This document shows, one piece after another, positions 1-64,000 of a stretch of 64,000 nucleotides of DNA. The notes beneath the pieces are model-generated. The model had not been told where the DNA came from. It was given only the letters and a program-made list of their open reading frames with translations, and made no database searches. The stretch spans positions 372,001 to 436,000 of the forward strand of contig NZ_OCMS01000001.1 in NCBI RefSeq assembly GCF_900215325.1. Direction: 5' to 3'. The number at the start of each line of letters is the position of its first letter. The first letter of the stretch is position 1. Source of the DNA: Fibrobacter sp. UWB16. GTDB lineage: Bacteria > Fibrobacterota > Fibrobacteria > Fibrobacterales > Fibrobacteraceae. The position numbers and the translations under genes are program-made.

Positions 1-44
1 AGAAAGGCGCCAACAAAGTCAAGGCAAAGTTCAGCAAGGCATAA
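1..44 (+). CDS. C-terminal end of a lysine-rich protein (partial)
   Basis: Only the last 13 codons are in the window. In frame 3 they read K-G-A-N-K-V-K-A-K-F-S-K-A and end at a TAA at 42-44. The reading is supported by the strong intrinsic terminator that follows 25 bases later, which shows that a plus-strand transcription unit ends here. The other two plus frames also stop soon after, so the frame choice rests on the basic, typical-looking tail and is not certain. The product cannot be identified from so short a piece. Confidence 0.4.
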   Translation, partial: KGANKVKAKFSKA

Positions 45-68
45 TTAAGTTTCATTAGACAACTCCGC

Positions 69-97
69 AAAGTCCCCTCTCCGGGGGACTTTTTTTA
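69..97 (+). terminator. Intrinsic terminator
   Basis: AAAGTCCCC at 69-77 pairs with GGGGACTTT at 84-92 around a short loop, and the T-run continues to 97. It ends the partial gene at the left edge. Confidence 0.85.
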
Positions 98-103
98 TGC
101 AGT

Positions 104-234
104 GTCATCCTGAACAAAGCCCGTAAGGGCGACGTGAAGGATCCAGTTAAGCTTTGATTTTTCACAACAAGAAATTACTGGATCCTTCCACCTTCGGTGT
201 CAGGATGACGTCTCGCCGTTTTGGTCAGGATGAC
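104..234. repeat. Two inverted copies of the GGATCC-type hairpin repeat
   Basis: One copy (104-146) is in reverse orientation and one (177-209) in forward orientation. The forward copy begins ACTGGATCCTTC, has an inner stem CACC/GGTG, and closes with CAGGATGAC. The reverse copy has the same ends but a different inner stem (GCCC/GGGC). An extra 3' half, GTCAGGATGAC, follows at about 223-233. The same family recurs at 11095, 24594 and 36212. Confidence 0.75.
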
Positions 235-314
235 TTTACGGCACTTTGCAAACGGTTGGTTGCAAAATTTGCATGAAGGTGATTTTTCAAGAATTTTGTT
301 TGTATTTTACGGGG

Positions 315-1601
315 ATGAATACAAAAAACTTGTCCAAAAAATGGTGTCAGAAAAACGGGATTGCAGTTGTTGAAAGCACCGGGGAATGCGCCGCGCTCCT
401 GAAAGTTGCCGTACCGAACGCAAACGATGAATTCCTTCTCGAAAAGATCCGATTTGTCACACAACAACGCATTACCCCAAAGCAGCACTCCCCTGCCGAA
501 ATCAGGCTCATGCACAACCACGCCGATTCTATCGATGACGAGGATTTGCTCCAGCACCTCAACCATCTCGAGATTTCACGAAATTCTTCGTGGGAATCGG
601 AACCGATTATAAATCTCGTTGATAGCATTATTGTCAAGGCACTCCAGAAAAAAGCGACCGACATTCACCTCGAACCGTTGGCAGATTCACTACGTGTAAG
701 ATTTCGCATTGACGGGCTTTTAACGGAATACAGAACATTCCCGCAATGGCTTGCCGAGCCTATATTGATTCGTCTCAAGGTCATGGCGAATGTCGATATC
801 ACGGAGCGCCGCTTGCCACATGACGGGAGTTTCGCCTTTGAAGATTTTCATGAGAAGGTAAACGTTCGCTTAAGTACCATTCCCGTAAACAACGGCGAGA
901 AATGCGTACTGCGATTGCTCCCCGCCAACGATTCCGCACAAACGCTCGACAGCCTTGATTTTAGCGAAACAACGCTCCAAGCGATTCGGAAAATTTTCAA
1001 CGCCCCGCAAGGGCTATTCCTCGTTACAGGGCCCACAGGGAGCGGCAAGACGACTACGCTTTACGCTGGCCTCCGAGAAATCATCCAGCGAAAAATCAAC
1101 GTCACGACAATTGAGGACCCCATAGAATACGAACTCCGCGGAGCAAATCAGGTTCCCGTCAACGAAAAATGCGGATTCACGTTCGCCGTTGCATTGCGTT
1201 CTATTTTGCGCCAGGATCCAGACGTGATTCTCGTCGGAGAAATCCGCGATGCAGAGACTGCACAAATAGCATTACAAGCCGCACAGACAGGGCATCTCGT
1301 GTTGAGCACGTTGCACACAAACAGTGCAAAAGCAGCGGCAGCGAGACTTCTTGATTTAGGCGTTCCAAAAGGTATCTTGGATGAAGCTTTGCTTGGCGTT
1401 TTTGCCCAACGCCTCGTAAGGAAGCTTGACAAAACAACTTCTCATGAGTCCTCACCGCATTACAAAGGCAGAACCGTTGTCTGTGAATTGCTATTGCCTA
1501 ACAACACCTACGCCGACTCCACCATGCAAGAAAACGCAAGAAAGCTCGTAGAATCCGGCATCACCACCGAAGAAGAAATTGAGAGAGTGCTAGGATCATA
1601 A
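315..1601 (+). CDS. GspE/PilB-family secretion or pilus assembly ATPase
   Basis: Hexameric traffic ATPase of the type II secretion/type IV pilus family, which drives pseudopilus or pilus polymerisation at the inner membrane. At 428 aa from the ATG at 315 it is shorter than most GspE/PilB proteins (about 500-570 aa) and has a reduced N-terminal domain. Visible motifs are Walker A GPTGSGKTT near residue 239, the Asp box TTIEDPIEYEL, Walker B DPDVILVGEIRDAETA and the His box TGHLVLSTLHTN. The zinc-binding CxxC pairs of many family members are not seen. An upstream TTG at 246 would add 23 residues but has no better ribosome site. No other pilus or secretion gene is nearby, so the system it serves cannot be told. 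Family assignment is firm, the exact role is not. Confidence 0.88.
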   Translation: MNTKNLSKKWCQKNGIAVVESTGECAALLKVAVPNANDEFLLEKIRFVTQQRITPKQHSPAEIRLMHNHADSIDDEDLLQHLNHLEISRNSSWESEPIINLVDSIIVKALQKKATDIHLEPLADSLRVRFRIDGLLTEYRTFPQWLAEPILIRLKVMANVDITERRLPHDGSFAFEDFHEKVNVRLSTIPVNNGEKCVLRLLPANDSAQTLDSLDFSETTLQAIRKIFNAPQGLFLVTGPTGSGKTTTLYAGLREIIQRKINVTTIEDPIEYELRGANQVPVNEKCGFTFAVALRSILRQDPDVILVGEIRDAETAQIALQAAQTGHLVLSTLHTNSAKAAAARLLDLGVPKGILDEALLGVFAQRLVRKLDKTTSHESSPHYKGRTVVCELLLPNNTYADSTMQENARKLVESGITTEEEIERVLGS

Positions 1602-1800
1602 TAATTCTTATTCAGCAAATCAAAAAGCATTGAATCCGTTTAAAGCGAGAACAAATGATAAAATAAAAAGTCTGTCATCGTCGAGAGAATAAAGCGTCGG
1701 CCAAGGATGGGGAGGGTGCAGGGAGGGGCCCGTGCAGCCTTCGCAACTCCGAGCTGGGGCCCCGCCCGCAAGAAGTACATTTTACATTAAAATAAAAACA
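1602..1800. other. Intergenic stretch with a GC-rich segment
   Basis: Between the convergent ATPase and primase genes lies a G/C-rich block at about 1688-1772 in otherwise AT-rich DNA. GGGGCCC at 1725-1731 can pair with GGGCCCC at 1757-1763. No reading frame, tRNA, SRP RNA or RNase P signature was recognised. It may be a repeat or structured element, but its nature is unknown. Confidence 0.4.
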
Positions 1801-1833
1801 GAAGAAGTGAACTATTTCTTAGTTCACTTCTTC
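1788..1833 (-). terminator. Intrinsic terminator overlapping the primase stop codon
   Basis: GAAGAAGTGAAC at 1801-1812 pairs perfectly with GTTCACTTCTTC at 1822-1833 (12 bp). On the minus strand a T-rich tract follows (the A-rich 1788-1800). The primase TGA stop lies inside the stem. Confidence 0.85.
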
Positions 1834-2996
1834 CCGCCGAACCAATCGTTGATGTCTTCGCCTTCTTTCATCGACAATTTGCCAAATTGATCTACGCCAT
1901 CACCAAGCACAACCGTGCGGATATTCGCATTCGCAAAAACCGTCTGCAAATACTCCGTACCGCTGCGCCCCGCCTCGTCCTTGTCCAAACAAAGCACGAC
2001 GCTTTTGTTCTTGAACAGCGGGAGCCATTCTGTCTTAAAAGAACGCACGCCCGGAATTCCAATCGCATCAATGCGTTGCCCCAAAAACGTAAGCGTATCG
2101 ACGACGCCTTCGCAAAGGTAAACCCAGCCCGGCCTTTCATCAAGCGCGGAAACATTGTACGGGAACGGAACCGTCCCGCGCAAGTTCAGCTCCTTCGGCA
2201 CAACCGTGCTATCAATCGCGCGCGCCTGGAAATAAAACGAACGGCGTTTGGTATCGAGATACGGGAAAAATAGCGGATGCTTGTAATACCTCAAGTTTCC
2301 TTTTTCACTGAAAAGCCCCACGTACTTGAGAACTTCCAAATCGTAAGTTTCCTTGAGCTTATTGTTGAGCGCGCCATAATCCGTAATCGTGCGCAAAAGC
2401 ATCTTGTCCCAAATCGGCTTGTAAATGCGGCGACGTGCAAGGTATGCAGCCGCAGGCGTCTTATCGACAGGGCTCAACATTTTCAAGAACGAGAGGATAA
2501 TCTTCTTGCGTTCATCATCGCTTACAAGCTCTTTTGCAGGCTCGGGAGAGCGATATTCAAGAGCGGCATCACGGACTGCCGTTTTCGCAACAAGCGCTGC
2601 ACTTTGTTCAGGCGACACATTCGAAGCTGGAGTTCGATTCGGCATCACCGTTGCAGAAGCAGGATTCGTCATTGATACGCGATTTTGCACCTGAGGCTTC
2701 GCCCCATGCAACAGGAATCCATACGTTTCCTTGAGCCAGTTCAGAGCTTCTAGGAATGAACAATTCTTGACAAACTGCACAAGCGAAATCACATCACCAC
2801 GAACGTCATCGCAGACCCAGCAACGGAATGTTCCGCGTTCTTCGGAAAACGATACGGACGGAGTTCTATCGCCATGCGCATGGCGTGTCGGGAAAAAGCA
2901 ACGACAACGGCCACGCACCACCGGGAGACCTAAATCCATAGCCACCGTCGTAATCGAGAGTGCAGCCTTAAATTGTTTGAGTTCCTCTTCTGTCAT
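1824..2996 (-). CDS. Short DnaG-like primase (CHC2 zinc finger + TOPRIM)
   Basis: A 390-aa protein with the first two parts of a bacterial primase. The zinc finger has Cys33 (with Cys31 nearby), His41 followed by GDRTPS, and Cys59-x2-Cys62. The TOPRIM part has EGVVD (acidic Glu) and LCLDKDEAG (DxD) in the C-terminal third. There is no room for the C-terminal helicase-binding domain of a 580-600 aa replicative DnaG, so this is probably a second, specialised primase-like protein. I placed the start at the ATG ending at 2996. The open frame continues to 3575, but that part is antisense to murB. The gene is divergent from murB with 27 bp between starts. Related short CHC2/TOPRIM proteins occur on mobile elements, though no element is visible around it. 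Confidence 0.8.
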   Translation of the reverse strand: MTEEELKQFKAALSITTVAMDLGLPVVRGRCRCFFPTRHAHGDRTPSVSFSEERGTFRCWVCDDVRGDVISLVQFVKNCSFLEALNWLKETYGFLLHGAKPQVQNRVSMTNPASATVMPNRTPASNVSPEQSAALVAKTAVRDAALEYRSPEPAKELVSDDERKKIILSFLKMLSPVDKTPAAAYLARRRIYKPIWDKMLLRTITDYGALNNKLKETYDLEVLKYVGLFSEKGNLRYYKHPLFFPYLDTKRRSFYFQARAIDSTVVPKELNLRGTVPFPYNVSALDERPGWVYLCEGVVDTLTFLGQRIDAIGIPGVRSFKTEWLPLFKNKSVVLCLDKDEAGRSGTEYLQTVFANANIRTVVLGDGVDQFGKLSMKEGEDINDWFGGKK

Positions 2997-3023
2997 TGCA
3001 CCAAGAATATATATATTTTCGTC

Positions 3024-3989
3024 ATGATTATTCAAGAAAATATACCGATGAGCGAGCACACGTCCTTTAAAGTTGGCGGTCCCGCACGATATTTCGTCAA
3101 AGCAGAATCCGTAAGCGATATCAAAGAAGCAATCGCATTTGCAAACGAGCAAGCGCTCCCGAACTACATTCTCGGCAAAGGCACGAACTTGCTCGTCTCT
3201 GATAGCGGATACAACGGCGTCATTATTCAGCTCGGTAAATTTTTCTCGGAAATCACAGATCTTGGCAACAGCAAGATTTGCGCTAAAGGCGCCACGCCGC
3301 TTGCCCGCCTCGCCCGCTACACAATTAACGAAGGACTCGCAGGCATCCACAAGCTCGCCGGCATTCCCGGGAGCCTCGGCGGTGCGATTTACATGAACGC
3401 AGGCGCTTACGGTCAAGATGTTTCGCAGACTTGCGTTGAAGTCGAAAGCATCGATGCCGCAGGCAATATGCACACGCGAGCCGCAGCAGATTGCAAATTC
3501 GGTTACCGCCATAGCGTATTTCAAAAGCTTGCAAAATGCGAGCCCAAGGTCCCTGAGCCTGCCGAAGGGGGGCAAAGCAATTTTCTTTCAGAAACAATTC
3601 TTTCTGCCACATTCCAGCTTACGCCCGCAACAGAACTTGGCAAGACAGCCAAAGATCTAGAAAGCGAAATGCAAGAATGCATGACAAAGCGTCGCAATTC
3701 GCAACCGCTTTCCATGCCCAATGCGGGTAGCACCTTCAAGCGTCTAGATGCAGGCGCCGCCGAAACGCCAACACAAATCGCACCAGGTTATTACATCGAA
3801 CAGGCGGGTTTAAAAGGCTACCGCATAGGCGGCGCCGAAGTGAGCCGTGTGCACGCGAACTTTATCGTCAACGCAGGCAACGCCACCGCAGCAGACATCA
3901 AAACACTCAGCGAATACGTTCAAAAAGTCGTCGCCGAAAAGTTTGGCATTCAGCTTCACAGAGAAGTGATTCTGCTCGGAGAATTCTAA
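3024..3989 (+). CDS. murB: UDP-N-acetylmuramate dehydrogenase
   Basis: FAD-dependent enzyme that reduces UDP-GlcNAc-enolpyruvate to UDP-MurNAc, the second committed step of peptidoglycan precursor synthesis in the cytoplasm. The 321-aa protein shows the family landmarks NIPMSEHTSFKVGGPA at the start, ILGKGTNLLVSD, the GIPGSLGGAIYMNAGAYG flavin-binding block, FGYRHSVF, and NAGSTFKR near residue 230. The ATG at 3024 is used because the protein aligns with the family from there. Between FGYRHSVFQ and the ILSATFQL strand is an extra stretch containing PKVPEPAEGGQ, encoded by a 26-bp sequence (3547-3572) that matches an intergenic repeat at 9070-9095 on the other strand. The repeat appears to have inserted in frame without breaking the gene. 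Confidence 0.96.
   Translation: MIIQENIPMSEHTSFKVGGPARYFVKAESVSDIKEAIAFANEQALPNYILGKGTNLLVSDSGYNGVIIQLGKFFSEITDLGNSKICAKGATPLARLARYTINEGLAGIHKLAGIPGSLGGAIYMNAGAYGQDVSQTCVEVESIDAAGNMHTRAAADCKFGYRHSVFQKLAKCEPKVPEPAEGGQSNFLSETILSATFQLTPATELGKTAKDLESEMQECMTKRRNSQPLSMPNAGSTFKRLDAGAAETPTQIAPGYYIEQAGLKGYRIGGAEVSRVHANFIVNAGNATAADIKTLSEYVQKVVAEKFGIQLHREVILLGEF
3547..3572 (+). repeat. Palindromic repeat copy inside murB
   Basis: AGGTCCCTGAGCCTGCCGAAGGGGGG here equals the reverse complement of 9070-9095 except at three positions. Being 26 bp with flanks in frame, it adds residues to MurB and does not disrupt it. Confidence 0.75.
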
Positions 3990-3998
3990 AAAGACAGT

Positions 3999-4406
3999 CT
4001 ACTTTGACAGCGGATCGTACTTGTTCAAGATTTTAACGATGAGCCAATAGACAAGTCCACCGATCATACCGCCGAGTGCATCAGCAATCAAGTCGAAACC
4101 GCTACAGTCACGGCCTTCCACAAAGCTCTGGTGGTATTCGTCCGTACAGCCGTAAGCAAGCGCAATAGCCATCACGATTAGCACCTTGAGCCACGGTTTC
4201 AAAGACCACTGGCCACGTGCCCACCACATGCAAAAACATCCCGCCAAAGTGGCGTATTCGCACGTATGCGCAAGTTTATCCCATACATGCGGGAAGTCTT
4301 CGAGTTCATAGGATGTCATCGAAGAAATCTTGAAAATGATAGCCATGCAGAGGATGGCAGGGACTTTTCTAAAAAACGGATACTTGTCAAAGAGCGATTC
4401 AAACAT
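3999..4406 (-). CDS. VanZ-like membrane protein
   Basis: A 135-aa integral membrane protein of the VanZ-like family. Conserved features are DKLAHTCEYATLAG in the second predicted helix, then TDEYHQSFVEGRDCSGFDLIADALGGMIGG, which matches the family's DE-x-HQ-x4-GR-x4-D-x2-AD-x2-G signature. Four hydrophobic segments can be drawn. The first VanZ was linked to teicoplanin resistance, but the wider family's function is not settled, so no resistance role is claimed. It starts 26 bp after the FecR lipoprotein gene on the same strand and may be co-transcribed with it. It ends 9 bp from the convergent murB. Confidence 0.85.
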   Translation of the reverse strand: MFESLFDKYPFFRKVPAILCMAIIFKISSMTSYELEDFPHVWDKLAHTCEYATLAGCFCMWWARGQWSLKPWLKVLIVMAIALAYGCTDEYHQSFVEGRDCSGFDLIADALGGMIGGLVYWLIVKILNKYDPLSK

Positions 4407-4432
4407 GCGCCCAAATTTAGCTTTTGTAAAAG

Positions 4433-5980
4433 CTATTCGTTCTTGAGCAGGCGCTTGGAGACAACATTTTTGTATTCTTCTTCTGCCGTCATGTCGTTGA
4501 TTCGGTTACTCTTCTTGCCATCTTCATAATTTTCGAAGAAGCAATACGTCTCATAGACTTTTCTTGCCTTGATCTTTTTGCCGTTTACAAATGTGGCGAC
4601 AATTTCAAAATGGGCTATTCGATTCTGCTTGAGGCGAATCGGCAATTTAAATGAATTTGTCATCAATTCATCGTCTGCAAAAGTCTTTACCACAACACCC
4701 TTGCGTTTCACGATAATCTTCTTGATCTGACTCAAGTCCGAGCCCATCAGTCCAGCCACACTAAAACGGAGCGTCGCCGGGATATCACGCTCTTCGGGCA
4801 ATACGTGAATGCGTTCACGACCAGAACCTTCTATGACAATCGAAGGCTTGAGTTTTTTTGGCTGGACCGTATCCTTAGCAGCCGTAGACTTGCGTTCATT
4901 AGCCTTCGTCAAGACTTCCGCCATCTTCGCCGAAACAAAGTTCGTATGCCAGGTATGGCAAATGTATTCCACTTCACCATTGCTGCAATTCACAACAAAA
5001 TGCTTCGGACCAAACGCTGTAGAATCCGCCCATTCAAACGTACGCTTGTAAAGCCCGCTTTCAGGAATCGTATCGACAATTCCGAGCACAGAAACTAAGC
5101 TTCCCGGGATAAACAACGCTTCAAGCGTTACACTCGGCTTGCCAATGTATTCATTCAAGACCTTCGGCTTAAACTCAATCTGCGAGCTCTTTATGAATGC
5201 TTCCGATTTTTTCTTGTAGGCTTCATCAAATTCCAGCAACATAGGTTCGAGCTTGTCGAGATTCAACCTTGCAGCGCGCACACCAAGTTCAGTAGCGGCA
5301 CCAGTCGCAATAGAATCAAGAGCACGAGCTAAAATAAGCGTACCCGAACTTGCAAGCGATAAAATCTTTACGCCATTCGTATTGGCAATCAAAGTCTGTC
5401 CGCTCTTGACCGACTGCGCTGTACCGGTTTTCACGGTCACGTCAAGACGACCTTCCTTAAGCGACGAGATTTCCAACCCATCGACATTTTCAATAAAGCC
5501 AGCCGTTCCACGAACTACAGACGAAACATTTTCTGTACGAATTTCAAACTCGTCCTTGACCGCCTGTTTCTGCACATCAAACAACAACTTTCCATGGCTG
5601 AGCGCAACGGTCATTCTTGCTTTCAGTTCATCCGCTTTAGTGACTTCAATAGCCATCTCAGACCGGCCATCGGTCTTGAGCGCAGAACCGTCATCAACAG
5701 AAATAACAACCGAAGAACCCGCCTCAGTCACAATCGATGATTTTTCATGAACGGATAAGCCGACTTTCAATGACTTGGCATGGCTATCAGCAGTCTTCAC
5801 ATGGGCATCGCCCACAACGCTCTGGACAACGCCATTAAACAAAGGCTTTTCGGGAACCGCATTTAACGATTCTTTTTTGGAGGATTCAGAATCGCCACAG
5901 GCAGAAAAAGATACAGCAAAAACGAGGGCCAAGCCCAAAAGTCCAACCCTAAAAATCTTTGCTTGATTCTTTCCTACCAT
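4433..5980 (-). CDS. FecR-domain lipoprotein
   Basis: A 515-aa exported lipoprotein. The start at 5980 gives a signal peptide with lipobox FSAC (Cys about residue 25), whereas the longer frame to 6136 puts an unrelated 52 residues in front. Residues of roughly 45-210 look like a FecR domain: VVGDAHVK, KSSIVTEAGSSVVISVDDGSALK, LSHGKLLFDV, and FEIRTENVSSVVRGTAGFIE. In FecR these strands form a periplasmic sensor, but no sigma factor or TonB receptor is adjacent, so this is more likely a stand-alone envelope protein of the kind common in Fibrobacter and spirochaetes. The C-terminal half has no recognised domain. It is divergent from rlmI and followed by the VanZ-like gene. Confidence 0.8.
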   Translation of the reverse strand: MVGKNQAKIFRVGLLGLALVFAVSFSACGDSESSKKESLNAVPEKPLFNGVVQSVVGDAHVKTADSHAKSLKVGLSVHEKSSIVTEAGSSVVISVDDGSALKTDGRSEMAIEVTKADELKARMTVALSHGKLLFDVQKQAVKDEFEIRTENVSSVVRGTAGFIENVDGLEISSLKEGRLDVTVKTGTAQSVKSGQTLIANTNGVKILSLASSGTLILARALDSIATGAATELGVRAARLNLDKLEPMLLEFDEAYKKKSEAFIKSSQIEFKPKVLNEYIGKPSVTLEALFIPGSLVSVLGIVDTIPESGLYKRTFEWADSTAFGPKHFVVNCSNGEVEYICHTWHTNFVSAKMAEVLTKANERKSTAAKDTVQPKKLKPSIVIEGSGRERIHVLPEERDIPATLRFSVAGLMGSDLSQIKKIIVKRKGVVVKTFADDELMTNSFKLPIRLKQNRIAHFEIVATFVNGKKIKARKVYETYCFFENYEDGKKSNRINDMTAEEEYKNVVSKRLLKNE

Positions 5981-6134
5981 GTTTTTTAATCTAGTAATTA
6001 AAATTTCAAAAAAGAAATTTACAATCACTTTTCCCCCTCGATTAAAAACAATAATTTGCGCTCCGTCACACGTTTTATGAACCACACAAATGCGTGACAA
6101 AATAAATATAACTAAAAATTCTAAATTTTTACCC

Positions 6135-7337
6135 ATGAAAGCAATTACATTGAAAGCCGGGCGCGATAAATCCGCCCTCCGTTACCACCCGTGGATTTTT
6201 AGCGGCGCCATTGATGAAGTTGTTGGCGACCCCGCGCTTGGTGACGTTGTCGAAGTTTATAGCTACCACAGCGATTTTCTGGGCCTTGCAGCCTACTCCC
6301 CGAAATCCCAGATCCGAGGCCGTTTCTGGACATTCGGGACCGAAGGAAAGAACGTCAAGATTGACCGCGAATTCTTTAGCGACATTTTGGACCGCGCCAT
6401 CGCCTCCCGCAAGAGCCGTGGGTTCGACATCCATGACAAGGAATGTGCATTCCGCCTTGTGAACGCTGAAAATGACGGCATTCCAGGTTGCATCATCGAC
6501 AAGTATGCCGACATCTACTCCGTCGAAATCCTTGCTGCAGGCGCCGAAGTCAATCGCCAGATCATTTACGAATTGCTTGCCGAAAAGACGGGTTGCCGTG
6601 GCATTTATGAACGCTGCGATTCCGAAGTCCGCAAAAAGGAAGGACTCCCCCTCCGCACGGGCGTTGTATTTGGCGAAGTTCCAGACGAACCGGTCATCAT
6701 CAACGAAAATGGAATTCTATTCCCGATTGACGTAAAGAACGGACACAAGACCGGCTACTACCTCGACCAGCGCGATGCCAGACGCCGTGTAGGCGAACTC
6801 GCTCGTGGCAAGAAGATGCTCAACTGCTTCTGCTACACCGGCGGCTTTGGTCTGTACGCCCTCCGTGGCGGTTGCGAAAAGGTTTATCAGGTCGACGTTT
6901 CCAAGGACGCGCTCAAGCTCGCCAAGGAAGGCATCATGCGCAACAAATTAAGCACGGCACATGCAACACACGTCGAAGCAGACGTGTTCCAGTACTTGCG
7001 CAAGTGCCGTGACAAGGCCGAAACGTTCGACTTCATCGTGCTTGACCCGCCAAAGTTCGTCGAAAGCAAGGACAACTTGCAGAAAGGCGCCCGCGGTTAC
7101 AAGGATATTAATTTGCTTGCAATGAAGTTGCTTGCCGAAGGCGGCATGCTTGCCACATTCAGCTGTTCCGGCCTTATGGAAATGGACTTGTTCCAGAAGA
7201 TTATCGCCGACGCCGCAGCCGATGCCCACCGTCGCGTGCAGATTATCGAACGTTTTGGACAGCCAGCCGACCATCCCGTGAACACAGCCTTCCCCGAAGG
7301 ACAATACCTCAAGGGACTCCTGGTGCAGGTTGTTTAA
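6135..7337 (+). CDS. rlmI: 23S rRNA m5C methyltransferase RlmI-like
   Basis: SAM-dependent RNA methyltransferase of the RlmI class, which methylates C1962 of 23S rRNA in E. coli. At 400 aa it matches the family length (396 in E. coli). An N-terminal PUA RNA-binding domain starts KAITLKAGRDKSALRYHPWIFSGAI. The Rossmann methyltransferase domain shows LNCFCYTGGFGLYAL (SAM site), VLDPPKFVESKDNL and LATFSCSGLM, nearly identical to the E. coli blocks. The C-terminus ADHPVNTAFPEGQYLKGLL is also typical. The ATG at 6135 begins exactly at the PUA domain. An in-frame ATG at 6090 would add 15 residues. It forms a single-gene unit, divergent from the FecR gene. Confidence 0.92.
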   Translation: MKAITLKAGRDKSALRYHPWIFSGAIDEVVGDPALGDVVEVYSYHSDFLGLAAYSPKSQIRGRFWTFGTEGKNVKIDREFFSDILDRAIASRKSRGFDIHDKECAFRLVNAENDGIPGCIIDKYADIYSVEILAAGAEVNRQIIYELLAEKTGCRGIYERCDSEVRKKEGLPLRTGVVFGEVPDEPVIINENGILFPIDVKNGHKTGYYLDQRDARRRVGELARGKKMLNCFCYTGGFGLYALRGGCEKVYQVDVSKDALKLAKEGIMRNKLSTAHATHVEADVFQYLRKCRDKAETFDFIVLDPPKFVESKDNLQKGARGYKDINLLAMKLLAEGGMLATFSCSGLMEMDLFQKIIADAAADAHRRVQIIERFGQPADHPVNTAFPEGQYLKGLLVQVV

Positions 7338-7360
7338 CACCTTTTATAAAAGCACAAGAT

Positions 7361-7389
7361 GGAGAAGCCCGTTCAAAGACGGGCATGAC
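7361..7389. repeat. GGAGAT-type hairpin repeat
   Basis: GGAGAA, stem GCCCGT/ACGGGC, then ATGAC. One of several intergenic copies (9121, 18983, 24508, 30298, 36641, 45709) with different but complementary stems. Confidence 0.7.
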
Positions 7390-7414
7390 AGCATCAAAAG
7401 CTTCCAAAAAACTT

Positions 7415-7448
7415 ACTACACAGGTGACAAAGCCTGTGTAGTTTTTTT
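7415..7448 (+). terminator. Intrinsic terminator after rlmI
   Basis: ACTACACAGG (7415-7424) pairs with CCTGTGTAGT (7433-7442) around an 8-base loop. T-run to 7448. Confidence 0.9.
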
Positions 7449-7503
7449 ATAATTTTAGGAGAAGATAAAAAGGTATATGTGGACGGTTTTATAGAGGTCA
7501 AAA

Positions 7504-9036
7504 ATGTATTTAGTCACTTACGACATCGGCAACTCCTTTATAAAAGCAACACTTACAAAAATCGCAAATTCGATTGAATTCGTGGGAGCGACTGTTGTCA
7601 GTACGCATAGTACCTCGACTTTAGGCGGCAAAGGGGTGGAACAGAGCACCGAACAATGGTGGGATTCCATCTGCCGTAGCACAAAAGACCTCCTCAAAAA
7701 TTACGGTATTACTAGCGACCAGATCAAGGGTATCAGTTTCTGTTCCCAAATGAACGCAACCATACTCGTTGATGATGACGGCAATGCGGTCCGCCCACCC
7801 ATGACGTTCCTGGACAGACGTGCCGACAAAGAATTCAAGGGCTACTTCAACCACGGTCTCAAGATTCACGGTCTAAACATCTGGAAACTCATCAAGGCGA
7901 TGCATCATACAAGCATGGTCCCCGTTGGAGCTTACAGCCCGATTTGGAAATACAAGTGGGTACAAAACAACGAGCCCGAAAATTTTGCAAAAGTCGACAA
8001 GTTCCTAGATGTTGGCGATTATCTTTTGTACAAAGCCACAGGACGATTCGTCCGCACAGAAGACTCCGCATTCTGCACGGCACTCAACGATTGCCGCAAA
8101 GGCCATTCCGGCTGGAGCCACACCATGGCTAAAGCGTACGGCATCAACGAAAAGCACTTGCCAGAGATTGTGCAAAGCACAGACATTGTCGGCCGTATTA
8201 CAGCCACTGCCGCCGAACAGATGGGCTTGGAAAAGGGCACACCAGTCATCGCTGGAGGCGGAGATATCGCCATGGTCGCAATCGGTTGTGGCAACACCCA
8301 AAACAATCTTACCAGCATTTACTGCGGAACTTCAGGATCCGTCTGCACCGTTGTCGATCACATTATCCAGTTTGCAGATATCATGATGATTGCCGTCAAG
8401 GGGCCGAATCCCAAGCAAAAATACCTGTACGGAGAACTTGAAACCGCAGGCAAGTGCTTTGCCTGGGCTCGCGAGCTCATCGGCAAGCTGGACAATTCGC
8501 AGTACAGCTACGAAGAATGCGCATCACTTATTTCAAAATCAAAGCCAGGTTCCCGTGGACTCCTGTTCACGCCATTCATGAACGGCTGCAAGACGCCTTT
8601 TGAAGACGGCGAAATCCGCAGTTCGCTTTCGGGTATTGAACTGGATACAACCCGTGGAGACTTGCTCCGCGCCGTTATCGAAGGTATCTGCTTCCACTTC
8701 CGCTGGCTCTTGGAATGCCAGGCCAAGAAATGCAAGATATCAGACACCATCCGCTTTGCAGGCGGTCTTGCTAGAATCAACATCATGAACCAGATTCTCG
8801 CCGACGTGACCGGGCATACGATTGAAACGGTAAAGCATCCGCAATATGTGGGCGCACTAGGTGCCGCTGCCGTTGCTGCAATCGGACTTGGGCAGATGCA
8901 TTTCGAAGACATCCATAGCTATATCGAAATCACGAATACATACACGCCCAATCCCGAGAATCACGAGATTTACAACAAAATCTACAAGAAATTCTTGGAT
9001 AAAGTCAAGAGCGATCGAAAGCTCGTGAAAGGGTAA
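7504..9036 (+). CDS. FGGY-family carbohydrate kinase (xylulokinase-like)
   Basis: A 510-aa ATP-dependent sugar kinase of the FGGY family, which phosphorylates pentoses, polyols or related sugars in the cytoplasm. The N-terminal phosphate loop reads DIGNSFIKA where most members have D-x-G-T/S. Other landmarks are DRRAD after the substrate lobe, the ATP-lobe GGGDIAMVAIGCG and SIYCGTSGSV, a late RFAGGLARINIMNQILADVTG (family signature 2) and GALGAAAVAAIGLG. Substrate cannot be deduced: the DRRAD triad resembles xylulokinases, but the gene is not beside a xylose isomerase or transporter. AGGTC lies 5 bases before the ATG. Stands alone between rlmI and the convergent TPR gene. Confidence 0.88.
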   Translation: MYLVTYDIGNSFIKATLTKIANSIEFVGATVVSTHSTSTLGGKGVEQSTEQWWDSICRSTKDLLKNYGITSDQIKGISFCSQMNATILVDDDGNAVRPPMTFLDRRADKEFKGYFNHGLKIHGLNIWKLIKAMHHTSMVPVGAYSPIWKYKWVQNNEPENFAKVDKFLDVGDYLLYKATGRFVRTEDSAFCTALNDCRKGHSGWSHTMAKAYGINEKHLPEIVQSTDIVGRITATAAEQMGLEKGTPVIAGGGDIAMVAIGCGNTQNNLTSIYCGTSGSVCTVVDHIIQFADIMMIAVKGPNPKQKYLYGELETAGKCFAWARELIGKLDNSQYSYEECASLISKSKPGSRGLLFTPFMNGCKTPFEDGEIRSSLSGIELDTTRGDLLRAVIEGICFHFRWLLECQAKKCKISDTIRFAGGLARINIMNQILADVTGHTIETVKHPQYVGALGAAAVAAIGLGQMHFEDIHSYIEITNTYTPNPENHEIYNKIYKKFLDKVKSDRKLVKG

Positions 9037-9063
9037 TTTTTCTTAAAAATTTTTCAAAAAAGG

Positions 9064-9147
9064 CGATGGCCTCCCTTCGACAAGCTCAGGGACCTGAGCG
9101 GGCATGACATCTTAGAAACAATGAAGCCGGGACAAGCCCGGCATAAC
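9064..9147. repeat. Two adjacent hairpin repeats between convergent genes
   Basis: The first (9064-9109) contains the CTTCGACAAGCTCAGGGACC motif that also appears inverted inside murB, and ends GGGCATGAC. The second (9121-9147) is a GGAGAT-type copy with stem GCCGGG/CCCGGC followed by ATAAC. Confidence 0.7.
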
Positions 9148-9204
9148 ATTGTTCAAAATCTTTCAGTTGCAACTAAAAACTATAGACCATTGACTAATGG
9201 CCAA

Positions 9205-10512
9205 TTAGCGTTTGTTACGCGGAAGTTCGCTCGCGTGCTTTTCAAGCCACACTGCATCTTCGAGAGCGCGTTCAGCTTCGGTTGCCCAGTCAGAATCCGG
9301 GAATTCACGAACAACATCACGGTAGCGCGTTACAGCACTGTGGAAGTCGCGCATTTCGCGGTAGATGTTGCCCATCTGGAGCATCGCAAAGTAGCGTTCG
9401 TCCGGCGTGATTTCATTTTCGAGCAAAGCCTTGTACATCTGGAGAGCGGCTTCGTGATAGCCGTCCGCATAGAGCGCATTGGCGTTGGCAATGGAATTCG
9501 AAGCCGTCGGAGCAACGTCTTCCCTCTGCGGAGCGACATCAGCAGACTTCGACTTGTCGTTCCCGCTCTTCTTGGCATCCTTCAAAGCCTTGGCTTCGGC
9601 TTCTTGCATAGCCTTTTCTTCGGCAGCGGCACTGGCGACAGCGTTGATTTCGGCCAAACGGTCTTCAGCAGCCTTGCGGAACTTGGCATCCGGAGCAGCC
9701 TTCTTCAAGTATGCCGAGAGATACTTCTTTTCTTGTTCGGTACGCTTGCTCTTCTGGTTGATCTTTGCCAGATAGTAATTTGCGTCGTTACCGCGTTCCT
9801 TGTACGAAAGCCCCTTCTTCAAATTGAACTCGGCCTTGTCGTATTCTCCCATCTCATAACGGGTTAAGCCCGCATAGAAGTACGCACCGGCATCGCCAGG
9901 CTTCTTCGAAAGAACAACTCTCCAAAGCGGAGCAGCTTCAGCATAGCGGCCTTCGGCAAGCAAAGCCTTGCCCTTTTCAAACGGATCTTCGGAAGCGGCA
10001 GCCGTTGCAGGCGCCGGTTGTGCAGCCTTCGGCGTTTCGACCTTTGCAGGGGCAGCGGTCTTTGCCGGCTCAGCCTTTGCAGCAGGAGATGTTTGTGCGG
10101 GCTGTGCAGTCTTTGCAGGTTCAGCCTTTGCCGTTTCGGTCTTTGCAGCAGCCTTGCCACCCTTCATCTTAGCGCGTTCAGCATCGGCCTTAGCCTGCTG
10201 GCCCATAGCTTCGTAAGCCTTGGCAGCGCCTTCGTACGCTTCCGTCAAACTCGGATCATAACCATAAGCGAGGCGGAAGTTTGCCACAGCCCCCTTATAG
10301 TCCTTCATCTTCATGCGAACCTTGCCTGCCGCCATATAAGCTTCAGTATTCTTCTTATTTTCAGCCAACATGGCTCGGTATTCCCCAAGAGCCTTATCAT
10401 ACTGACCCTTGGCCTCAAAACGGGCACCCTGTTCAATACGGGGGTCCACAGCCCAAACTTGAGACATTCCAACCATCAATGCAAGCGCAATAAAAGACAA
10501 TTTCTTGTTCAT
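9205..10512 (-). CDS. Periplasmic TPR-repeat protein
   Basis: A 435-aa exported protein. The start MNKKLSFIALALMVG gives a signal peptide probably cut after VWA (about residue 20). The 8-residue extension to 10536 adds nothing. Several tetratricopeptide repeats follow (for example QYDKALGEYRAML, DYKGAVANFRLAYGYDP). A low-complexity Ala/Lys/Pro/Glu/Thr linker spans about residues 125-180, and more TPR units follow (GEYDKAEFNLKKGL, FHSAVTRYRDVVREFPDSDWATEA). The last two helices resemble BamD/YbgF-type envelope TPR proteins, though no envelope partner gene is adjacent. Probably a periplasmic scaffold. The specific role is unknown. Confidence 0.8.
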   Translation of the reverse strand: MNKKLSFIALALMVGMSQVWAVDPRIEQGARFEAKGQYDKALGEYRAMLAENKKNTEAYMAAGKVRMKMKDYKGAVANFRLAYGYDPSLTEAYEGAAKAYEAMGQQAKADAERAKMKGGKAAAKTETAKAEPAKTAQPAQTSPAAKAEPAKTAAPAKVETPKAAQPAPATAAASEDPFEKGKALLAEGRYAEAAPLWRVVLSKKPGDAGAYFYAGLTRYEMGEYDKAEFNLKKGLSYKERGNDANYYLAKINQKSKRTEQEKKYLSAYLKKAAPDAKFRKAAEDRLAEINAVASAAAEEKAMQEAEAKALKDAKKSGNDKSKSADVAPQREDVAPTASNSIANANALYADGYHEAALQMYKALLENEITPDERYFAMLQMGNIYREMRDFHSAVTRYRDVVREFPDSDWATEAERALEDAVWLEKHASELPRNKR

Positions 10513-10610
10513 GGTAAAAAATTTAGTAAAAACCATTGACTTTATGACACAGATTGGCGATATTACTAGCAGAGACGCGGATAATTTTGATTACCCGCAA
10601 AGGAGAAAAA

Positions 10611-10856
10611 ATGAAAATTACAGAAGCTGTCGATAAATATAAAGCTGACGAACAGGAGCTCATCATCGAAGCTTATGAACGCGAAGGGGGCGACACCGAA
10701 GATGTGGATCTCATCCTCCTGGACCGCATTTGCGCCCGACTTGGGCTAGGCCTCGACAACGAAGACATCGACAATGACGATATCGCCGAAGAAGTCAACT
10801 TTGACGAATACGGGAGCCATTTCGGAGACGTGTCCGAAAGCGAGGACGAACTGTAA
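10611..10856 (+). CDS. Small acidic protein, unknown function
   Basis: An 81-aa very acidic protein, not recognised. The start at 10611 is fixed by AAGGAG 6 bases upstream, one of the clearest ribosome sites here. The N-terminal half is probably helical (ITEAVDKYKADEQELIIEAYEREGG). The C-terminal half is rich in Asp/Glu (NEDIDNDDIAEEVNFDEYG, ending SESEDEL). There is no signal peptide or membrane segment, so it is cytosolic. It lies divergent from the TPR gene and upstream of another small gene. Confidence 0.7.
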   Translation: MKITEAVDKYKADEQELIIEAYEREGGDTEDVDLILLDRICARLGLGLDNEDIDNDDIAEEVNFDEYGSHFGDVSESEDEL

Positions 10857-10932
10857 AAACAAGCAGTGACATTTAATGACACAATCTTTATCTATTTTAT
10901 AAACAGTTAAAGATAAACATTAAAGGTCACAC

Positions 10933-11085
10933 ATGTTCAACATTCATTATCCATTTAGCCCGAGTAAAATTTTTCTTCTTTCTCTGACGGTAATCGTCTT
11001 CGGGCTTTTCGTTTACCTCTCGGGGAGTTTTGTCTCTGCGACAGTATTTTCCGTACTGTACGCCTTTTTTGCAATAGCCGATTAA
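10933..11085 (+). CDS. 50-residue single-pass membrane protein
   Basis: A short open frame from ATG 10933 to TAA 11083-11085. The peptide begins MFNIHYPFSPSKIFLL and has a continuous hydrophobic stretch (IFLLSLTVIVFGLFVYL then SATVFSVLYAFFAIAD), enough for one or two membrane helices. AAAGG stands 6 bases before the ATG. It is not recognised. It is supported by the ribosome site, hydrophobic pattern and position directly downstream of the acidic gene (76 bp). Too small to call with high confidence. Confidence 0.5.
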   Translation: MFNIHYPFSPSKIFLLSLTVIVFGLFVYLSGSFVSATVFSVLYAFFAIAD

Positions 11086-11094
11086 TAAAATTTA

Positions 11095-11182
11095 ACTGGA
11101 TCCTTCACGGCTTTCGCCGTTCAGGATGACGAGTTGCAACGATTGCTCAGGATGACGTTTTGCAAGGACCGTTCAGGATGAT
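11095..11182. repeat. GGATCC-type hairpin repeat with amplified 3' halves
   Basis: AACTGGATCCTTC, inner stem ACGGC/GCCGT, then TTCAGGATGACG. Two further copies of the 3' half (CTCAGGATGACG, TTCAGGATGAT) follow at intervals of about 26-28 bp. Confidence 0.7.
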
Positions 11183-11191
11183 ATCTAAACA

Positions 11192-12199
11192 TCAATCTGC
11201 GACACAGCGAACGTACAGGCCCTTGTAAACACTGGCGTCTGTGCGTTCTATATCCTTGTCGGCGCGATTGAATTCCCATGAGCGGGCGGTATTAGGCTGG
11301 ACAGAAGACTTGGACCAATAATGCCCAGAATTAAAGCCATCGCAGAAGTTGTCCCAATCCTGGCAACCGCCCTGACCTAAATTGTCCCAATCCAGCGTGG
11401 CGCGGTCTTTCTGGAAATCACGCCATTCGCCGTCATCTGGCAAGTGCCAACCTGGAGGACATGCTTTAGTTGCATCATCATAGGTGTAATAGCGTCCAAA
11501 TTTTTCGCAGTAGGATTTATCATCTACATAGCACTGTTTCTCGGACGTCACGCTGAATGCGAGATTTTTCATCATCCAAATTTTACCGCCACGGACGCCG
11601 ACCTTGTACTTTTTATTATCGCGTTTATCCGTAAAAATCATATCCTTCGGGGAGATATTTTTTTCGGCAAACTGGTCACGAGCAAAAACGCAACGGATCT
11701 GGATGGCATCAGCTTCTTCAATATCCACATACTTTGTGGTTCCATGCTTGGTTTCAAACCTTATCGCGTGATTGGCCGGGCCACGGACAGCAAAATAGGC
11801 ATAACCTTTTCTTGCATTCACCACTTCGTCAAATTCAAACTTGTAAAAACCAAGCGACGAATGTCCCACAAAATCATTCATGTTCTGGATTTTATCTGGG
11901 CCTGAGAATTTTTCTTCAATCAGTTCGTCCCAATCCGTTTCATCCGGGAGCTGCGTTCCCTCTGGGCATGAGGCTTTCCAGCTATCGCTACGATAAAAAG
12001 GAATTCCATTTTCGTCAGTAAAGTATGAGGTCTTGCTGTACTTGAGACTTTGTTTGAACCAGTTTAACGATCCCGACGGAATTCCACGATAAACGCGTCC
12101 ATCTCTATAATCCTTAAACTCTGCTGCGTAATTATGGGTGACCACAGACACGGTCAAAATCGCTACGGCGCACAACGAACGCCACACCTCATCCAACAT
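11192..12199 (-). CDS. Secreted protein with two FISUMP domains
   Basis: A 335-aa protein carrying the Fibrobacter succinogenes major paralogous domain (TIGR02145 type), probably twice. The first is degenerate: EFKDYRDGRVYRGI, NGIPFYRSDSWKASCPEGTQLPDETDWDELI. The second is classical: FTDKRDNKKYKVGVRGGKIWMMKNLAFSV, CPPGWHLPDDGEWRDF, GHYWSKSSVQPNTARSWEF, ending GLYVRCVAD. The family is large in Fibrobacter and surface-associated; its function is not established. I used the ATG at 12199, which has GAGG six bases upstream, in preference to the GTG at 12211. The N-terminus carries a signal-like hydrophobic stretch ending about HNYA-A. Single-gene unit. Confidence 0.88.
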   Translation of the reverse strand: MLDEVWRSLCAVAILTVSVVTHNYAAEFKDYRDGRVYRGIPSGSLNWFKQSLKYSKTSYFTDENGIPFYRSDSWKASCPEGTQLPDETDWDELIEEKFSGPDKIQNMNDFVGHSSLGFYKFEFDEVVNARKGYAYFAVRGPANHAIRFETKHGTTKYVDIEEADAIQIRCVFARDQFAEKNISPKDMIFTDKRDNKKYKVGVRGGKIWMMKNLAFSVTSEKQCYVDDKSYCEKFGRYYTYDDATKACPPGWHLPDDGEWRDFQKDRATLDWDNLGQGGCQDWDNFCDGFNSGHYWSKSSVQPNTARSWEFNRADKDIERTDASVYKGLYVRCVAD

Positions 12200-12283
12200 C
12201 AATAACCTCACAAATAATAGACTTACGAAGTAAGCCTACACAATATATATACGCTTTTTCGGAAAAAATGCTATAAAAAATTG

Positions 12284-13135
12284 TCAAAAGTAAAAAATTG
12301 CGCCAATATTGCCCGGAATTGCCCAAAAAGAAATATTCTTTTTACAAATTTCATGCAATTTAAGCACTCCAAAGCTTACGCCTGTTCCCACAAGCGCCCC
12401 AACTACTACATCAGTAGGATAATGTTTGCCAGCGACAACGCGCAAGACCCCGACAGCCCCGGCAAGCGTCAACGATGACGCCCATACGAGACTTTTGTAC
12501 TTGGAGTTCGGATAAATTTCAGAGAACCACTCCCCTGTAAACACGGCTACCGTAAACGCAGCCGAGGCATGTCCCGAATAAAACGAACCATAAGCCTCGC
12601 CTCGCGCGGACTCCGCCTTTTTGCGACCTTCGCCCCGTTCCGCATAAATGTAAGGGCGCGGCCACAACTGCGTTGAACGCACCAGCTGGTTCAAGGCGTT
12701 CTGCAAGGCAAACGCTTCCACAAACATGAGCGAAAAGGCACCAAAGTCATGACCATCGGCATCGCCCTTGTACCAGGAGTACCCCGCCAACGCCAATGGA
12801 GCGACAGCCAAAGCCCCCGAATAATGGCTCACAGTCGTTGCCCATCCGCTGTAAAGCCCCGCAAACGGGCGGTCCCACGGTAACAGTTCTGATTTCGGCT
12901 TCAAGTCGCTCGATGAAATTTTCGACATCCCGTAGTACTGATAAACTCCAAGAACCGATGTCAAGACAATCCCTAGCGAAAGCGGGACATCCAAGCGGAC
13001 TGAGACCTCGTAATGGCGAGGAACTTCCGCGCCGGGCATGTTCCGGGAAGCATCGGGCGCACCCAAGGCAAGCGTTGCCGAACACAACACCGCAAAAAGC
13101 ACCCGAAATAAGCTTTTAAATCGCCCAGAAAACAT
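12284..13135 (-). CDS. PAP2-superfamily membrane phosphatase
   Basis: A 283-aa type-2 phosphatidic acid phosphatase-like protein that would remove phosphate from a lipid phosphate (phosphatidate, undecaprenyl or lipid A phosphates) on the periplasmic face. The three-part signature is present: RSTQLWPRP (motif 1), GSFYSGHAS (motif 2, catalytic His), and RVVAGKHYPTDVVVG (motif 3). The N-terminus is a signal peptide ending near LALG-AP. The ATG at 13135 is preferred because the upstream extension runs into the neighbouring promoter. It is divergent from the ArsR-methyltransferase gene, with only about 60 bp shared between them. Substrate unknown. Confidence 0.87.
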   Translation of the reverse strand: MFSGRFKSLFRVLFAVLCSATLALGAPDASRNMPGAEVPRHYEVSVRLDVPLSLGIVLTSVLGVYQYYGMSKISSSDLKPKSELLPWDRPFAGLYSGWATTVSHYSGALAVAPLALAGYSWYKGDADGHDFGAFSLMFVEAFALQNALNQLVRSTQLWPRPYIYAERGEGRKKAESARGEAYGSFYSGHASAAFTVAVFTGEWFSEIYPNSKYKSLVWASSLTLAGAVGVLRVVAGKHYPTDVVVGALVGTGVSFGVLKLHEICKKNISFWAIPGNIGAIFYF

Positions 13136-13197
13136 CAAAAGTCCATCTAAAAATTTATATTCACAAACACAAACATACAAAAGTATTGGCGGAACAC

Positions 13198-14151
13198 GTG
13201 ACAAATTCGAATTTAAACCAGAACCGAGAACCAATCATCCCGAACATGGAACTTTTTGGAGCCATTTCCGACGAAATGCGCCTCAAGATACTGCTCCTAC
13301 TGGACCAGTCCGAATTTACAGTCAACGAAATCAAGGACATTCTGGATATCCACCAGAGTAACGCAAGCCGCCACTTGGCAAAGCTTTCGCAATGCGGGCT
13401 CGTGAAAGACCGACGCGATGGAATCAAGGCCTATTACCGTCTGAGCGAAGAACTTTACATGAGCAGCCGTCTGTTGCAGATTATCCGCGAAGCCTACGAT
13501 GAACTGCAGGACAAGGACATTCTCAAGTGCCGCGCCGCACAAGCGCTCGAAGAACGCACCGACAAGACCAAGGGACAAATCCATAAGCTCGACCAGGCCG
13601 GCGGAAGCCTCAAGGCACAAATCAGCCTGTTCAGCAAGCTCATGGTGCCGTTCGAAAACGCCGTGGACATTGGGTGCGGCGAAGGCGGCGACCTCTCGCT
13701 CATGCTCGCAAGCCGTTGCAAAAACGTGACCGCACTCGACTACGATCCAAAAATCATTAGCGGTTTCCAGCAGATTTTGCGCCAGAAAGGCATCGAAAAC
13801 GTGACGCCGAAAGTCGCCGACATGACCCAGACGGGCCTTCCCTCTAACTACGCAGACCTCGTCTTGATGAGCCAAGTACTCCACCATGCAACAGACCCGC
13901 GCCTCGCCCTCAAGGAAGCAACCCGCATCTTGAAACCGGGTGGAATGCTTGCGCTTTTGGACCTCGCCCAGCACAAGGAAGAATCGTTCCGCACGACCCA
14001 CGGCCACATTTGGCTTGGTTTTGAACGCAGCCAGCTCGAATTCTTTGTGAAGGAGCTCAACTGCAAGGTCGTCGAAAGCGAAATCATCCCAAGTGAAAAC
14101 GAGGTCGATAAAAAGCTCCCCGTCATTTGCATGATTATCACGAAAGAGTAA
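13198..14151 (+). CDS. ArsR-type regulator fused to a SAM methyltransferase
   Basis: A two-domain protein. Residues about 10-100 are a winged helix of the ArsR/SmtB group (LFGAISDEMRLKILLLLDQ, TVNEIKDILDIHQSNASRHLAKLSQCGLVKDRRDG). Residues about 150-310 are a class I methyltransferase with VDIGCGEGGDLSLMLA, LDYDP, DLVLMSQVLHHATDPRLALKEATRILKPGGML. Proteins of this build are known in other bacteria, often beside methionine/SAM-cycle genes, but no such neighbour is present here. No obvious metal-binding cysteine pair is seen in the HTH part. The start is uncertain: GTG 13198, TTG 13186 and ATG 13246 are all in frame, and I chose 13198 for the weak GGCGG upstream. Confidence 0.85.
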   Translation: MTNSNLNQNREPIIPNMELFGAISDEMRLKILLLLDQSEFTVNEIKDILDIHQSNASRHLAKLSQCGLVKDRRDGIKAYYRLSEELYMSSRLLQIIREAYDELQDKDILKCRAAQALEERTDKTKGQIHKLDQAGGSLKAQISLFSKLMVPFENAVDIGCGEGGDLSLMLASRCKNVTALDYDPKIISGFQQILRQKGIENVTPKVADMTQTGLPSNYADLVLMSQVLHHATDPRLALKEATRILKPGGMLALLDLAQHKEESFRTTHGHIWLGFERSQLEFFVKELNCKVVESEIIPSENEVDKKLPVICMIITKE

Positions 14152-14214
14152 AAATTCGCTTGACCATTTTGCGAAAATCAAATATCTTTACTAAAAAAGT
14201 CAAGGAGAAACCTT

Positions 14215-14325
14215 ATGGGAAAACTGATTAAGTACGTCGTCATCGCAGCTGTGTGCATCATTTCTGCATTCGGCATCTACAGCCTCGTCAAGACGGCCAA
14301 GACCGACGAAAACACGCTCGAATAA
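14215..14325 (+). CDS. 36-residue membrane peptide
   Basis: MGKLIKYVVIAAVCIISAFG begins a 36-aa frame ending TAA 14323-14325, with CAAGGAG 8 bases before the ATG. It has one hydrophobic helix and a charged tail (VKTAKTDENTLE). Unrecognised. The strong ribosome site and the location in a tidy intergenic gap make translation likely. Confidence 0.5.
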   Translation: MGKLIKYVVIAAVCIISAFGIYSLVKTAKTDENTLE

Positions 14326-14366
14326 CATTCTTTCGAAAACTTATTCAAAGGCGAACAATTTAACAA

Positions 14367-14396
14367 ACCGTAGCGGGCTTCCTCTGCGGTATTTTT
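14367..14396 (+). terminator. Possible terminator after the 36-aa gene
   Basis: ACCGTAG (14367-14373) can pair with CTGCGGT (14384-14390, one G-T) before ATTTTT. Weak stem, and it lies only 13 bp before the next start. Confidence 0.35.
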
Positions 14397-14408
14397 ATAT
14401 TTCCAACT

Positions 14409-17018
14409 ATGAATTTCCTCGACAAGAAACCAGCATTCTTTGTGGCCATGGCCGCAATTTTCTTTGCGATTTTGCTGTTCGTTTTCCGCGATTTCGCATT
14501 CGATTCCAGTCAACTCATGCTCAACAGCGACCAGCTGAACAGCATAGGCAACCGCATTTTGCGTACATTCGACGTCATCCTCACGGAATGGGACGATAGC
14601 CGCCTCGGCGGTGTCCCGACGATTGACGCACTATTCGGCGACGCCTACCACCCGCTCGTGTGGACGCAGTTCCTGATGGACCCGGCACGCGCCGTCGGGT
14701 TCAAGTTCATCCTCACGGTCTGGGTCGCATTCATGAGCGCCATGCTCCTCGCCTGGAACCTGACCAAGAACAAGTGGTGGGGAACGCTCCTCGGGTTCCT
14801 CTACGCATTTTCGCCGGAATACTTCACCTACATCTACGGAGGCCACGACGGCAAGATGATGGTTTTTGCCATTGCCCCGTTGGCACTCCTTGCCATCCGT
14901 AAGATTGTCCGTGACGGAAGCCTCCCCTATCTTTTTGTGTTTGCGCTAAGCGTCACGTGGATGATTCTCGGAAGCCACCTGCAGCTCACGTACCTCTTCT
15001 TGTGGGGAGCAGGCCTTTACACGCTATACGAAGCAGCCTTCCACTGCAACACGCTTGCCGTACGCGGTAAACGCATCGGGCTTGCAGCAGCAGCGCTTGC
15101 CTTTGGACTTGCACTCAGCAGTTTCCAGATTGTACCGCCTTACATTTACACGACAACGCAATCCGTCCGCGGTGAAGGCGAACACACCAATTACGGTCAC
15201 GCCGTGAGCTGGTCCTTCCACCAGGAAGAAATGGCTCAAATGCTCATTCCGGGATTTATCGGTGTCGATGTCTATGAACAAGATGAAAAGTCCAACTCGT
15301 TCAAGGGCAGTTCCTTTGTCGATGTGACGATGGACGAATACCGCAAGATGGCCGAAGCCGGTAGCCAGGGTAGCCCGTTCTACTGGGGACACAACAGCTT
15401 CAAGCTCGACCACAACAACGCAGGCGCACTCCTCACGTTCCTCGGCTTCCTCTGCCTGTTCCTCCCGGGTAAGCGCCGCTGGGCAAGTTTCTGGGGACTC
15501 GGAGCCGTTGTCGCTTTGAGCTATGGCATGGGCGACCATTCTCCGCTCTTCAAGCTCTGGTACAATATTCTGCCGGGCGTCAAGAACTTCCGCGCTCCGG
15601 GCATGGCCCTTTTCTGGCTCCCGCTTTTGCTCGTGATGATGGCAGGCCCCGTACTTCGCACAGTTAGCGATCCGAACGAAAATACGACCAAGAACCGTCG
15701 CGCTCTCTTGCATGGAACCGCGATGTTCGTCATCCTACTTTTGCTCGTCGTGATTGCACGCTTCAACTGGACACTCTTTATCAGCCCGTTCGGACTTGTC
15801 GTTTGCCTTGCTTACGCAATTGCATGCCTTGGCGTGATGAGCCTCGATGATCAAGGCAAGGCGATTAACGTCCAAAACTTTGTCGATGCATTCAAGTCTA
15901 AGCTTCCGGGAACCTCTAGAGGCGTACAGGCCGCAGTTGTTATCGGATTTGCAATTATCGGTACATTCCTCATGAGCGGTCAAAAGCTCTTGAACGACCC
16001 CGTTACGGCCCCGTACTTCAAGCCGCTGAACGAAGTCGTGATGAACATGACCGCCTCTAAGATTATCCCGAGCTTCATCTTGATTCTCGTTGTGATTGGC
16101 GTGAGCATTGCCGTGTTCAAGTGGAAAGGGAGCACGCCAGCCAAGGTCGGCATTCTCGCAGCAGTTGCCGGCATTGAACTCATGACCATCAATGGAGCGT
16201 TTATCCAGAACGTGGCCGCTAACGAATACTTGCAGCCGAAAAACGGCATTGTAGCAGCCCTCAAGGCTCCTTACAAAGCAGATCCGATCAACCAGCCGCG
16301 TGTACTTTCGCTCTCCCGCAGTAAGGCTCTCAGCGGAAACATCTTCCCGCAATACCACATGCGCAATGCGGATGGTTTCCATGACAACGAACTTGCCAGC
16401 TACCGCGAATTCCGTGGCGGCCAGGGCAACGCCAACTATCTGATTAACGTCAACGATCCGACAGCACCGCACCCGTTCCTCGACTTGATGAACATCAACG
16501 CCATCATCTTCGATACGCAGCGCGGCACCTCCTACTTGCCAATCACGACTGCCATGGGCGAAGCCTACATCTACGGCGAATCGACCACGATGGAAGATTC
16601 CAAGGCCATTGACGCGCTTAAGAACGGATTTGCCTACCGCGAAAAGGTCATCCTCTCCGAAGAACCGCAAAACAAAGGTGAAGGAGGCATCGCACAGGGC
16701 AAGGCAAAGCTTATCGCAAGCCCGAAGATGGACACGCAAGTGTTCCAGGTCGAAAGCGACCGCGCAGGCTTCATGGTTGTCGCAGGCAACTACCACCCCT
16801 ACTGGAAAGCAACCGTCAACGGCAAGGAAGCCAAGGTTTACAAGGCATTCGGCGACCTCCGCGCTGTTGAAATTCCGAAAGGCAAATCCGAAGTCCGCAT
16901 GGAATACCGCAGTAAGCCATTCCATGCATGCCTCAAAGTTAGCTTGTTTGCAGCAATCTTGCTCATCGCTCTCGGAGCGTTCGTCTTCGTGAAAAGCAAG
17001 AAAACGAAGAACGCATAA
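14409..17018 (+). CDS. YfhO-like large membrane protein
   Basis: An 869-aa polytopic protein of the YfhO/GT-C-like family. After the first helix there is an extracytoplasmic loop with LGGVPTIDALFGDAYHPL, followed by about ten predicted helices, one containing GGHDGKMMVFAIAPLALLAI. A large soluble C-terminal region (about residues 600-830) ends with FMVVAGNYHPYWKATVNGKEAKVY and a final helix. The arrangement matches membrane glycosyltransferase-like proteins that decorate lipids or cell-wall polymers. YfhO of Bacillus glycosylates lipoteichoic acid, but no such substrate exists in a diderm, so the acceptor is unknown. The ATG at 14409 is used. Single-gene unit with a terminator at 17115. Confidence 0.82.
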   Translation: MNFLDKKPAFFVAMAAIFFAILLFVFRDFAFDSSQLMLNSDQLNSIGNRILRTFDVILTEWDDSRLGGVPTIDALFGDAYHPLVWTQFLMDPARAVGFKFILTVWVAFMSAMLLAWNLTKNKWWGTLLGFLYAFSPEYFTYIYGGHDGKMMVFAIAPLALLAIRKIVRDGSLPYLFVFALSVTWMILGSHLQLTYLFLWGAGLYTLYEAAFHCNTLAVRGKRIGLAAAALAFGLALSSFQIVPPYIYTTTQSVRGEGEHTNYGHAVSWSFHQEEMAQMLIPGFIGVDVYEQDEKSNSFKGSSFVDVTMDEYRKMAEAGSQGSPFYWGHNSFKLDHNNAGALLTFLGFLCLFLPGKRRWASFWGLGAVVALSYGMGDHSPLFKLWYNILPGVKNFRAPGMALFWLPLLLVMMAGPVLRTVSDPNENTTKNRRALLHGTAMFVILLLLVVIARFNWTLFISPFGLVVCLAYAIACLGVMSLDDQGKAINVQNFVDAFKSKLPGTSRGVQAAVVIGFAIIGTFLMSGQKLLNDPVTAPYFKPLNEVVMNMTASKIIPSFILILVVIGVSIAVFKWKGSTPAKVGILAAVAGIELMTINGAFIQNVAANEYLQPKNGIVAALKAPYKADPINQPRVLSLSRSKALSGNIFPQYHMRNADGFHDNELASYREFRGGQGNANYLINVNDPTAPHPFLDLMNINAIIFDTQRGTSYLPITTAMGEAYIYGESTTMEDSKAIDALKNGFAYREKVILSEEPQNKGEGGIAQGKAKLIASPKMDTQVFQVESDRAGFMVVAGNYHPYWKATVNGKEAKVYKAFGDLRAVEIPKGKSEVRMEYRSKPFHACLKVSLFAAILLIALGAFVFVKSKKTKNA

Positions 17019-17114
17019 TACGTGAAACGCTCGACGCATCTATAATACGGGATGCGCATTCCACAAACGAAATGCGCGCAGTCCTACAACGGGATGCGCT
17101 AATTTCAATACAAG

Positions 17115-17140
17115 ACGCTCGCCCAACGCGAGCGTTTTTT
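17115..17140 (+). terminator. Intrinsic terminator after the YfhO-like gene
   Basis: ACGCTCGC (17115-17122) pairs with GCGAGCGT (17128-17135), followed by T to 17140. Confidence 0.88.
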
Positions 17141-17147
17141 CGTACAC

Positions 17148-17183
17148 AAAAAAATCCCGCCAGGGGTTACCTGACGAGATTTT
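17148..17183 (-). terminator. Intrinsic terminator of ilvC
   Basis: AAAATCCCGCCAGG (17151-17164) pairs with CCTGACGAGATTTT (17170-17183) with two mismatches. The A-run 17148-17154 is the T-tract on the minus strand. Confidence 0.85.
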
Positions 17184-17308
17184 AAAACGTTCAAAGCTAT
17201 GAACTGCGGTATCTACTTCCCCGCTAAGTATAAGCGAGTGAGACAAGGCGTGGATGCGCGTAGCGTACTAAGGTACGTGAGCGCAGCCACAACGCAGTAT
17301 CGCGAAGC

Positions 17309-18787
17309 TTAGACGACGCGGGTCATGCCGCTCATGCGTTCGCGGAGCCAAGCACCGACTTCTTCCACCGGATGCTGACGGATGTTCTTGTTCACCTTGA
17401 TGAGTTCTTCGTTGTCGACAGCGTTGGTATTGCCTTCGTTGAAGATATCGCCAATGTCGCCCTTCTTGACTTCGTTCTTCATGAAGTCTGCGAGGAGAGG
17501 AACGCACTTGTTAGCAAACAGGTAGCAGCCGTATTCTGCAGTATCGCTGATGACGCGGTTCATTTCGAACAGCTTCTTACGAGCGATGAGGTTTGCAATG
17601 AGCGGAGTTTCGTGGAGGGATTCGTAGTAAGCGCTCATCGGCTTGATGCCCACAGAGCACATGGTTTCGAATGCGAGTTCCACACCGGCCTTGATCATAG
17701 CGGTCATGAGAACGCCACGGTCAAAGTATTCCTGTTCGGTGATCTGCTTGTCAGTTGCGGCAACCTTTTCGAATTCGAGTTCGCCAGTTTCGCCACGCCA
17801 CTTGAGGAGGTCCTTGTCGCCAGCTTCCCAGTCGACCATCATCGTGCTGGAGAACTTGCCAGAGATGATGTTGTCCTGATGTTCCTGGTAGAGCGGCTTC
17901 ATGATCTTCTTCATCTTTTCAGCAAGTTCCGTTGCGCGGATCTTAGCCGGGTTGGAGAGACGGTCCATCATGTTCGTGATGCCACCATGCTTGAGAGCTT
18001 CGGAAATCGTTTCCCAGCCGTACTGGAGGAGCTTCACAGCGTAAGCCTTGTCGATACCGAATTCCTTCACCATCTTGTCGTAGCAAAGGATCGTACCGGT
18101 CTGGAGCATACCGCAAAGGATGGTCTGTTCGCCCATGAGGTCAGACTTCACTTCGGCGACGAAAGAGCTTTCGAGAACGCCCGGACGGTCAGCGTGGAGA
18201 CCAGCGGCGTAAGCCTTGGCATAGTCCCAGCCCTTGCCTTCAGGGTCGTTTTCCGGGTGGACAGCGATAAGGCACGGCATGCCGAAACCACGGAGGTATT
18301 CAGAACGAACTTCGGAACCCGGTCCCTTCGGAGCGACCATGATCACAGTGATGTCCTTGCGGATTTCCTGGCCTTCTTCGACGATGTTGAAGCCATGGCT
18401 GTAAGAGAGAGCTGCGCCCTTCTTCATGAGCTTCATGATAGCCGGGATCACGTTGTGGTGCTGCTTATCCGGTGTGAGGTTGCAAACGAGGTCTGCATCC
18501 GGAATCATTTCTTCATAAGTACCGACCTTGAAGCCGTTTTCAGTAGCGTTCTTCCAGGACTGGCGCTTCTGTTCGATGGCTTCCTTGCGGAGCGTGTAGG
18601 AAACATCCAAACCGCTATCGCGAAGGTCGAGACCCTGATGGAGACCCTGAGCACCGCAACCGACGAACACAATCTTCTTTCCCTTGAGGGCTTCAACACC
18701 ACGGCTGAATTCAGAATGTTCCATGAAACGGCAGTGGCCAATTTCTTCGAGTTGGCGACGCATAGGGATTGAGTTGAAATAATTCAT
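17309..18787 (-). CDS. ilvC: Ketol-acid reductoisomerase (class II)
   Basis: NADPH- and Mg2+-dependent enzyme of valine, leucine and isoleucine synthesis (acetolactate or acetohydroxybutyrate to the dihydroxy acid). At 492 aa it is the long class II form found in enterobacteria (491 in E. coli). Conserved blocks are [28 protein letters not shown] (dinucleotide site), [18 protein letters not shown]-equivalent [12 protein letters not shown], the metal ligands around [15 protein letters not shown], and the second knotted domain with [17 protein letters not shown] lies 8 bases before the ATG. Other ilv genes are not in the window, so the gene is separate from its pathway. Confidence 0.97.
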
Positions 18788-18946
18788 TTTTTTGAACCTC
18801 TGTTAAATAAAATGTTCCGCGGTAGAATATAGTAAATTCGGAATAAGGATTTCAGAAATAGGAAATAGAATCCAGAAAAAGAGCTTTTTCGACACAGAAT
18901 TCATCCAATTACTTTGTTACAACTGTCGTCAGTACATTCTCTCCGC
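18788..18946 (-). promoter_or_regulatory. ilvC upstream region
   Basis: About 160 bp of AT-rich leader. AAAAAGAGCTTTTT at about 18876-18889 is a perfect palindrome. On the minus strand a -10-like TATATT sits about 50 bp before the ATG. No leader peptide rich in branched-chain residues and no known riboswitch fold was recognised. Confidence 0.35.
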
Positions 18947-18979
18947 AAAAAAAATAGCCCCGTCGCTTGGACGAGGCTA
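18947..18979 (-). terminator. Intrinsic terminator of efp
   Basis: TAGCCCCGTC (18955-18964) pairs with GACGAGGCTA (18970-18979), one mismatch. The A-run 18947-18954 gives eight Ts on the minus strand. Confidence 0.88.
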
Positions 18980-18982
18980 AAA

Positions 18983-19010
18983 GGAGATCCCCGATCAAGT
19001 CGGGGATGAC
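18983..19010. repeat. GGAGAT-type hairpin repeat
   Basis: GGAGAT, stem CCCCGA/TCGGGG, then ATGAC, between efp and its terminator. Confidence 0.7.
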
Positions 19011-19114
19011 ATGTTTAAGATTACCGTGAGCAACAAACGCCCGGTATTAACCGAGCGTGGTTGCGAGAGCGAGGCGAAGACGGAGTCCCCGCCTTGCATA
19101 AGAGCCGAGCGGTC

Positions 19115-19699
19115 TTATTTAGCGCGTTCAAGGTAAGAACCGTCGCGGGTATCCACGCGGATCTTGGTGTTGTTTTCGATGAAGAGCGGAATCATCACCT
19201 TAGCGCCAGTTTCGAGAGTAGCTTCACGCATCACGTTACCGCTGGTGTTGCCCTGAACTGCCGGAGGAGCGTCAACGATCATCAAGTCAACGAAGGTCGG
19301 CGGGATAACTTCGATCGGAAGTGTAGCCATCGTCTTCGGGTCCTTCCACCAAGTGACTTCGACAGTAGCGCCATCGAGGAGCCAAACTTCGCAGCCATTG
19401 AGAGCTTCCTTGGAGATTTCTTCAGTTTCCTGAGTTTCGCTGTTGAGGAAGTACCAAGTAGAACCGTCGTTGTAGAGGTAGGTCATTTCGGTGTAGGTCA
19501 CATCAGCTTCTTCCACCGTATCACCGCTCTTCCAGGTGCGTTCGAGAGTACGGCCAGTCACCAAGTTCTTGATACGAACGCGGTTAAAAGCCTGACCCTT
19601 ACCCGGCTTCACAAACTGGTTTTCGATGATTTCATACGGCTGACCATCAACCATGATTTTCAATTTTTTACGGAATTCGTTGGTGCTTACAGTACCCAT
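19115..19699 (-). CDS. efp: Translation elongation factor P
   Basis: EF-P binds ribosomes stalled at polyproline stretches and helps peptide-bond formation. The 194-aa protein has three OB-like domains. The N-terminal KOW-like domain exposes KPGKGQAFNRVRIKN with the modifiable lysine at position 34, the same residue that E. coli modifies with beta-lysine. The C-terminal domain includes the signature PPAVQGNTSGNVMREATLETGA and FIENNTKIRVDTRDGSYLER. The gene diverges from epmB, with 41 bp between the two ATGs, so the two promoters must overlap. The context strongly suggests the lysine is beta-lysylated. EpmA, the ligase, is not in the window. Confidence 0.97.
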   Translation of the reverse strand: MGTVSTNEFRKKLKIMVDGQPYEIIENQFVKPGKGQAFNRVRIKNLVTGRTLERTWKSGDTVEEADVTYTEMTYLYNDGSTWYFLNSETQETEEISKEALNGCEVWLLDGATVEVTWWKDPKTMATLPIEVIPPTFVDLMIVDAPPAVQGNTSGNVMREATLETGAKVMIPLFIENNTKIRVDTRDGSYLERAK

Positions 19700-19740
19700 A
19701 TTATCCTCTTTTGGTTTTTGATTCTAAATTTAGCAATATA

Positions 19741-20709
19741 ATGGACAATTCTGTTAAAACATTCACGCATATTTCTGAATTTTTAGACTATTTGGGCAAT
19801 GATTTTACCGGTTTGACAAGCGAAATGCGCGCAAACCTCGACCAAGAGCCCACATTCGCATTCAACTGTTCCAAGCACTACGCCGACCTCATCAAGAATT
19901 CGGCCGAGCCCGTCAAACTGCTACGCGAGGTTCTACCGAGCAAGGACGAGCTCAAGGAAGCCCCCGGCTTTGTCGATGACCCCGTCGGGGACCTCCCCGC
20001 CGGCAAGTCCGAATGCATCTTGCAAAAGTACGAGAACCGCGCCCTCATCGTTTCGACTTCTGCCTGCGGTGTGCGCTGCAGGTTCTGCTTCAGACGCAAC
20101 TACCCCTTCCAGGACACACAGAATATCGCGAGTGAAGTTTCGAACTGGCTGGATGTCCATACGAGCATTTGGGAAGTGATACTCTCGGGTGGAGACCCGC
20201 TCACGCTTGGCCCGGGACCGTTCCGCGACCTCGTGGAAGCAATCGCATTCCACCCGTCTGTGACGACGCTCCGCATCCACACGCGACTCCCGATCATGCG
20301 ACCGGACCTCGTGATGCAGCATTTTGAACTTTTGCGAGAACTCCCCGCACGTTTCAACTGCGTGCTCGTGGTACACGTGAACCACCCTGATGAACTCGAC
20401 GAAGAATCAGCCGCCGTTTTCGCACAACTTAAATTCAGCGGTTGGACACTCTTGAACCAAAGCGTTCTTTTGAAAGGCGTGAACGATGACGCCGAAACAC
20501 TTGAACGCTTGAGCCGCAGGCTGTTCGAGCAAGGTGTACTCCCCTACTACCTGCACCAACTCGACCACGCGAAAGGCGTTGCCCATTTTGAAGTCAGCGA
20601 CGAACGCGCCCGAGAACTCATCGCACAAATCCGCACCAAGCTCCCCGGCTATCAAGTGCCCAAGCTCGTGCGAGAAATCGCCGGAGAAAAGAGCAAAACG
20701 CCGGTGTAG
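19741..20709 (+). CDS. epmB: EF-P beta-lysylation protein EpmB (lysine 2,3-aminomutase-like)
   Basis: Radical-SAM, PLP-dependent enzyme that converts lysine to beta-lysine for attachment to EF-P Lys34. The 322-aa protein has the [4Fe-4S] motif CGVRCRFCFRRNYPF, the SAM-binding EVILSGGDPLTL, LRIHTRLPIMRP and, near the C-terminus, YYLHQLDHAKGVAHF with the PLP-lysine region. It is shorter than clostridial lysine aminomutases (about 415 aa) and matches the EpmB length (342 in E. coli). The pairing with efp supports EpmB over a catabolic aminomutase. The ATG at 19741 lacks a clear ribosome site. The frame continues 10 codons upstream, but that would reach efp's promoter. Confidence 0.92.
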   Translation: MDNSVKTFTHISEFLDYLGNDFTGLTSEMRANLDQEPTFAFNCSKHYADLIKNSAEPVKLLREVLPSKDELKEAPGFVDDPVGDLPAGKSECILQKYENRALIVSTSACGVRCRFCFRRNYPFQDTQNIASEVSNWLDVHTSIWEVILSGGDPLTLGPGPFRDLVEAIAFHPSVTTLRIHTRLPIMRPDLVMQHFELLRELPARFNCVLVVHVNHPDELDEESAAVFAQLKFSGWTLLNQSVLLKGVNDDAETLERLSRRLFEQGVLPYYLHQLDHAKGVAHFEVSDERARELIAQIRTKLPGYQVPKLVREIAGEKSKTPV

Positions 20710-20739
20710 ATGCAGGAAAAAAGCGCCTAGCGTTTAGCA

Positions 20740-20775
20740 AAAATCCTCCGCAACAAAGCGAAGGATTTTGTTTTT
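20740..20775 (+). terminator. Intrinsic terminator of epmB
   Basis: AAAATCCTCCGC (20740-20751) pairs with GCGAAGGATTTT (20758-20769), one mismatch, then GTTTTT. The right arm is also the start of a 51-bp direct repeat. Confidence 0.85.
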
Positions 20776-20803
20776 AACAAGCCAGCACAGATTCGATGAA
20801 TTT
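20753..20803. repeat. 51-bp direct repeat, left copy
   Basis: Identical at 50 of 51 positions to 22164-22214. It contains the loop and right arm of the epmB terminator plus the last nine codons and stop of the minus-strand gene at 22185. It marks the left edge of the potassium-channel cassette. Confidence 0.9.
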
Positions 20804-20823
20804 AATTTTTATCGTTTTTTTCG

Positions 20824-22035
20824 TTATTTATCATAACGATTAAGATATTTTCTTGTAAAAGCAAGCAAAAAAGCACCTCCAGATAAGACACCGAATATAC
20901 CTTCTAGACATGCAAATAAGCGAGCCCAACCTACAGGGGTTATATCGCCGTAACCAACAGTAGTTATAGTAATCACTGAAAAATATAACGATTTTAAGAA
21001 ATTATTTCCCACACAAATCGCTTTGCCACATTCATCAAAAAAATCCAACAAAGAAACATCCATTGTACCCAAATACAACAGTTCCAAAATTTTCTTTTTC
21101 GCACAAATCACATTTTCACAATCATCAACGCACAAATCGCCAAAAGGATTTTCTAGTCCAAAGCAATAAATTAACGCAAACCCCAATATAACAAACAAAA
21201 GCATGGAAAAAATAACCCGAGGTCTAATCATTCCTCCACATAATATGTAACATACTTTATGTAATCCAGACAAACCTTGCTTATTCTTATAATAAATCAA
21301 ATCCGCATAATGATCTACGGTAACACATAATTTGTTTTTTTCAAAAAAATCAAAAACATTATCAACTTTTTCTTTTTTTTCACCAACTTCACCTTTAGGG
21401 TAATCTTTTAAATCAATCTTGCTAAATGGAATTTTCGAAAGAGATATGGGAAAATTTTTCCATTCACCCACCCATTTCCCAGAAAGCGAATTTTTCACTT
21501 CAAATTTAGTACAAAACTTAGACTCCAATATCACTTCGGATGAACCCATCAAAAATGAACGGATACAGCAACACATCAGATTACCCAAAGTTACATTAGC
21601 AGCTTCACTCGATAAAGTTCCCATAGAAACACAGTTTCCAAACACATGATATTTTCCAAAACGCAAAACAATTGAATCAATCATCGTTTCTTCAATAGAC
21701 AAAAGACACAAATCAGCCCAAACATCCAACGCTCCAAAAACAAAGCAATTTTGAATTACTATTTCTTTTGCATCATAGAATTGAAGATTCCCTATAATTA
21801 CACAATTTTGTAATACAATTTTCTTTTTGACACGAAAACTAGGCAAAGTTTTTTCTCGAACTATAGCATTAGCCAACACAACACCTTCACTTGAGCTTTT
21901 CTTAATGTTATATAAATCAAGAAAAGTCATTAACTTAAATTGACTATCTTCAGCTTTTTTATCAACAATATCATTAAAAATTTTCAAGCATTGCTTTCTA
22001 GTGTATTTTTTATATTTGTCTATTAAATTTTCCAT
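20824..22035 (-). CDS. Two-helix potassium channel fused to a beta-helix-like N-terminal domain
   Basis: A 403-aa membrane protein. The C-terminal 135 residues are a minimal K+ channel pore: first helix about 275-295 (VIFSMLLFVILGFALIYCFG), a pore helix, the selectivity filter TVGYGD at 359-364, and a second helix with GVLSGGAFLLAFTRKYL. The loop before the pore is Cys/Asp-rich. Residues about 50-200 have a repeating hydrophobic pattern (KKIVLQNCVIIGNLQFYDAK, then EIVIQNCFVFGALDVWAD) suggesting a stacked beta-helix, like pentapeptide-repeat channels but not a clear match. Base composition is much more AT-rich than the neighbouring core genes, and the gene lies between 51-bp direct repeats, so recent acquisition is likely. 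What gates it is unknown. Confidence 0.85.
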   Translation of the reverse strand: MENLIDKYKKYTRKQCLKIFNDIVDKKAEDSQFKLMTFLDLYNIKKSSSEGVVLANAIVREKTLPSFRVKKKIVLQNCVIIGNLQFYDAKEIVIQNCFVFGALDVWADLCLLSIEETMIDSIVLRFGKYHVFGNCVSMGTLSSEAANVTLGNLMCCCIRSFLMGSSEVILESKFCTKFEVKNSLSGKWVGEWKNFPISLSKIPFSKIDLKDYPKGEVGEKKEKVDNVFDFFEKNKLCVTVDHYADLIYYKNKQGLSGLHKVCYILCGGMIRPRVIFSMLLFVILGFALIYCFGLENPFGDLCVDDCENVICAKKKILELLYLGTMDVSLLDFFDECGKAICVGNNFLKSLYFSVITITTVGYGDITPVGWARLFACLEGIFGVLSGGAFLLAFTRKYLNRYDK

Positions 22036-22133
22036 TATTAATCCTTTATTTCACCGTGAAAAATTTAGAACAAAATTCTATTAGTAACTAATACATTTTT
22101 ATTACTTTGCTAATTTTTTCGACGTAAGTCCCC

Positions 22134-22152
22134 AAAATTAAAGTTTAATTTT
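22134..22152. repeat. Perfect inverted repeat near the right end of the channel cassette
   Basis: AAAATTAAA and TTTAATTTT around a single G, 11 bp inside the right 51-bp repeat and about 100 bp upstream of the channel gene. It could be an operator, a terminator remnant or a recombination signal. Confidence 0.5.
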
Positions 22153-22163
22153 CGTAGGGATTC

Positions 22164-22214
22164 ACAAAGCGAAGGATTTTATTTTTAACAAGCCAGCACA
22201 GATTCGATGAATTT
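22164..22214. repeat. 51-bp direct repeat, right copy
   Basis: Second copy of 20753-20803. The left arm of the terminator hairpin is missing here, which indicates that the left copy keeps the original junction. Confidence 0.9.
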
Positions 22215-23237
22215 GCGCTCTAGGAATTCGTCGAAATCTGTTGGACGCATAACACGCAGGTTATCGCCTTTGCTATAAACCAAGCAATTTCCTTCAAGCC
22301 CGCCATACCAATTCATGCCCTTGAAAACAAGAGTCATCCGGTCATCAAAAGCATAATCTATGGCGTCATATTCAGAGTCCAGTGCAGTTTCTACACCGTT
22401 CAGGTATGGATGGAAAAGCGCGGCGTTGTACTTGGGCTTGAATTTTTCGACAAACACGCTTTCGGCAGCCATCGAGAGCAATTCGATAGACGGCAACCGT
22501 TTGCCAGCCAACGGCGCTTGGAATTCATTTATCGAAACCGCATTACCGATCAAAAGACTATTATCCCGTTCTTCGACATCAAAGAACAAGAGCACAACGT
22601 CGTCGCGAATATCCTCGCAATCCTCAATTTCAGATTCAAGAAGTTCAAGGAATGTTTCGTGATGACGATGATGCTTCACGGCGCTTTCGTCCACCACAAT
22701 TCCAATGTACATCGGTTCATAATTCCAAAGGAAACATTTGGTTTTATCCAAGTTTGGAATTCGAAGCAACCTATTAGAATATAAGTACAAGAGTTTCTCG
22801 GGCGTAAGCCAAGCAACAAAAGAGTCATCGTCCAGACACTTTTTCAGTTCCTTGTCGGTCGCCTTTTCATAGAACGCCGTATCAATCTCATAGAATTTTA
22901 TTCCGTGAGTTTTTGCGACAACTTCATCTTTGGCGAGAATGTGCGGCTTTTCTGCACCAACATCAACAACAAGAGTTTTCTTTTCACTCGGCTTAAACAG
23001 CGGTTCAGTTGCAGGGATAGAAACACTTACTCGACCACATTCGCTCACGAGGTCAAGATCAACTTTATGGCCCGAAAATTTCACATTACAAAAATCAATG
23101 CGAAGCTTTTTTGCCACCATATAGACGCGAGCTTTTCCAAGCGATTTACGATAATCGACATCATTCTTAGCCCACGCAATATCGTGGAAAGCTAACGGGC
23201 AACACGCCAACTTCAATGTCGTAGAAATCACCTTCAT
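22185..23237 (-). CDS. Uncharacterised 350-aa protein
   Basis: Not recognised with confidence. No signal peptide or membrane segment. Cysteines are scattered. The middle has PMYIGIVVDESAVKHHRHHE followed by a helix, then about 75 residues later MAAESVFVEKFKPKYN. This spacing of Y-x-G, a His-rich helix and E-x(5)-K-x-KPKYN resembles a group of uncharacterised proteins with a GIY-YIG-like nuclease layout, but the match is weak and is an inference only. Its last nine codons and stop are duplicated 1.4 kb away at the left end of the channel cassette, so the gene's end was the insertion site. Codon use is closer to the core genes than the channel gene's. Confidence 0.65.
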   Translation of the reverse strand: MKVISTTLKLACCPLAFHDIAWAKNDVDYRKSLGKARVYMVAKKLRIDFCNVKFSGHKVDLDLVSECGRVSVSIPATEPLFKPSEKKTLVVDVGAEKPHILAKDEVVAKTHGIKFYEIDTAFYEKATDKELKKCLDDDSFVAWLTPEKLLYLYSNRLLRIPNLDKTKCFLWNYEPMYIGIVVDESAVKHHRHHETFLELLESEIEDCEDIRDDVVLLFFDVEERDNSLLIGNAVSINEFQAPLAGKRLPSIELLSMAAESVFVEKFKPKYNAALFHPYLNGVETALDSEYDAIDYAFDDRMTLVFKGMNWYGGLEGNCLVYSKGDNLRVMRPTDFDEFLERKFIESVLAC

Positions 23238-23415
23238 CTCATCCTCGCTAAATCACCCAAACCAAGGCAAAACATAAAACTTTTAACACAAAATTTCGAG
23301 AAAAGAGCCGTAAATAATTGCTTTTAATTTCTTACGATATTGCCGAATTTTACAGGAAATGGCGAAACCGAAGTTCCGCCATGTAAAGGTTTACAAGATG
23401 TGGAAAAGGAATATT

Positions 23416-23844
23416 TTACCAATTAGAGACAACCTCACCATGTTCATCTTTGGCAACGCCACACAATATGAGAATAACTTCAATAAAAATCCATATAGCT
23501 AAAGGAATGTACAAAAGAAAACCTATTCCTAATGTCAGGATTCCTACAATTGGGATAACTACCTGAGCAGCAACTTGAGCCACCCCCCTTTCTGTATGAC
23601 CTAAATAAAAATTATGAACGCCCAAATAGCCAAAAAATATAGCAAACAAGAATGCTACAGCCCGGCTTTTCGGAGAGACATGTTCAATATCCATGAAATT
23701 ATTTTCACTAGGGAAATACGATTTCGAAGATGATTCTGAATCAGGTGTGTTACCAGCAAAAGTAAACAACAATTTAATACCACAACCCCTACAATACTTT
23801 CCTTCATCAGGATTCCAACATCCACATTTAGGACAATACATCAA
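23416..23844 (-). CDS. TM2-domain protein with N-terminal zinc ribbon
   Basis: A 142-aa protein. It begins with a zinc ribbon: CPKCGCWNPDEGKYCRGCG (two CxxC pairs). A Ser-rich linker follows, then a TM2 domain: KSRAVAFLFAIFFGYLGVHNFYLGHTERGVAQ, with the family's G-x-G-x-HxFYLG signature, and two membrane helices around a short turn. Such proteins are widespread, with no settled function; the zinc ribbon is probably cytoplasmic. MM start at 23844 or one codon later. It is AT-rich like the next gene and precedes the uncharacterised 350-aa gene on the same strand. Confidence 0.85.
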   Translation of the reverse strand: MMYCPKCGCWNPDEGKYCRGCGIKLLFTFAGNTPDSESSSKSYFPSENNFMDIEHVSPKSRAVAFLFAIFFGYLGVHNFYLGHTERGVAQVAAQVVIPIVGILTLGIGFLLYIPLAIWIFIEVILILCGVAKDEHGEVVSNW

Positions 23845-23873
23845 ACAGCTCCTTTTTCAACTAATCTTTTTTT

Positions 23874-24446
23874 CTAAAAAACCGAGTCCTGTTCATCTTC
23901 AATCTTATTCGCATTTTCAAAATAATAATAGAGAATCAACCATGGATCCTCTTGAGCTTCATCAGCTCTACACTCAAGTGTAATCAACGCAACATTCTCT
24001 TTTATTGAATCACTTGGTTTCCAAATAGCTCCTAAAGTTCTCGCCCCATTTTTTAAGGTATAAAGCCAATAATTTTCTTCTATAAAAGCAGATTGAGGAT
24101 CAACCTCATCTCGAACTAAGGGAACTCCATACTTTTTTGAGATTCTGTCTTTAACTTCATTAAACAAGCTACGTAACTCCACTCCATACCTGTTCGTTTT
24201 AACACCAGATGAAATAGCCCTTATTTCATATAATCCTTTCAGTCCATCAACAAGAACCACATAAAGTTCAAACCTTGGATGTACCTTCTTAGGTTTTATT
24301 AAATATTGGTCATTCTTTATATGTACCGGTTTCTCGACACATTCTTTTTCAATTTCCTTCAGTGACATTCCCATTTTCAAACCAAATGGAGATGCCCAAG
24401 CAATGAGCGGAAGTAAAACAAAAATTAGAAGAACTATTTTTTTCAT
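23874..24446 (-). CDS. Exported protein of unknown function
   Basis: A 190-aa protein with a clear signal peptide (MKKIVLLIFVLLPLIAWA, cut before SPFG). The mature part starts FGLKMGMSLKEIEK, a layout seen in small periplasmic proteins where a helix follows G-x-x-M/L-G-M-S. Later parts include NRYGVELRSLFNEVKDRISKKYGVP, typical of proteins that compare a polymer state or load, but I cannot name a family. The start at 24446 is four codons inside the open frame and gives a proper signal peptide. It is 29 bp upstream of the TM2 gene and probably co-transcribed. Confidence 0.7.
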   Translation of the reverse strand: MKKIVLLIFVLLPLIAWASPFGLKMGMSLKEIEKECVEKPVHIKNDQYLIKPKKVHPRFELYVVLVDGLKGLYEIRAISSGVKTNRYGVELRSLFNEVKDRISKKYGVPLVRDEVDPQSAFIEENYWLYTLKNGARTLGAIWKPSDSIKENVALITLECRADEAQEDPWLILYYYFENANKIEDEQDSVF

Positions 24447-24507
24447 ATCAATTACCAATAATTAAATATAACTTTTTAAGCCATAGATATATAAACGTTG
24501 TATAAAA

Positions 24508-24534
24508 GGAGATGCCCGCTTTCGCGGGCATGAC
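24508..24534. repeat. GGAGAT-type hairpin repeat
   Basis: GGAGAT, stem GCCCGC/GCGGGC around TTT, then ATGAC. It lies between the exported-protein gene and hisB. Confidence 0.75.
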
Positions 24535-24593
24535 AAGTTCGGCGATTCTCGCGCTTCTCGATCGCGACACGTCTCGTTTCACGCAAGAACAAT

Positions 24594-24631
24594 TACTGGA
24601 TCCTTCGCCTAGTAGGCTCAGGAAGACGAGA
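24594..24631. repeat. GGATCC-type hairpin repeat
   Basis: ACTGGATCCTTC, inner stem GCC/GGC, then CTCAGGAAGACG (diverged end). Confidence 0.65.
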
Positions 24632-24636
24632 TTACC

Positions 24637-25221
24637 TTACAGCACGCCTTTGCTGCTGGGGACGCCCTTCACGTTGCGGGAGGGTGCGACAGCCATGGCG
24701 ACGGCGCGGGCGAAAGCCTTGAAGATGGATTCTAGGCAGTGATGGTTGTCATTGCCGTAGAAGAGTTCCACGTGCAAGTTCATGCGTGCGTTTTCGCAGA
24801 GGCTCTTGAAGAAGTGTTCGAACATGCTAGCTTCGATTCCGCCTGCGGTTGCAGCAGGGAGCTTCACATTCCAGACAAAGCCGATGCGATTGCTAAAGTC
24901 GATGCACACGCGGCTCAAGGCTTCGTCCATCGGGACAAAGTAAAAGCCATAACGTTCGATGCCCTTCTTGTCGCCGAGGCATTCAACGAGAGCCTGGCCA
25001 AGCACGATGGCGATGTCTTCCATGCTATGGTGCATATCGACTTCGGTATCGCCCTTGCAGGTCAAATCGAGATGGAATCCGCCATGCACTTGGAACAAAT
25101 TCAGCATGTGATCCAAGAAGCCCGAGCCCGAGCTAATCTGACCTCTGGAGCAATCGTCCAGATTCAAGAAAAGTTGAATGTCGGTTTCACTCGTCTTACG
25201 AGAAATCTTAGAAGAACGCAT
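24637..25221 (-). CDS. hisB: Imidazoleglycerol-phosphate dehydratase
   Basis: Catalyses dehydration of imidazole-glycerol phosphate to imidazole-acetol phosphate in histidine synthesis. The 194-aa monofunctional enzyme shows the Mn-binding histidine motifs: GFLDHMLNLFQVHG, DTEVDMHHSMEDIAIVLGQAL, and MFEHFFKSLCENARMNLHV then GNDNHHCLESIFKAFARA. No phosphatase domain is fused, unlike E. coli HisB. It is 11 bp after rodZ and continues the maf-rodZ transcription unit, away from other his genes. Confidence 0.96.
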   Translation of the reverse strand: MRSSKISRKTSETDIQLFLNLDDCSRGQISSGSGFLDHMLNLFQVHGGFHLDLTCKGDTEVDMHHSMEDIAIVLGQALVECLGDKKGIERYGFYFVPMDEALSRVCIDFSNRIGFVWNVKLPAATAGGIEASMFEHFFKSLCENARMNLHVELFYGNDNHHCLESIFKAFARAVAMAVAPSRNVKGVPSSKGVL

Positions 25222-25232
25222 CTTAGCACCTC

Positions 25233-26165
25233 TTATTTAAGGACACGACCGTCATAAACGCTAAAGCGAGCCACGCGGCCAAACTTCGGCACAGGCACCG
25301 GAGTTTCCACGCCGTTCAAGTACATCTTGCCAATGGCACGCGGTTCACCAATCACAATGTAGAGCGTACCGCTTGCGGTATAGACAAGCTTGTTGTCAAC
25401 CGTTGCGATGTTCGCTTCTTTCACAAAATCATCATCGTCTTCATCACGCTTGATGCCGACCCAAGAACGCATTTCGCCAGAACCAACGAGTTCAATGCGA
25501 GTGCGGCCGTTATCCGAAACCGGGCCCGTCACCGTCGTATCTTTCTTGGAGGTCGATGAGATAAAGATCGTTGCAGATGCCGGGAGGTTTTCGGCCTTTT
25601 TCACAGCCTTGTCGACTTCGGCCTGAGTCACCTTTTCGTTCTTGACGGAATCAACAGGAACTGCTTCAGCTCCTTCAGGCATATCCTGATTGACTTCTGC
25701 GGATTCTTCAGCAGCAACCGCCGCAGGAGGATTGGCGCTAGCGTCAGAAGCAGCCTTTTCACGGTTCACAAAATGGAGTCCGACAATGAGAAGAGCCAAA
25801 ATAACCACGATAGCTATAGGCACGGCCTTGCTGCGCGGCTTCTTTTCGTCTTCAGTCATCGGAGCGATATTCTTGATGGGTTCAGCTTCACGGATTTCGT
25901 AGCTAGAGCCCACTTCTTCGGTGTACATTTTAAGGACGGCCTTTGCATCCAAGCCGAGCTTCGAACTCACAGAATTCAAATAGCTACGGACATAAGCTTC
26001 TACCGGCAAAGACTTCCAATCGCTCGATTCAATAAAATGGAGCATCTTTACCGAGATTTTCGTGCGCTCGGAAAGATCATCAATAGTAAGTCCTTGAGAT
26101 TCACGAACGCGGGCCAAAAAGTCACCAAGGCGTTCGTTTGGATTTTTCTCTTCCAACTGAATCAT
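25233..26165 (-). CDS. rodZ: RodZ-like cytoskeleton-membrane linker
   Basis: A 310-aa protein with the RodZ arrangement. A cytoplasmic helix-turn-helix of Cro/XRE type occupies about residues 10-75 (LGDFLARVRESQGLTIDDLSERTKISVKMLHFIESSDWKSLPVEAYVRSYLNSVSSKLGLD). A basic linker, one membrane helix (AVPIAIVVILALLIVGLHFV) and a periplasmic beta-rich domain with DUF4115-like GSGEMRSWVGIKRDEDDDD follow. RodZ binds MreB and supports cell-shape control. It starts 3 bases after the maf stop codon and is followed 11 bp later by hisB, so the three are likely one operon. Confidence 0.88.
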   Translation of the reverse strand: MIQLEEKNPNERLGDFLARVRESQGLTIDDLSERTKISVKMLHFIESSDWKSLPVEAYVRSYLNSVSSKLGLDAKAVLKMYTEEVGSSYEIREAEPIKNIAPMTEDEKKPRSKAVPIAIVVILALLIVGLHFVNREKAASDASANPPAAVAAEESAEVNQDMPEGAEAVPVDSVKNEKVTQAEVDKAVKKAENLPASATIFISSTSKKDTTVTGPVSDNGRTRIELVGSGEMRSWVGIKRDEDDDDFVKEANIATVDNKLVYTASGTLYIVIGEPRAIGKMYLNGVETPVPVPKFGRVARFSVYDGRVLK

Positions 26166-26168
26166 TTG

Positions 26169-26741
26169 CTATACCCTAACTTGTAAACCATCCAACATTT
26201 CCAATGTACGTGCAACTGGCAACCCAACCACGTTGTAGTAGCAACCATTGATAGACTTGATCAAGCGCGCGCCATTCGTCTGAATGCCGTAGGCGCCAGC
26301 CTTATCCATCGGGTCCTTAGAATTTACATAATCTTTGAGTTCTTGTAAGGTGCAGTTTCTAAAAAACACCTCTGTTTTCTCCTCAGACGCGCTGAGGATT
26401 TCTCCGTTACGGGCAATCGCAACTCCGGTGATGACAAAATGGCTACGATTGTTTAGTTTGCTTAACATTTCAAGTGCGTTTGCTTCGGATTTGGGCTTGC
26501 CCAGCGGAACGTTATCCAAAAACACGAGCGTATCAAAGCCGAGCACGTAAGCATCGCGTTCCTGACGAGAAACGGACAGCGCCTTGATGCAGGCGTTTTC
26601 ACGCGGAAAATCAAGCGGGTTTGTGCTTGTGGGCTTTTCATCTTCGCCCGAGACAACAACACGGAACTTTACACCCAACTGTTTTAAAATTTCGGAACGG
26701 CGCGGAGAACCGCTAGCCAGAACAATTTCAGATTCAATCAT
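26169..26741 (-). CDS. maf: Maf/YhdE-type nucleoside triphosphate pyrophosphatase
   Basis: Hydrolyses non-canonical or excess NTPs/dNTPs (family members act on dTTP/UTP or m7GTP) and can affect septation. The 190-aa protein begins with the family start IVLASGSPRRSEILKQLG and has GFDTLVFLDNVPLGKP, NNRSHFVITGVAIA, and DKAGAYGIQTNGARLIKSINGCYYNVVGLP, with the conserved Glu replaced by Gln in GIQ-x-N. It sits between lptD (73 bp) and rodZ (3 bp) on the same strand. Confidence 0.93.
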   Translation of the reverse strand: MIESEIVLASGSPRRSEILKQLGVKFRVVVSGEDEKPTSTNPLDFPRENACIKALSVSRQERDAYVLGFDTLVFLDNVPLGKPKSEANALEMLSKLNNRSHFVITGVAIARNGEILSASEEKTEVFFRNCTLQELKDYVNSKDPMDKAGAYGIQTNGARLIKSINGCYYNVVGLPVARTLEMLDGLQVRV

Positions 26742-26814
26742 AATATCTTTTTAGTTACCAGTTAACTCTTTCGTCTCTCGTCTACAGGCTCGAAGAGGCG
26801 TTCTCTCATCTAAC

Positions 26815-29292
26815 TTATTCATAGCTCTTTGTATCGGTGCTGCCGGCGTTAAGCTTGATATCCGGCAAGTCGCGCACGTAAATCGAGAAGCTCCAGCCTG
26901 CAGCAGGGCCTGTCGGCGTCCATGTAAAATCGAGTTGCCAGCAATGCAACACACGCTTGAACGTGAATTCATGAGAGACAAACTTACCTTCGTTATAATC
27001 GTAACGGGTGCTATAAGAGACATCCCAGTTGACGGTCGGCTGGAACGTCGCCGAGATTCCCGTCGAATGCGAGATGTTGTCCTTAAACAAATTCTTAGCC
27101 ACGCGGGTACTGCTGAACGAATAGCGATAATCCAAGCTCAAAGACCACTTGAGCATTTCATACTTTTCAAGCTGCGAAGGAAGGCCTCCATTAAACGTAC
27201 CGCTCCAATGGAAATTCTTCGAAAGCTCATAGCCCCAGTATGTAAGTTCCGGAAACCTTACCTTGTTCGGATTCGTGTCATACTTATGGTAGAAACTATG
27301 ACGCGTATTGATCGTAAACATGTAATCCGGCAAAATCTGGAAACCGAACGAAGATGATATATCCGAGAAATTCAGCGAGTCCGCCGCAAAGTTGTACGAA
27401 AAACTATGCCTTGTCGTCAGCAAGCGACGCGTGCCATACTGGTCTTCGACCGCTTTTGCCTTTTTCGTAGAATCGCCTGTCGTATCCACATGGCCTACCA
27501 CCTTGAGGTACTTGATATCAAAGTCGTTGCTCAGGCTAAAGCCAATCGTCTGTTGCTTTTCTTGATACGGATACTGACCCAAATACGGGTGCGGAGCAAA
27601 CTTCTTGACCGTATCAATTTCAGGAGCGTACGTGTAAGAAATACTCGGTGAAAGCACATGACGGACACCGGTAAAGCGACCGATTTCAGGAACCCAGATA
27701 CCATAAAGTTTCGTATCGGCGGTCAAGCTGTAATTGTGGTTGTATGCAACATTACCGAACGTACCTTCATCCGGATTGAAACTCATATAACGTTTTCTCT
27801 TGTACAGAGAATCGTTCGGATTACGCCAAGATGTGCCCGTCCAATAGCCCGTAAACGAAGCACGAGGCGTAATGTTGATGACGTCAAAAAGGCGCCCAGA
27901 GTAATCCAAAGTGTACGTACCCGTATAGCCCAGGTAATGCGCGGTCGTATCCTTGTTCTGCGTCGTATCACGTTCACGGTGCGACTTGTAGTTGAAACGG
28001 TTCGTAAAGCTATAGTTGAACTTTTCAAGGAACGACTGGAATGAGCCGTCTTCGGCCGCAATCTCATCTTCGTCCAGTTCAAAGTTGAAAAGGTTGCCGC
28101 TCATGCGGTACTGGATATCAGGCAAATCCCTTTCGAGCATGCCCGTCGTGAGGTTATGGTTCTGCGAAATCTTAACCGTCAAGCTCTTATTGTTACCGAA
28201 TTTACCAGAGTACGCCAACGAAGCATTCGCCTGCTGGTTCAAGATTGTGCTTGCCTCTAGCGAGTTGTTCTTACGAACGCCCCGATCACTCACAAAAGAG
28301 CCCTGGCCACTCAATGTATGCTTGGCATCGGGAGTCAAGTTCTGGTTATGCGAGAACTCGATATCATAGCCACTACGTCCAAAGTCAAATTCTTCGAGGT
28401 AACTCGTGTACTTGAGGCGGCCATCCAACAGATAGCGTTTTTTATAGCGGATTTCGCCCGAGAGCGTAGAACGTTCGAACCTAGCCTCGTCACCTTCAAT
28501 AATGTCTGCGGCAAGAGTTGCATCCCAGTAATCATTTGCGGCATAATAGAAACCGATATTACGCAAGTAGTAACCTTGTTTCTGGTCACCACCGAACTTG
28601 GGAGTCAAAAGCCCCGACTTGCGTCCGCTCTTGAGAGGCGCCACAATCATCGGCAGAACCGCCACCGGCACATCGGCAATGTTCAAGACCACAGGCCTTG
28701 CCGTAATCGTTTCCTTGGGCTTCACCACCATGCGGCGGCCATAGAAGTAAAAGTGCTGGTGCGTCGTATCGTTACACGTACTGAAGTCACCGCGAGCAAT
28801 CTGGATTCGCGTATCCGGCAAACGTCGGACTTCCATACCATTCAGTTGCTGGTTATCCTGGAACGTCGTCGCGAAATAGACCTCGCCTATTTTTGATTTG
28901 AGATTGTACTTGAGCCTCATCCCCGAAAGCGACGGGTTCTTGGCTTCACGGAGAATTGGATTGCCAGAAGCCGCAAGGATCTGATTTTTCTGGTCCATCC
29001 AAATTGTGTCAGATTCGAGCGTTGCCGTACGGTACTTGAGCTGCGCCGACTTGTTCAAGTTGAACGTCGAAGTTTCTACATCATACACAAGATCGACGGC
29101 GTGATATTCAATCGTATCTACACCAGTCGTATCGTTCATCCAATCGACCTCAGTCGTATCTTCTACAGGCTGTTCGCGCTTTTCAAGTTCAAAGCGAGTC
29201 ATCTCCTCGCCATAAGAGCAAGGAGCGAAGACCGCAGCGATTACAATTGCGAAAACGGCCCACAGAAAACAATGGGTTTTGGATAAAATCAC
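26815..29292 (-). CDS. lptD: LPS-assembly outer membrane protein LptD-like
   Basis: The LptD family inserts lipopolysaccharide into the outer leaflet. The 825-aa protein has a signal peptide (cut near YG-EE), an OstA/LptA-like jellyroll at about 45-200 (YHAVDLVYDVETSTFNLNK, LESDTIWMDQKNQILAASGNP, MRLKYNLKSKIGEVYFA), the junction VAVLPMIVAPLKSGRKSGLLTPKFG, and a long C-terminal series of amphipathic strands forming a large barrel (SISYTYAPEID, VSYSTRYDYNEG). The start is a GTG at 29292, very close after a terminator, so its promoter must overlap that region. LptE is not visible here. First of an lptD-maf-rodZ-hisB run. Confidence 0.9.
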   Translation of the reverse strand: MILSKTHCFLWAVFAIVIAAVFAPCSYGEEMTRFELEKREQPVEDTTEVDWMNDTTGVDTIEYHAVDLVYDVETSTFNLNKSAQLKYRTATLESDTIWMDQKNQILAASGNPILREAKNPSLSGMRLKYNLKSKIGEVYFATTFQDNQQLNGMEVRRLPDTRIQIARGDFSTCNDTTHQHFYFYGRRMVVKPKETITARPVVLNIADVPVAVLPMIVAPLKSGRKSGLLTPKFGGDQKQGYYLRNIGFYYAANDYWDATLAADIIEGDEARFERSTLSGEIRYKKRYLLDGRLKYTSYLEEFDFGRSGYDIEFSHNQNLTPDAKHTLSGQGSFVSDRGVRKNNSLEASTILNQQANASLAYSGKFGNNKSLTVKISQNHNLTTGMLERDLPDIQYRMSGNLFNFELDEDEIAAEDGSFQSFLEKFNYSFTNRFNYKSHRERDTTQNKDTTAHYLGYTGTYTLDYSGRLFDVINITPRASFTGYWTGTSWRNPNDSLYKRKRYMSFNPDEGTFGNVAYNHNYSLTADTKLYGIWVPEIGRFTGVRHVLSPSISYTYAPEIDTVKKFAPHPYLGQYPYQEKQQTIGFSLSNDFDIKYLKVVGHVDTTGDSTKKAKAVEDQYGTRRLLTTRHSFSYNFAADSLNFSDISSSFGFQILPDYMFTINTRHSFYHKYDTNPNKVRFPELTYWGYELSKNFHWSGTFNGGLPSQLEKYEMLKWSLSLDYRYSFSSTRVAKNLFKDNISHSTGISATFQPTVNWDVSYSTRYDYNEGKFVSHEFTFKRVLHCWQLDFTWTPTGPAAGWSFSIYVRDLPDIKLNAGSTDTKSYE

Positions 29293-29307
29293 GGTGCAAC
29301 AAGATAG

Positions 29308-29341
29308 AAAAAAAAGAACGCTCCGTGAAAGAAGCGTTCTT
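29308..29341 (-). terminator. Intrinsic terminator of the PDZ gene
   Basis: AAGAACGCT (29314-29322) pairs with AGCGTTCTT (29333-29341), and the A-run 29308-29315 is the minus-strand T-tract. It separates the PDZ gene from lptD. Confidence 0.9.
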
Positions 29342-29392
29342 CAAGCTTACAAAAATCTACCCAGCAAGCTAGGCAATTGCGCATGGCGCAAG

Positions 29393-30202
29393 TTACTTCA
29401 GCACAGCGTTTGCACCGCTTACGCTACCATTGTGATCAATGGAAATAACATAGCGGCCATTCGGAACCTGAGAGCCGTCCCAGTTGAGCGAATTCACGCC
29501 AGCGACAGCATTATCAAGGCTGAGCTTTGTCACCAGTTCGCCATCGGCATTCAAGATCGTTACAGTGGCGCGACCCGGAGACTTGAGCGTAAATGCAATA
29601 GCCTTGCGGTTGAAGAGACGGAGGCTTGCATCACCCGTATGAACCGGAGTAGCCTTGGAAAACTTCGGAGCAGACTTTGCCTTTTCCACATAAATTCCGT
29701 TGACATCAGCAGAAGCAACAGAAACATCGTTCTTGATGAGGTTACCGCGGCTAAGCACAGCAACGAGCTGCTTGTCATTTTCAGTAGCGCTTGCAAACGT
29801 TTCGAGTTCCTGAACGTTCACGCGGTCCTTGTCGCCATACCAGCTCTTGACAGCCTTGTTGTCCAAGTCCTTCACCGTTATCTGAGCGCGACGAATCACG
29901 GTAGAATAGGTTTCGCCATTGCTCGTATAGGTGATTTCGAGCGGCTTATTGACCTGACCGCGAAGCTTAGACTTTGAAAATTCAATATCCTGTCCCTTGA
30001 GGCTTACACCATCAACAGACGTGATGACATCGCCAGCACGGAGATTGGTTTCTGCAGCCGGAGTTCCCGGAATGACTTCTGCCACATGGACACCTTCGCG
30101 CACTTGATAAATCGTAATGCCGACGCCACCAAAGGATTCGTCAGCCATAAGCGGAGCCGTCATCATAGCGGCAATCAAAGAAGCCTTAACGAAAGAATTC
30201 AT
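29393..30202 (-). CDS. Exported PDZ-domain protein with a sorting-type C-terminal tail
   Basis: A 269-aa protein with a signal peptide (ends LMA-DES). The PDZ domain spans about residues 28-100: GVGITIYQVREGVHVAEVIPGTPAAETNLRAGDVITSVDGVSLKG. The last 70 residues (ASLRLFNRKAIAFTLKSPGRATVTILNADGELVTKLSLD, then NSLNWDGSQVPNGRYVISID) match the FlgD/T9SS-like tail used in Fibrobacter secreted proteins. No protease domain is fused, so this is a PDZ adaptor, not a DegP-type enzyme. AAGGAG precedes the ATG by 6 bases. Terminator at 29308. Confidence 0.82.
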   Translation of the reverse strand: MNSFVKASLIAAMMTAPLMADESFGGVGITIYQVREGVHVAEVIPGTPAAETNLRAGDVITSVDGVSLKGQDIEFSKSKLRGQVNKPLEITYTSNGETYSTVIRRAQITVKDLDNKAVKSWYGDKDRVNVQELETFASATENDKQLVAVLSRGNLIKNDVSVASADVNGIYVEKAKSAPKFSKATPVHTGDASLRLFNRKAIAFTLKSPGRATVTILNADGELVTKLSLDNAVAGVNSLNWDGSQVPNGRYVISIDHNGSVSGANAVLK

Positions 30203-30297
30203 AAAAATCTCCTTAATTTTTACTTTCTTAATATAATATAAATTACCGCCTTTTCAAAGAAAAGCCCCTAAAAATTGCGTCTAAACGGGCTGTAAAA

Positions 30298-30328
30298 AGG
30301 CAATGCCGGCTCTAAGGCCGGCATATCA
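30298..30328. repeat. GGAGAT-type hairpin repeat
   Basis: GCAAT, stem GCCGGC/GCCGGC, then ATATC. Slightly diverged ends. Confidence 0.55.
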
Positions 30329-30354
30329 TTTCAACAAATATTGCAAAAACCCGA

Positions 30355-31467
30355 TTATTCGGTCATTTCGCGGGATTCTTCGTAAGACGGGCGGTCGTCT
30401 TCGTAATCCTTGAGGCTCTTGTCGCCCGGCACAACGATAAGGCCAAGCGTTACCGGTTCACCCTTCAAATTGATGTAAGCTTCGAGATAAAGCGTGGTCG
30501 AGAGGCGGATCAGGCGCAAATCCATCATAGTTCCACCCTTGTGGATGCTCATCGGATTGCGGTTGAAGAAGAGGAACTTCTTGTTGATGTATTCAAAGCG
30601 GTCTTTTTCATAGTTGATGGACCATTCCGTATCGCCGTCGTTTTCCTGGCGGTAAGTGCAGCGGTCATTGTCGATATCGCATTCAAAGCTCGCGCTTTCC
30701 TGATAGCGCTTGTTCCATTCGCGGCTAAAGGCGCAAGACTGCACGCGGGAACCACCATTGCGCTGTTTGTTCAGCTGGTCATTGATGACCACGTAGTCCA
30801 TCTTCATGTTCTTGACTTGATTGTAGACATTCATGAGGATGATGTAAGCTTCAATATCCTTCGGGCACTTGCCGGTGAGATTCACATCTTCGTGCGCCTT
30901 GAGGAGCGTCTGCTGCAGGTCAATATCGATAGCATCCGGAATTTCGCTCTTCTTGATTTTTTCAAGCGTTTCCTTGGGCGGCACATGGATAATCTTGTCA
31001 CCCTTCTTGATGGCGTAACCGAGCTGGTCGCGCACATAGTCCAAGCACTGCTGCACGTGAATATGGACCGTATTGGAACCTGCAGAAACGAAGTCCGCAC
31101 CGATGCGCACGTTCCATTCGTCAGCAGTATTCCTAGCATTCTTTTCGAGTTCGCAGAACGGTTCTTCGCGAGTACCATCCACAAAAATCATGTTGACATG
31201 GAGTTTCGTCACAAGAGATTCTTCTTTCTTGATGGCACTACCCATGCTCCAGAAATTCGGATTCAGGCGAAGCACTTCGGCAAAAGCCTTGTCGCCATCA
31301 AAAGCCGGCAACAAAGAATCGTTACGGGCATTTTTCTCCTGCATCAGTTCAGAATAAGACGTTTTGACGTCCATGTTGTTAAATGCATTTCGGGCAACCG
31401 CAGAAAAAGCCGACGTCGCCAAGAACGAACATGCCAAAACTACAGAAACGCGCAACATTGAAAACAT
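30355..31467 (-). CDS. Exported protein of unknown function
   Basis: A 370-aa protein with signal peptide MFSMLRVSVVLACSFLATSAFSAVA. Not recognised. It has several Cys (one CDIDNDRC pair about residue 270) suggesting disulphides, a helical middle (KETLEKIKKSEIPDAIDIDLQQTLLKAHEDV) and a late beta-rich part (TMMDLRLIRLSTTLYLEAYINLKGEPVTLGLIVVPG). The ATG at 31467 has AGGAG seven bases upstream. It follows the ABC-3 permease gene by 10 bp on the same strand and may be co-transcribed. Confidence 0.68.
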   Translation of the reverse strand: MFSMLRVSVVLACSFLATSAFSAVARNAFNNMDVKTSYSELMQEKNARNDSLLPAFDGDKAFAEVLRLNPNFWSMGSAIKKEESLVTKLHVNMIFVDGTREEPFCELEKNARNTADEWNVRIGADFVSAGSNTVHIHVQQCLDYVRDQLGYAIKKGDKIIHVPPKETLEKIKKSEIPDAIDIDLQQTLLKAHEDVNLTGKCPKDIEAYIILMNVYNQVKNMKMDYVVINDQLNKQRNGGSRVQSCAFSREWNKRYQESASFECDIDNDRCTYRQENDGDTEWSINYEKDRFEYINKKFLFFNRNPMSIHKGGTMMDLRLIRLSTTLYLEAYINLKGEPVTLGLIVVPGDKSLKDYEDDRPSYEESREMTE

Positions 31468-31477
31468 TTTCCCTCTC

Positions 31478-32284
31478 CTATTTTTTCACAATCTTTTTAA
31501 CGGCAAAGTTGAGCAAGTACAAGATGACGCCGCCTGCGATAATCGTAGGGCCGACGACAAAATTCAACTGGCAAGCGACTAAAAGTCCAAGCACCACAAG
31601 CACTAGCGAAACAAAAACCGAAATGACCATCATCTGGAGCAAATTCTTGGCATAGCACTCCGCAATGTAAGCGGGAATCGTGAGGAGCGCAATCACGAGA
31701 ATCATGCCCACCGCCTGCACGGCAATCACGACCGTGAGCGCAATCAGCGCAATCAAAAGCATGTAGTAGTTCAGCACGGGTATGCCACGGACACGTGCAA
31801 ATTCCGGATCGTACGAAATCGAAAGGAAATTGCGGAAACAAACCGAAACAGCAACCAAGATGAACACAAGCAAGCCGCCCATCCACCAAAGAAGTTCCGT
31901 CGGCACAGTCAAAAGGCTACCAAACAAGAAACTCATCATCTCGCCACTGTAACCGGGCGTCAAATCGGTCAAAATCACGCCAAGCGCCATGCCTGCCGCC
32001 CAAATAATCCCGATGAACGTATCAGCATGCTTGCGGTCACGCCACGTGAGCGCACCCATAAGCATCGCACAGGCAAGAGCAAAACCAAGCGAGCCAAGCA
32101 TCGGCGAAAAGCCGATAAAGCAAGCCAGCCCGACCCCACCAAACGAGGCATGCGCCACGCCACCCGAAAGAGCCGTCAAGCGGTTCACCACGACGTACGT
32201 TCCCATAACGCCACAGGCAATGGCCACAAGCACCGCTGCGATGAGGGCGTTCTGCAAAAAATCCATGGAAAGTAAATCGAGCAT
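31478..32284 (-). CDS. ABC-3 family metal-ion permease (ZnuB/MntB type)
   Basis: Inner-membrane subunit of a zinc, manganese or iron importer. The 268-aa protein has eight to nine hydrophobic segments and the family's GVMGTYVVVNRLTALSGGVAHASFGGVGLACFIG near the start and AVGMILVIALLTIPAYIAE in the later half. Neither a matching ATPase nor a zinc-binding protein is adjacent, which is unusual because these genes normally form a three-gene operon. Upstream is the HAD nucleotidase (18 bp) and downstream the exported 370-aa protein (10 bp), so it may be expressed with the nucleotide-pool genes. Confidence 0.9.
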   Translation of the reverse strand: MLDLLSMDFLQNALIAAVLVAIACGVMGTYVVVNRLTALSGGVAHASFGGVGLACFIGFSPMLGSLGFALACAMLMGALTWRDRKHADTFIGIIWAAGMALGVILTDLTPGYSGEMMSFLFGSLLTVPTELLWWMGGLLVFILVAVSVCFRNFLSISYDPEFARVRGIPVLNYYMLLIALIALTVVIAVQAVGMILVIALLTIPAYIAECYAKNLLQMMVISVFVSLVLVVLGLLVACQLNFVVGPTIIAGGVILYLLNFAVKKIVKK

Positions 32285-32302
32285 GTTTTTAGCTTTTGGT
32301 TA

Positions 32303-33001
32303 TCAGTGGTTAAGAACGAGTTTTTCTCTTAAATTTAGTAAATGCGGGATATGAAAATCCACCCAACTTGGCGCTTGGATGTTCGGATTCACGAGAACCG
32401 TCGTCCAGCCGCGTTCATGAGCGGGTTCCAAATTGCGGAGCGAATCTTCGAGCAGCACGATTTGCGACTTGTCGGGCGATTCCTGAGCCAGGACACCTCG
32501 CGCCACAAGCCATTTTTCAATTTTGTCGTACGCGCTCACGTGAGGCTTGCCTTCCCAATCCATGAGTTTGAGGTCAAAAACATCCTCAATTGCAGAATCG
32601 AGCTGCATGTGCGCCATGCCCGCGCGGCTCCAGTCCCCTCGCCCATTCGTAAACACAAAGCGATGCCCCACAAGCGACTTCAAGAGTTCAAGCTTTTCAG
32701 GCGCCACCTTCGGGTAAATCAGGTATTCGGGTTCATGGATAAAGTCAAAAAAGTCATCGGGATGCGTGCCGTTCATCGCCATGAGTCCCGAAAGCGTCGT
32801 CCCAAAGCGATGCAGATAATCCTTGCGGATTTCTGTGGCGCTTTCAAACGTCCCGCCCACGGTCTTTTGGACAAACTCAGCAATGCGATGGTCGAGCGAA
32901 TTTAAGACAAAGCGTTCCTCTTCGCCGTAAAGCGTCAAGTCGTAATCGAACAGCCAAATTTTCGAAGCATCGTTCTTGATGCCGATATCTAGCGCACTCA
33001 C
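32303..33001 (-). CDS. HAD-family pyrimidine 5'-nucleotidase-like phosphatase
   Basis: A 232-aa HAD hydrolase of the pyrimidine 5'-nucleotidase (SDT1/PPA-like) group. Catalytic motif 1 is WLFDYDLTLYG, motif 2 FVFTNGRGDW, the late Lys is in the KPHVSAYDKIEKW region, and motif 4 is IVLLEDSLRNL. The start is taken as the GTG at 33001, because AAGAGG lies 9 bases upstream and the frame above it overlaps the dGTPase stop codon. It follows dgt by 13 bp and is probably translated from the same message, fitting a role in nucleotide turnover. Exact substrate not determinable. Confidence 0.85.
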   Translation of the reverse strand: MSALDIGIKNDASKIWLFDYDLTLYGEEERFVLNSLDHRIAEFVQKTVGGTFESATEIRKDYLHRFGTTLSGLMAMNGTHPDDFFDFIHEPEYLIYPKVAPEKLELLKSLVGHRFVFTNGRGDWSRAGMAHMQLDSAIEDVFDLKLMDWEGKPHVSAYDKIEKWLVARGVLAQESPDKSQIVLLEDSLRNLEPAHERGWTTVLVNPNIQAPSWVDFHIPHLLNLREKLVLNH

Positions 33002-33014
33002 GGAGCAAGACCTC

Positions 33015-34322
33015 TTAGTAGCCCATCGCAAGCCCGCCAATTTGACGAGCAAGGTAAGTGGCGTAATTGTCCGTCATGCCGCTCACAAAGTCGAGTACCT
33101 GATGGTACGCTTCGGCGGTCGTCACACTTTGACCAATCTTGGCCTGCCCAATCAAGCGGACAATGCGGTTTGCACGGTACGAATTGCGGTCGTTTTGGCG
33201 GTAATCGTAAACGCCATTGATAAACGCATCGAGCACAGTGCTGAGCGTCGTATAGCTACCGACTTCAAGCTCCGTCTTACGGCGGTCCGGATAAATGCGT
33301 TCCACACCCAAGCGCTTTGCAATGCGAATGCCTTCCATCGTATCGGAACGGGAAAGATCAATCAAGTGCTTGTCGAGCGAACCTTCCATGATGCGGTCGT
33401 AATGCTTCACAAAGAGCACGGCCACATCATCAATCAAGTTCTGGATAGCTCGCCCGCGAATGCTGCTAAGGAAGTCTCTGAAGTTCTGACCATTTTCTTC
33501 GAACTCGCGGTCGATATCGACTTCCGGACCGCACAAGAAACTGAACATGTTGCGCACATCGCCAAACGTCAAAATGCCTAGTTCAATCGCATCTTCAACG
33601 TCGAGGATGGAATAGCAAATATCGTCAGCCGCTTCCATCAAGTACACGAGCGGATGGCGAGCCCAAACGCCATTTTCAATTTCCGGGATTCCAAGAATTT
33701 CAGCCGTTTCGCGGTAGAGTTCCGCTTCGGTGCGGAATAAGCTTGTCGGGCAACCGTAATACGCAAGTCGCGGGTACTTGATCATCGAACCGATTGTCGC
33801 ATACGTGAGTCGCATGCCGCCATCGAGGAAGTGGTATTCGAGCTTGCTCAAAATGCGGTGGCCTTGAGCATTACCATCAAAGTTTTCGAAGTCCGCAATT
33901 TCCTTGTCGTTAAGTTCAGACATCGGTGCGGAATGGCGATTCTTGCGGAACCATTCGCGGATAGCCGCTTCGCCCGCATGGCCAAATGGCGGGTTTCCAA
34001 TATCGTGAGCGAGGCATGCCGACTGCACAATCGTACCGAACTGGTATTCGTTCACGTACTTCGGCAAATGCTTTTTAATCAGGTGATACACCGTAATCGC
34101 GAGGCTACGACCCACACTCGAAACTTCGAGGCTGTGCGTGAGGCGGCTGTGAACATGGTCATTCACCGAAAACGGGTGAACTTGAGTCTTGCGGCCTAAG
34201 CGACGAAAAGCGGTAGAAAAAACGATGCGGTCGTAATCGCGATGGAAGTCAGAACGGTTCGGGTCCGGATCGGCCGGGTGACCGTAACGCGTTGCAGAAA
34301 GAAGCGTATCCCATTGTAGCAT
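33015..34322 (-). CDS. dgt: dGTPase-like dNTP triphosphohydrolase
   Basis: HD-domain enzyme that removes triphosphate from dGTP or other dNTPs. The 435-aa protein has the start RFRR-like region FSTAFRRLGRKTQVHPF, the metal ligands HSRLTHSLEVSSVGRSLA, LAHDIGNPPFGHAGEAAI (HD), and YLMEAADDICYSILDVEDA (late Asp). Length and the FGHAGE motif fit the Dgt family. It lies in a minus-strand run with thyA and a phosphoesterase upstream and a nucleotidase downstream. The 60-bp gap before it contains the purine-rich GACGAGAGAC repeat also seen at 51986 and 59659. Confidence 0.93.
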   Translation of the reverse strand: MLQWDTLLSATRYGHPADPDPNRSDFHRDYDRIVFSTAFRRLGRKTQVHPFSVNDHVHSRLTHSLEVSSVGRSLAITVYHLIKKHLPKYVNEYQFGTIVQSACLAHDIGNPPFGHAGEAAIREWFRKNRHSAPMSELNDKEIADFENFDGNAQGHRILSKLEYHFLDGGMRLTYATIGSMIKYPRLAYYGCPTSLFRTEAELYRETAEILGIPEIENGVWARHPLVYLMEAADDICYSILDVEDAIELGILTFGDVRNMFSFLCGPEVDIDREFEENGQNFRDFLSSIRGRAIQNLIDDVAVLFVKHYDRIMEGSLDKHLIDLSRSDTMEGIRIAKRLGVERIYPDRRKTELEVGSYTTLSTVLDAFINGVYDYRQNDRNSYRANRIVRLIGQAKIGQSVTTAEAYHQVLDFVSGMTDNYATYLARQIGGLAMGY

Positions 34323-34382
34323 ACTACAAATATAGATTTTAGACGAGAGACGAAAGACGAGAGAGTGTACGAAAACAGGTTA

Positions 34383-35381
34383 CTATAATGCTGTTCCAGC
34401 TTCGACCGAGACGAACTTTCGGTTATCGAGTTTCTGTTCACCCTCAAAACGGTAAGCAACAAGGCGCCCGTCACCGCGGTAGCCTGCAACGCTGTAATCC
34501 AGACAGCAAACGTTATCACGAATAAGTTCAGGCATCCCCGTCAACCAATAATGTCCAAAGAAAACAGGGCGTTCATTTTCGCCATAAAAATCGCGAGTCT
34601 GGATTTCAAGCGGAACTTCGAGCGGAGGCAATTCGACTCCCGGCTGGAAACTGAGTTCCTGCAAATTTTTGTTCTTCGGGCAAATCCACCAGCGAATACG
34701 AGTGCGCTTGCGAAGTACGCCTTCGGCATCGCGGAACATCACGCCCTCCGGCAAATCCAATTCCGGGCCCTTCAAGAACAAACTTATCGGCCAGTACAGC
34801 GAATCATCGTATTCATCATCCTTGTCATTCGCACGAGCAATCAACTCATCGAAATTGCCATCCATAAAAGAATGGATGTTTTCGGCTTTAAGCAACTCGG
34901 CGCATTTCAAGTCAAAGCAGGCGTGCTGCGCACGGAACAAATCCGTTTCCAAGTAAAACGGGAGCGTCTTGAGGAAATCCAGCATTTCCTGAAATTCCGC
35001 CTTGCGCCCGCGATAGCTCTCGACCGTCTTCACGTGAATCGCTACTTTGTTAAAAGTATGCTCACGCAAATAACCGCCGTGAATCGCTTTTAAAGGTCGC
35101 CCACCGGCTCCATTCTCGTGCCAAAAGCTAAGCGCATTGAACTCGTGATTGCCCATCAGCGCCACAGCAGAACCTGCATCGCGCATGGCGCGCACGAGAT
35201 TCACCGTCTCGCGCACTTGACTCCCGCGGTCAATGTAATCGCCTAAAAATACAACCGTACGTTCATCGCCCGGATAGCGGAAAGCTCCGCCGCGTTCTTC
35301 GTAGCCTAGCTTTTTAAGGAGCACCACGAGTTCATCGTAGTGCCCATGAATATCGCCAATGAAGTCGATAGAAGCGTTCAT
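34383..35381 (-). CDS. PPP-type metallophosphoesterase
   Basis: A 332-aa calcineurin-like phosphatase. The three metal motifs are seen: FIGDIHGHYDEL, VVFLGDYIDRGSQV and ALMGNHEFN. Bis(5'-nucleosyl)-tetraphosphatase PrpE and lambda-type protein phosphatases share this layout, so the substrate could be a diadenosine polyphosphate or a phosphoprotein. Its ATG overlaps the thyA stop codon by one base (TAATG), which implies translational coupling to thymidylate synthase. An in-frame start 11 codons earlier lies inside thyA and is unlikely. Confidence 0.85.
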   Translation of the reverse strand: MNASIDFIGDIHGHYDELVVLLKKLGYEERGGAFRYPGDERTVVFLGDYIDRGSQVRETVNLVRAMRDAGSAVALMGNHEFNALSFWHENGAGGRPLKAIHGGYLREHTFNKVAIHVKTVESYRGRKAEFQEMLDFLKTLPFYLETDLFRAQHACFDLKCAELLKAENIHSFMDGNFDELIARANDKDDEYDDSLYWPISLFLKGPELDLPEGVMFRDAEGVLRKRTRIRWWICPKNKNLQELSFQPGVELPPLEVPLEIQTRDFYGENERPVFFGHYWLTGMPELIRDNVCCLDYSVAGYRGDGRLVAYRFEGEQKLDNRKFVSVEAGTAL

Positions 35382-36193
35382 TAAACCGCAATCGGAGCCT
35401 TGATAGTCGGCCACGGATCGTAATTTACAAGTTCAAAATCTTCGAACTTGAAATCGAACAAGTCCTTGACATCAGGATTCATCTTCATCGTTGGGAGCGC
35501 ACGCGGCGTACGCGAGAGCTGTTCACGAGCCTGGTCAAAGTGGTTGCTGTACAAATGCAAGTCGCCAAAAGTATGGACAAACTCGCCCGCTTCGTAACCG
35601 CAGACCTGAGCAAGCATCATCGTCAAGAGCGAATAAGACGCAATGTTAAACGGCACGCCAAGGAACATGTCGGCACTGCGCTGATAGAGCTGGCAGCTAA
35701 GCTTGCGCTTGCCACTAGCGCCTACACCGCCCACATAAAACTGGAAAAGGCAATGGCACGGCGGCAAAGCCATCTTGTCAACTTCGGCGACGTTCCAGGC
35801 GCAAACCAAGTGACGGCGGGAATCCGGATTGTTCTTGAGGCTATTGATCAAGTTCGCAATCTGGTCGATATGTCCACCATCAGGTGTCGGCCAGGAGCGC
35901 CACTGGTGACCGTAAACCGGACCCAAGTCGCCATTTTCATCGGCCCATTCGTCCCAAATCGTAACCTTGTTATCGTGCAAGTACTTGATATTCGTATCGC
36001 CCTTCAAGAACCACAGCAGTTCGTGAATGATACTGCGCAAGTGGAGTTTCTTGGTCGTAAGGCACGGAAAGCCCTTGGAAAGGTCAAAGCGAGTCTGGCG
36101 GCCAAACACAGAGCGAGTGCCGGTGCCAGTGCGGTCGGAACGGTCTACACCATTATCGATTATATCTTTAAGAAGATCTAAGTATTGCTGCAT
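35381..36193 (-). CDS. thyA: Thymidylate synthase
   Basis: Methylates dUMP to dTMP with methylene-tetrahydrofolate. The 270-aa protein (264 in E. coli) has [40 protein letters not shown], the catalytic loop [12 protein letters not shown] with the active-site Cys, [26 protein letters not shown], and [16 protein letters not shown]. The start at 36193 matches the family N-terminus. The longer frame adds 24 non-family residues. It heads the minus-strand nucleotide cluster with the phosphoesterase, dGTPase and nucleotidase genes. Confidence 0.97.
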
Positions 36194-36211
36194 ATTGTAA
36201 TTATATAAAAA

Positions 36212-36376
36212 TTGACTGGATTCTTCGGACTTCGTCCTCAGAATGACGTCATTACGTTTTCTCAAACCGAAGCAACTTCGTCCTCAGAATGACGTCATTA
36301 CGTTTTCTCAAGCCGAAGCAACTTCGTCCTCAGAATGACGTCATTACGTTTTCTCAAACCGAAGCGACTTCGTCGT
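36212..36376. repeat. 46-bp tandem repeat derived from a GGATCC-type hairpin
   Basis: The array starts with a hairpin copy (ACTGGATTCTTC, inner stem GGAC/GTCC, then CTCAGAATGACG). From 36229 a 46-bp unit beginning ACTTCGTCCTCAGAATGACG repeats at 36229, 36275 and 36321, with a partial fourth at 36367. There are no spacers. The last units run into the 3' end of the small gene at 36354. Confidence 0.9.
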
Positions 36377-36614
36377 TTCCGAACACGTCCACGCGTTTGT
36401 ACTGCTTAGCGACCTTACCTTCCACTTCAGCAGCGGTTTGCAACAAAAGTTTGTTCAAAGCCTGCAAAATCAAGTCTTGCGTGTGCTTGGGCACGGGTTT
36501 CTTGCCGAGGCGCGCCTTCTGCACCATCTTGTGGTTCAAGTTCACGGGGAGCATTTCAACGAGATCGTGATTGCTAAAGTTGTTGGCTGTTAAAATTTCA
36601 TCAAGTTTTGTCAT
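36354..36614 (-). CDS. Small HTH-like protein, unknown function
   Basis: An 86-aa protein not recognised with confidence. MTKLDEILTANNFSNHDLVE is followed by LNHKMVQKARLGKKPVPKHTQDLILQALNKLL, a helical arrangement that could be a small DNA-binding fold with the basic stretch on the recognition helix. The ATG at 36614 fits better than the 13-codon extension, which lies in repeat DNA. Its last codons (EVASV and stop) are encoded by the tandem repeat at 36354-36376, so its C-terminus has been reshaped by repeat growth. It stands alone, upstream of thyA on the same strand. Confidence 0.6.
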   Translation of the reverse strand: MTKLDEILTANNFSNHDLVEMLPVNLNHKMVQKARLGKKPVPKHTQDLILQALNKLLLQTAAEVEGKVAKQYKRVDVFGNDEVASV

Positions 36615-36640
36615 ATACGATAATTTAGCAATTAATAAAG

Positions 36641-36692
36641 GCGATCCCGGCATGCTTCGACTTTGCTCAGCACAGGCTCCGGCCGGGATGAC
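36641..36692. repeat. Composite hairpin repeat
   Basis: Outer stem CCCGGC/GCCGGG with GCGAT before and ATGAC after, as in the GGAGAT family. The loop contains CTTCGACTTTGCTCAG, similar to the repeat at 9070. Confidence 0.6.
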
Positions 36693-36716
36693 AAAATGGC
36701 AACGTAGTTGCGATTA

Positions 36717-36749
36717 TAAGAAAAGCCCCGGGCTTATGCCCGGGGCTTT
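36717..36749 (-). terminator. Intrinsic terminator of the OmpA/TSP3 gene
   Basis: AAAGCCCCGGGC (36722-36733) pairs perfectly with GCCCGGGGCTTT (36738-36749), with TTTTCTT next on the minus strand. Confidence 0.88.
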
Positions 36750-36769
36750 GGTTGAGACTCTAAAAGTTA

Positions 36770-39139
36770 TTAGTCACCAACGTAGTTGCTTTCGCACTTC
36801 ATACCGTCATTTTCCGGTGTGACGAAGTGCATTTCAATACGACGGTTCATTTCGCGACCATCTGCCGTAGAGTTGTCGTCAACCGGGCAGGTAGAGCCGA
36901 GACCAATAGCCTTGATGCGGTTCTTAGCAACGCCGAACTTCGTGAGCTGCTTCATAACGGCCTTAGCGCGGCGGTCAGAGAGCTTGAGGTTCTTCTTAGC
37001 CTTACCGCGGTTGTCGGTATGACCCTGGATCACAATCTTGAGGTCCTTATAGGCTTCGTCTTCCTTGAGCTTCTGAGCGATACCCTTAAGGATTCTCTTA
37101 GCGTTAGCGTTGACGGTAGCAGAACCGCTCTTGAAGGAGATACCTTCGAGCTTTTCTACCTTCTTCTTCGGGCAGCCGAAGCCATCGTCGCCAGCTTCAT
37201 TCGGGCAGCGATCCATACCAGCGCAGACACCTTCGAAGAGGTTGAACATATTTCTTTCGGTGACCCAAGCATCGCAGACGCCATCCTTGTCAAGGTCCGG
37301 ATCCGGGAGCGGGCAACCATCGTTAGCGGCAACACCGTGTTCGAGCGGGCACTTGTCGAGACCCTTACAGGTCTTGGAGATGAACCATTCCTTAGCAACA
37401 GATTCGTCTTCAGCAGCCTTTTCGAAGTAGTAGCCGAGCTTCTTCTGAACAACCCATTCGTCGCAGATACCGTCGCCGTCGCTGTCCGGATCATCCCACG
37501 GGCAGCCCTTATTGCCGGCAGCACCAGCTTCACCCGGACACATGTCGTAGCCCTTGCAGACGCCGGCATACTGGTCAAGCTTGTTCTTGTCGGTGACCCA
37601 CGGAGAGCAGAGACCGTCGCCATCCGGATCCGGATTGTCTTCCGGGCAACCGTTGTTGACGAGCGTACCAGCTTCAGCCGGGCACTGGTCGATGCCTTCA
37701 CAAATTTCCTTGAACTGGTCAAGCTGACCCTTCTGGCTTACCCAAGAATCGCAGACGCCGTCCTTATCCGGGTCCGGGTCATCCGTCGGGCAACCATTGG
37801 TGCTATTACCCTTTTCGTTCGGGCACTGGTCGATACCTTCGCAAACATTGCGGAATTCGTCAAGCATACCCTTTTCAGAAACCCAAGCGTCGCAGACACC
37901 GTCTTCGTCGCTATCCGGGTTACCCATCGGGCAGCCAGAGTTCAAACGATGACCATAGTCATCCGGGCAACGGTCATCACCGTCAGCCACACCGTCACCA
38001 TCGCGGTCCTGCGGCATGAGGAAGCCAGACCAAGTAAGACCACCGAACAAAGCAACAGACGGGTTCACGCGAGTCTTCGTAGCCGTCGTGAACTGGATCG
38101 AACCATCATCAGCTTCTTTTTCAAGAACGTTAACATAGTTGATGTAGTTGTCGTTACCCATGTAGAAAGAAGCACCGATCTGGAGATCGAGGCCCACCGG
38201 AAGGTGGAACACTGCAGCACCAGTAATCTGCTTCATGTCGAGCTTCTGCTTGCCCGATTCGTCCTGGTATTTGAGATAGTTCCAGACAAAGTCATCAGTC
38301 TGAAGATCCATGTAGAATTCACCGAAGAACGAGAGGAAGTCAAGAACGTAGAATTCAAGAGCAGCGCTCACGAACGGGAAGGACAAGAATGCCTTGTCCA
38401 TGGACATGCGGTAACCACCGTTCACGTGAACGAGGAGAGGCATGACATCAACCTTGGAAAGGTCGAACGTCAAAGCGCCACCAACAGTCATAACAGACTT
38501 TTCGGAACCGAACGGGAAGGCATAGCCCAAGTCCTTCATAATGAATTCCGGTTCACGAATCCAGACACCCTGCTTGGTGTTCTTGGCGGTGTGGAAAGAA
38601 TATCTAAAGAATGCGGCGAAGTCGATAGGAACGTCTGCCGGAATCGGAGCACGAGCCTTAATGCTAGCCGTCAAGTTACCAATGTAACCTGTATTTGCAC
38701 CATAGAGGTCTGCGCCATCGCATGGCGTACCTTGAGCCGTTTCCAAAGCATGGGTATCGGGGTTTTCACGGCAAGTGGTCTTACCCTTGAACCTGTCATA
38801 GTAGACCGGCATGGTCACACCGATATCAAAGTAGTCCAAAAGACCGATAGCAAGACCAACGTAAGCGCTGACACCGAGGTAATCAGCAACTTCAGCCTGC
38901 TGGCGGGTGAAGCTGTTGTTCATGGCGTAAGGCTGTGTAGCATCGCCAGTCTTGAACATATCGTTACCGAATGCAAAATCACCCAAAGCTGTAAACACAA
39001 GCTTGGAATGACCAAGAGACTGAGCAGACTGTGTCTTATTGACACCAGCAAAGCCAGTCTTGTTTATCGTATTGGCATGACCAGCAAAGGCGGTTGATGC
39101 CGCCAAAGCTAGGGCCAATCCCATTGCTACTCGTTTCAT
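36770..39139 (-). CDS. OmpA-family protein with TSP3-like calcium-binding repeats
   Basis: A 789-aa outer-membrane protein. It has a signal peptide (AAST-AFA-GHA) and an N-terminal beta-barrel-like domain to about residue 375. About residues 378-660 contain five long calcium-binding units. Each has a D-x-D-x-DG(V/L/I)C acidic loop, W-V, then three further Cys in C-(E/K/A)G, DxCP and GCP. The C-terminal OmpA peptidoglycan-binding domain (FKSGSATVNANAKRIL, VIQGHTDNRGKAKKNLKLSDRRAKAVM, MNRRIEMHF) begins near 668. Such a protein anchors the outer membrane to peptidoglycan through a stiff Ca2+-dependent spacer. AAGGAG precedes the ATG by 7 bases. Confidence 0.92.
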   Translation of the reverse strand: MKRVAMGLALALAASTAFAGHANTINKTGFAGVNKTQSAQSLGHSKLVFTALGDFAFGNDMFKTGDATQPYAMNNSFTRQQAEVADYLGVSAYVGLAIGLLDYFDIGVTMPVYYDRFKGKTTCRENPDTHALETAQGTPCDGADLYGANTGYIGNLTASIKARAPIPADVPIDFAAFFRYSFHTAKNTKQGVWIREPEFIMKDLGYAFPFGSEKSVMTVGGALTFDLSKVDVMPLLVHVNGGYRMSMDKAFLSFPFVSAALEFYVLDFLSFFGEFYMDLQTDDFVWNYLKYQDESGKQKLDMKQITGAAVFHLPVGLDLQIGASFYMGNDNYINYVNVLEKEADDGSIQFTTATKTRVNPSVALFGGLTWSGFLMPQDRDGDGVADGDDRCPDDYGHRLNSGCPMGNPDSDEDGVCDAWVSEKGMLDEFRNVCEGIDQCPNEKGNSTNGCPTDDPDPDKDGVCDSWVSQKGQLDQFKEICEGIDQCPAEAGTLVNNGCPEDNPDPDGDGLCSPWVTDKNKLDQYAGVCKGYDMCPGEAGAAGNKGCPWDDPDSDGDGICDEWVVQKKLGYYFEKAAEDESVAKEWFISKTCKGLDKCPLEHGVAANDGCPLPDPDLDKDGVCDAWVTERNMFNLFEGVCAGMDRCPNEAGDDGFGCPKKKVEKLEGISFKSGSATVNANAKRILKGIAQKLKEDEAYKDLKIVIQGHTDNRGKAKKNLKLSDRRAKAVMKQLTKFGVAKNRIKAIGLGSTCPVDDNSTADGREMNRRIEMHFVTPENDGMKCESNYVGD

Positions 39140-39309
39140 AGAGTCTCCTTGTTTTGACCAACCCTTGAGTAGAGTTGTACTTATAGTAATGTTTATGTGA
39201 AATATAACTCTTTAAAAAAAAGTCCGCACTTTTTGACGTTAGTTTTGATTGATAAATAATACATACTTTTTATTATTTCCGCTTTTATTTATTTTTATTT
39301 ACAAAACAT

Positions 39310-40011
39310 TCACTTATAAAACGCACTTTCGAAGATTTCCGGATAAATTCGGCACAAACTTGTAAACCCTGATTTACCAATGATAATATGGTCCAAAACT
39401 GGTATTTGCAAAATTTTACCTGAAGCGCATAAAATTCGCGTTATAGACATGTCTTCTGGACTCGGTTCCAGCGATCCAGAGGGGTGATTGTGGACAAAAA
39501 TCACAGAAACAGCGCGATCTTCGATGGCCAAAGCAAAAGCTTCGCGCGGGTGAACAGGTGTTTGATTGACAAGCCCCGTCGTCAATTCATGGACGCGAAT
39601 GATGTAATTTGCAGAATTCAGCGAAATGACAACCAGATGTTCCTGCGATTCGTATTTCATATACGCCACGCGAGAAAGCACATCTTCGGGGACAGAAACA
39701 GGTATCGCCTTGTCGCTTAAAATAAAGCGTCCCGAGAGCTCCAAACAAGCTAAAATCTGTGCGGCTTTGACTTTTCCAAGTCCACGAATGCTCTTAAGAC
39801 GAGCAAGCGACGGAACTGACGTTTCCAGCGCCAAAAACTCCGAAAGTCGCCTAGAAAGCTCAAAAACACTGCACTCGTGGCTACCGCTCCCCAAAATAAT
39901 CGCAAGCAACTCTTCGTTACTCAAGGCACTGACACCTGAGCACTCCAGTTTTTCCCGTGGCATCATGTTAAATTCAGGCTTCGGAAAAACAGCAACAGGG
40001 TTATGGTTCAT
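39310..40011 (-). CDS. radC: RadC-like JAB-domain protein
   Basis: A 233-aa protein of the RadC/MPN family. The N-terminal helix-hairpin-helix region reads LSNEELLAIILGSGSHECSV and LKSIRGLGKVKAAQI. The C-terminal JAMM metalloprotease-like fold has IFVHNHPSGSLEPSPEDMSITR, with H-x-H-x7-S-x2-D metal ligands. RadC's role is still unclear; an early DNA-repair link was not upheld. AAGGAG is upstream of the ATG. It stands alone in AT-rich surroundings. Confidence 0.93.
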   Translation of the reverse strand: MNHNPVAVFPKPEFNMMPREKLECSGVSALSNEELLAIILGSGSHECSVFELSRRLSEFLALETSVPSLARLKSIRGLGKVKAAQILACLELSGRFILSDKAIPVSVPEDVLSRVAYMKYESQEHLVVISLNSANYIIRVHELTTGLVNQTPVHPREAFALAIEDRAVSVIFVHNHPSGSLEPSPEDMSITRILCASGKILQIPVLDHIIIGKSGFTSLCRIYPEIFESAFYK

Positions 40012-40084
40012 ATAGTATCTCCTTAAGATAGGTTTCTACTATATAAACACGCTTTTTTTAGAATTTCGACTACTTTTTTTTTGA

Positions 40085-40112
40085 AAAAAAATTGGCGGGG
40101 ATTAACCCGCCA
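40085..40112 (-). terminator. Intrinsic terminator of the beta-barrel gene
   Basis: TGGCGGG (40093-40099) pairs with CCCGCCA (40106-40112), with seven Ts following on the minus strand. Confidence 0.85.
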
Positions 40113-40120
40113 TCTAAACA

Positions 40121-41047
40121 TTAGAAGAAAACGTTGAGGACTAGCTGAATAGCGAACAAACTTGATTCGTTTTCGACAACCCTTGCTATGCGCAATTTTT
40201 TATCTTCAAAGGCGTAGATTTCCTTGTCATTTTCTTCAATTCCCCTAAGGTCCCAAATAAAGCGGAGACCAAGATCACATTGCAAGCCGCTGGCAAGGAA
40301 TGTTGTACCAAGGCCGGCAACAATGGACGGGATAAACGTCTTGACTTTCCATTCATCTTCGGCATCACGCTTAACGGTTTTAATTTCACCGTCTTTATAG
40401 TCGTAGTACTGAAAAGGAGTGCCATCCTCGTCCGTATATTCGTATTCATGGCTCGTATCCAAATTGAGATTAAGACGGACACCGCCTTCGACATACACAT
40501 ACGGAACTTGCAAGCGCAACATAAGCGGAATATTGAGGCTGTAGAGCGTTTTGGCGTCATTTACCTTGTATTCATGCCAATATTCGTCGTAGCCGTCAGC
40601 GCCCTTAATTTCTTCGGAAAGGTAGGTCATTCCAAAGTTCAATTCAGGAACAAACGAAAGAATCGGATTCAATGGGAACTTGACGATCAAACCGATATCG
40701 CCAGAAACACCGAGCCATTCATTTTCGCCATACTGTCTGACGAAATCCTTATCGGTCGGATAATTGGCCAAAGAGGCAAAACCAATGCCAAGGTGGAGAC
40801 CAAAACGCGTACGCTGGTTATCATTTTTTTTAGAGCCCTTACTTGGGCTACCATAAGACGAAGAGCGGGCCTCTTCGAAGCTCTTGTATTCAGGTTCGTT
40901 CGACGGGAGCTTATTGCCGTAACCGTCATCGACGGTTCCTTCGGACCTTGCTGCCGGGATATCGTTACCATAGCCATCGTCTTCGGCAAAAGCGTTTGCG
41001 CTAAGGCACATCATAGCGATAGCGGATGCAATAAAGAGCTTTTTCAT
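40121..41047 (-). CDS. Outer-membrane beta-barrel protein
   Basis: A 308-aa protein with signal peptide MKKLFIASAIAMMCLSANAFA. Residues 22-75 are disordered and carry two copies of DDGYGN (EDDGYGNDIPAA, VDDGYGNKLPSN). From about 80 on, alternating amphipathic strands (FGLHLGIGFASL, IGLIVKFPLNPILSFVPELNFGMTYL, FIPSIVAGLGTTFLASGLQCDLGLRF) end in a terminal aromatic, LVLNVFF, as in outer-membrane barrels sorted by Bam. The family resembles OmpW-like or outer membrane beta-barrel domain proteins. Specific function unknown. AAGGAG precedes the ATG; terminator at 40085. Confidence 0.82.
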   Translation of the reverse strand: MKKLFIASAIAMMCLSANAFAEDDGYGNDIPAARSEGTVDDGYGNKLPSNEPEYKSFEEARSSSYGSPSKGSKKNDNQRTRFGLHLGIGFASLANYPTDKDFVRQYGENEWLGVSGDIGLIVKFPLNPILSFVPELNFGMTYLSEEIKGADGYDEYWHEYKVNDAKTLYSLNIPLMLRLQVPYVYVEGGVRLNLNLDTSHEYEYTDEDGTPFQYYDYKDGEIKTVKRDAEDEWKVKTFIPSIVAGLGTTFLASGLQCDLGLRFIWDLRGIEENDKEIYAFEDKKLRIARVVENESSLFAIQLVLNVFF

Positions 41048-41222
41048 TTAATCTCCTTCAAATAACACAAATGTTATTTAAAAATTCAAAATTTGTTAGA
41101 TGAAGGATAAAATACAAAAATAGTAGACAACATTTCTAGAACTTTTTACAAAAAAATACCAAAAATGTTTTAAAAATCTACAACACGCCGAAATTTGGGA
41201 ATAAACGGCAAATTTGGATGTA

Positions 41223-42044
41223 TTATGTTCTTGAAAATCTTTCGAGGAACGAACTCAAGCGCTTGTTCTGAGACTGGTTGAACACAAAGTCCGGTGTTCC
41301 CTGTTCCACGACTACGCCCTGGTCCATGAACATGACCTTGTTCGCCACATCACGAGCAAACGCCATTTCATGCGTCACGATGACCATCGTCATGCGGTCT
41401 TCAGCAAGCTTCTTGATAATCTTGAGGACTTCGCCCGTGAGTTCCGGGTCCAATGCGCTCGTAGGCTCATCAAAGAAGAGAATCCTTGGCTTTAATGCAA
41501 GCGCACGCGCAATGGACACACGCTGTTGCTGGCCGCCCGAGAGTTCGCACGGGTAAGATTTTTCCTTACCTTCGAGGCCCATCTGTTTGAGCAAGAATCG
41601 AGCCAGCGCACGAGCATCTTCACGGGAATCGCCGAGCACGCGGATAGGCGCAAGCGTCAAGTTCTGGAGTACGGTCAAGTGCGGGAACAAGTTAAAGTTC
41701 TGGAACACAAGCCCTGTAGAAAGGCGAATGTCGCGGAGCGTCTTTGCGGGAGCGTACTTGATTTTACCACCAATGCAAGAACCGGGAACAACCATGTCCT
41801 TGCCATCGACACGCACCTCGCCCGCCTCGAACGTTTCAAGTTGCGTGAGGCAACGGAGGAGTGTGCTCTTGCCGGAACCAGAAGGCCCGATAATCGAAAG
41901 CACCTCGCCCGCATTGAGGTCAAACGAGATGTCCTTGAGCACATGCAAGTCGCCAAAGGACTTCTTCAAATGTTTGACTTCGAGAATCGGAGAAGAATCT
42001 AGAGGTGCGTCATTGATAATAACAGACTGAACTTGAGAATCCAT
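41223..42044 (-). CDS. Polar amino-acid ABC transporter ATPase (GlnQ type)
   Basis: A 273-aa ATPase energising uptake of a polar amino acid. Walker A GPSGSGKST, Q-loop VFQNFNLFPHLTVLQN, signature LSGGQQQRVSIARALA, Walker B ILFFDEPTSALDPE, and H-loop VIVTHEMAFARDVA are all intact. The ATG at 42044 is used. It follows TGAGG of the permease stop region and lies 8 bp after it. The family's usual partners, permease and binding protein, are encoded directly upstream, completing the transporter. Substrate class: polar amino acids (glutamine, cystine, histidine or similar). Confidence 0.94.
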   Translation of the reverse strand: MDSQVQSVIINDAPLDSSPILEVKHLKKSFGDLHVLKDISFDLNAGEVLSIIGPSGSGKSTLLRCLTQLETFEAGEVRVDGKDMVVPGSCIGGKIKYAPAKTLRDIRLSTGLVFQNFNLFPHLTVLQNLTLAPIRVLGDSREDARALARFLLKQMGLEGKEKSYPCELSGGQQQRVSIARALALKPRILFFDEPTSALDPELTGEVLKIIKKLAEDRMTMVIVTHEMAFARDVANKVMFMDQGVVVEQGTPDFVFNQSQNKRLSSFLERFSRT

Positions 42045-42052
42045 GACACGCC

Positions 42053-42712
42053 TCACTTGTAATAGTTCAACTTACGTTCAACGTAAGCGAACAACACACT
42101 CAAAAGAAGATTTGCAATGTAGTAGAATACGCCCGCTACAAACAACGGATAAATGCTCGCGTAAGCGGCCTGCTGTTTTTTGGCGAGTGCGAAAAGTTCC
42201 GTCACGGCAATCACCTGTGCCAAGGAAGTATCCTTCACAAGCGTGATGACTTCGTTTGCACTTGCAGGCACAACGCGCTTGACCACCTGCGGGAGAATAA
42301 TGCGATAAAAAGTCTGACCGCGCGTAAGACCGAGCATTGCGGCTGCCTCGTACTGGCCCTTCGGAATGGACTGGATGCCACCACGGAAGATTTCGGCAAA
42401 GTAAGCGGCATAGTTTATCGAGAACGCAACAATTACCGCCGGGAAACGGTCAAACGAGAACTCCACTCCCGTGTATTCGCTCAAGTAGTACGAGCCAAAG
42501 TAGATCGCTACAATCTGGAGAAGTAGCGGAGTGCCACGCATCACCGAGATGTAGAACGATACCGGGTAACGCACAATGCGGTAGCGGCTCATCTTGAGAA
42601 CCGCCACAAGCAAGCCAAGCGGAATCGAGAACAACAGCGTGAGCGCAAAAATTGCAAGCGTTGTGCAGAAACCGCCCCAGAGAATCGGGAGTAAGGAATT
42701 CAAATCAGACAT
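42053..42712 (-). CDS. Polar amino-acid ABC transporter permease (HisM/GlnP type)
   Basis: A 219-aa inner-membrane subunit with five helices. The family's EAA-type loop reads YEAAAMLGLTRGQTFYRIILPQ, and the start GFCTTLAIFALTLLFSIPLGLLVAVL is typical of His/Glu/Gln-type permeases. One permease only, which would act as a homodimer. It is followed 8 bp later by the ATPase gene and preceded 18 bp earlier by the binding protein. Confidence 0.94.
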   Translation of the reverse strand: MSDLNSLLPILWGGFCTTLAIFALTLLFSIPLGLLVAVLKMSRYRIVRYPVSFYISVMRGTPLLLQIVAIYFGSYYLSEYTGVEFSFDRFPAVIVAFSINYAAYFAEIFRGGIQSIPKGQYEAAAMLGLTRGQTFYRIILPQVVKRVVPASANEVITLVKDTSLAQVIAVTELFALAKKQQAAYASIYPLFVAGVFYYIANLLLSVLFAYVERKLNYYK

Positions 42713-42730
42713 GAGATTGCGCGCCGACCG

Positions 42731-43522
42731 TTACTTGCCGAACCACTTGGAGGAGATCGCGGCGAACTTGCCGTCAGCCTTCATCGCAGCAAGGACGTTG
42801 TTCACGGAGTCGCGGAGAGCCTGGTCCTTTTTGCGGAAGCCCACAGCGTAGACTTCGTCGGAGAGGCCTTCTTCCAAGACGATGTACGGCTTGGCGTTCG
42901 TGACAATCCAGTACTTGGCAACGATTTCATCGAGGAACACGGCATCGACACCACCCTTGTCCAAATCCATGAGCGCCGTCTGGTTGTCGTCAAACGGGAC
43001 AATTTCCTTGGCAGCCTTGCCCGCTTCGGAGGCATCCAAAAGCTTTTGGGCGGTAGAACCGTTCTGCACGGCAATCTTCTTGCCGGCGAGGGCAGCGAGA
43101 TTTGCAAGAGCCTTATCCTTCACCGTGAAAATCATGCGGTTCTTGAGATACGGGTCGCTCAGGTTCATTGCCTTTGCGCGGGCGCTGTCCACGCTCATGC
43201 CGTTCCAGATGCAGTCAATCTTGCCAGTGTTCAGTTCCTGTTCCTTGGCGTCCCAGGAAATTGGCTGCGTCTTGAGCTTCACGCCCAGGCGAGCACAAAC
43301 TTCGGTAGCGAGGTCAATATCAAAACCCACGATGTTGTTGTCCTTGTCGCGGAAGCCCATCGGCGGGAAAGAATCGTCGAGACCGAGCACGAACACGCCT
43401 GCGGCCTTGACCTTGTTGAAGGATTCATCAGCCTGAGTCTTGGATTCTGCCTTCTGGTCGTTACAGGCAGAAAGAACAGCGGCACAGGCAACAGCCGCAA
43501 GCATCGCAAAAATCTTTTTCAT
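42731..43522 (-). CDS. Amino-acid binding lipoprotein of the ABC transporter
   Basis: A 263-aa periplasmic solute-binding protein of family 3. The N-terminal signal ends in lipobox LSAC with Cys20, so it is a lipoprotein. The mature domain shows FVLGLDDSFPPMGFRDKDNNIVGFDIDLATEVCARLG, IDCIWNGMSVD, AVQNGSTAQKLL, and VDAVFLDEIVAKYW, which is the standard layout of polar amino-acid binders. Ligand cannot be assigned. It is the first gene of the three-gene transporter unit. Confidence 0.94.
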   Translation of the reverse strand: MKKIFAMLAAVACAAVLSACNDQKAESKTQADESFNKVKAAGVFVLGLDDSFPPMGFRDKDNNIVGFDIDLATEVCARLGVKLKTQPISWDAKEQELNTGKIDCIWNGMSVDSARAKAMNLSDPYLKNRMIFTVKDKALANLAALAGKKIAVQNGSTAQKLLDASEAGKAAKEIVPFDDNQTALMDLDKGGVDAVFLDEIVAKYWIVTNAKPYIVLEEGLSDEVYAVGFRKKDQALRDSVNNVLAAMKADGKFAAISSKWFGK

Positions 43523-43705
43523 CTTAGATTCCTTTTTTAATTTCTGAAGGAAATATAGGAAAGAGAGTGGTTATAGGGCGCCGCTAGTGTGACCGAGCTA
43601 CAACTTCTTTTGGGGATTTTCCGAAAAATTGACCTTTTCCCGAGAATTTTGGACAATTGCGAGTTTTTCAATACTTTTCCCCTCGCTATTTTTTACATTA
43701 ATACT

Positions 43706-44725
43706 ATGAACAAGTTCTTATCATCAATTGTACTTTTAGCAGCAACGGCTTCATTTTCGTTTGACGACTGGTTTGGGTATGAAATCGTCCCATACGTCTA
43801 TACCAATCTTGATGGAGGTACAGAAACCGCTGGTTACTGGCTATTTTCCGACGATCATCAGCAAAACGGCTTATCAAGGACCCTATTGCCAACCGAGCTC
43901 GGCACTGAATACTGGGATTTTGCGATTGAACCCCTTCTTGAATTTTGCAATGGTGTTTGCGGCACAGCCGTACTTGATCAGGGAACTTCTACAGCAGCCC
44001 CATTCATATCAGCATATATCAATGTCGCAGGAGAAACCTCTAAAACAGATGACACCCCAATCGCCGCAGACGCCTCTGACTGGGGAGGCATCTGCATTAT
44101 ATACAAATCCGAAGTTGCACCGATTCTTGAACTTGGCCTCAGCCAAAATGTTGAAGCAACCCTAAGCAATGCCATTCCTGCAAAAATTCTAGATGAAGCC
44201 CCAAATGTGGCAAAAACGCAATGCATTCCGTGGTCTGAATTCGAACAACCCTCCTGGTACACAGGCGAAGTAAAAATTAATGGAGAACAAGCGGCAAAGC
44301 AACTTGTTTACATCAATTTCAAAATCCAGGCAGATCCCGGCCGCTACCGTTTTAACCTCTGTGCCATAGGACCTTATAAACACGCTTCTGTATTCAACCA
44401 AGACATCGATAATTATTGTCAATTGCCAAATGACACCAGTGCAACAGCAGCAATTTATAAGCCCAAACAGACGCTACACATCGGCACATTCTCTCGCCTC
44501 AAGTTCCACTTCATCAAAGATCGCAACAGTTTATTGGTAAAAAGTCCAATAGCATCTGAACTTAAGGTTCTCATTTCCGATGTTCGCGGAATACTCAAAG
44601 GAATATATGAAGGAGACGCCGCAACCAATCATTACATTCCGCTTGATAATTTGAATCGGGGCGTCTATATATTGAATGTTGTTTCCGGCAATAATACGCA
44701 AAAATACAAGATTCAAATAAGATAA
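43706..44725 (+). CDS. Secreted protein with sorting-type C-terminal tail
   Basis: A 339-aa protein not matched to an enzyme family. The start MNKFLSSIVLLAATASFSF gives a signal peptide. The open frame runs 39 codons further upstream without a usable start. The mature part has EIVPYVYTNLDGG, four Cys in the first half (EFCNGVCG), and a beta-rich body with KINGEQAAKQLVYINFKIQ. The C-terminal 60 residues (LLVKSPIASELKVLISDVRGILKGIYEG, then YIPLDNLNRGVYILNVVSG) are the T9SS/gliding-type sorting tail. Possibly a cell-surface carbohydrate-binding protein, but that is an inference. Composition is AT-rich. Confidence 0.75.
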   Translation: MNKFLSSIVLLAATASFSFDDWFGYEIVPYVYTNLDGGTETAGYWLFSDDHQQNGLSRTLLPTELGTEYWDFAIEPLLEFCNGVCGTAVLDQGTSTAAPFISAYINVAGETSKTDDTPIAADASDWGGICIIYKSEVAPILELGLSQNVEATLSNAIPAKILDEAPNVAKTQCIPWSEFEQPSWYTGEVKINGEQAAKQLVYINFKIQADPGRYRFNLCAIGPYKHASVFNQDIDNYCQLPNDTSATAAIYKPKQTLHIGTFSRLKFHFIKDRNSLLVKSPIASELKVLISDVRGILKGIYEGDAATNHYIPLDNLNRGVYILNVVSGNNTQKYKIQIR

Positions 44726-44739
44726 TTTATAATTGCAAT

Positions 44740-44774
44740 CATACAAAAAGGGCCGCATCGCTGCGGTCCTTTTT
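44740..44774. repeat. 35-bp direct repeat containing a terminator, left copy
   Basis: Exactly the same 35 bases as 45663-45697: CATACAAAAAG, then GGCCGC/GCGGTC arms, then CCTTTTT. It acts as the terminator of the secreted-protein gene and marks the left side of the toxin-antitoxin cassette. Confidence 0.9.
44745..44774 (+). terminator. Intrinsic terminator of the secreted-protein gene
   Basis: AAAAAGGGCCGC (44745-44756) pairs with GCGGTCCTTTTT (44763-44774) with one G-T, followed by more Ts. The A-run on the other side makes it usable on both strands. Confidence 0.85.
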
Positions 44775-44818
44775 TGATGTTTTGCCCGAAAGATTTGGAC
44801 GAAAAAGTATTTTATGCA

Positions 44819-45247
44819 TTAGAACAAGCCTACTTCCTGCAAAAATCGGGAAAACGTCATTATACGACAGCCTTCAATTTCACCTATATCAAGTAAATCA
44901 TCGTCGCCCGAAACTAAATAAATAGCCTTAGACTTGATAGCAAGCTCTAACAAATAATCATCTTTAGGATCGCGACATCTTTGAGGAATATCATCTAAAT
45001 CGAAATTCAAAGTATGCAAAACAAGCCAATTATCCAATGCTTTAACAGCATCCTCCGAAAAATACTTTCGAAATTTTGGACGTAATGCAACATTATGAAT
45101 TTCGTCTCTCATTATTTGCGTCGATACAAAATCATATTCAATATTTCTGAACAATTCAAGCAAAGCCCCTAATCGGCGACCAATAAGGAAACTTATCCAT
45201 AAATTAGTATCAACGACAATTCTTTGTGGTTTCTTACTTTTTTGCAA
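44819..45247 (-). CDS. PIN-domain toxin (endoribonuclease)
   Basis: A 142-aa PIN-family toxin that would cleave RNA when freed from its antitoxin. Acidic metal ligands are visible in IVVDTNLWISFLIGRR (first Asp), RCRDPKDDYLLELAIKSKA (middle Asp/Glu) and YLVSGDDDLL (late Asp). The preferred start is the TTG at 45247, which has GAGG six bases upstream and overlaps the antitoxin by 14 bases. The ATG at 45304 would overlap it by 71. It is part of a two-gene cassette between two identical terminator repeats. Confidence 0.88.
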   Translation of the reverse strand: MQKSKKPQRIVVDTNLWISFLIGRRLGALLELFRNIEYDFVSTQIMRDEIHNVALRPKFRKYFSEDAVKALDNWLVLHTLNFDLDDIPQRCRDPKDDYLLELAIKSKAIYLVSGDDDLLDIGEIEGCRIMTFSRFLQEVGLF

Positions 45248-45482
45248 GGCGCGCCTCGTACATTTCCTGACGAACAGATTCACATTCCTCGCGAATTTCA
45301 TCATCAGTCAAATCACAAGGCGCAACTAAATCACTCAAGCGACCAAAGCTTTCAGCACGGTCTGCAAGAGTTAAATCACGACATAGTTGAGCACGCTCTG
45401 CATCAGATAGCTGCAAAGCCAACGACATTATCTGGCTATACGTAAACTTCTTTGTTGCGGGAGTAGACATAAATGCCCTCAT
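45234..45482 (-). CDS. Antitoxin partner of the PIN toxin
   Basis: An 82-aa protein upstream of and overlapping the PIN gene, the normal order for a type II antitoxin. The first part (TKKFTYSQIMSLALQLSDAERAQLCRDLTL) looks like a dimerising helical domain of the RHH/AbrB-like size, and the acidic tail (LTDDEIREECESVRQEMYEARLAKK) fits a toxin-wrapping segment. I cannot assign a named family. The ATG at 45482 has AAGGAG ten bases upstream. A later ATG (45470) is possible but has no ribosome site. Confidence 0.78.
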   Translation of the reverse strand: MRAFMSTPATKKFTYSQIMSLALQLSDAERAQLCRDLTLADRAESFGRLSDLVAPCDLTDDEIREECESVRQEMYEARLAKK

Positions 45483-45626
45483 ACAGCAAAATCTCCTTGT
45501 AATATAAATTTTTTCCATTCTTTATGCAAATCCCCATAGGATTACACAATTACGTACGCAAAATTCATGCCATATGAAAAATTACCGTTTTTATGCGAAA
45601 AACGGCATTTCGACATCTTCGAAAAA

Positions 45627-45658
45627 GTGATTAATCGATTAAATCAGCGATTAATCAC
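45627..45658. repeat. Perfect 11-bp inverted repeat upstream of the toxin-antitoxin genes
   Basis: GTGATTAATCG (45627-45637) and CGATTAATCAC (45648-45658) with a 10-bp spacer, overlapping the palindrome TTAATCGATTAA (45631-45642). It ends four bases before the right terminator repeat and about 145 bp upstream of the antitoxin. Operator or recombination signal. Confidence 0.6.
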
Positions 45659-45662
45659 ATTA

Positions 45663-45697
45663 CATACAAAAAGGGCCGCATCGCTGCGGTCCTTTTT
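45663..45697. repeat. 35-bp direct repeat containing a terminator, right copy
   Basis: Exact copy of 44740-44774. It serves as the terminator between the cassette and the convergent sdhB gene. Confidence 0.9.
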
Positions 45698-45708
45698 GCG
45701 TTTAGGGC

Positions 45709-45734
45709 GATGCCCGCTCGGAGGCGGGCATGAC
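45709..45734. repeat. GGAGAT-type hairpin repeat
   Basis: GAT, stem GCCCGC/GCGGGC, then ATGAC, just downstream of sdhB. Confidence 0.72.
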
Positions 45735-45745
45735 AATACCGAAAA

Positions 45746-46522
45746 CTAGTCTTTGCCGTACACCTTTTCGGCGTAGGTCACGGTGGCGCCGAGGTATTCG
45801 CGGTTCATCTTGGCGATGTAATCGACGGTGATACCCTTCGGGCAGGCAGCCTGGCATTCGTAAAGGTTCGTGCAGTTGCCGAAGCCTTCCTTGTCCATCT
45901 GAGCGACCATGGCGAGCACGCGCTTCTTTGCTTCGACCTTGCCCTGCGGCAAGAAGCTGAGGTGAGAAACCTTGGCAGATACGAACAACATTGCGGAAGC
46001 GTTCTTACAGGCGGCCACGCAGGCACCGCAACCGATACAGGCGGCAGCGTCAAAGGCGCGGTCGGCATCAGCCTTGGGTACCGGAATCGTAGAAGCTTCA
46101 GGAGCGGCACCGGTGTTGACGGAAACAAAGCCGCCAGCCTGGATGATGCGGTCGAATGCGGTACGGTCAACAGCGCAGTCACGGATAACCGGGAATGCGG
46201 CGGCGCGCCACGGTTCGATCACGATGGTGTCGCCATCCTTGAACTTACGCATGTGAAGCTGGCAGGTAGTCGTTGCATGGTCAGGACCGTGCGGCATACC
46301 GTTGATGACGAGAGAGCACATACCACAGATACCTTCGCGGCAGTCGTGGTCGAAAGCGAAGCCTTCCTTGCCCTGCTTCATCTGTTCTTCGTTCACAATG
46401 TCGAGCATTTCCAAGAAGGACATGTCCGGAGAAACATCGTTGATCTTGACAGTTTCGAACTGTCCCTTGGTCTTGGCATCCTTCTGACGCCAAATCTTCA
46501 AAGTCAAATTCAGTCCGCTCAT
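45746..46522 (-). CDS. sdhB: Succinate dehydrogenase/fumarate reductase iron-sulfur subunit
   Basis: A 258-aa electron-transfer subunit with an N-terminal [2Fe-2S] ferredoxin domain ([22 protein letters not shown] and the last ligand in ATTTCQLH) and a C-terminal helical domain holding the other clusters ([19 protein letters not shown], then [27 protein letters not shown]). In Fibrobacter the enzyme runs mainly as a fumarate reductase that makes succinate; the direction cannot be read from sequence. ATG overlaps the sdhA stop by one base (TAATG). Confidence 0.95.
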
Positions 46523-48435
46523 TATTTGTAGCTCCTAGTAGCAAGGTGGACGTTATCAAAGGTAAGAGGTTCCTTGGAGAGTTCCGGTGCGATACCGTCG
46601 CCCTTGTATTCCCAAGCACCGACGTAGCAGAAGTTTTCGTCATCGCGCTTTGCTTCGCCTTCCGGAGTCTGGCTTTCTTCACGGAAGTGGCCACCGCAAG
46701 ATTCTTTACGATGGAGAGCGTCGAGAGTGAGGACTTCGGCGAATTCGAGGAAGTCAGCAACGCGGCCAGCACGTTCGAGGTTCTGGTTGAAGGAACCTTC
46801 GGAGCCGAGCACGTTGACGTTTTCCCAGAATTCCTGACGGAGTGCCGGAATCTTTTCGAGAGCCGTCTTGAGGCCGGCTTCGTTACGAGCCATGCCAACG
46901 TATTCCCACATGATGTTACCGAGTTCACGATGGATATCGTTAACAGTGCGGTGACCCTTGATGGAGAGGAGCTTGTGGATGCGTTCTTCGGTCTGCTTCT
47001 TGCAGTCAGTGAAAGCAGGATCAGATTCGGAAACCTTTTCGAGCTTGGTACCTGCGAAGTAACCACCGATGGTGAACGGAATCACGAAGTAACCGTCGGA
47101 GAGGCCCTGCATAAGAGCAGAAGCACCGAGGCGGTTTGCACCGTGGTCGGAGAAGTTTGCTTCACCGAGAACGAAGCAGCCCGGGATGGTGGACATCAAA
47201 TCATAGTCAACCCAGAGGCCACCCATGGTGTAGTGGATAGCCGGGAAGATGCGCATCGGGACCTTGTACGGGTCTTCGTCTGTGATCTTTTCGTACATCT
47301 GGAAGAGGTTGCCGTACTTGGCAGAGACGCCTGCAACGCCCATACGCTGGATAGCGTCGGCGAAGTCGAGGTACACAGCCTGCTTGGTGTTACCCACGCC
47401 GAGACCTGCATCGCAGACCTGCTTGGCGTTACGGGAAGCCACGTCACGCGGAACGAGGTTACCGAAGCTCGGGTACTTTTCTTCGAGGTAGTAGTAACGA
47501 TCTTCTTCCGGGATCTGGTCCGGAGAACGGGTGTCGCCAGCCTTGCGCGGAACCCAAATACGACCGTCGTTACGGAGGGATTCACTCATCAAGGTGAGCT
47601 TGGACTGAAGGTCGCCATGGCGCGGAATGCAGGTCGGGTGGATCTGCGTGTAGCAGGGGTTAGCGAACAAAGCGCCGCGCTTGTAAGCACGGAATGCAGC
47701 CGTGACGTTGGAGCCCTGAGCGTTCGTGGAGAGGTAGTAGACGTTACCATAACCACCAGTGCAAAGGCAGACTGCGTCTGCAACGTGGCTTTCGAGTTCG
47801 CCAGTGATGAGGTTACGGACGATGATACCGCGTGCCTTGCCGTCAATCACGACGAGGTCCATCATTTCGCGACGCGGGAACATCTTGACCTTACCGGCAG
47901 CAACCTGGCGCATGAGAGCCTGGTAAGCACCGAGCAAGAGCTGCTGACCCGTCTGGCCACGAGCATAGAACGTACGGGAAACCTGCGTACCACCGAAAGA
48001 GCGGTTGTCCAAAAGGCCACCGTATTCACGACCGAACGGAACGCCCTGAGCGACGCACTGGTCGATGATCAAGTTGGAGTTTTCTGCCAAGCGGTGAACG
48101 TTGGCTTCGCGAGCGCGGAAGTCACCACCCTTAACAGTATCGTAGAACAAACGATAAACGGAGTCGCCATCGTTTTTGTAGTTCTTAGCAGCGTTGATAC
48201 CGCCCTGTGCAGCAATGGAGTGGGCACGGCGCGGGCTATCCTGGATGCAGAAAGACTTTACGTTGTAACCAAGTTCACCGAGGGAAGCGGCTGCAGATGC
48301 ACCTGCAAGGCCAGTACCCACGACGATCACTGTGAACTTACGCTTGTTGGCCGGGTTCACGAGCTTGAGTTCGAACTTGTGCTTGGTCCACTTTTCTTCG
48401 ATGGAACCACCGGGGATTTTAGAATCAAGAATCAT
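46522..48435 (-). CDS. sdhA: Succinate dehydrogenase/fumarate reductase flavoprotein subunit
   Basis: The 637-aa catalytic subunit with covalently bound FAD. The dinucleotide site is [20 protein letters not shown], followed by [20 protein letters not shown] with the flavin-His motif. The substrate region has [20 protein letters not shown] and the catalytic loop near [29 protein letters not shown]. The length and the insertion pattern match the B-type enzymes of Bacteroidetes-Fibrobacter and epsilon-proteobacteria. Middle gene of the C-A-B operon, 11 bp after sdhC. Confidence 0.95.
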
Positions 48436-48446
48436 TAGTGGGCTCC

Positions 48447-49292
48447 TTACTTTTCAATATTGAAAGAAACTTGTACTTCGCCAACAGACGGAATGACGAA
48501 AACAGCCTTGTTGGCATTTGCCTTCTGCTGTTCGTACTGCTGCTGGAGGCTACGGGACTTTTCGATAAGAGCCTGGGTTTCAGGCTGGTTAGCGAGGTAG
48601 TAAGAGGCAACAGCGGTGATGCCGAAGCCAAGAGCTACGACGACGCTATAAACGATACCGGCGATATCGATAATCGGAGTCCACTTCTGGTGAGCGATAC
48701 CCATCGTCTGGAATGCAGAGGAGATGGCGTGGAAGAGGTGCATACCGATCACGAACATGCTAACAACATAGAATGCAGCCCAGCCCGGATTTGCAAACAT
48801 CTGGATCGTGGTGAGCCACATGTCGCGGATGATTTCGCCCTTGTCGTTCATGTAGAGGTAGTGTTCACCGAACTTGAGCATCATGAGGTGCTGGATGAGG
48901 AAGCCGAGAATGAAGAGACCAGACCAGATCATGGTGAAAGTTGCGAAAGTCTTCTTGCCCTTGCGTGCATTGACTTCGTATTCAATTCCGCCACGAGCCT
49001 TCTTGTTTTCAATCTTCAGCTTGATAGCAAGGAAGATGTGAATGGCAAAGGCAGCCACGAGTACCAGTTCGACGAGGTAAATCATCTTCACCGGGAAGTG
49101 GAGCGGGTTGAATCCGGTCAGGAATTCGGTATAAGCGTTGTAGGACGCCTGTGCCGCAGCCTGGTCGAAGTTCAAGAGCTGGAAGTTACCACACATGTGG
49201 CCAAAGATGAACAGAGCCAGGAAGGCGCCAGTGCATCCCATGATCTGCTTCTTACCAATGGACGAGGTAAGATACTTGATGATCCATTGCAT
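48447..49292 (-). CDS. sdhC: Succinate dehydrogenase/fumarate reductase cytochrome b subunit
   Basis: A 281-aa membrane anchor with five predicted helices and several His that could ligate two hemes, as in the diheme B-type quinol:fumarate reductases ([59 protein letters not shown]-like [25 protein letters not shown]). It passes electrons between menaquinone and the Fe-S subunit. No separate sdhD is present, consistent with this type. AAGGAG lies nine bases before the ATG. Confidence 0.93.
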
Positions 49293-49332
49293 TTGAGTCT
49301 ACTCCTTAGAAGGATGGTTTTATTGTTAAAAA

Positions 49333-49785
49333 TTAGAGGACGCAGCAGGCCTTGAGAGAAGGCATTTCGTAAGCGTAGCGTTCTTCCTTCTTGAACCAGA
49401 AGTCGAGTTCGCGTTCTGCAGAAGCCGGACTATCGGAGCTGTGAACGACGTTTTCGGTCATGGAAGGAGCAAAATCGTAGCGGAGGGTACCCGGTTCCGC
49501 CTTGGCAGGATTGGTAGCACCGTTAATGGCGCGGACCTTTGCAATTGCGTTTTCGCCACCGAGAGCAAGCATCACGGACGGACCCTTGGTCATGTAGGCT
49601 TCGAGTTCCGGGAAGAACGGCTTTTCGACGTGTTCAGCGTAAAAACCGCGTGCATCTTCGGAGGTCATCTGGTGCATCTTGACGGCGCAGACAGAGAGAC
49701 CGGCACTGATGTAGCGATCGATAATACGACCAACCAAGCCAGACTTGACTGCGTTCGGCTTGATCATTGCAAATGTCATTTCCAT
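49333..49785 (-). CDS. ndk: Nucleoside diphosphate kinase
   Basis: Transfers the terminal phosphate between nucleoside di- and triphosphates. The 150-aa protein shows TFAMIKPNAVKSGLVG, GKFRE-equivalent HVEKPFFPELEAYMTKGP, RAINGATNPAKAEPGTLR and the active-site block NVVHSSDSPASAERE (phosphorylated His). It is 41 bp after the PPIase-like gene and 40 bp before sdhC on the same strand, so it may sit in a longer unit with sdhCAB. Confidence 0.97.
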   Translation of the reverse strand: MEMTFAMIKPNAVKSGLVGRIIDRYISAGLSVCAVKMHQMTSEDARGFYAEHVEKPFFPELEAYMTKGPSVMLALGGENAIAKVRAINGATNPAKAEPGTLRYDFAPSMTENVVHSSDSPASAERELDFWFKKEERYAYEMPSLKACCVL

Positions 49786-49826
49786 AGTAGTACCTTTTAG
49801 TTAAAGATGTGAGAAATATAGATTTT

Positions 49827-51908
49827 TTACTCTTCTGCTTCGATTTTTTTCATCAAATCATCGGCGAGTTTGCCGTTGCTCTTGATGTTCTGGACAAGCC
49901 AATCGACAGATTCGTTGAGTTCGCTCTTCGGATAGCGCTTCTTGAATTCTTCAAAGACCTGGAGAGCTTCATCATCCTTGTGCAGGTTTTCGTTCAGGAT
50001 GAAGCCGCGGCTGAACATGGCCTTTTCGGCATCCGGGGAATCCGGCCACGTGCGGTAGAAAGCCCTGTATTCGCGCTGGGCCTTGTCGAATTCTTCCTTG
50101 TCGCTATAGACATGGGCAAGTTCGAACGTAGCCTTCTTTGCCACAGAGTCAATTTCCACATAGCGTTCACGGATGCCGTTCCATGCAAGGTAAGCCTTTT
50201 CAACGCTCTTAGCCTGCGTGTAAAGGGAATCAGCAGCTCTCATGGCAAGTTCTGGAGAAGATTCCTGTGGCAAAAGCGTAATGTTGTCTGCAAAGAGATC
50301 GACCTTAGCCGTACCCCAAGAAGAAACGACTTCCTTATCCCAACGGCCAGAACGGAATACCAGATAAGCAGATTCGAAGACACGCTTCTTAGCCTGTTCA
50401 TAAGTTTCCGGCAAGAAATCGTCTTCGGCGTAGTAGTACGTTCTCTTCATGAGGTTTTCCGGAATGACAAACCAGTCGCTCAGCTCCGGACGGGATTCTT
50501 CGTACTCCATGTTCGGGTGTGCCGGATTGCCCATACGCGCATAAAGAGCCTTGAGGGAATCTTCAGGAACGGCAATATTAGTAAGCACTTTTTTCCTATA
50601 AAGGCTGATAACGTAATCGACATCGCTCTGACGGCGCAAAGCCCTGTACTCCCATGAGCGGTCCAGTCCAACTTCACGAGCTTCCGAGGCAAAAGCAAGC
50701 TGAAGCGCAAGAGCCTTCACAATCTGGTCATGGGCTCTACGAGAACGGAGCATCGACGGATTATCTTCATATGTTGCAAGGACATCCTTTTCGCGGATTG
50801 CAGGTTCGCCATTCTTTGTGACGAGGACATAGGACGAATCCAATTCGTAGTTTGCGGTCGTTGCAAGTTCATGTTCGATGGCTCTACGAACTCGATCAAG
50901 CGGTTTGGGTTCCATAGGAACAGCCGAAACGCGATAGAAAACATGGAAACGATTTGTCGATTCCGAACGGATAATCGAGGATACAGAGCCATCCGTCAAG
51001 CTATCGAGTTCAAAGAACATTCTCTGAACAAAGCCGATTCCATACGGAAGTGCATGGCCGTAAGCAACCTTGCCGACAAAGCCCTTTGCCTTCTTTGTTT
51101 CCTTGTTTTCACTGTATTTGGATGCAATTTTCATGAACTTCTTGAGGTCCACTTTTTTGCCATTAAAGCGTTTGGCCAAAGCGGCAGAGTCCGAAGATTC
51201 CACATGGTACACAACATAGGAATACGGAGTCATGTACAAATCCTTATGCTTTGCATAATAGTTTTCCACCGTCGGCATTTCGATAGCGACTTCCTGGATA
51301 TTGTACTTTTTCATGAGAGCCGGACCCATTTCGCGCACAATCCGTTGGCGATAGTCCGAGACGAAACGTTCCTTGATTTCATCTGTAATCTTGACTTCAC
51401 TCGAAGAATCGGCCAAGTTTCTATGCTGATAGGCATAAGCCTTCAAGGAGTCCATGTTCGATTCAATGTACTTTGCATCAGCGATTTTATCACGAAGATT
51501 CATGTAGGAAAGAGAATCCGGGAATTGGTCACGATGCTTGTCGTAGAAGAAAGCGAGTTCGTCGTCGCTATACATCAAGCGATCCATCGCATAGAGGCGC
51601 TGGTATATAAAAGTGAGCAGGTAGTTTTCCATAGCAGCACTATGGGCAGCAAGCTGATCCTTGAACTCAGGATTCTTCTGAAGAGCAACTGTATAGAGGG
51701 CCTTGCGGCTGAAAAGGGAACCCGAAGCCTTTCTCATTGCTTCGGTATTGGGAACGATGTTCCCCACACGCATCATAAAGGCGTAGTCTTCCTTGAAAAT
51801 AGGTTCACCATTCACCCTGGCTACGAGAGTATCCTTGTCTCCGATGGAATTGCACCCTGTAAAAAAGAGGGTACAGAAAGAAAAAAACGCAAGCAAAGCC
51901 TTTTTCAT
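49827..51908 (-). CDS. Periplasmic PPIase/SurA-like lipoprotein
   Basis: A 693-aa lipoprotein. The start at 51908 gives the lipobox FFTGC (Cys about residue 19). The open frame continues 70 codons upstream through non-coding DNA. The N-terminal part resembles the SurA/PpiD chaperone core: LVARVNGEPIFKEDYAFMMR, then an extended helix. One or two rotamase-like segments (about residues 225-320: SYVVYHVESSDSAALAKRF, GKVAYGHALPYGIGFVQRMFFELDSLTDG) suggest a parvulin-like isomerase, weakly. The C-terminal part ends with TPR-like helices (FELAHVYSDKEEFDKAQREYRAFYRTWPDSPDAEKA). Likely helps outer-membrane proteins fold, consistent with tamB/tamA upstream. Confidence 0.8.
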   Translation of the reverse strand: MKKALLAFFSFCTLFFTGCNSIGDKDTLVARVNGEPIFKEDYAFMMRVGNIVPNTEAMRKASGSLFSRKALYTVALQKNPEFKDQLAAHSAAMENYLLTFIYQRLYAMDRLMYSDDELAFFYDKHRDQFPDSLSYMNLRDKIADAKYIESNMDSLKAYAYQHRNLADSSSEVKITDEIKERFVSDYRQRIVREMGPALMKKYNIQEVAIEMPTVENYYAKHKDLYMTPYSYVVYHVESSDSAALAKRFNGKKVDLKKFMKIASKYSENKETKKAKGFVGKVAYGHALPYGIGFVQRMFFELDSLTDGSVSSIIRSESTNRFHVFYRVSAVPMEPKPLDRVRRAIEHELATTANYELDSSYVLVTKNGEPAIREKDVLATYEDNPSMLRSRRAHDQIVKALALQLAFASEAREVGLDRSWEYRALRRQSDVDYVISLYRKKVLTNIAVPEDSLKALYARMGNPAHPNMEYEESRPELSDWFVIPENLMKRTYYYAEDDFLPETYEQAKKRVFESAYLVFRSGRWDKEVVSSWGTAKVDLFADNITLLPQESSPELAMRAADSLYTQAKSVEKAYLAWNGIRERYVEIDSVAKKATFELAHVYSDKEEFDKAQREYRAFYRTWPDSPDAEKAMFSRGFILNENLHKDDEALQVFEEFKKRYPKSELNESVDWLVQNIKSNGKLADDLMKKIEAEE

Positions 51909-52146
51909 ATAGTCCTCATGAATATGTGTGCGTGAATATAACAAATTTTTTTGATGAAAGACGACAAATGCGTAAGGCGAGAGACTAAAGACGAGAGACA
52001 ACAAACCCATAACTAACAGCCAGTAACAAGTTACTTTATCCCAAATAAACAATAATTTACATATCCATATTGCATATACTTTCATGCCATAAGTTCCACA
52101 TAAGCAACCATTTATCAAAAGAGAACATTATCTATATTAGGGGCAC
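51909..52146. other. Intergenic region between PPIase-like gene and tamB
   Basis: The 238 bp hold the shared divergent promoter region. A purine-rich stretch at about 51986-52000 (GAGAGACTAAAGACGAGAGAC) belongs to the GACGAGAGAC-type repeat also at 34343 and 59659. No further gene is visible. Confidence 0.5.
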
Positions 52147-55100
52147 TTGAAGAGTATTCTATCAATATTCGCTGTAAAAGCCGTTGTTATAACGACTGTC
52201 GTGGGCGCCGTCGCACTAGGCGTCTGGTATGTTCATTTTGCCATAGAAGAGCTTCTTTCAACTCCGCACACGTTTGGCAATGTCACAATCACGCCTTACG
52301 GCCATAGCCAAAACAACCTCTTGGACCATTTTTACGATTCCATCAAGGTCGAACAAGGGCAATCCACATACATGATTCGTGGTCCGCATCTTGATGTGAC
52401 GATACTCGGAGAAAACAGGGGGATTGTCCTCGACGTAGGCGAGGTCTCTGCAAACTTCGTTCCGGACACAACAACCAAGTCTTCGGGCAAGGACACCACA
52501 AAAGCGCTAGAAGCCATCGAATTTCCCGATAAGATCAGAGTGCCGTTCCCTGTAAAGTTCACGCTGAAAAAACTGGACTTCACCATGGGCGACATGGGCT
52601 GGCAAGCACAGAACATCCTCCTAAAAAACAACAGCCAAAAGAATATCACGTTCGCCGCCGATAGCATCAAGGGCAGTTTCGTCAAGGAACCCACGTCCTT
52701 GCAACTCGATGTAGACTTCTCAGAGAAAAACCTCGTCGTCAACGGCGCCATCAAGACCAAAAACGACAATATTGCACTGAACGCCTCAGCCCCCAAAAAC
52801 GACCTCACCCAGCTAAAAGCCTCGACAAACGTCAGCGTCAAAGATCCTCTCAGCTGGGTCCCCATGAAGCTTTCGAAATCCATTCCGGGAATCAGCAACC
52901 TGAACCTGAACGGCAGCGTTTCGACATCGCTCACCAAAAAGACGCTCCAGTACAATTTCACCCTTAAAACGCACATCGGAGAAGTTTGGCCATTCCTGCC
53001 TCTCGACGCAACGATCAAGGTCAACGGCTCTCCGAAGCAGACGAACATCGAGTCCGTGTTCCGCAACAACGAGGGCGGCCACATCAACCTCGACGGTGTT
53101 ATCAACGACAAGCTGGACTTCGACTTCTCTGGTGAAATTGCCTACATGAGTGCCATGTATGGCCCGCAGATGATGCCCATGGACATGGACATCCAGTCGA
53201 TTACCAAAACCGGGGATGTCATCGACGCCTCCATCGAAACCCGCGAAGGTTCCGTCATCAAGGCACACGTTAAAACCGAGGACAGCCTTAAAGTATTCTT
53301 CGCCGCAAATCTCTCGGCCATGGAACCTTGGGCTCTGGACTGGGTCAAGGGGAACGTCGAAATCGGAAAGAACCCCAAAATCATCGGCTCGTTCCAGAAC
53401 AACAAGTTGCGCGCCTACGTAAAAATCGATTCCATCATCAACGCGTATCATTTCAAGGCAGACTCGCTCCGTTTGCAGCTAGTGCTTGACCTTGGCCGAG
53501 GATTCATCGATTTCCCAAAAATCACGCTTTTCACCCCCAACGAGGAATTTGCAATTACGGGTGATGTCGACTATCACGAACCGACTCTCCACACCTCCTG
53601 GAAGCTGAAGCAAAAGAATGGCGGTTCTGCCGAAACGGTTGTTCACGTTGGCGACTCGCTCCTCGTCTGGGCTCAAGCAGACCACGCCGAAATTTCCACG
53701 ATCCCGTTCTCGGACATCGAGATCAACGACAAGCTCAAGGGAACCGTTACAGGCACAATCGATTACAATCTTGATTCTCGAGTTGGCTCCGCGGAGCTTG
53801 ACATCGACGGTAATGTGGAGCCGTTCATTCTCCACGGGCACACCAAGATCAGAGAGGCTGGCGACACCGTATTTATCGATACGGCAGTCTTTATGCACAA
53901 CAGCAACAAGGTCGCCATGGAAGCAACGTTCGTATTGCCGAACGATTCGAATCCAGACTTCAAGCCCACAGCCATGCTCCCCATCCAGGTTCTGCATTCC
54001 TGGGCATCGGCACAAGACTTCAACTTGCCGATTCTTTTGGAACCGCTTGGCGACACAACGCTTGCCTCGGGTAGCTTCAACGGTGAAATTTCTTTCGACG
54101 AAGAATCTGGCTTGCTCGGAAATATCGAATTCAAAGACCTGAGCTTTACAAATATTCCGCCAGAGCTCTTAAACCTCAAGCTATTGAATGTTTCAGCTAA
54201 GAAGAACAAAATTGAACTGCTCACCAACTTCGATATTTTGAACGGTGTCTGGACAGGCAACACCAACATTGTCGTAGATGATATTTTCGAAGACAACAGG
54301 AAAGTTGAGCTCACCTATATAAGCCCGAACAGCGGCTTCATCCAAGGCCACGGTACAATCAACAACGACCTCGACTTCCTGGGATCGATCGAACTTGGTG
54401 GAACCTGGCTTATCCCGGAAACGCGCGCCGAAATCGACAAGACCGACATGAGAATCGACGTCCAGGCGAAACTCCGCGAAGGATTGGCAGGAATTTCAGC
54501 AAAGCTGTGGTCCGATTCCACCATCGTCCGCTATGGAACACTCCCCATGGACTTCCCGCTCCGCGTGCGCGGCGACCTCAAAGACGGCTTGCTTGCCATC
54601 AACGAGATTTCGACGCAGAACGATCGTGGAGACCTGATTCTCGCCGCATTGCTTTACGACGTGAAGACGATGAGGCTTGAAGCTCTCGACATCAGCACCG
54701 ACAGCTACACTCTTGAAACGGACAACCACACCGTCACTGTCAAAAACGTCACAAGCCACTTGGAAGATTCCGAAGACCAGATGTCTCTCGTTGCAAACAT
54801 TCCTTTGGTCCAGTACAAATTTAACGATGAAACGTTCGGTACCGCAAATCTTAGAGGAAAGAGCGACATCACGCTCAATATTCCGCATACGCAGGACAGA
54901 CAGATTAAGAACAAGAGCGTCAACGGCAACTTCATTATAGATAAGTTGGTCTATAGAAAGGATCTGGACATTGAAATCACTCCAAGTTCCCTCGACAAGC
55001 TGCTATCGCTCTTTAACAATGCCATTGCAAACCTCCGCAACAAAGAAAAGACCGAAGCGAAGATTTCTGTATCAAGCCCGATTGACTTGACGTTCCACAT

Positions 55101-56121
55101 CAGCGATTCCCAAAGCGACTCCGTCGAAATCATCACGCCTTTTGCCTCATTCCCGCTCACGCTCGACATCTGGGTGCTCGGCACAACGACAAGACCCATC
55201 TTGCGCGGCGACGTGACCAACGCAGACAACGGATTCATCGGCGTCAAAGACATTTACGAATTCGAACTCAGCAGCTTCAACATTTCTTGGAACGACGTAC
55301 CTTGGCAGCAAGGCATTATCGATGTTTCAAGTACGCAGGAACTCCCCTACTGTACAGAACAAGAGGACAAGGACAAAGAGACCTGCCCGATCAACTTTGA
55401 TATTCAGGGAACCATTACAAACCCGCAACCGATGCCGAGTTCCAACTGCGGAACAGAATCAACCGCAGCTGATACGTATCGCAACATATTCCTTGGATGT
55501 ATCGCTACAGAGGATGGCGTTTCTGCCGACTGGAACAAGCTCGCCGGCAAGGCCATCGGTAAAGTTATTTCTTCTACCGCAAACAAGACATTGGGCGGCG
55601 ACTACATTGGCGATATCGACATGAAGGTGATGTTGTTCGACAACTCCGGTAACGACAAGGACTCTTCGTACGTCAAGGTTCCGATTTCCCTGGATCGCTG
55701 GGTCAAGAACTTGAGCTTGATTTTCGGTTACACACAAGACCAGAGTATCGACCCGGTTTACGAACAGGCATTGCAATTTGGCGCGACTTACACGCTCCCA
55801 GTATTCCAAGACAAAGAATACTCGCACAAGAACCACTTCTCGCCAACGTTATCATTGAACGGACTTCTGATTTCAAAGCAATACACTTCTAACTCGGGTA
55901 CAGAAACGAACAACGAAAGCCGTGTCGAAAAAAACATCGGTATCAACTACACCTACAAGTTCTGGAACCCCTGTATCTTAGGTATCGGTCACTGCGAAAC
56001 GGTCCGCCCGCCAAGAGCGATGCGCCAACCGAACGATCCGTCAATCGTCGACTCCACGACTTTTAATAAGTTTGGTCAAAAAAATTCTAGCGATACAACG
56101 TCCACGGAGAAAGCAAAATGA
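52147..56121 (+). CDS. tamB: TamB-like envelope protein (AsmA/DUF490 family)
   Basis: A 1324-aa protein of the TamB group, a lipid-bridge-like or outer-membrane-protein assembly factor spanning the periplasm. It has an N-terminal membrane anchor (VVITTVVGAVALGVWYVHF, about residues 13-31) and then a very long series of beta-strand repeats. The C-terminal part (about 900-1250: IELGGTWLIPETRAEI, then ATIYLEFELSS-like FELSSFNISWNDVPWQQGIID) is the DUF490 domain. TamB is usually encoded after TamA, but here it is upstream and overlaps it by four bases (ATGA). The start is a TTG at 52147; no ATG precedes the anchor. Confidence 0.88.
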   Translation: MKSILSIFAVKAVVITTVVGAVALGVWYVHFAIEELLSTPHTFGNVTITPYGHSQNNLLDHFYDSIKVEQGQSTYMIRGPHLDVTILGENRGIVLDVGEVSANFVPDTTTKSSGKDTTKALEAIEFPDKIRVPFPVKFTLKKLDFTMGDMGWQAQNILLKNNSQKNITFAADSIKGSFVKEPTSLQLDVDFSEKNLVVNGAIKTKNDNIALNASAPKNDLTQLKASTNVSVKDPLSWVPMKLSKSIPGISNLNLNGSVSTSLTKKTLQYNFTLKTHIGEVWPFLPLDATIKVNGSPKQTNIESVFRNNEGGHINLDGVINDKLDFDFSGEIAYMSAMYGPQMMPMDMDIQSITKTGDVIDASIETREGSVIKAHVKTEDSLKVFFAANLSAMEPWALDWVKGNVEIGKNPKIIGSFQNNKLRAYVKIDSIINAYHFKADSLRLQLVLDLGRGFIDFPKITLFTPNEEFAITGDVDYHEPTLHTSWKLKQKNGGSAETVVHVGDSLLVWAQADHAEISTIPFSDIEINDKLKGTVTGTIDYNLDSRVGSAELDIDGNVEPFILHGHTKIREAGDTVFIDTAVFMHNSNKVAMEATFVLPNDSNPDFKPTAMLPIQVLHSWASAQDFNLPILLEPLGDTTLASGSFNGEISFDEESGLLGNIEFKDLSFTNIPPELLNLKLLNVSAKKNKIELLTNFDILNGVWTGNTNIVVDDIFEDNRKVELTYISPNSGFIQGHGTINNDLDFLGSIELGGTWLIPETRAEIDKTDMRIDVQAKLREGLAGISAKLWSDSTIVRYGTLPMDFPLRVRGDLKDGLLAINEISTQNDRGDLILAALLYDVKTMRLEALDISTDSYTLETDNHTVTVKNVTSHLEDSEDQMSLVANIPLVQYKFNDETFGTANLRGKSDITLNIPHTQDRQIKNKSVNGNFIIDKLVYRKDLDIEITPSSLDKLLSLFNNAIANLRNKEKTEAKISVSSPIDLTFHISDSQSDSVEIITPFASFPLTLDIWVLGTTTRPILRGDVTNADNGFIGVKDIYEFELSSFNISWNDVPWQQGIIDVSSTQELPYCTEQEDKDKETCPINFDIQGTITNPQPMPSSNCGTESTAADTYRNIFLGCIATEDGVSADWNKLAGKAIGKVISSTANKTLGGDYIGDIDMKVMLFDNSGNDKDSSYVKVPISLDRWVKNLSLIFGYTQDQSIDPVYEQALQFGATYTLPVFQDKEYSHKNHFSPTLSLNGLLISKQYTSNSGTETNNESRVEKNIGINYTYKFWNPCILGIGHCETVRPPRAMRQPNDPSIVDSTTFNKFGQKNSSDTTSTEKAK

Positions 56122-58055
56122 TTTTATTGATTTGTGCATTATTGTTTTTTTCGTCGATTGCATTTGCGGATAACGATGATAAGAGTCCATGGTCCGTTTC
56201 CATCGAAGGCAACAAGATTTTCTCGAAGTTCCAACTAAACGAGCAGCTCGACATTCCCGATGAATTCGGGCAACTCGATACCATCAAGCAAGACTTCTTG
56301 ATGCGTCTTTCTTCGGAAAACATCAAGGCTCTTTACTTTTCCCGCGGGTATTTCAGTCTCGACTTAAAATTGGAAATCCATCGTGAACCGCTTTCGAACG
56401 GGAACATTCAGCGCAACTATGCCATTAGTGTAAGCGAAGGTGATTGCTATAGATTCAACGACGCCAAAATCATTTCGGCTGGCGACGAGCCCATCCCTAT
56501 AAATTTGGCATCGCTAAAGATTACAAAGCACAGGTATTACAAACAGGAAGATATTTCTGAAGACTTGCAAGAAATCCAGAAGGCCTACCGCAAACAAGGC
56601 AACTTGCACGTTTACATTTCTTCCGAAGAACATGTCGATACAACAGCAAAACAAATTAACGTCATCATCAATGTGAACCCAGGTCCCAAAGTCTTGATGG
56701 GTAACATCATCACAACGACCCAGCGCGTCATCAACAAGAACGAAAGAAAGCAAACTCCCGAGCAAGGGCTTACAGATACATCGTGGCTTTCTTCACTTTG
56801 GCGAATTCCTAAAAACGAAATCATTGACGGTAACCAGTATTTCAACTTCAAGAGCAAGCTCTATTCTACGCAATTGTTTACGCAGGTCAAGTTGAACGAT
56901 TCACTTCGTGAAGACGGACTTTCGGACGTTCATCTCGATGTGATTGAACGCGTGCCTGGCGAAGCTCGTTACGGATTTTTCTTCGAAGAAATCTACGGAT
57001 TTGGCGCTATGGCCTACGCCGATCACAAGAACTTCTTTGGAAAGTTCAACGAATTTTCGACAAGCGTCCAGATTGCACAGCATAAGCAAGAAATCACGCT
57101 CGGGTACGCGAACCCGCTTTTGTTCGGAACGGCGTTCACGTTCATTCCGACCGCTATCCGTTTTGTAGACCGTCTCTCATTTAACCACGAAAAAATCAAC
57201 CCGCCTGCTTACCCGGACAGTGTCGAAGAGCGTTACGAAATCATCAACCGCGGCGACTTGACTTTCGGTATCACGAATAACATCCGATTCCGTGGTACTA
57301 TAGATACGCGATACGTGAACAAAAATGAAGATAAACTTTTCAAGCTCAAAGGCGAAATCGGCTTGACGTTCGACTACACCAACGATTACTTCAACCCGAC
57401 AAAAGGTATTCGCGTTTTCCCGACAGCGGGCCTTGGCACAAACTTTAGCGGAAAGAAAGACTACGAAGACGGACACATCTACACTTATGGTGAAGCAACG
57501 GTCAACCTGTACATGCCACTTTTCTGGACGCTATACGGGGCATTAAGCGGAAGCATCGGCAGATTTTTCAACACAGCTATCGAAGATGACGCCCGCGTAT
57601 TTTACCAAGGTGGTTCCCGTTCTGTACGCGGCTACCGTTTCCGCAGCATTTACGCCAGTTACACTTCAGAATCGACAACCGAAGTCACCACGAAGAAAAA
57701 AGACGGAACGAAAGAAACTAAAGAAGTCACTCAAGAAATCATCAATACGGCACTCACGCCAATGTATTATCGCATAAACGAGGAATTGCGTTGGACATTG
57801 CCATGGAAATCTTTGAGAGCTTGGCAGATTGTTCAATTTTTCGATTGGGCAAAAGTTGTCGATTCGAAGGATGACACCTATAAAGACGCTCAGGAAGGAA
57901 GCCTTGGTCTTGGCATCCGTTACCATTGGCAATTCCTCACGTTCCGTCTGGACTACGCCATTCTTACTGGGCTTACAAGCCTGGATGAAAGCAAGAGGAA
58001 CTCCACCAAATTTAAATGGGGACGTTTCGCCTTCGACTTATCGCAGGCATTCTAA
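56118..58055 (+). CDS. tamA: TamA-like outer-membrane Omp85 protein
   Basis: A 645-aa member of the BamA/Omp85 family. The signal peptide is LLICALLFFSSIAFA-DND. POTRA-like modules span about residues 25-250 (VSIEGNKIFSKFQLNEQL, YYKQEDISEDLQEIQKAYRKQGNLHVYIS, and a third). The C-terminal barrel carries the surface lock motif GGSRSVRGYRFRSI and ends in a terminal aromatic, FDLSQAF. It overlaps tamB by 4 bases, so the two are translationally coupled and form the TAM complex. Main BamA would be elsewhere: the POTRA count here looks like three, not five. Confidence 0.9.
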   Translation: MILLICALLFFSSIAFADNDDKSPWSVSIEGNKIFSKFQLNEQLDIPDEFGQLDTIKQDFLMRLSSENIKALYFSRGYFSLDLKLEIHREPLSNGNIQRNYAISVSEGDCYRFNDAKIISAGDEPIPINLASLKITKHRYYKQEDISEDLQEIQKAYRKQGNLHVYISSEEHVDTTAKQINVIINVNPGPKVLMGNIITTTQRVINKNERKQTPEQGLTDTSWLSSLWRIPKNEIIDGNQYFNFKSKLYSTQLFTQVKLNDSLREDGLSDVHLDVIERVPGEARYGFFFEEIYGFGAMAYADHKNFFGKFNEFSTSVQIAQHKQEITLGYANPLLFGTAFTFIPTAIRFVDRLSFNHEKINPPAYPDSVEERYEIINRGDLTFGITNNIRFRGTIDTRYVNKNEDKLFKLKGEIGLTFDYTNDYFNPTKGIRVFPTAGLGTNFSGKKDYEDGHIYTYGEATVNLYMPLFWTLYGALSGSIGRFFNTAIEDDARVFYQGGSRSVRGYRFRSIYASYTSESTTEVTTKKKDGTKETKEVTQEIINTALTPMYYRINEELRWTLPWKSLRAWQIVQFFDWAKVVDSKDDTYKDAQEGSLGLGIRYHWQFLTFRLDYAILTGLTSLDESKRNSTKFKWGRFAFDLSQAF

Positions 58056-58097
58056 AGTGGCAGCGCAGCAGCTGGTAGAAGACCGCCAATTAGGAAT

Positions 58098-58925
58098 TTA
58101 CTGAATAATTGAACGATAAAGCTTTGAAAGGCTTGTGTGTTCAAGATTTACGTCGGCGGAGATTCCGGCGGCGGCAAGAGCAGCGCGGATTTGTTCTAGA
58201 GTCGTGCCAGCTGCATTTATCTTAAACGAAGTGGTATCGGCTCCGACATCGGCAACTCGCCCACTTTTCAAGACGCGACCGCCGTCGATAATAGCGTAAT
58301 CCGTTGCCCACAGGTCCATTTCAGCAAGCACATGAGAACAGACGATAGCCGTTCCGTTTTCTTCTTTGCGCCATTCGTCGAGCAGTTGCCAGACCGTATC
58401 TCTTGAAATCGGGTCGAGATTTGCAACAGGCTCGTCGAGAATCAAAAGCTTTGGGCTATGCAAAAGCGCACGGACAATCTGTACCTTTTGGCGGTTCCCA
58501 AGCGAGAGCGTTTCCAAGCGCTTATCGAGAGGCGGCAATTTCAGACGTTCAGCAAAAGACTTGCAACGCTCCAGCATGGCTCCATCTTCGCGCCAATCCT
58601 CTGCGCCAAAGCCATAAAAGCCTGTAAAATACTGGAGGTATTCCTTGATGGAAAGTTTCGGATAAACGCCCGGATTTTCGAGAAGCACACCGTACTTTTC
58701 GGCATTCAGAAATCCCGCAAAATTGCGCAAGGACTCGTCAATTTTAACAGAGCCTTTAAAAGCACCCAAGCGCCCGCAAAGCAAGCGCAACAAAGTAGTC
58801 TTGCCGGCACCATTCGGACCAATCAGCGCAAAGAAGCTCCCTTGCGGGATATTGAGAGAAATATTAGACAGAGCATCTGCCGTGGATTTCGGATAACGGA
58901 ATGTTACCGAATCAAGTTCAATCAC
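58098..58925 (-). CDS. ABC-transporter ATPase without a partner
   Basis: A 275-aa exporter-type ATPase (the heme/antibiotic/Na+ efflux group by composition). Walker A GPNGAGKTTLLRLLCG, Q-loop region YGVLLENPGVYP, signature SLGNRQKVQIVRALL (LSLGNRQ variant of LSGGQ), Walker B LLILDEPVANLDP, and H-loop VCSHVLAEMD are present. The GTG at 58925 overlaps the upstream repeat-protein stop by four bases (GTGA). No permease gene is nearby, so the cargo is unknown. It is convergent with tamA. Confidence 0.88.
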   Translation of the reverse strand: MIELDSVTFRYPKSTADALSNISLNIPQGSFFALIGPNGAGKTTLLRLLCGRLGAFKGSVKIDESLRNFAGFLNAEKYGVLLENPGVYPKLSIKEYLQYFTGFYGFGAEDWREDGAMLERCKSFAERLKLPPLDKRLETLSLGNRQKVQIVRALLHSPKLLILDEPVANLDPISRDTVWQLLDEWRKEENGTAIVCSHVLAEMDLWATDYAIIDGGRVLKSGRVADVGADTTSFKINAAGTTLEQIRAALAAAGISADVNLEHTSLSKLYRSIIQ

Positions 58926-59620
58926 GCGCAAAATTCCTTGACAGCAGGAGTCGGATTCTTGATAAGCTTGAGGGCATCCTTAGAAGCCTTGACCGCTTCC
59001 ATCTGCACCTTTTCGCTAGCACGCTGCAAGTACTGGATGCAACGCCAGTCCGTGCGGACAGCGGCGAGCTGCACCGGTTCAGTACGGCGGCGGATGCTCA
59101 CGTATTCAAACGCATGGTAGTCCTGCTTGACCGCAGCCACAACGACAGCCGCCGTCGGGACTTCGATTTCCTGGATGTACTTCCAGTCGCGTTCCACAGC
59201 AGCGACGAGCACTTTTTCGCCAGCATTGTGTACAAATTTCAAAGCGTCCGCACTCTGACGAACGGCCTCGGCCCAAAGTTCATCGGAAGCGCCATCGATC
59301 TTACGGACGATGCGCCAGTCCTGCGACACAGCAACCTTGAGAAGAGCGGGATTCGTGATAAACTTGAGCAAGTTCGGTTCAGCCTTGAATGCGGCAAGGA
59401 ACTTAGCCTCGTCCATGGCATTCAGCGCCTGCTTCAAAGCTTCGCACGGACCGCACTTCACGTAAAGAATGGCCTGCTCATTTTTTTCAAATGCAGCCTT
59501 TTGCACTGTTTCAGTCGGGTTCTGGATGAGACTGATGGCATACCAGTTCAGCTTAATCGCTTCAAGCTGTTGTTCTTCTGTGGGGTTTTCAATATTCTTG
59601 ATTTCGGTCCAGGACTGCAT
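58922..59620 (-). CDS. DUF4116-like helical-repeat protein
   Basis: A 232-aa protein built of about eight repeats of 24-26 residues, each near A-x(5)-I-x(5)-P-T-x(3)-Q-x(2)-A (examples: IENPTEEQQLEAIKLN, IQNPTETVQKAAFEKN, IEVPTAAVVVAAVKQD, KNPTPAVKEFCA). This resembles DUF4116-type repeats found in many copies in some environmental bacteria. No signal peptide. Its stop codon overlaps the start of the ABC ATPase gene by four bases, so the two are coupled, but no functional link is known. Confidence 0.75.
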   Translation of the reverse strand: MQSWTEIKNIENPTEEQQLEAIKLNWYAISLIQNPTETVQKAAFEKNEQAILYVKCGPCEALKQALNAMDEAKFLAAFKAEPNLLKFITNPALLKVAVSQDWRIVRKIDGASDELWAEAVRQSADALKFVHNAGEKVLVAAVERDWKYIQEIEVPTAAVVVAAVKQDYHAFEYVSIRRRTEPVQLAAVRTDWRCIQYLQRASEKVQMEAVKASKDALKLIKNPTPAVKEFCA

Positions 59621-59851
59621 AAAACCTCGTGTTTATAATACAAAGATAGTTTTTAGACTAGAGACTAGAGACGAGAGACGAGAGATTTGTAATAAAAAAG
59701 CCCACAAGCGAGTGTCGCAGCGGCAAACTTGTTTGCCGATATGACCGAGCGTAGCAGCGGACGCCATAGGCGTCAAAAGCCCTCGGGAGCGAGAGCTATT
59801 TATCAATGGTTATTAGTTATTAGTTATTGGTTATTAGTTAATAGTCTTTGG
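59621..59851. other. Repeat-rich intergenic region
   Basis: This region holds a purine-rich tandem (GACTAGAGACTAGAGACGAG at about 59656-59688), a short perfect palindrome CGGCAAACTTGTTTGCCG near 59722-59739, and a TTATTAGTTATTGG-type tandem at about 59805-59850 running into the deacetylase 3' end. No reading frame of note. Confidence 0.55.
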
Positions 59852-61570
59852 CTATTGCAAACGAACTTTCACGACATGCGAGCCTTGACCCGCTTCGCCA
59901 TAACGCATGATGTAAGCGCCTTTTCGGAGTCCAGTCTTCACGAGATTCCAGGCTTCGCTTACGGAACCCGCCATCACATTCGCGGACTTAATCAGTTGAC
60001 CGTTCAAATCGAACACCAGGCAACGCACCATCGCTACGCCATGTTCAAACGCAATTTTCTGCACAATCGCATTTGTTGCCGAAGAGTTGGACTGCGCGAG
60101 AGCTGACGAGCTAGAAACCGCCGGATTCGCAGAACTTGAGGGCTGCGGAACGGAACTTGAAGATTGCGCCGATTCATCCACAAACTTGATCCAGTCGACA
60201 TTTATATAGTTTGTATTGATTGTAAGGCGGAGCGTTTGCTTGCCCGCAGCAAGCTCCAACTCACCCGCTTCGACTTCGGAATACGTGACCCAATCGCCTT
60301 TAGACGGAATTTCCGCTTCAATATTTTTATCGCCTACAGAAACAGTCACGGAAGACGCTGTAGAATTGCCAGTGGCGCCATTAATGACTACTTTGTACTT
60401 ACCCGCCTTTTTCACATCGAGCGTATATTCGAAATAATCGTCAGCACTCGTGTAGCCAAGCGCATAACCAGAGCCACCCTTGACAATGCCAGCATCATCG
60501 CTACGATAGCCAGTTTCATCGCTCTTGCCATCAGCATCACTGTAAGCGTAAGTATCATAATTTTCGGCTTCAAGAGTTCCCGGAATTTCAATTGCGCCCT
60601 TGAACGGTTTGACTTCAATCGGTTCGCCCGAAACTTCAAGTTCAAGCGCCATGAATTCAATCGTGTAAGTACCATCGGAATTCGGCTTGACCTCTTTGCC
60701 CTTTTGGCTTACAGTCTTGCCCTGTGCTCCCTGAATCTTTACGCGAAGCGGCACGCTCTTTGGCATATGCGCATGCGGAGATGTCCACTTGACAGTAAAC
60801 CCGCTTGCGGTGTTCGTTGCGGCCGCCTTGTCAATGGTGAAGTGAGCACGCAAATACGCCCCCACCGTCGAGAAGCTCGCCACCCACAACTTCTTGCTGA
60901 CCGCGTACTCAATAAGCGTCTTGATGTCGGCGGCAGAAATCACGTCCCAGTCAGCACCTACGCCATGGTTCAGTTGCACGTGCCACTTGCTCTGGCTTGC
61001 CGCCTGGTCCGCACTGCTCTTGAATGCCGACACCGTACTTCCATTCTGTTGCCAATAGTGGGAATCAATCTGCATCCAGTCCGGTTCGTTATCCCAGCCC
61101 GTAAGGCCAGAACCGCCGCACCCGCGGCTAATGAAATGTTCCTTGTTAATCGCATTCTTGACTGTCTGATTCTGCGCGCAATACGGAGTCGCCAAAGATG
61201 TCGCTTCCAAGCCCATACCACGCAGTTTCGAGGCCGCGCCACTAATTTCCGAATTCAAGTCGGCGTTCTGCGTCAAGTTCTTATGAGTCGCCGTATGGTT
61301 CCCAATCTCATGCCCCTTCTTTGCATAATTCAAATGAGGTTGCGTATTGCTACCAAAGCCCATCGTGTTGGTACAAACAAAGAACGTCACCGTCACATCC
61401 GGCATATTGTCCAGGAAGGTCAGGTTGTTCGTCTGCGAGTGCAGACCGTCATCGAATGTGAAAGACGCCGCCCCCGGGCGCCCATTCCAGGGAACGGTGG
61501 TAATTGGGCCCGCAAAAGCCGAAACAGCGGCCAAAGAAAGCGCAGCAAAGGATAATTTTAAACATTCCAT
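59852..61570 (-). CDS. Secreted polysaccharide deacetylase with CBM6 and sorting tail
   Basis: A 572-aa secreted enzyme. The signal peptide is cut near SAFA-GPI. The CE4 domain (about 22-260) has the metal/catalytic motifs TFDDGLHSQ (residues 38-42 TFDDG), GHEIGNHTATH and the late QLNHGVGADW. A linker leads to CBM6 (about 335-465: EAENYDTYAYSDADGKSDETGY, SADDYFEYTLDV, LRLTINTNYINVDWIKF), a Ser-rich linker and a C-terminal sorting tail (NAIVQKIAFEHGVAMVRCLVFDLNGQLIKSANV). CE4 enzymes remove acetyl groups from xylan, chitin or peptidoglycan; with a CBM6, acetylxylan is the most likely substrate. The start has GGGAG upstream. Single-gene unit. Confidence 0.92.
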   Translation of the reverse strand: MECLKLSFAALSLAAVSAFAGPITTVPWNGRPGAASFTFDDGLHSQTNNLTFLDNMPDVTVTFFVCTNTMGFGSNTQPHLNYAKKGHEIGNHTATHKNLTQNADLNSEISGAASKLRGMGLEATSLATPYCAQNQTVKNAINKEHFISRGCGGSGLTGWDNEPDWMQIDSHYWQQNGSTVSAFKSSADQAASQSKWHVQLNHGVGADWDVISAADIKTLIEYAVSKKLWVASFSTVGAYLRAHFTIDKAAATNTASGFTVKWTSPHAHMPKSVPLRVKIQGAQGKTVSQKGKEVKPNSDGTYTIEFMALELEVSGEPIEVKPFKGAIEIPGTLEAENYDTYAYSDADGKSDETGYRSDDAGIVKGGSGYALGYTSADDYFEYTLDVKKAGKYKVVINGATGNSTASSVTVSVGDKNIEAEIPSKGDWVTYSEVEAGELELAAGKQTLRLTINTNYINVDWIKFVDESAQSSSSVPQPSSSANPAVSSSSALAQSNSSATNAIVQKIAFEHGVAMVRCLVFDLNGQLIKSANVMAGSVSEAWNLVKTGLRKGAYIMRYGEAGQGSHVVKVRLQ

Positions 61571-61678
61571 ACATATCTCCCATACATTTTTCTATGCATG
61601 AAAATACCCTCTTTTAAGGTAAAGAGAACAAACTACGTTACAAAAAACATTGACAAAATGCTAAAAGCACCCTGAATT

Positions 61679-61706
61679 GCAAAACGCAGGCTCTTTCGAG
61701 TCTGCG
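61679..61706 (-). terminator. Intrinsic terminator of the large secreted-protein gene
   Basis: CGCAGGCTC (61685-61693) pairs with GAGTCTGCG (61698-61706), one mismatch, with TTTTG next on the minus strand. Confidence 0.8.
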
Positions 61707-61742
61707 CATTTGGAGTCTGTGGGTGTTGTATATGCTTCAATT

Positions 61743-64000
61743 TCAAAGACTATTTTTATGAGACAACGCGCCACCTTTACGGCGTACGCCCATCAATTTA
61801 TCCCGAACCTGGTGTATATTTTTTTTCCCGTTCACGATAACCTTGATTTCAAGGCGTTCGATATAAACTCCGGTGCCCACTAAACGGCCATTATTAGAGC
61901 GCATATTCCAAGCTAGGAAAATTCTTCCCTTGGTTTTTAAGCAACCTTCTTCTCCATATAAATCACGATCCGAACATTTAATTGAACTGGAATAATCTCC
62001 AACAAATTCTCCCAAGTGACTGAAATACCGCGTATGGTAATAAAGTTCAACATCATCACCCGAAATTACAGTTTTTTCGCCACTGCGATATTCACCGATA
62101 TTGAATTCATTTACATCGCCATTTTTTATGGCATCAATCAGTTCTTGGCTTACACCGGCTTGCAAAAGTTCTCTATCCATTTTTCCTTGTCGAATTGCAT
62201 CGAACAAGTCTGCCTGCGTTACAGATAAAATTTCATCTATCGCAATGGTGGTATCGCGGCTCGCATCAACATTCGCTTCGACCATCGTCGCGATAAGCGC
62301 CTGGTCTTCCGGTCGAACTATTAATTTATAATTACCCTCGTTTATAGCTCCGTCTAAAATCCCGTTGACCGTTTCTTCGCTAAACCCGTAAGACGTATCC
62401 ACAACTACGGTACGGATGTCGTTAAAAAGTTGCACAAGAGCTTCTTCTTCGCTGATGCTTGTAACGGTGGTGTCGTAGTGGACCGTATTATCAATTCGAG
62501 ATTCAATAAACGCATCAAGATGATTCACTGCAGTCTGAGTCTGTTCAATCATAATTTTCGAGACATCGAAATCGACAAGACTTCCCTGAACGCCAAGAGA
62601 ATCCCCTATTTCCTGAGCATTCTGCGCTGTGTTAGGAATAAGCAGAGCCTGTGTAACGGAATCCTTCTTGATGATATCATAAGGATCTTCGCCAATCAGT
62701 ACCACATTGGGACTTTCAAGAGAAAGTTCCTGATCCCCGGCTATGACAACCCAAGGGTTCTCTTTATGGGCCTTATTTTGTGCAAGGTCTGTAACAATTC
62801 CATCAACGGTAAAACGAACGCGATCACCACTAGTCGGGAGCACCGCATCTTTTGCAGTCGCCCCGTAAATGAGCAACATGGTTTTATCAGCCCCTCCTTG
62901 CAGCATCGGATTTTCAGGAGTACGATTTTCTCCTGAACGTACACAGAGGAAATCGAACATTTGTACAAAATTCTTTTTGGATTCATCGGACACGGTTTCG
63001 CTGAAAGTAAGCAAGAGCATTACATTTCCACTATTATTTTTTGATTTTACAGCCGTAAGAATAACAGGCCCGACCCCATCAGCAATGGGTTCATTTTCCA
63101 TATAGAAGCGACCAGTCTTTCCTTTGTCTTCATAGGTAAACCAATTGTTTAAACTTCCGACATAAACGTCCGAGGTGCCCCCTGTAAAAACCTTGCTTCC
63201 AAAGCCGCACACATCCCCAGAGCAATTTTGCGGAGTCAAGTTTTCAGCCGTAATTACAATATCATTTTCATTGACAATCGTAAACTTGGAGGTCGTATTA
63301 AACGATTCCCCAAAAGTAAACTGGATAGAATCGAGTTTGCTCTTTTGCTTGAGAGATTTATCAAAATGCACATACAAACTATCAGCACGACCATCACCGT
63401 TTCGGTCAATCGCAATGGCATTTGACACGCGGGGAACCGGCGGAGCCGCAAACACAAGGTCCGTCCACACGGACACACCTGCAGCAGCACCCTTCGCCGT
63501 AAGCGTCACGCCCGACACAGGCGCATTAGCACGGACAAAGAATGTTGCTTTTCCATTTGCATCCAAATTCACAGCATTGATTTTATTTCCGTCCACAGTA
63601 TCCAAAACATCAATATTCACATCGGAGAATGATAGATTTATCTTTCGATTGTAATTGTTGACCTTCGCCCATTCTTCAAAGAAGGCAATATTCACTTGAT
63701 AGGTCGCATACGCCCATTCGCCAATTTGCGCCGTATCGCCAGAAACATTTTTCCCGAGAATAGTCCAATCCGTCTTCATAAAAGCAACGCTTGGCACCGC
63801 ATAAGAGGGAACCGTAATTTCAACTTTAGTCTTTTGGCTGGGATCTGCCTTCAACGTAATTTCCAAGAAGTAATGACCAGGAGCAAGGGCAACATTCGAC
63901 ACAATCGCCGCCGAGTCAATGTAGAATGTCGAATCGCTTGTAATTACGATGCCTTCGTAATGCGTTCCGACATCAAGAATTTCAGGTTCTGCAAGATTTC
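61743..64000 (-). CDS. Large secreted protein (5' part beyond the window)
   Basis: The frame is open from the right edge to 61743, at least 751 residues. The GTG at 63902 is internal: codons continue upstream without a stop to position 64000, so the true start is outside. It is beta-rich with Ig-like and filamin-type segments (VEITVPSYAVPSVAFMKTDWTILG, AVNLDANGKATFFVRANAPVSGVTLTAKGAAAG), a calcium-like DRNGDGRADS, and later VGPVILTAVKSKNNSGNVMLLLTFSETVSD, seen in adhesin or cohesin-type surface proteins. The C-terminus (MRSNNGRLVGTGVYIERLEIKVIVNGKK) is close to a FlgD-like/T9SS sorting tail. Probably a cell-surface adhesin or structural protein; function not determined. Confidence 0.78.
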   Translation of the reverse strand, partial: NLAEPEILDVGTHYEGIVITSDSTFYIDSAAIVSNVALAPGHYFLEITLKADPSQKTKVEITVPSYAVPSVAFMKTDWTILGKNVSGDTAQIGEWAYATYQVNIAFFEEWAKVNNYNRKINLSFSDVNIDVLDTVDGNKINAVNLDANGKATFFVRANAPVSGVTLTAKGAAAGVSVWTDLVFAAPPVPRVSNAIAIDRNGDGRADSLYVHFDKSLKQKSKLDSIQFTFGESFNTTSKFTIVNENDIVITAENLTPQNCSGDVCGFGSKVFTGGTSDVYVGSLNNWFTYEDKGKTGRFYMENEPIADGVGPVILTAVKSKNNSGNVMLLLTFSETVSDESKKNFVQMFDFLCVRSGENRTPENPMLQGGADKTMLLIYGATAKDAVLPTSGDRVRFTVDGIVTDLAQNKAHKENPWVVIAGDQELSLESPNVVLIGEDPYDIIKKDSVTQALLIPNTAQNAQEIGDSLGVQGSLVDFDVSKIMIEQTQTAVNHLDAFIESRIDNTVHYDTTVTSISEEEALVQLFNDIRTVVVDTSYGFSEETVNGILDGAINEGNYKLIVRPEDQALIATMVEANVDASRDTTIAIDEILSVTQADLFDAIRQGKMDRELLQAGVSQELIDAIKNGDVNEFNIGEYRSGEKTVISGDDVELYYHTRYFSHLGEFVGDYSSSIKCSDRDLYGEEGCLKTKGRIFLAWNMRSNNGRLVGTGVYIERLEIKVIVNGKKNIHQVRDKLMGVRRKGGALSHKNSL

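Follow-up and report, generated by a model that had tools for sequence, protein, structure and literature searches.

Organisation of the channel locus

Analysis of the window, a stretch of 64,000 nucleotides from Fibrobacter sp. UWB16, revealed a 1,360-bp segment (positions 20804–22163; GC content 0.305) enclosed by two copies of a direct repeat of 51 nt (20753–20803 and 22164–22214), which are identical at 50 positions and differ at a single non-coding base. The segment is flanked on the left by a conserved epmB-like gene (19711–20709, plus strand; TIGR03821, 321 bits, under the cut-off of 369) and on the right by a gene on the minus strand that matches no Pfam family (22185–23237, hereafter the 22185 gene). 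Each repeat copy comprises the loop and one arm of a hairpin together with the last 9 codons and the stop codon of a 22185-type gene. In the right copy, the gene end is that of the 22185 gene itself and the hairpin is without its other arm, whereas in the left copy the gene end is an orphan and the loop and right arm belong to a complete hairpin terminator (20740–20769), which separates epmB from the position where the convergently oriented 22185 gene formerly ended. Correspondingly, folding yielded −17.0 kcal/mol (z −6.2) for the left copy vs −2.4 kcal/mol for the right one. As the hairpin sits between two convergent genes, it is able to serve the 22185 gene as well as epmB. The insert interrupts neither neighbour, and transcription of the channel gene probably stops at the complete terminator.

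The enclosed segment contains one plausible gene (20824–22035, minus strand), which encodes a two-helix potassium-channel-like protein of 403 aa. A TTVGYGD selectivity filter and a match to Ion_trans_2 (E=6e-15; 55.3 bits vs the Pfam gathering cut-off of 22.5) place the product among the K+ channels of this family. At third codon positions, the channel gene has a GC content of 0.24, whereas epmB reaches 0.65 and the 22185 gene 0.45. Overall, structure prediction for the protein was of low quality (mean pLDDT of 50), and an N-terminal beta-solenoid spanning residues of about 50–175 is proposed with moderate confidence. In all these respects the first-pass annotation, which had described the repeats and their content, the single AT-rich channel gene between them and a full hairpin at the left copy only, was confirmed.

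The same annotation had proposed a search for further copies of the 51-mer. Two copies were found in this genome and none in 79 congeners when up to 3 mismatches were allowed, so that a dispersed element was rejected on the basis of just two occurrences in 80 genomes. The repeat at the channel locus reached a score of 48, whereas by chance no more than 14 was reached at the flanks of other junctions, both in this region and in relatives. Several other candidate explanations were set aside as well. No recombinase is present within the insert, as had been noted before, and tRNA-linked integration was dismissed because a tRNA is absent near the locus. Paired RYYYAAC / GTTRRRY attC boxes, as expected for an integron cassette, occur neither in nor beside the repeats, and PADLOC gave no match for the channel locus that would point to a defence gene.

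Distribution of the channel and its neighbours

A relative of the channel was detected in only one of the 79 congeners, Fibrobacter sp. UBA7003 (G046), with about 30% identity, and a search of genome contigs with the channel returned the same organism only. As tblastn gave 0 matches in 72,556 plasmids and 0 in 50,697 phages, cargo of a plasmid or phage was rejected as an explanation; viral contigs likewise contained no confirmed match.

The 22185 gene is present in 11 of the 80 genomes of the genus. In six of them (G073, G070, G004, G014, G085 and G093) it is kept apart from epmB by all or part of a module that encodes an outer-membrane-like protein, a lipoprotein and a TIGR02147 protein; hisB is next in order. 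The same order of epmB, module and 22185 gene was found on partial contigs of G006 and G075, and G086 has just a remnant of the module. Thus, most relatives in which both neighbours could be placed carry two or three genes of this module between them, and the joined flanks of the channel insert have no contiguous match in any sampled relative. That the left junction is ancestral is therefore unproven, and the empty one-copy site for which the first-pass annotation had suggested searching related Fibrobacter genomes was found in none of those available. Either the module must have disappeared beforehand or the entire stretch from epmB to the 22185 gene must have been exchanged, and the one-copy state of the channel locus must have existed in an unsampled ancestor. 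A donor form of the locus was found in none of the sampled genomes, and a divergence profile drawn for the 22185 gene with three orthologues as reference gave no informative pattern. A genome-wide query with a TIGR02147 (Fsuc_second) protein yielded 34 matches in the genome studied here (G000), none of them at the epmB locus, where relatives have one.

The variable content of the epmB–hisB interval also bears on the possibility that epmB was formerly adjoined by a second 22185 gene, of which a deletion left just the tail. Such a deletion could leave an orphan 3′ tail, and strong variation in this interval would accommodate it; however, no congener has two 22185 genes, and other units of this genome with the same scar have one-copy sites in relatives. 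We consider this origin highly improbable. That the channel gene is an insertion, as had been claimed before, is in turn well supported by its occurrence in a single congener, its foreign composition and the insertions marked by like repeats elsewhere in the genome, although this support does not come directly from the channel locus itself.

Repeats of the same architecture mark insertions elsewhere in the genome

A second case lies within the window, where two identical copies of a 35-bp repeat (44740–44774 and 45663–45697, the right one adjoining sdhB) enclose a VapBC-like pair on the minus strand, comprising a PIN-domain toxin-like protein (44819–45304; PIN_3, E=2e-14) and a VapB15-like antitoxin (45234–45518; weak match, below the cut-off). 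The repeat corresponds to the terminator between the gene at 43589–44725 and sdhB. In G086 and G093 the locus is without the VapBC-like pair and has one terminator copy, and the joined flanks align without gaps over 527 bp at 97.9% and 98.9% identity, respectively. By these alignments, the VapBC-like case proves the principle that flanking repeats mark a true insertion.

A repeat scan covering 1.256 Mb of contig C1 identified two more clear cases. Beside purL, a 43-bp terminator repeat with 43/43 identical copies (C1:46631–46673 and 49311–49353) encloses a radical-SAM/SPASM-like gene and a 312-aa precursor with KYGYPC repeats (G000 C1:46631–49353, locus L253), which looks like an uncharacterised unit of the RiPP type. 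G073 has one copy of the repeat, and a contiguous match was also found in G004, while the unit with both 43-bp copies is present in G090, G093, G086 and G070. Overall, the radical-SAM/peptide unit occurs at the purL site in five species and elsewhere in five others. In the second case, a 103-bp repeat (C1:1088731–1088833 and 1089727–1089829) represents the last 34 codons of a TPR-like gene and flanks a lipoprotein gene. G090 has an empty site with one copy, G000 and G070 have the insertion junction in common, and in G001 the lipoprotein gene follows the same TPR-like anchor gene without a second copy, a donor-like form. The sequence comparisons thus indicate that at least three other acquired units of the genome carry the same scar, each with a single-copy site in related species.

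Other repeats were set aside. The repeat at C1 184630 appeared to be an upstream region that recurs at similar operons, further repeats on C1 lay within coding paralogues, and the one at C1:562001–564583 involves tRNA-Leu copies that are also tandem in relatives; here, two identical 138-bp stretches with tRNA-Leu surround a GH5-like endoglucanase gene, and the copies lie close together in some relatives. A scan of C2:1–400000 yielded no further terminator or gene-end case. Separately, we observed a direct repeat of about 164 bp with small indels around a toxin-antitoxin-like gene pair (C1:237818–239510), a 148-bp repeat near efp in G086, and a short GC-rich hairpin repeat (GATGCCCGCTCGGAGGCGGGCATGACA) at about 45704–45740 of the window, of which many dispersed copies exist across Fibrobacter genomes.

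Of the 16 variable junctions inspected in several genomes around the window, just two, those at the channel and the VapBC-like pair, had a repeat that stood out clearly from background. Not every gene gain thus carries such a scar, and since the scan sought repeats it gives no fraction of gains that leave one. Three of the four repeats overlap a terminator, two of them being pure terminators without a coding part. This may reflect selection, possibly since DNA inserted between two terminators would leave the genes on either side undisturbed. A further explanation would be a dedicated, so far unrecognised insertion process of Fibrobacter aimed at terminators and gene 3′ ends, in which a recombinase or nuclease, guided by hairpins and acting in trans, would introduce small units of promoter and gene while duplicating 35–100 bp of the target, such that both neighbours would keep their terminators. 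This reading appears improbable to us.

Single-anchor integration as a proposed source of the repeats

The configuration of an intact gene, foreign cargo and a partial copy of the gene end is found at the channel and at other loci, and a recipient-type site free of the insert exists for the three sister cases. We therefore propose, with about an even chance of being right, that the channel is a horizontally gained single-gene insert whose repeats are the scar of a single-anchor integration. On the incoming DNA, the channel gene would stand behind a 22185-type 3′ gene end, which would pair with the 3′ end of the resident 22185 gene. The other end of the fragment would be linked, in the absence of real homology, at a point ten codons (stop included) short of the end of the resident gene or, alternatively, the fragment would circularise first and enter by one crossover. 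The product would be an intact 22185 gene with the channel downstream in the same orientation; on the epmB side, a 51-bp orphan tail would remain together with the native terminator.

An indication for such an origin comes from the coding repeats. Repeat copies of the TPR-like gene show 7 differences in two genomes, every one of them synonymous (expected fraction 0.22, P=2e-5). A comparable pattern was found in G046, where the channel homologue is part of an 8-kb island that also contains IS3-like transposase ORFs. On one side of this island stands an intact acyl-CoA-dehydrogenase-like gene, on the other a 547-bp duplicate of the 3′ end of that gene (L083 4827–5373 and 13751–14297). Here, 26/36 differences between the copies fall in synonymous codons (P=1e-10). 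Identity to G003 amounts to 94.7% for the orphan fragment, 93.1% for the 3′ part of the intact gene and 95.4% for its 5′ part. These values would fit an intact gene that received its 3′ end from a donor and an orphan that is native, although other relatives do not clearly separate the two. Just upstream of the G046 channel homologue, a 76-bp repeat (93%; L083 8542–8617 and 10886–10961) copies the 5′ region of a neighbouring gene and constitutes a mirror-image scar.

Copies that differ mostly at synonymous sites either diverged inside separate intact genes or one of them was later exchanged by recombination, and such a later replacement could be the source of the differences. A fresh duplication would leave the non-genic copy diverging regardless of codons. 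The synonymous bias consequently speaks against a target duplication, in which 35–103 bp of the target would be copied to both sides of captured DNA at a staggered break or by template switching, as does the wide range of lengths. This alternative is nevertheless consistent with the (near-)identity of the non-coding copies (35/35, 43/43 and 50/51), with one-copy sites that fit exactly, and with the ends of the channel repeat, which form unnatural joints and leave the right copy with half a hairpin. We regard it as unlikely overall, and as possible for the terminator cases.

The first-pass annotation had assumed that long repeats of this kind are normally left by site-specific integration. The repeats would then be attL and attR of a minimal integrative element, either a remnant akin to a CIME or a cassette moved by a recombinase in trans, that targets and restores gene 3′ ends. 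Gene ends are indeed restored at the channel, TPR-like and G046 loci, the insertion junction at the TPR-like gene is the same in G000 and G070, and an element carrying a donor's gene end would likewise give synonymous differences. However, common descent can account for shared junctions, two of the four repeat pairs consist of a terminator alone with no coding part, and the inserts consist of one or two cargo genes and no recombinase. The four loci carry repeats of unrelated sequence and length (35, 43, 51 and 103 bp) without a common motif at the insert ends, and the synonymous differences between coding copies fit an imported gene end of another strain. Overall, site-specific integration seems unlikely and nothing found calls for an integrase; of the features of an integrative element (CIME, IME or genomic island), neither a recombinase within the inserts nor an att core common to the four repeats was found. 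The varying lengths of 35, 43, 51 and 103 bp and the lack of common ends also speak against a transposon with target-site duplication. The mechanism suggested by the earlier reader is thus supported in part.

Taken together, the loci speak more for incoming DNA with a gene end of another strain as its anchor than for a fresh target duplication or an integrase. Synonymous divergence points to a donor allele at two other loci (TPR-like and G046), and the single, non-coding difference between the channel copies is compatible with an imported anchor and a fresh duplication alike. The repeats and the insert are observed, as are the rarity of the channel and the true insertions that repeats of the same architecture mark elsewhere in this genome; from these, we infer by analogy that the channel locus took the same route as the other loci; its anchor would derive from another strain and the joining would proceed in the order given above. 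Counting against single-anchor integration, anchors of 35–51 bp are short for homologous pairing, and the literature searched contained no documentation of natural transformation in Fibrobacter.

Implications and comparison with known systems

Accessory genes are often isolated and their route of arrival is unmarked. Short repeats of a neighbour's end or terminator provide a readable scar of arrival. In one Fibrobacter genome, such scars surround toxin-antitoxin, peptide-natural-product, lipoprotein and channel units, three of them with one-copy sites in related species, and it appears that Fibrobacter acquire genes through insertions in which the end or the terminator of a resident gene is duplicated. 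A systematic scar scan could point to donors and help to order gene gains. It could also test DNA uptake by rumen Fibrobacter, which bears on the genetic tractability of these cellulose degraders.

In CIMEs and other att-flanked elements at gene 3′ ends, direct repeats restore the gene end and a recombinase is absent inside. The Fibrobacter scars differ from these in that the repeats are unrelated from locus to locus, the cargo is a single gene and no partner integrase was seen in the inserts. Minimal mobile elements are defined by differing gene content between the same conserved flanking genes in the absence of mobility genes, and the epmB–hisB interval, in which gene content differs strongly among about ten genomes with no mobility genes, conforms to this definition. 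Flanking repeats, as present in the Fibrobacter scars, are not part of it. In its variable content between conserved genes without mobility genes, the interval resembles the minimal mobile elements of Neisseria (PMC1538595 and references therein).

The closest parallels are single-crossover insertion-duplication and homology-facilitated illegitimate recombination, as studied in the laboratory in Acinetobacter, Streptococcus, Pseudomonas stutzeri and E. coli (PMC3240628). In E. coli, single-crossover integration with duplications of 109–950 bp was the main product (PMC3240628). The Fibrobacter scars would share with those systems one homologous gene end combined with one non-homologous joint or a circularised fragment, as well as a partial duplication of the anchor beside an intact copy. 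They differ in being natural and recurrent in one genome, with repeats down to 35 bp, several of them at transcription terminators, and a cargo of one or two genes. Homology-facilitated illegitimate recombination has also been proposed for T6SS effector-immunity arrays and orphan 3′ regions of Rhs genes (PMC5361080), where, as here, new genes stand behind an anchor and remnants of displaced 3′ regions remain downstream; unlike in those arrays, the Fibrobacter cargo is unrelated and located at unrelated conserved genes, and there is no toxin-immunity exchange at one locus. The type of event is thus already known, while the short anchors, the location at terminators, the small cargo and the recurrence in one genome are unusual.
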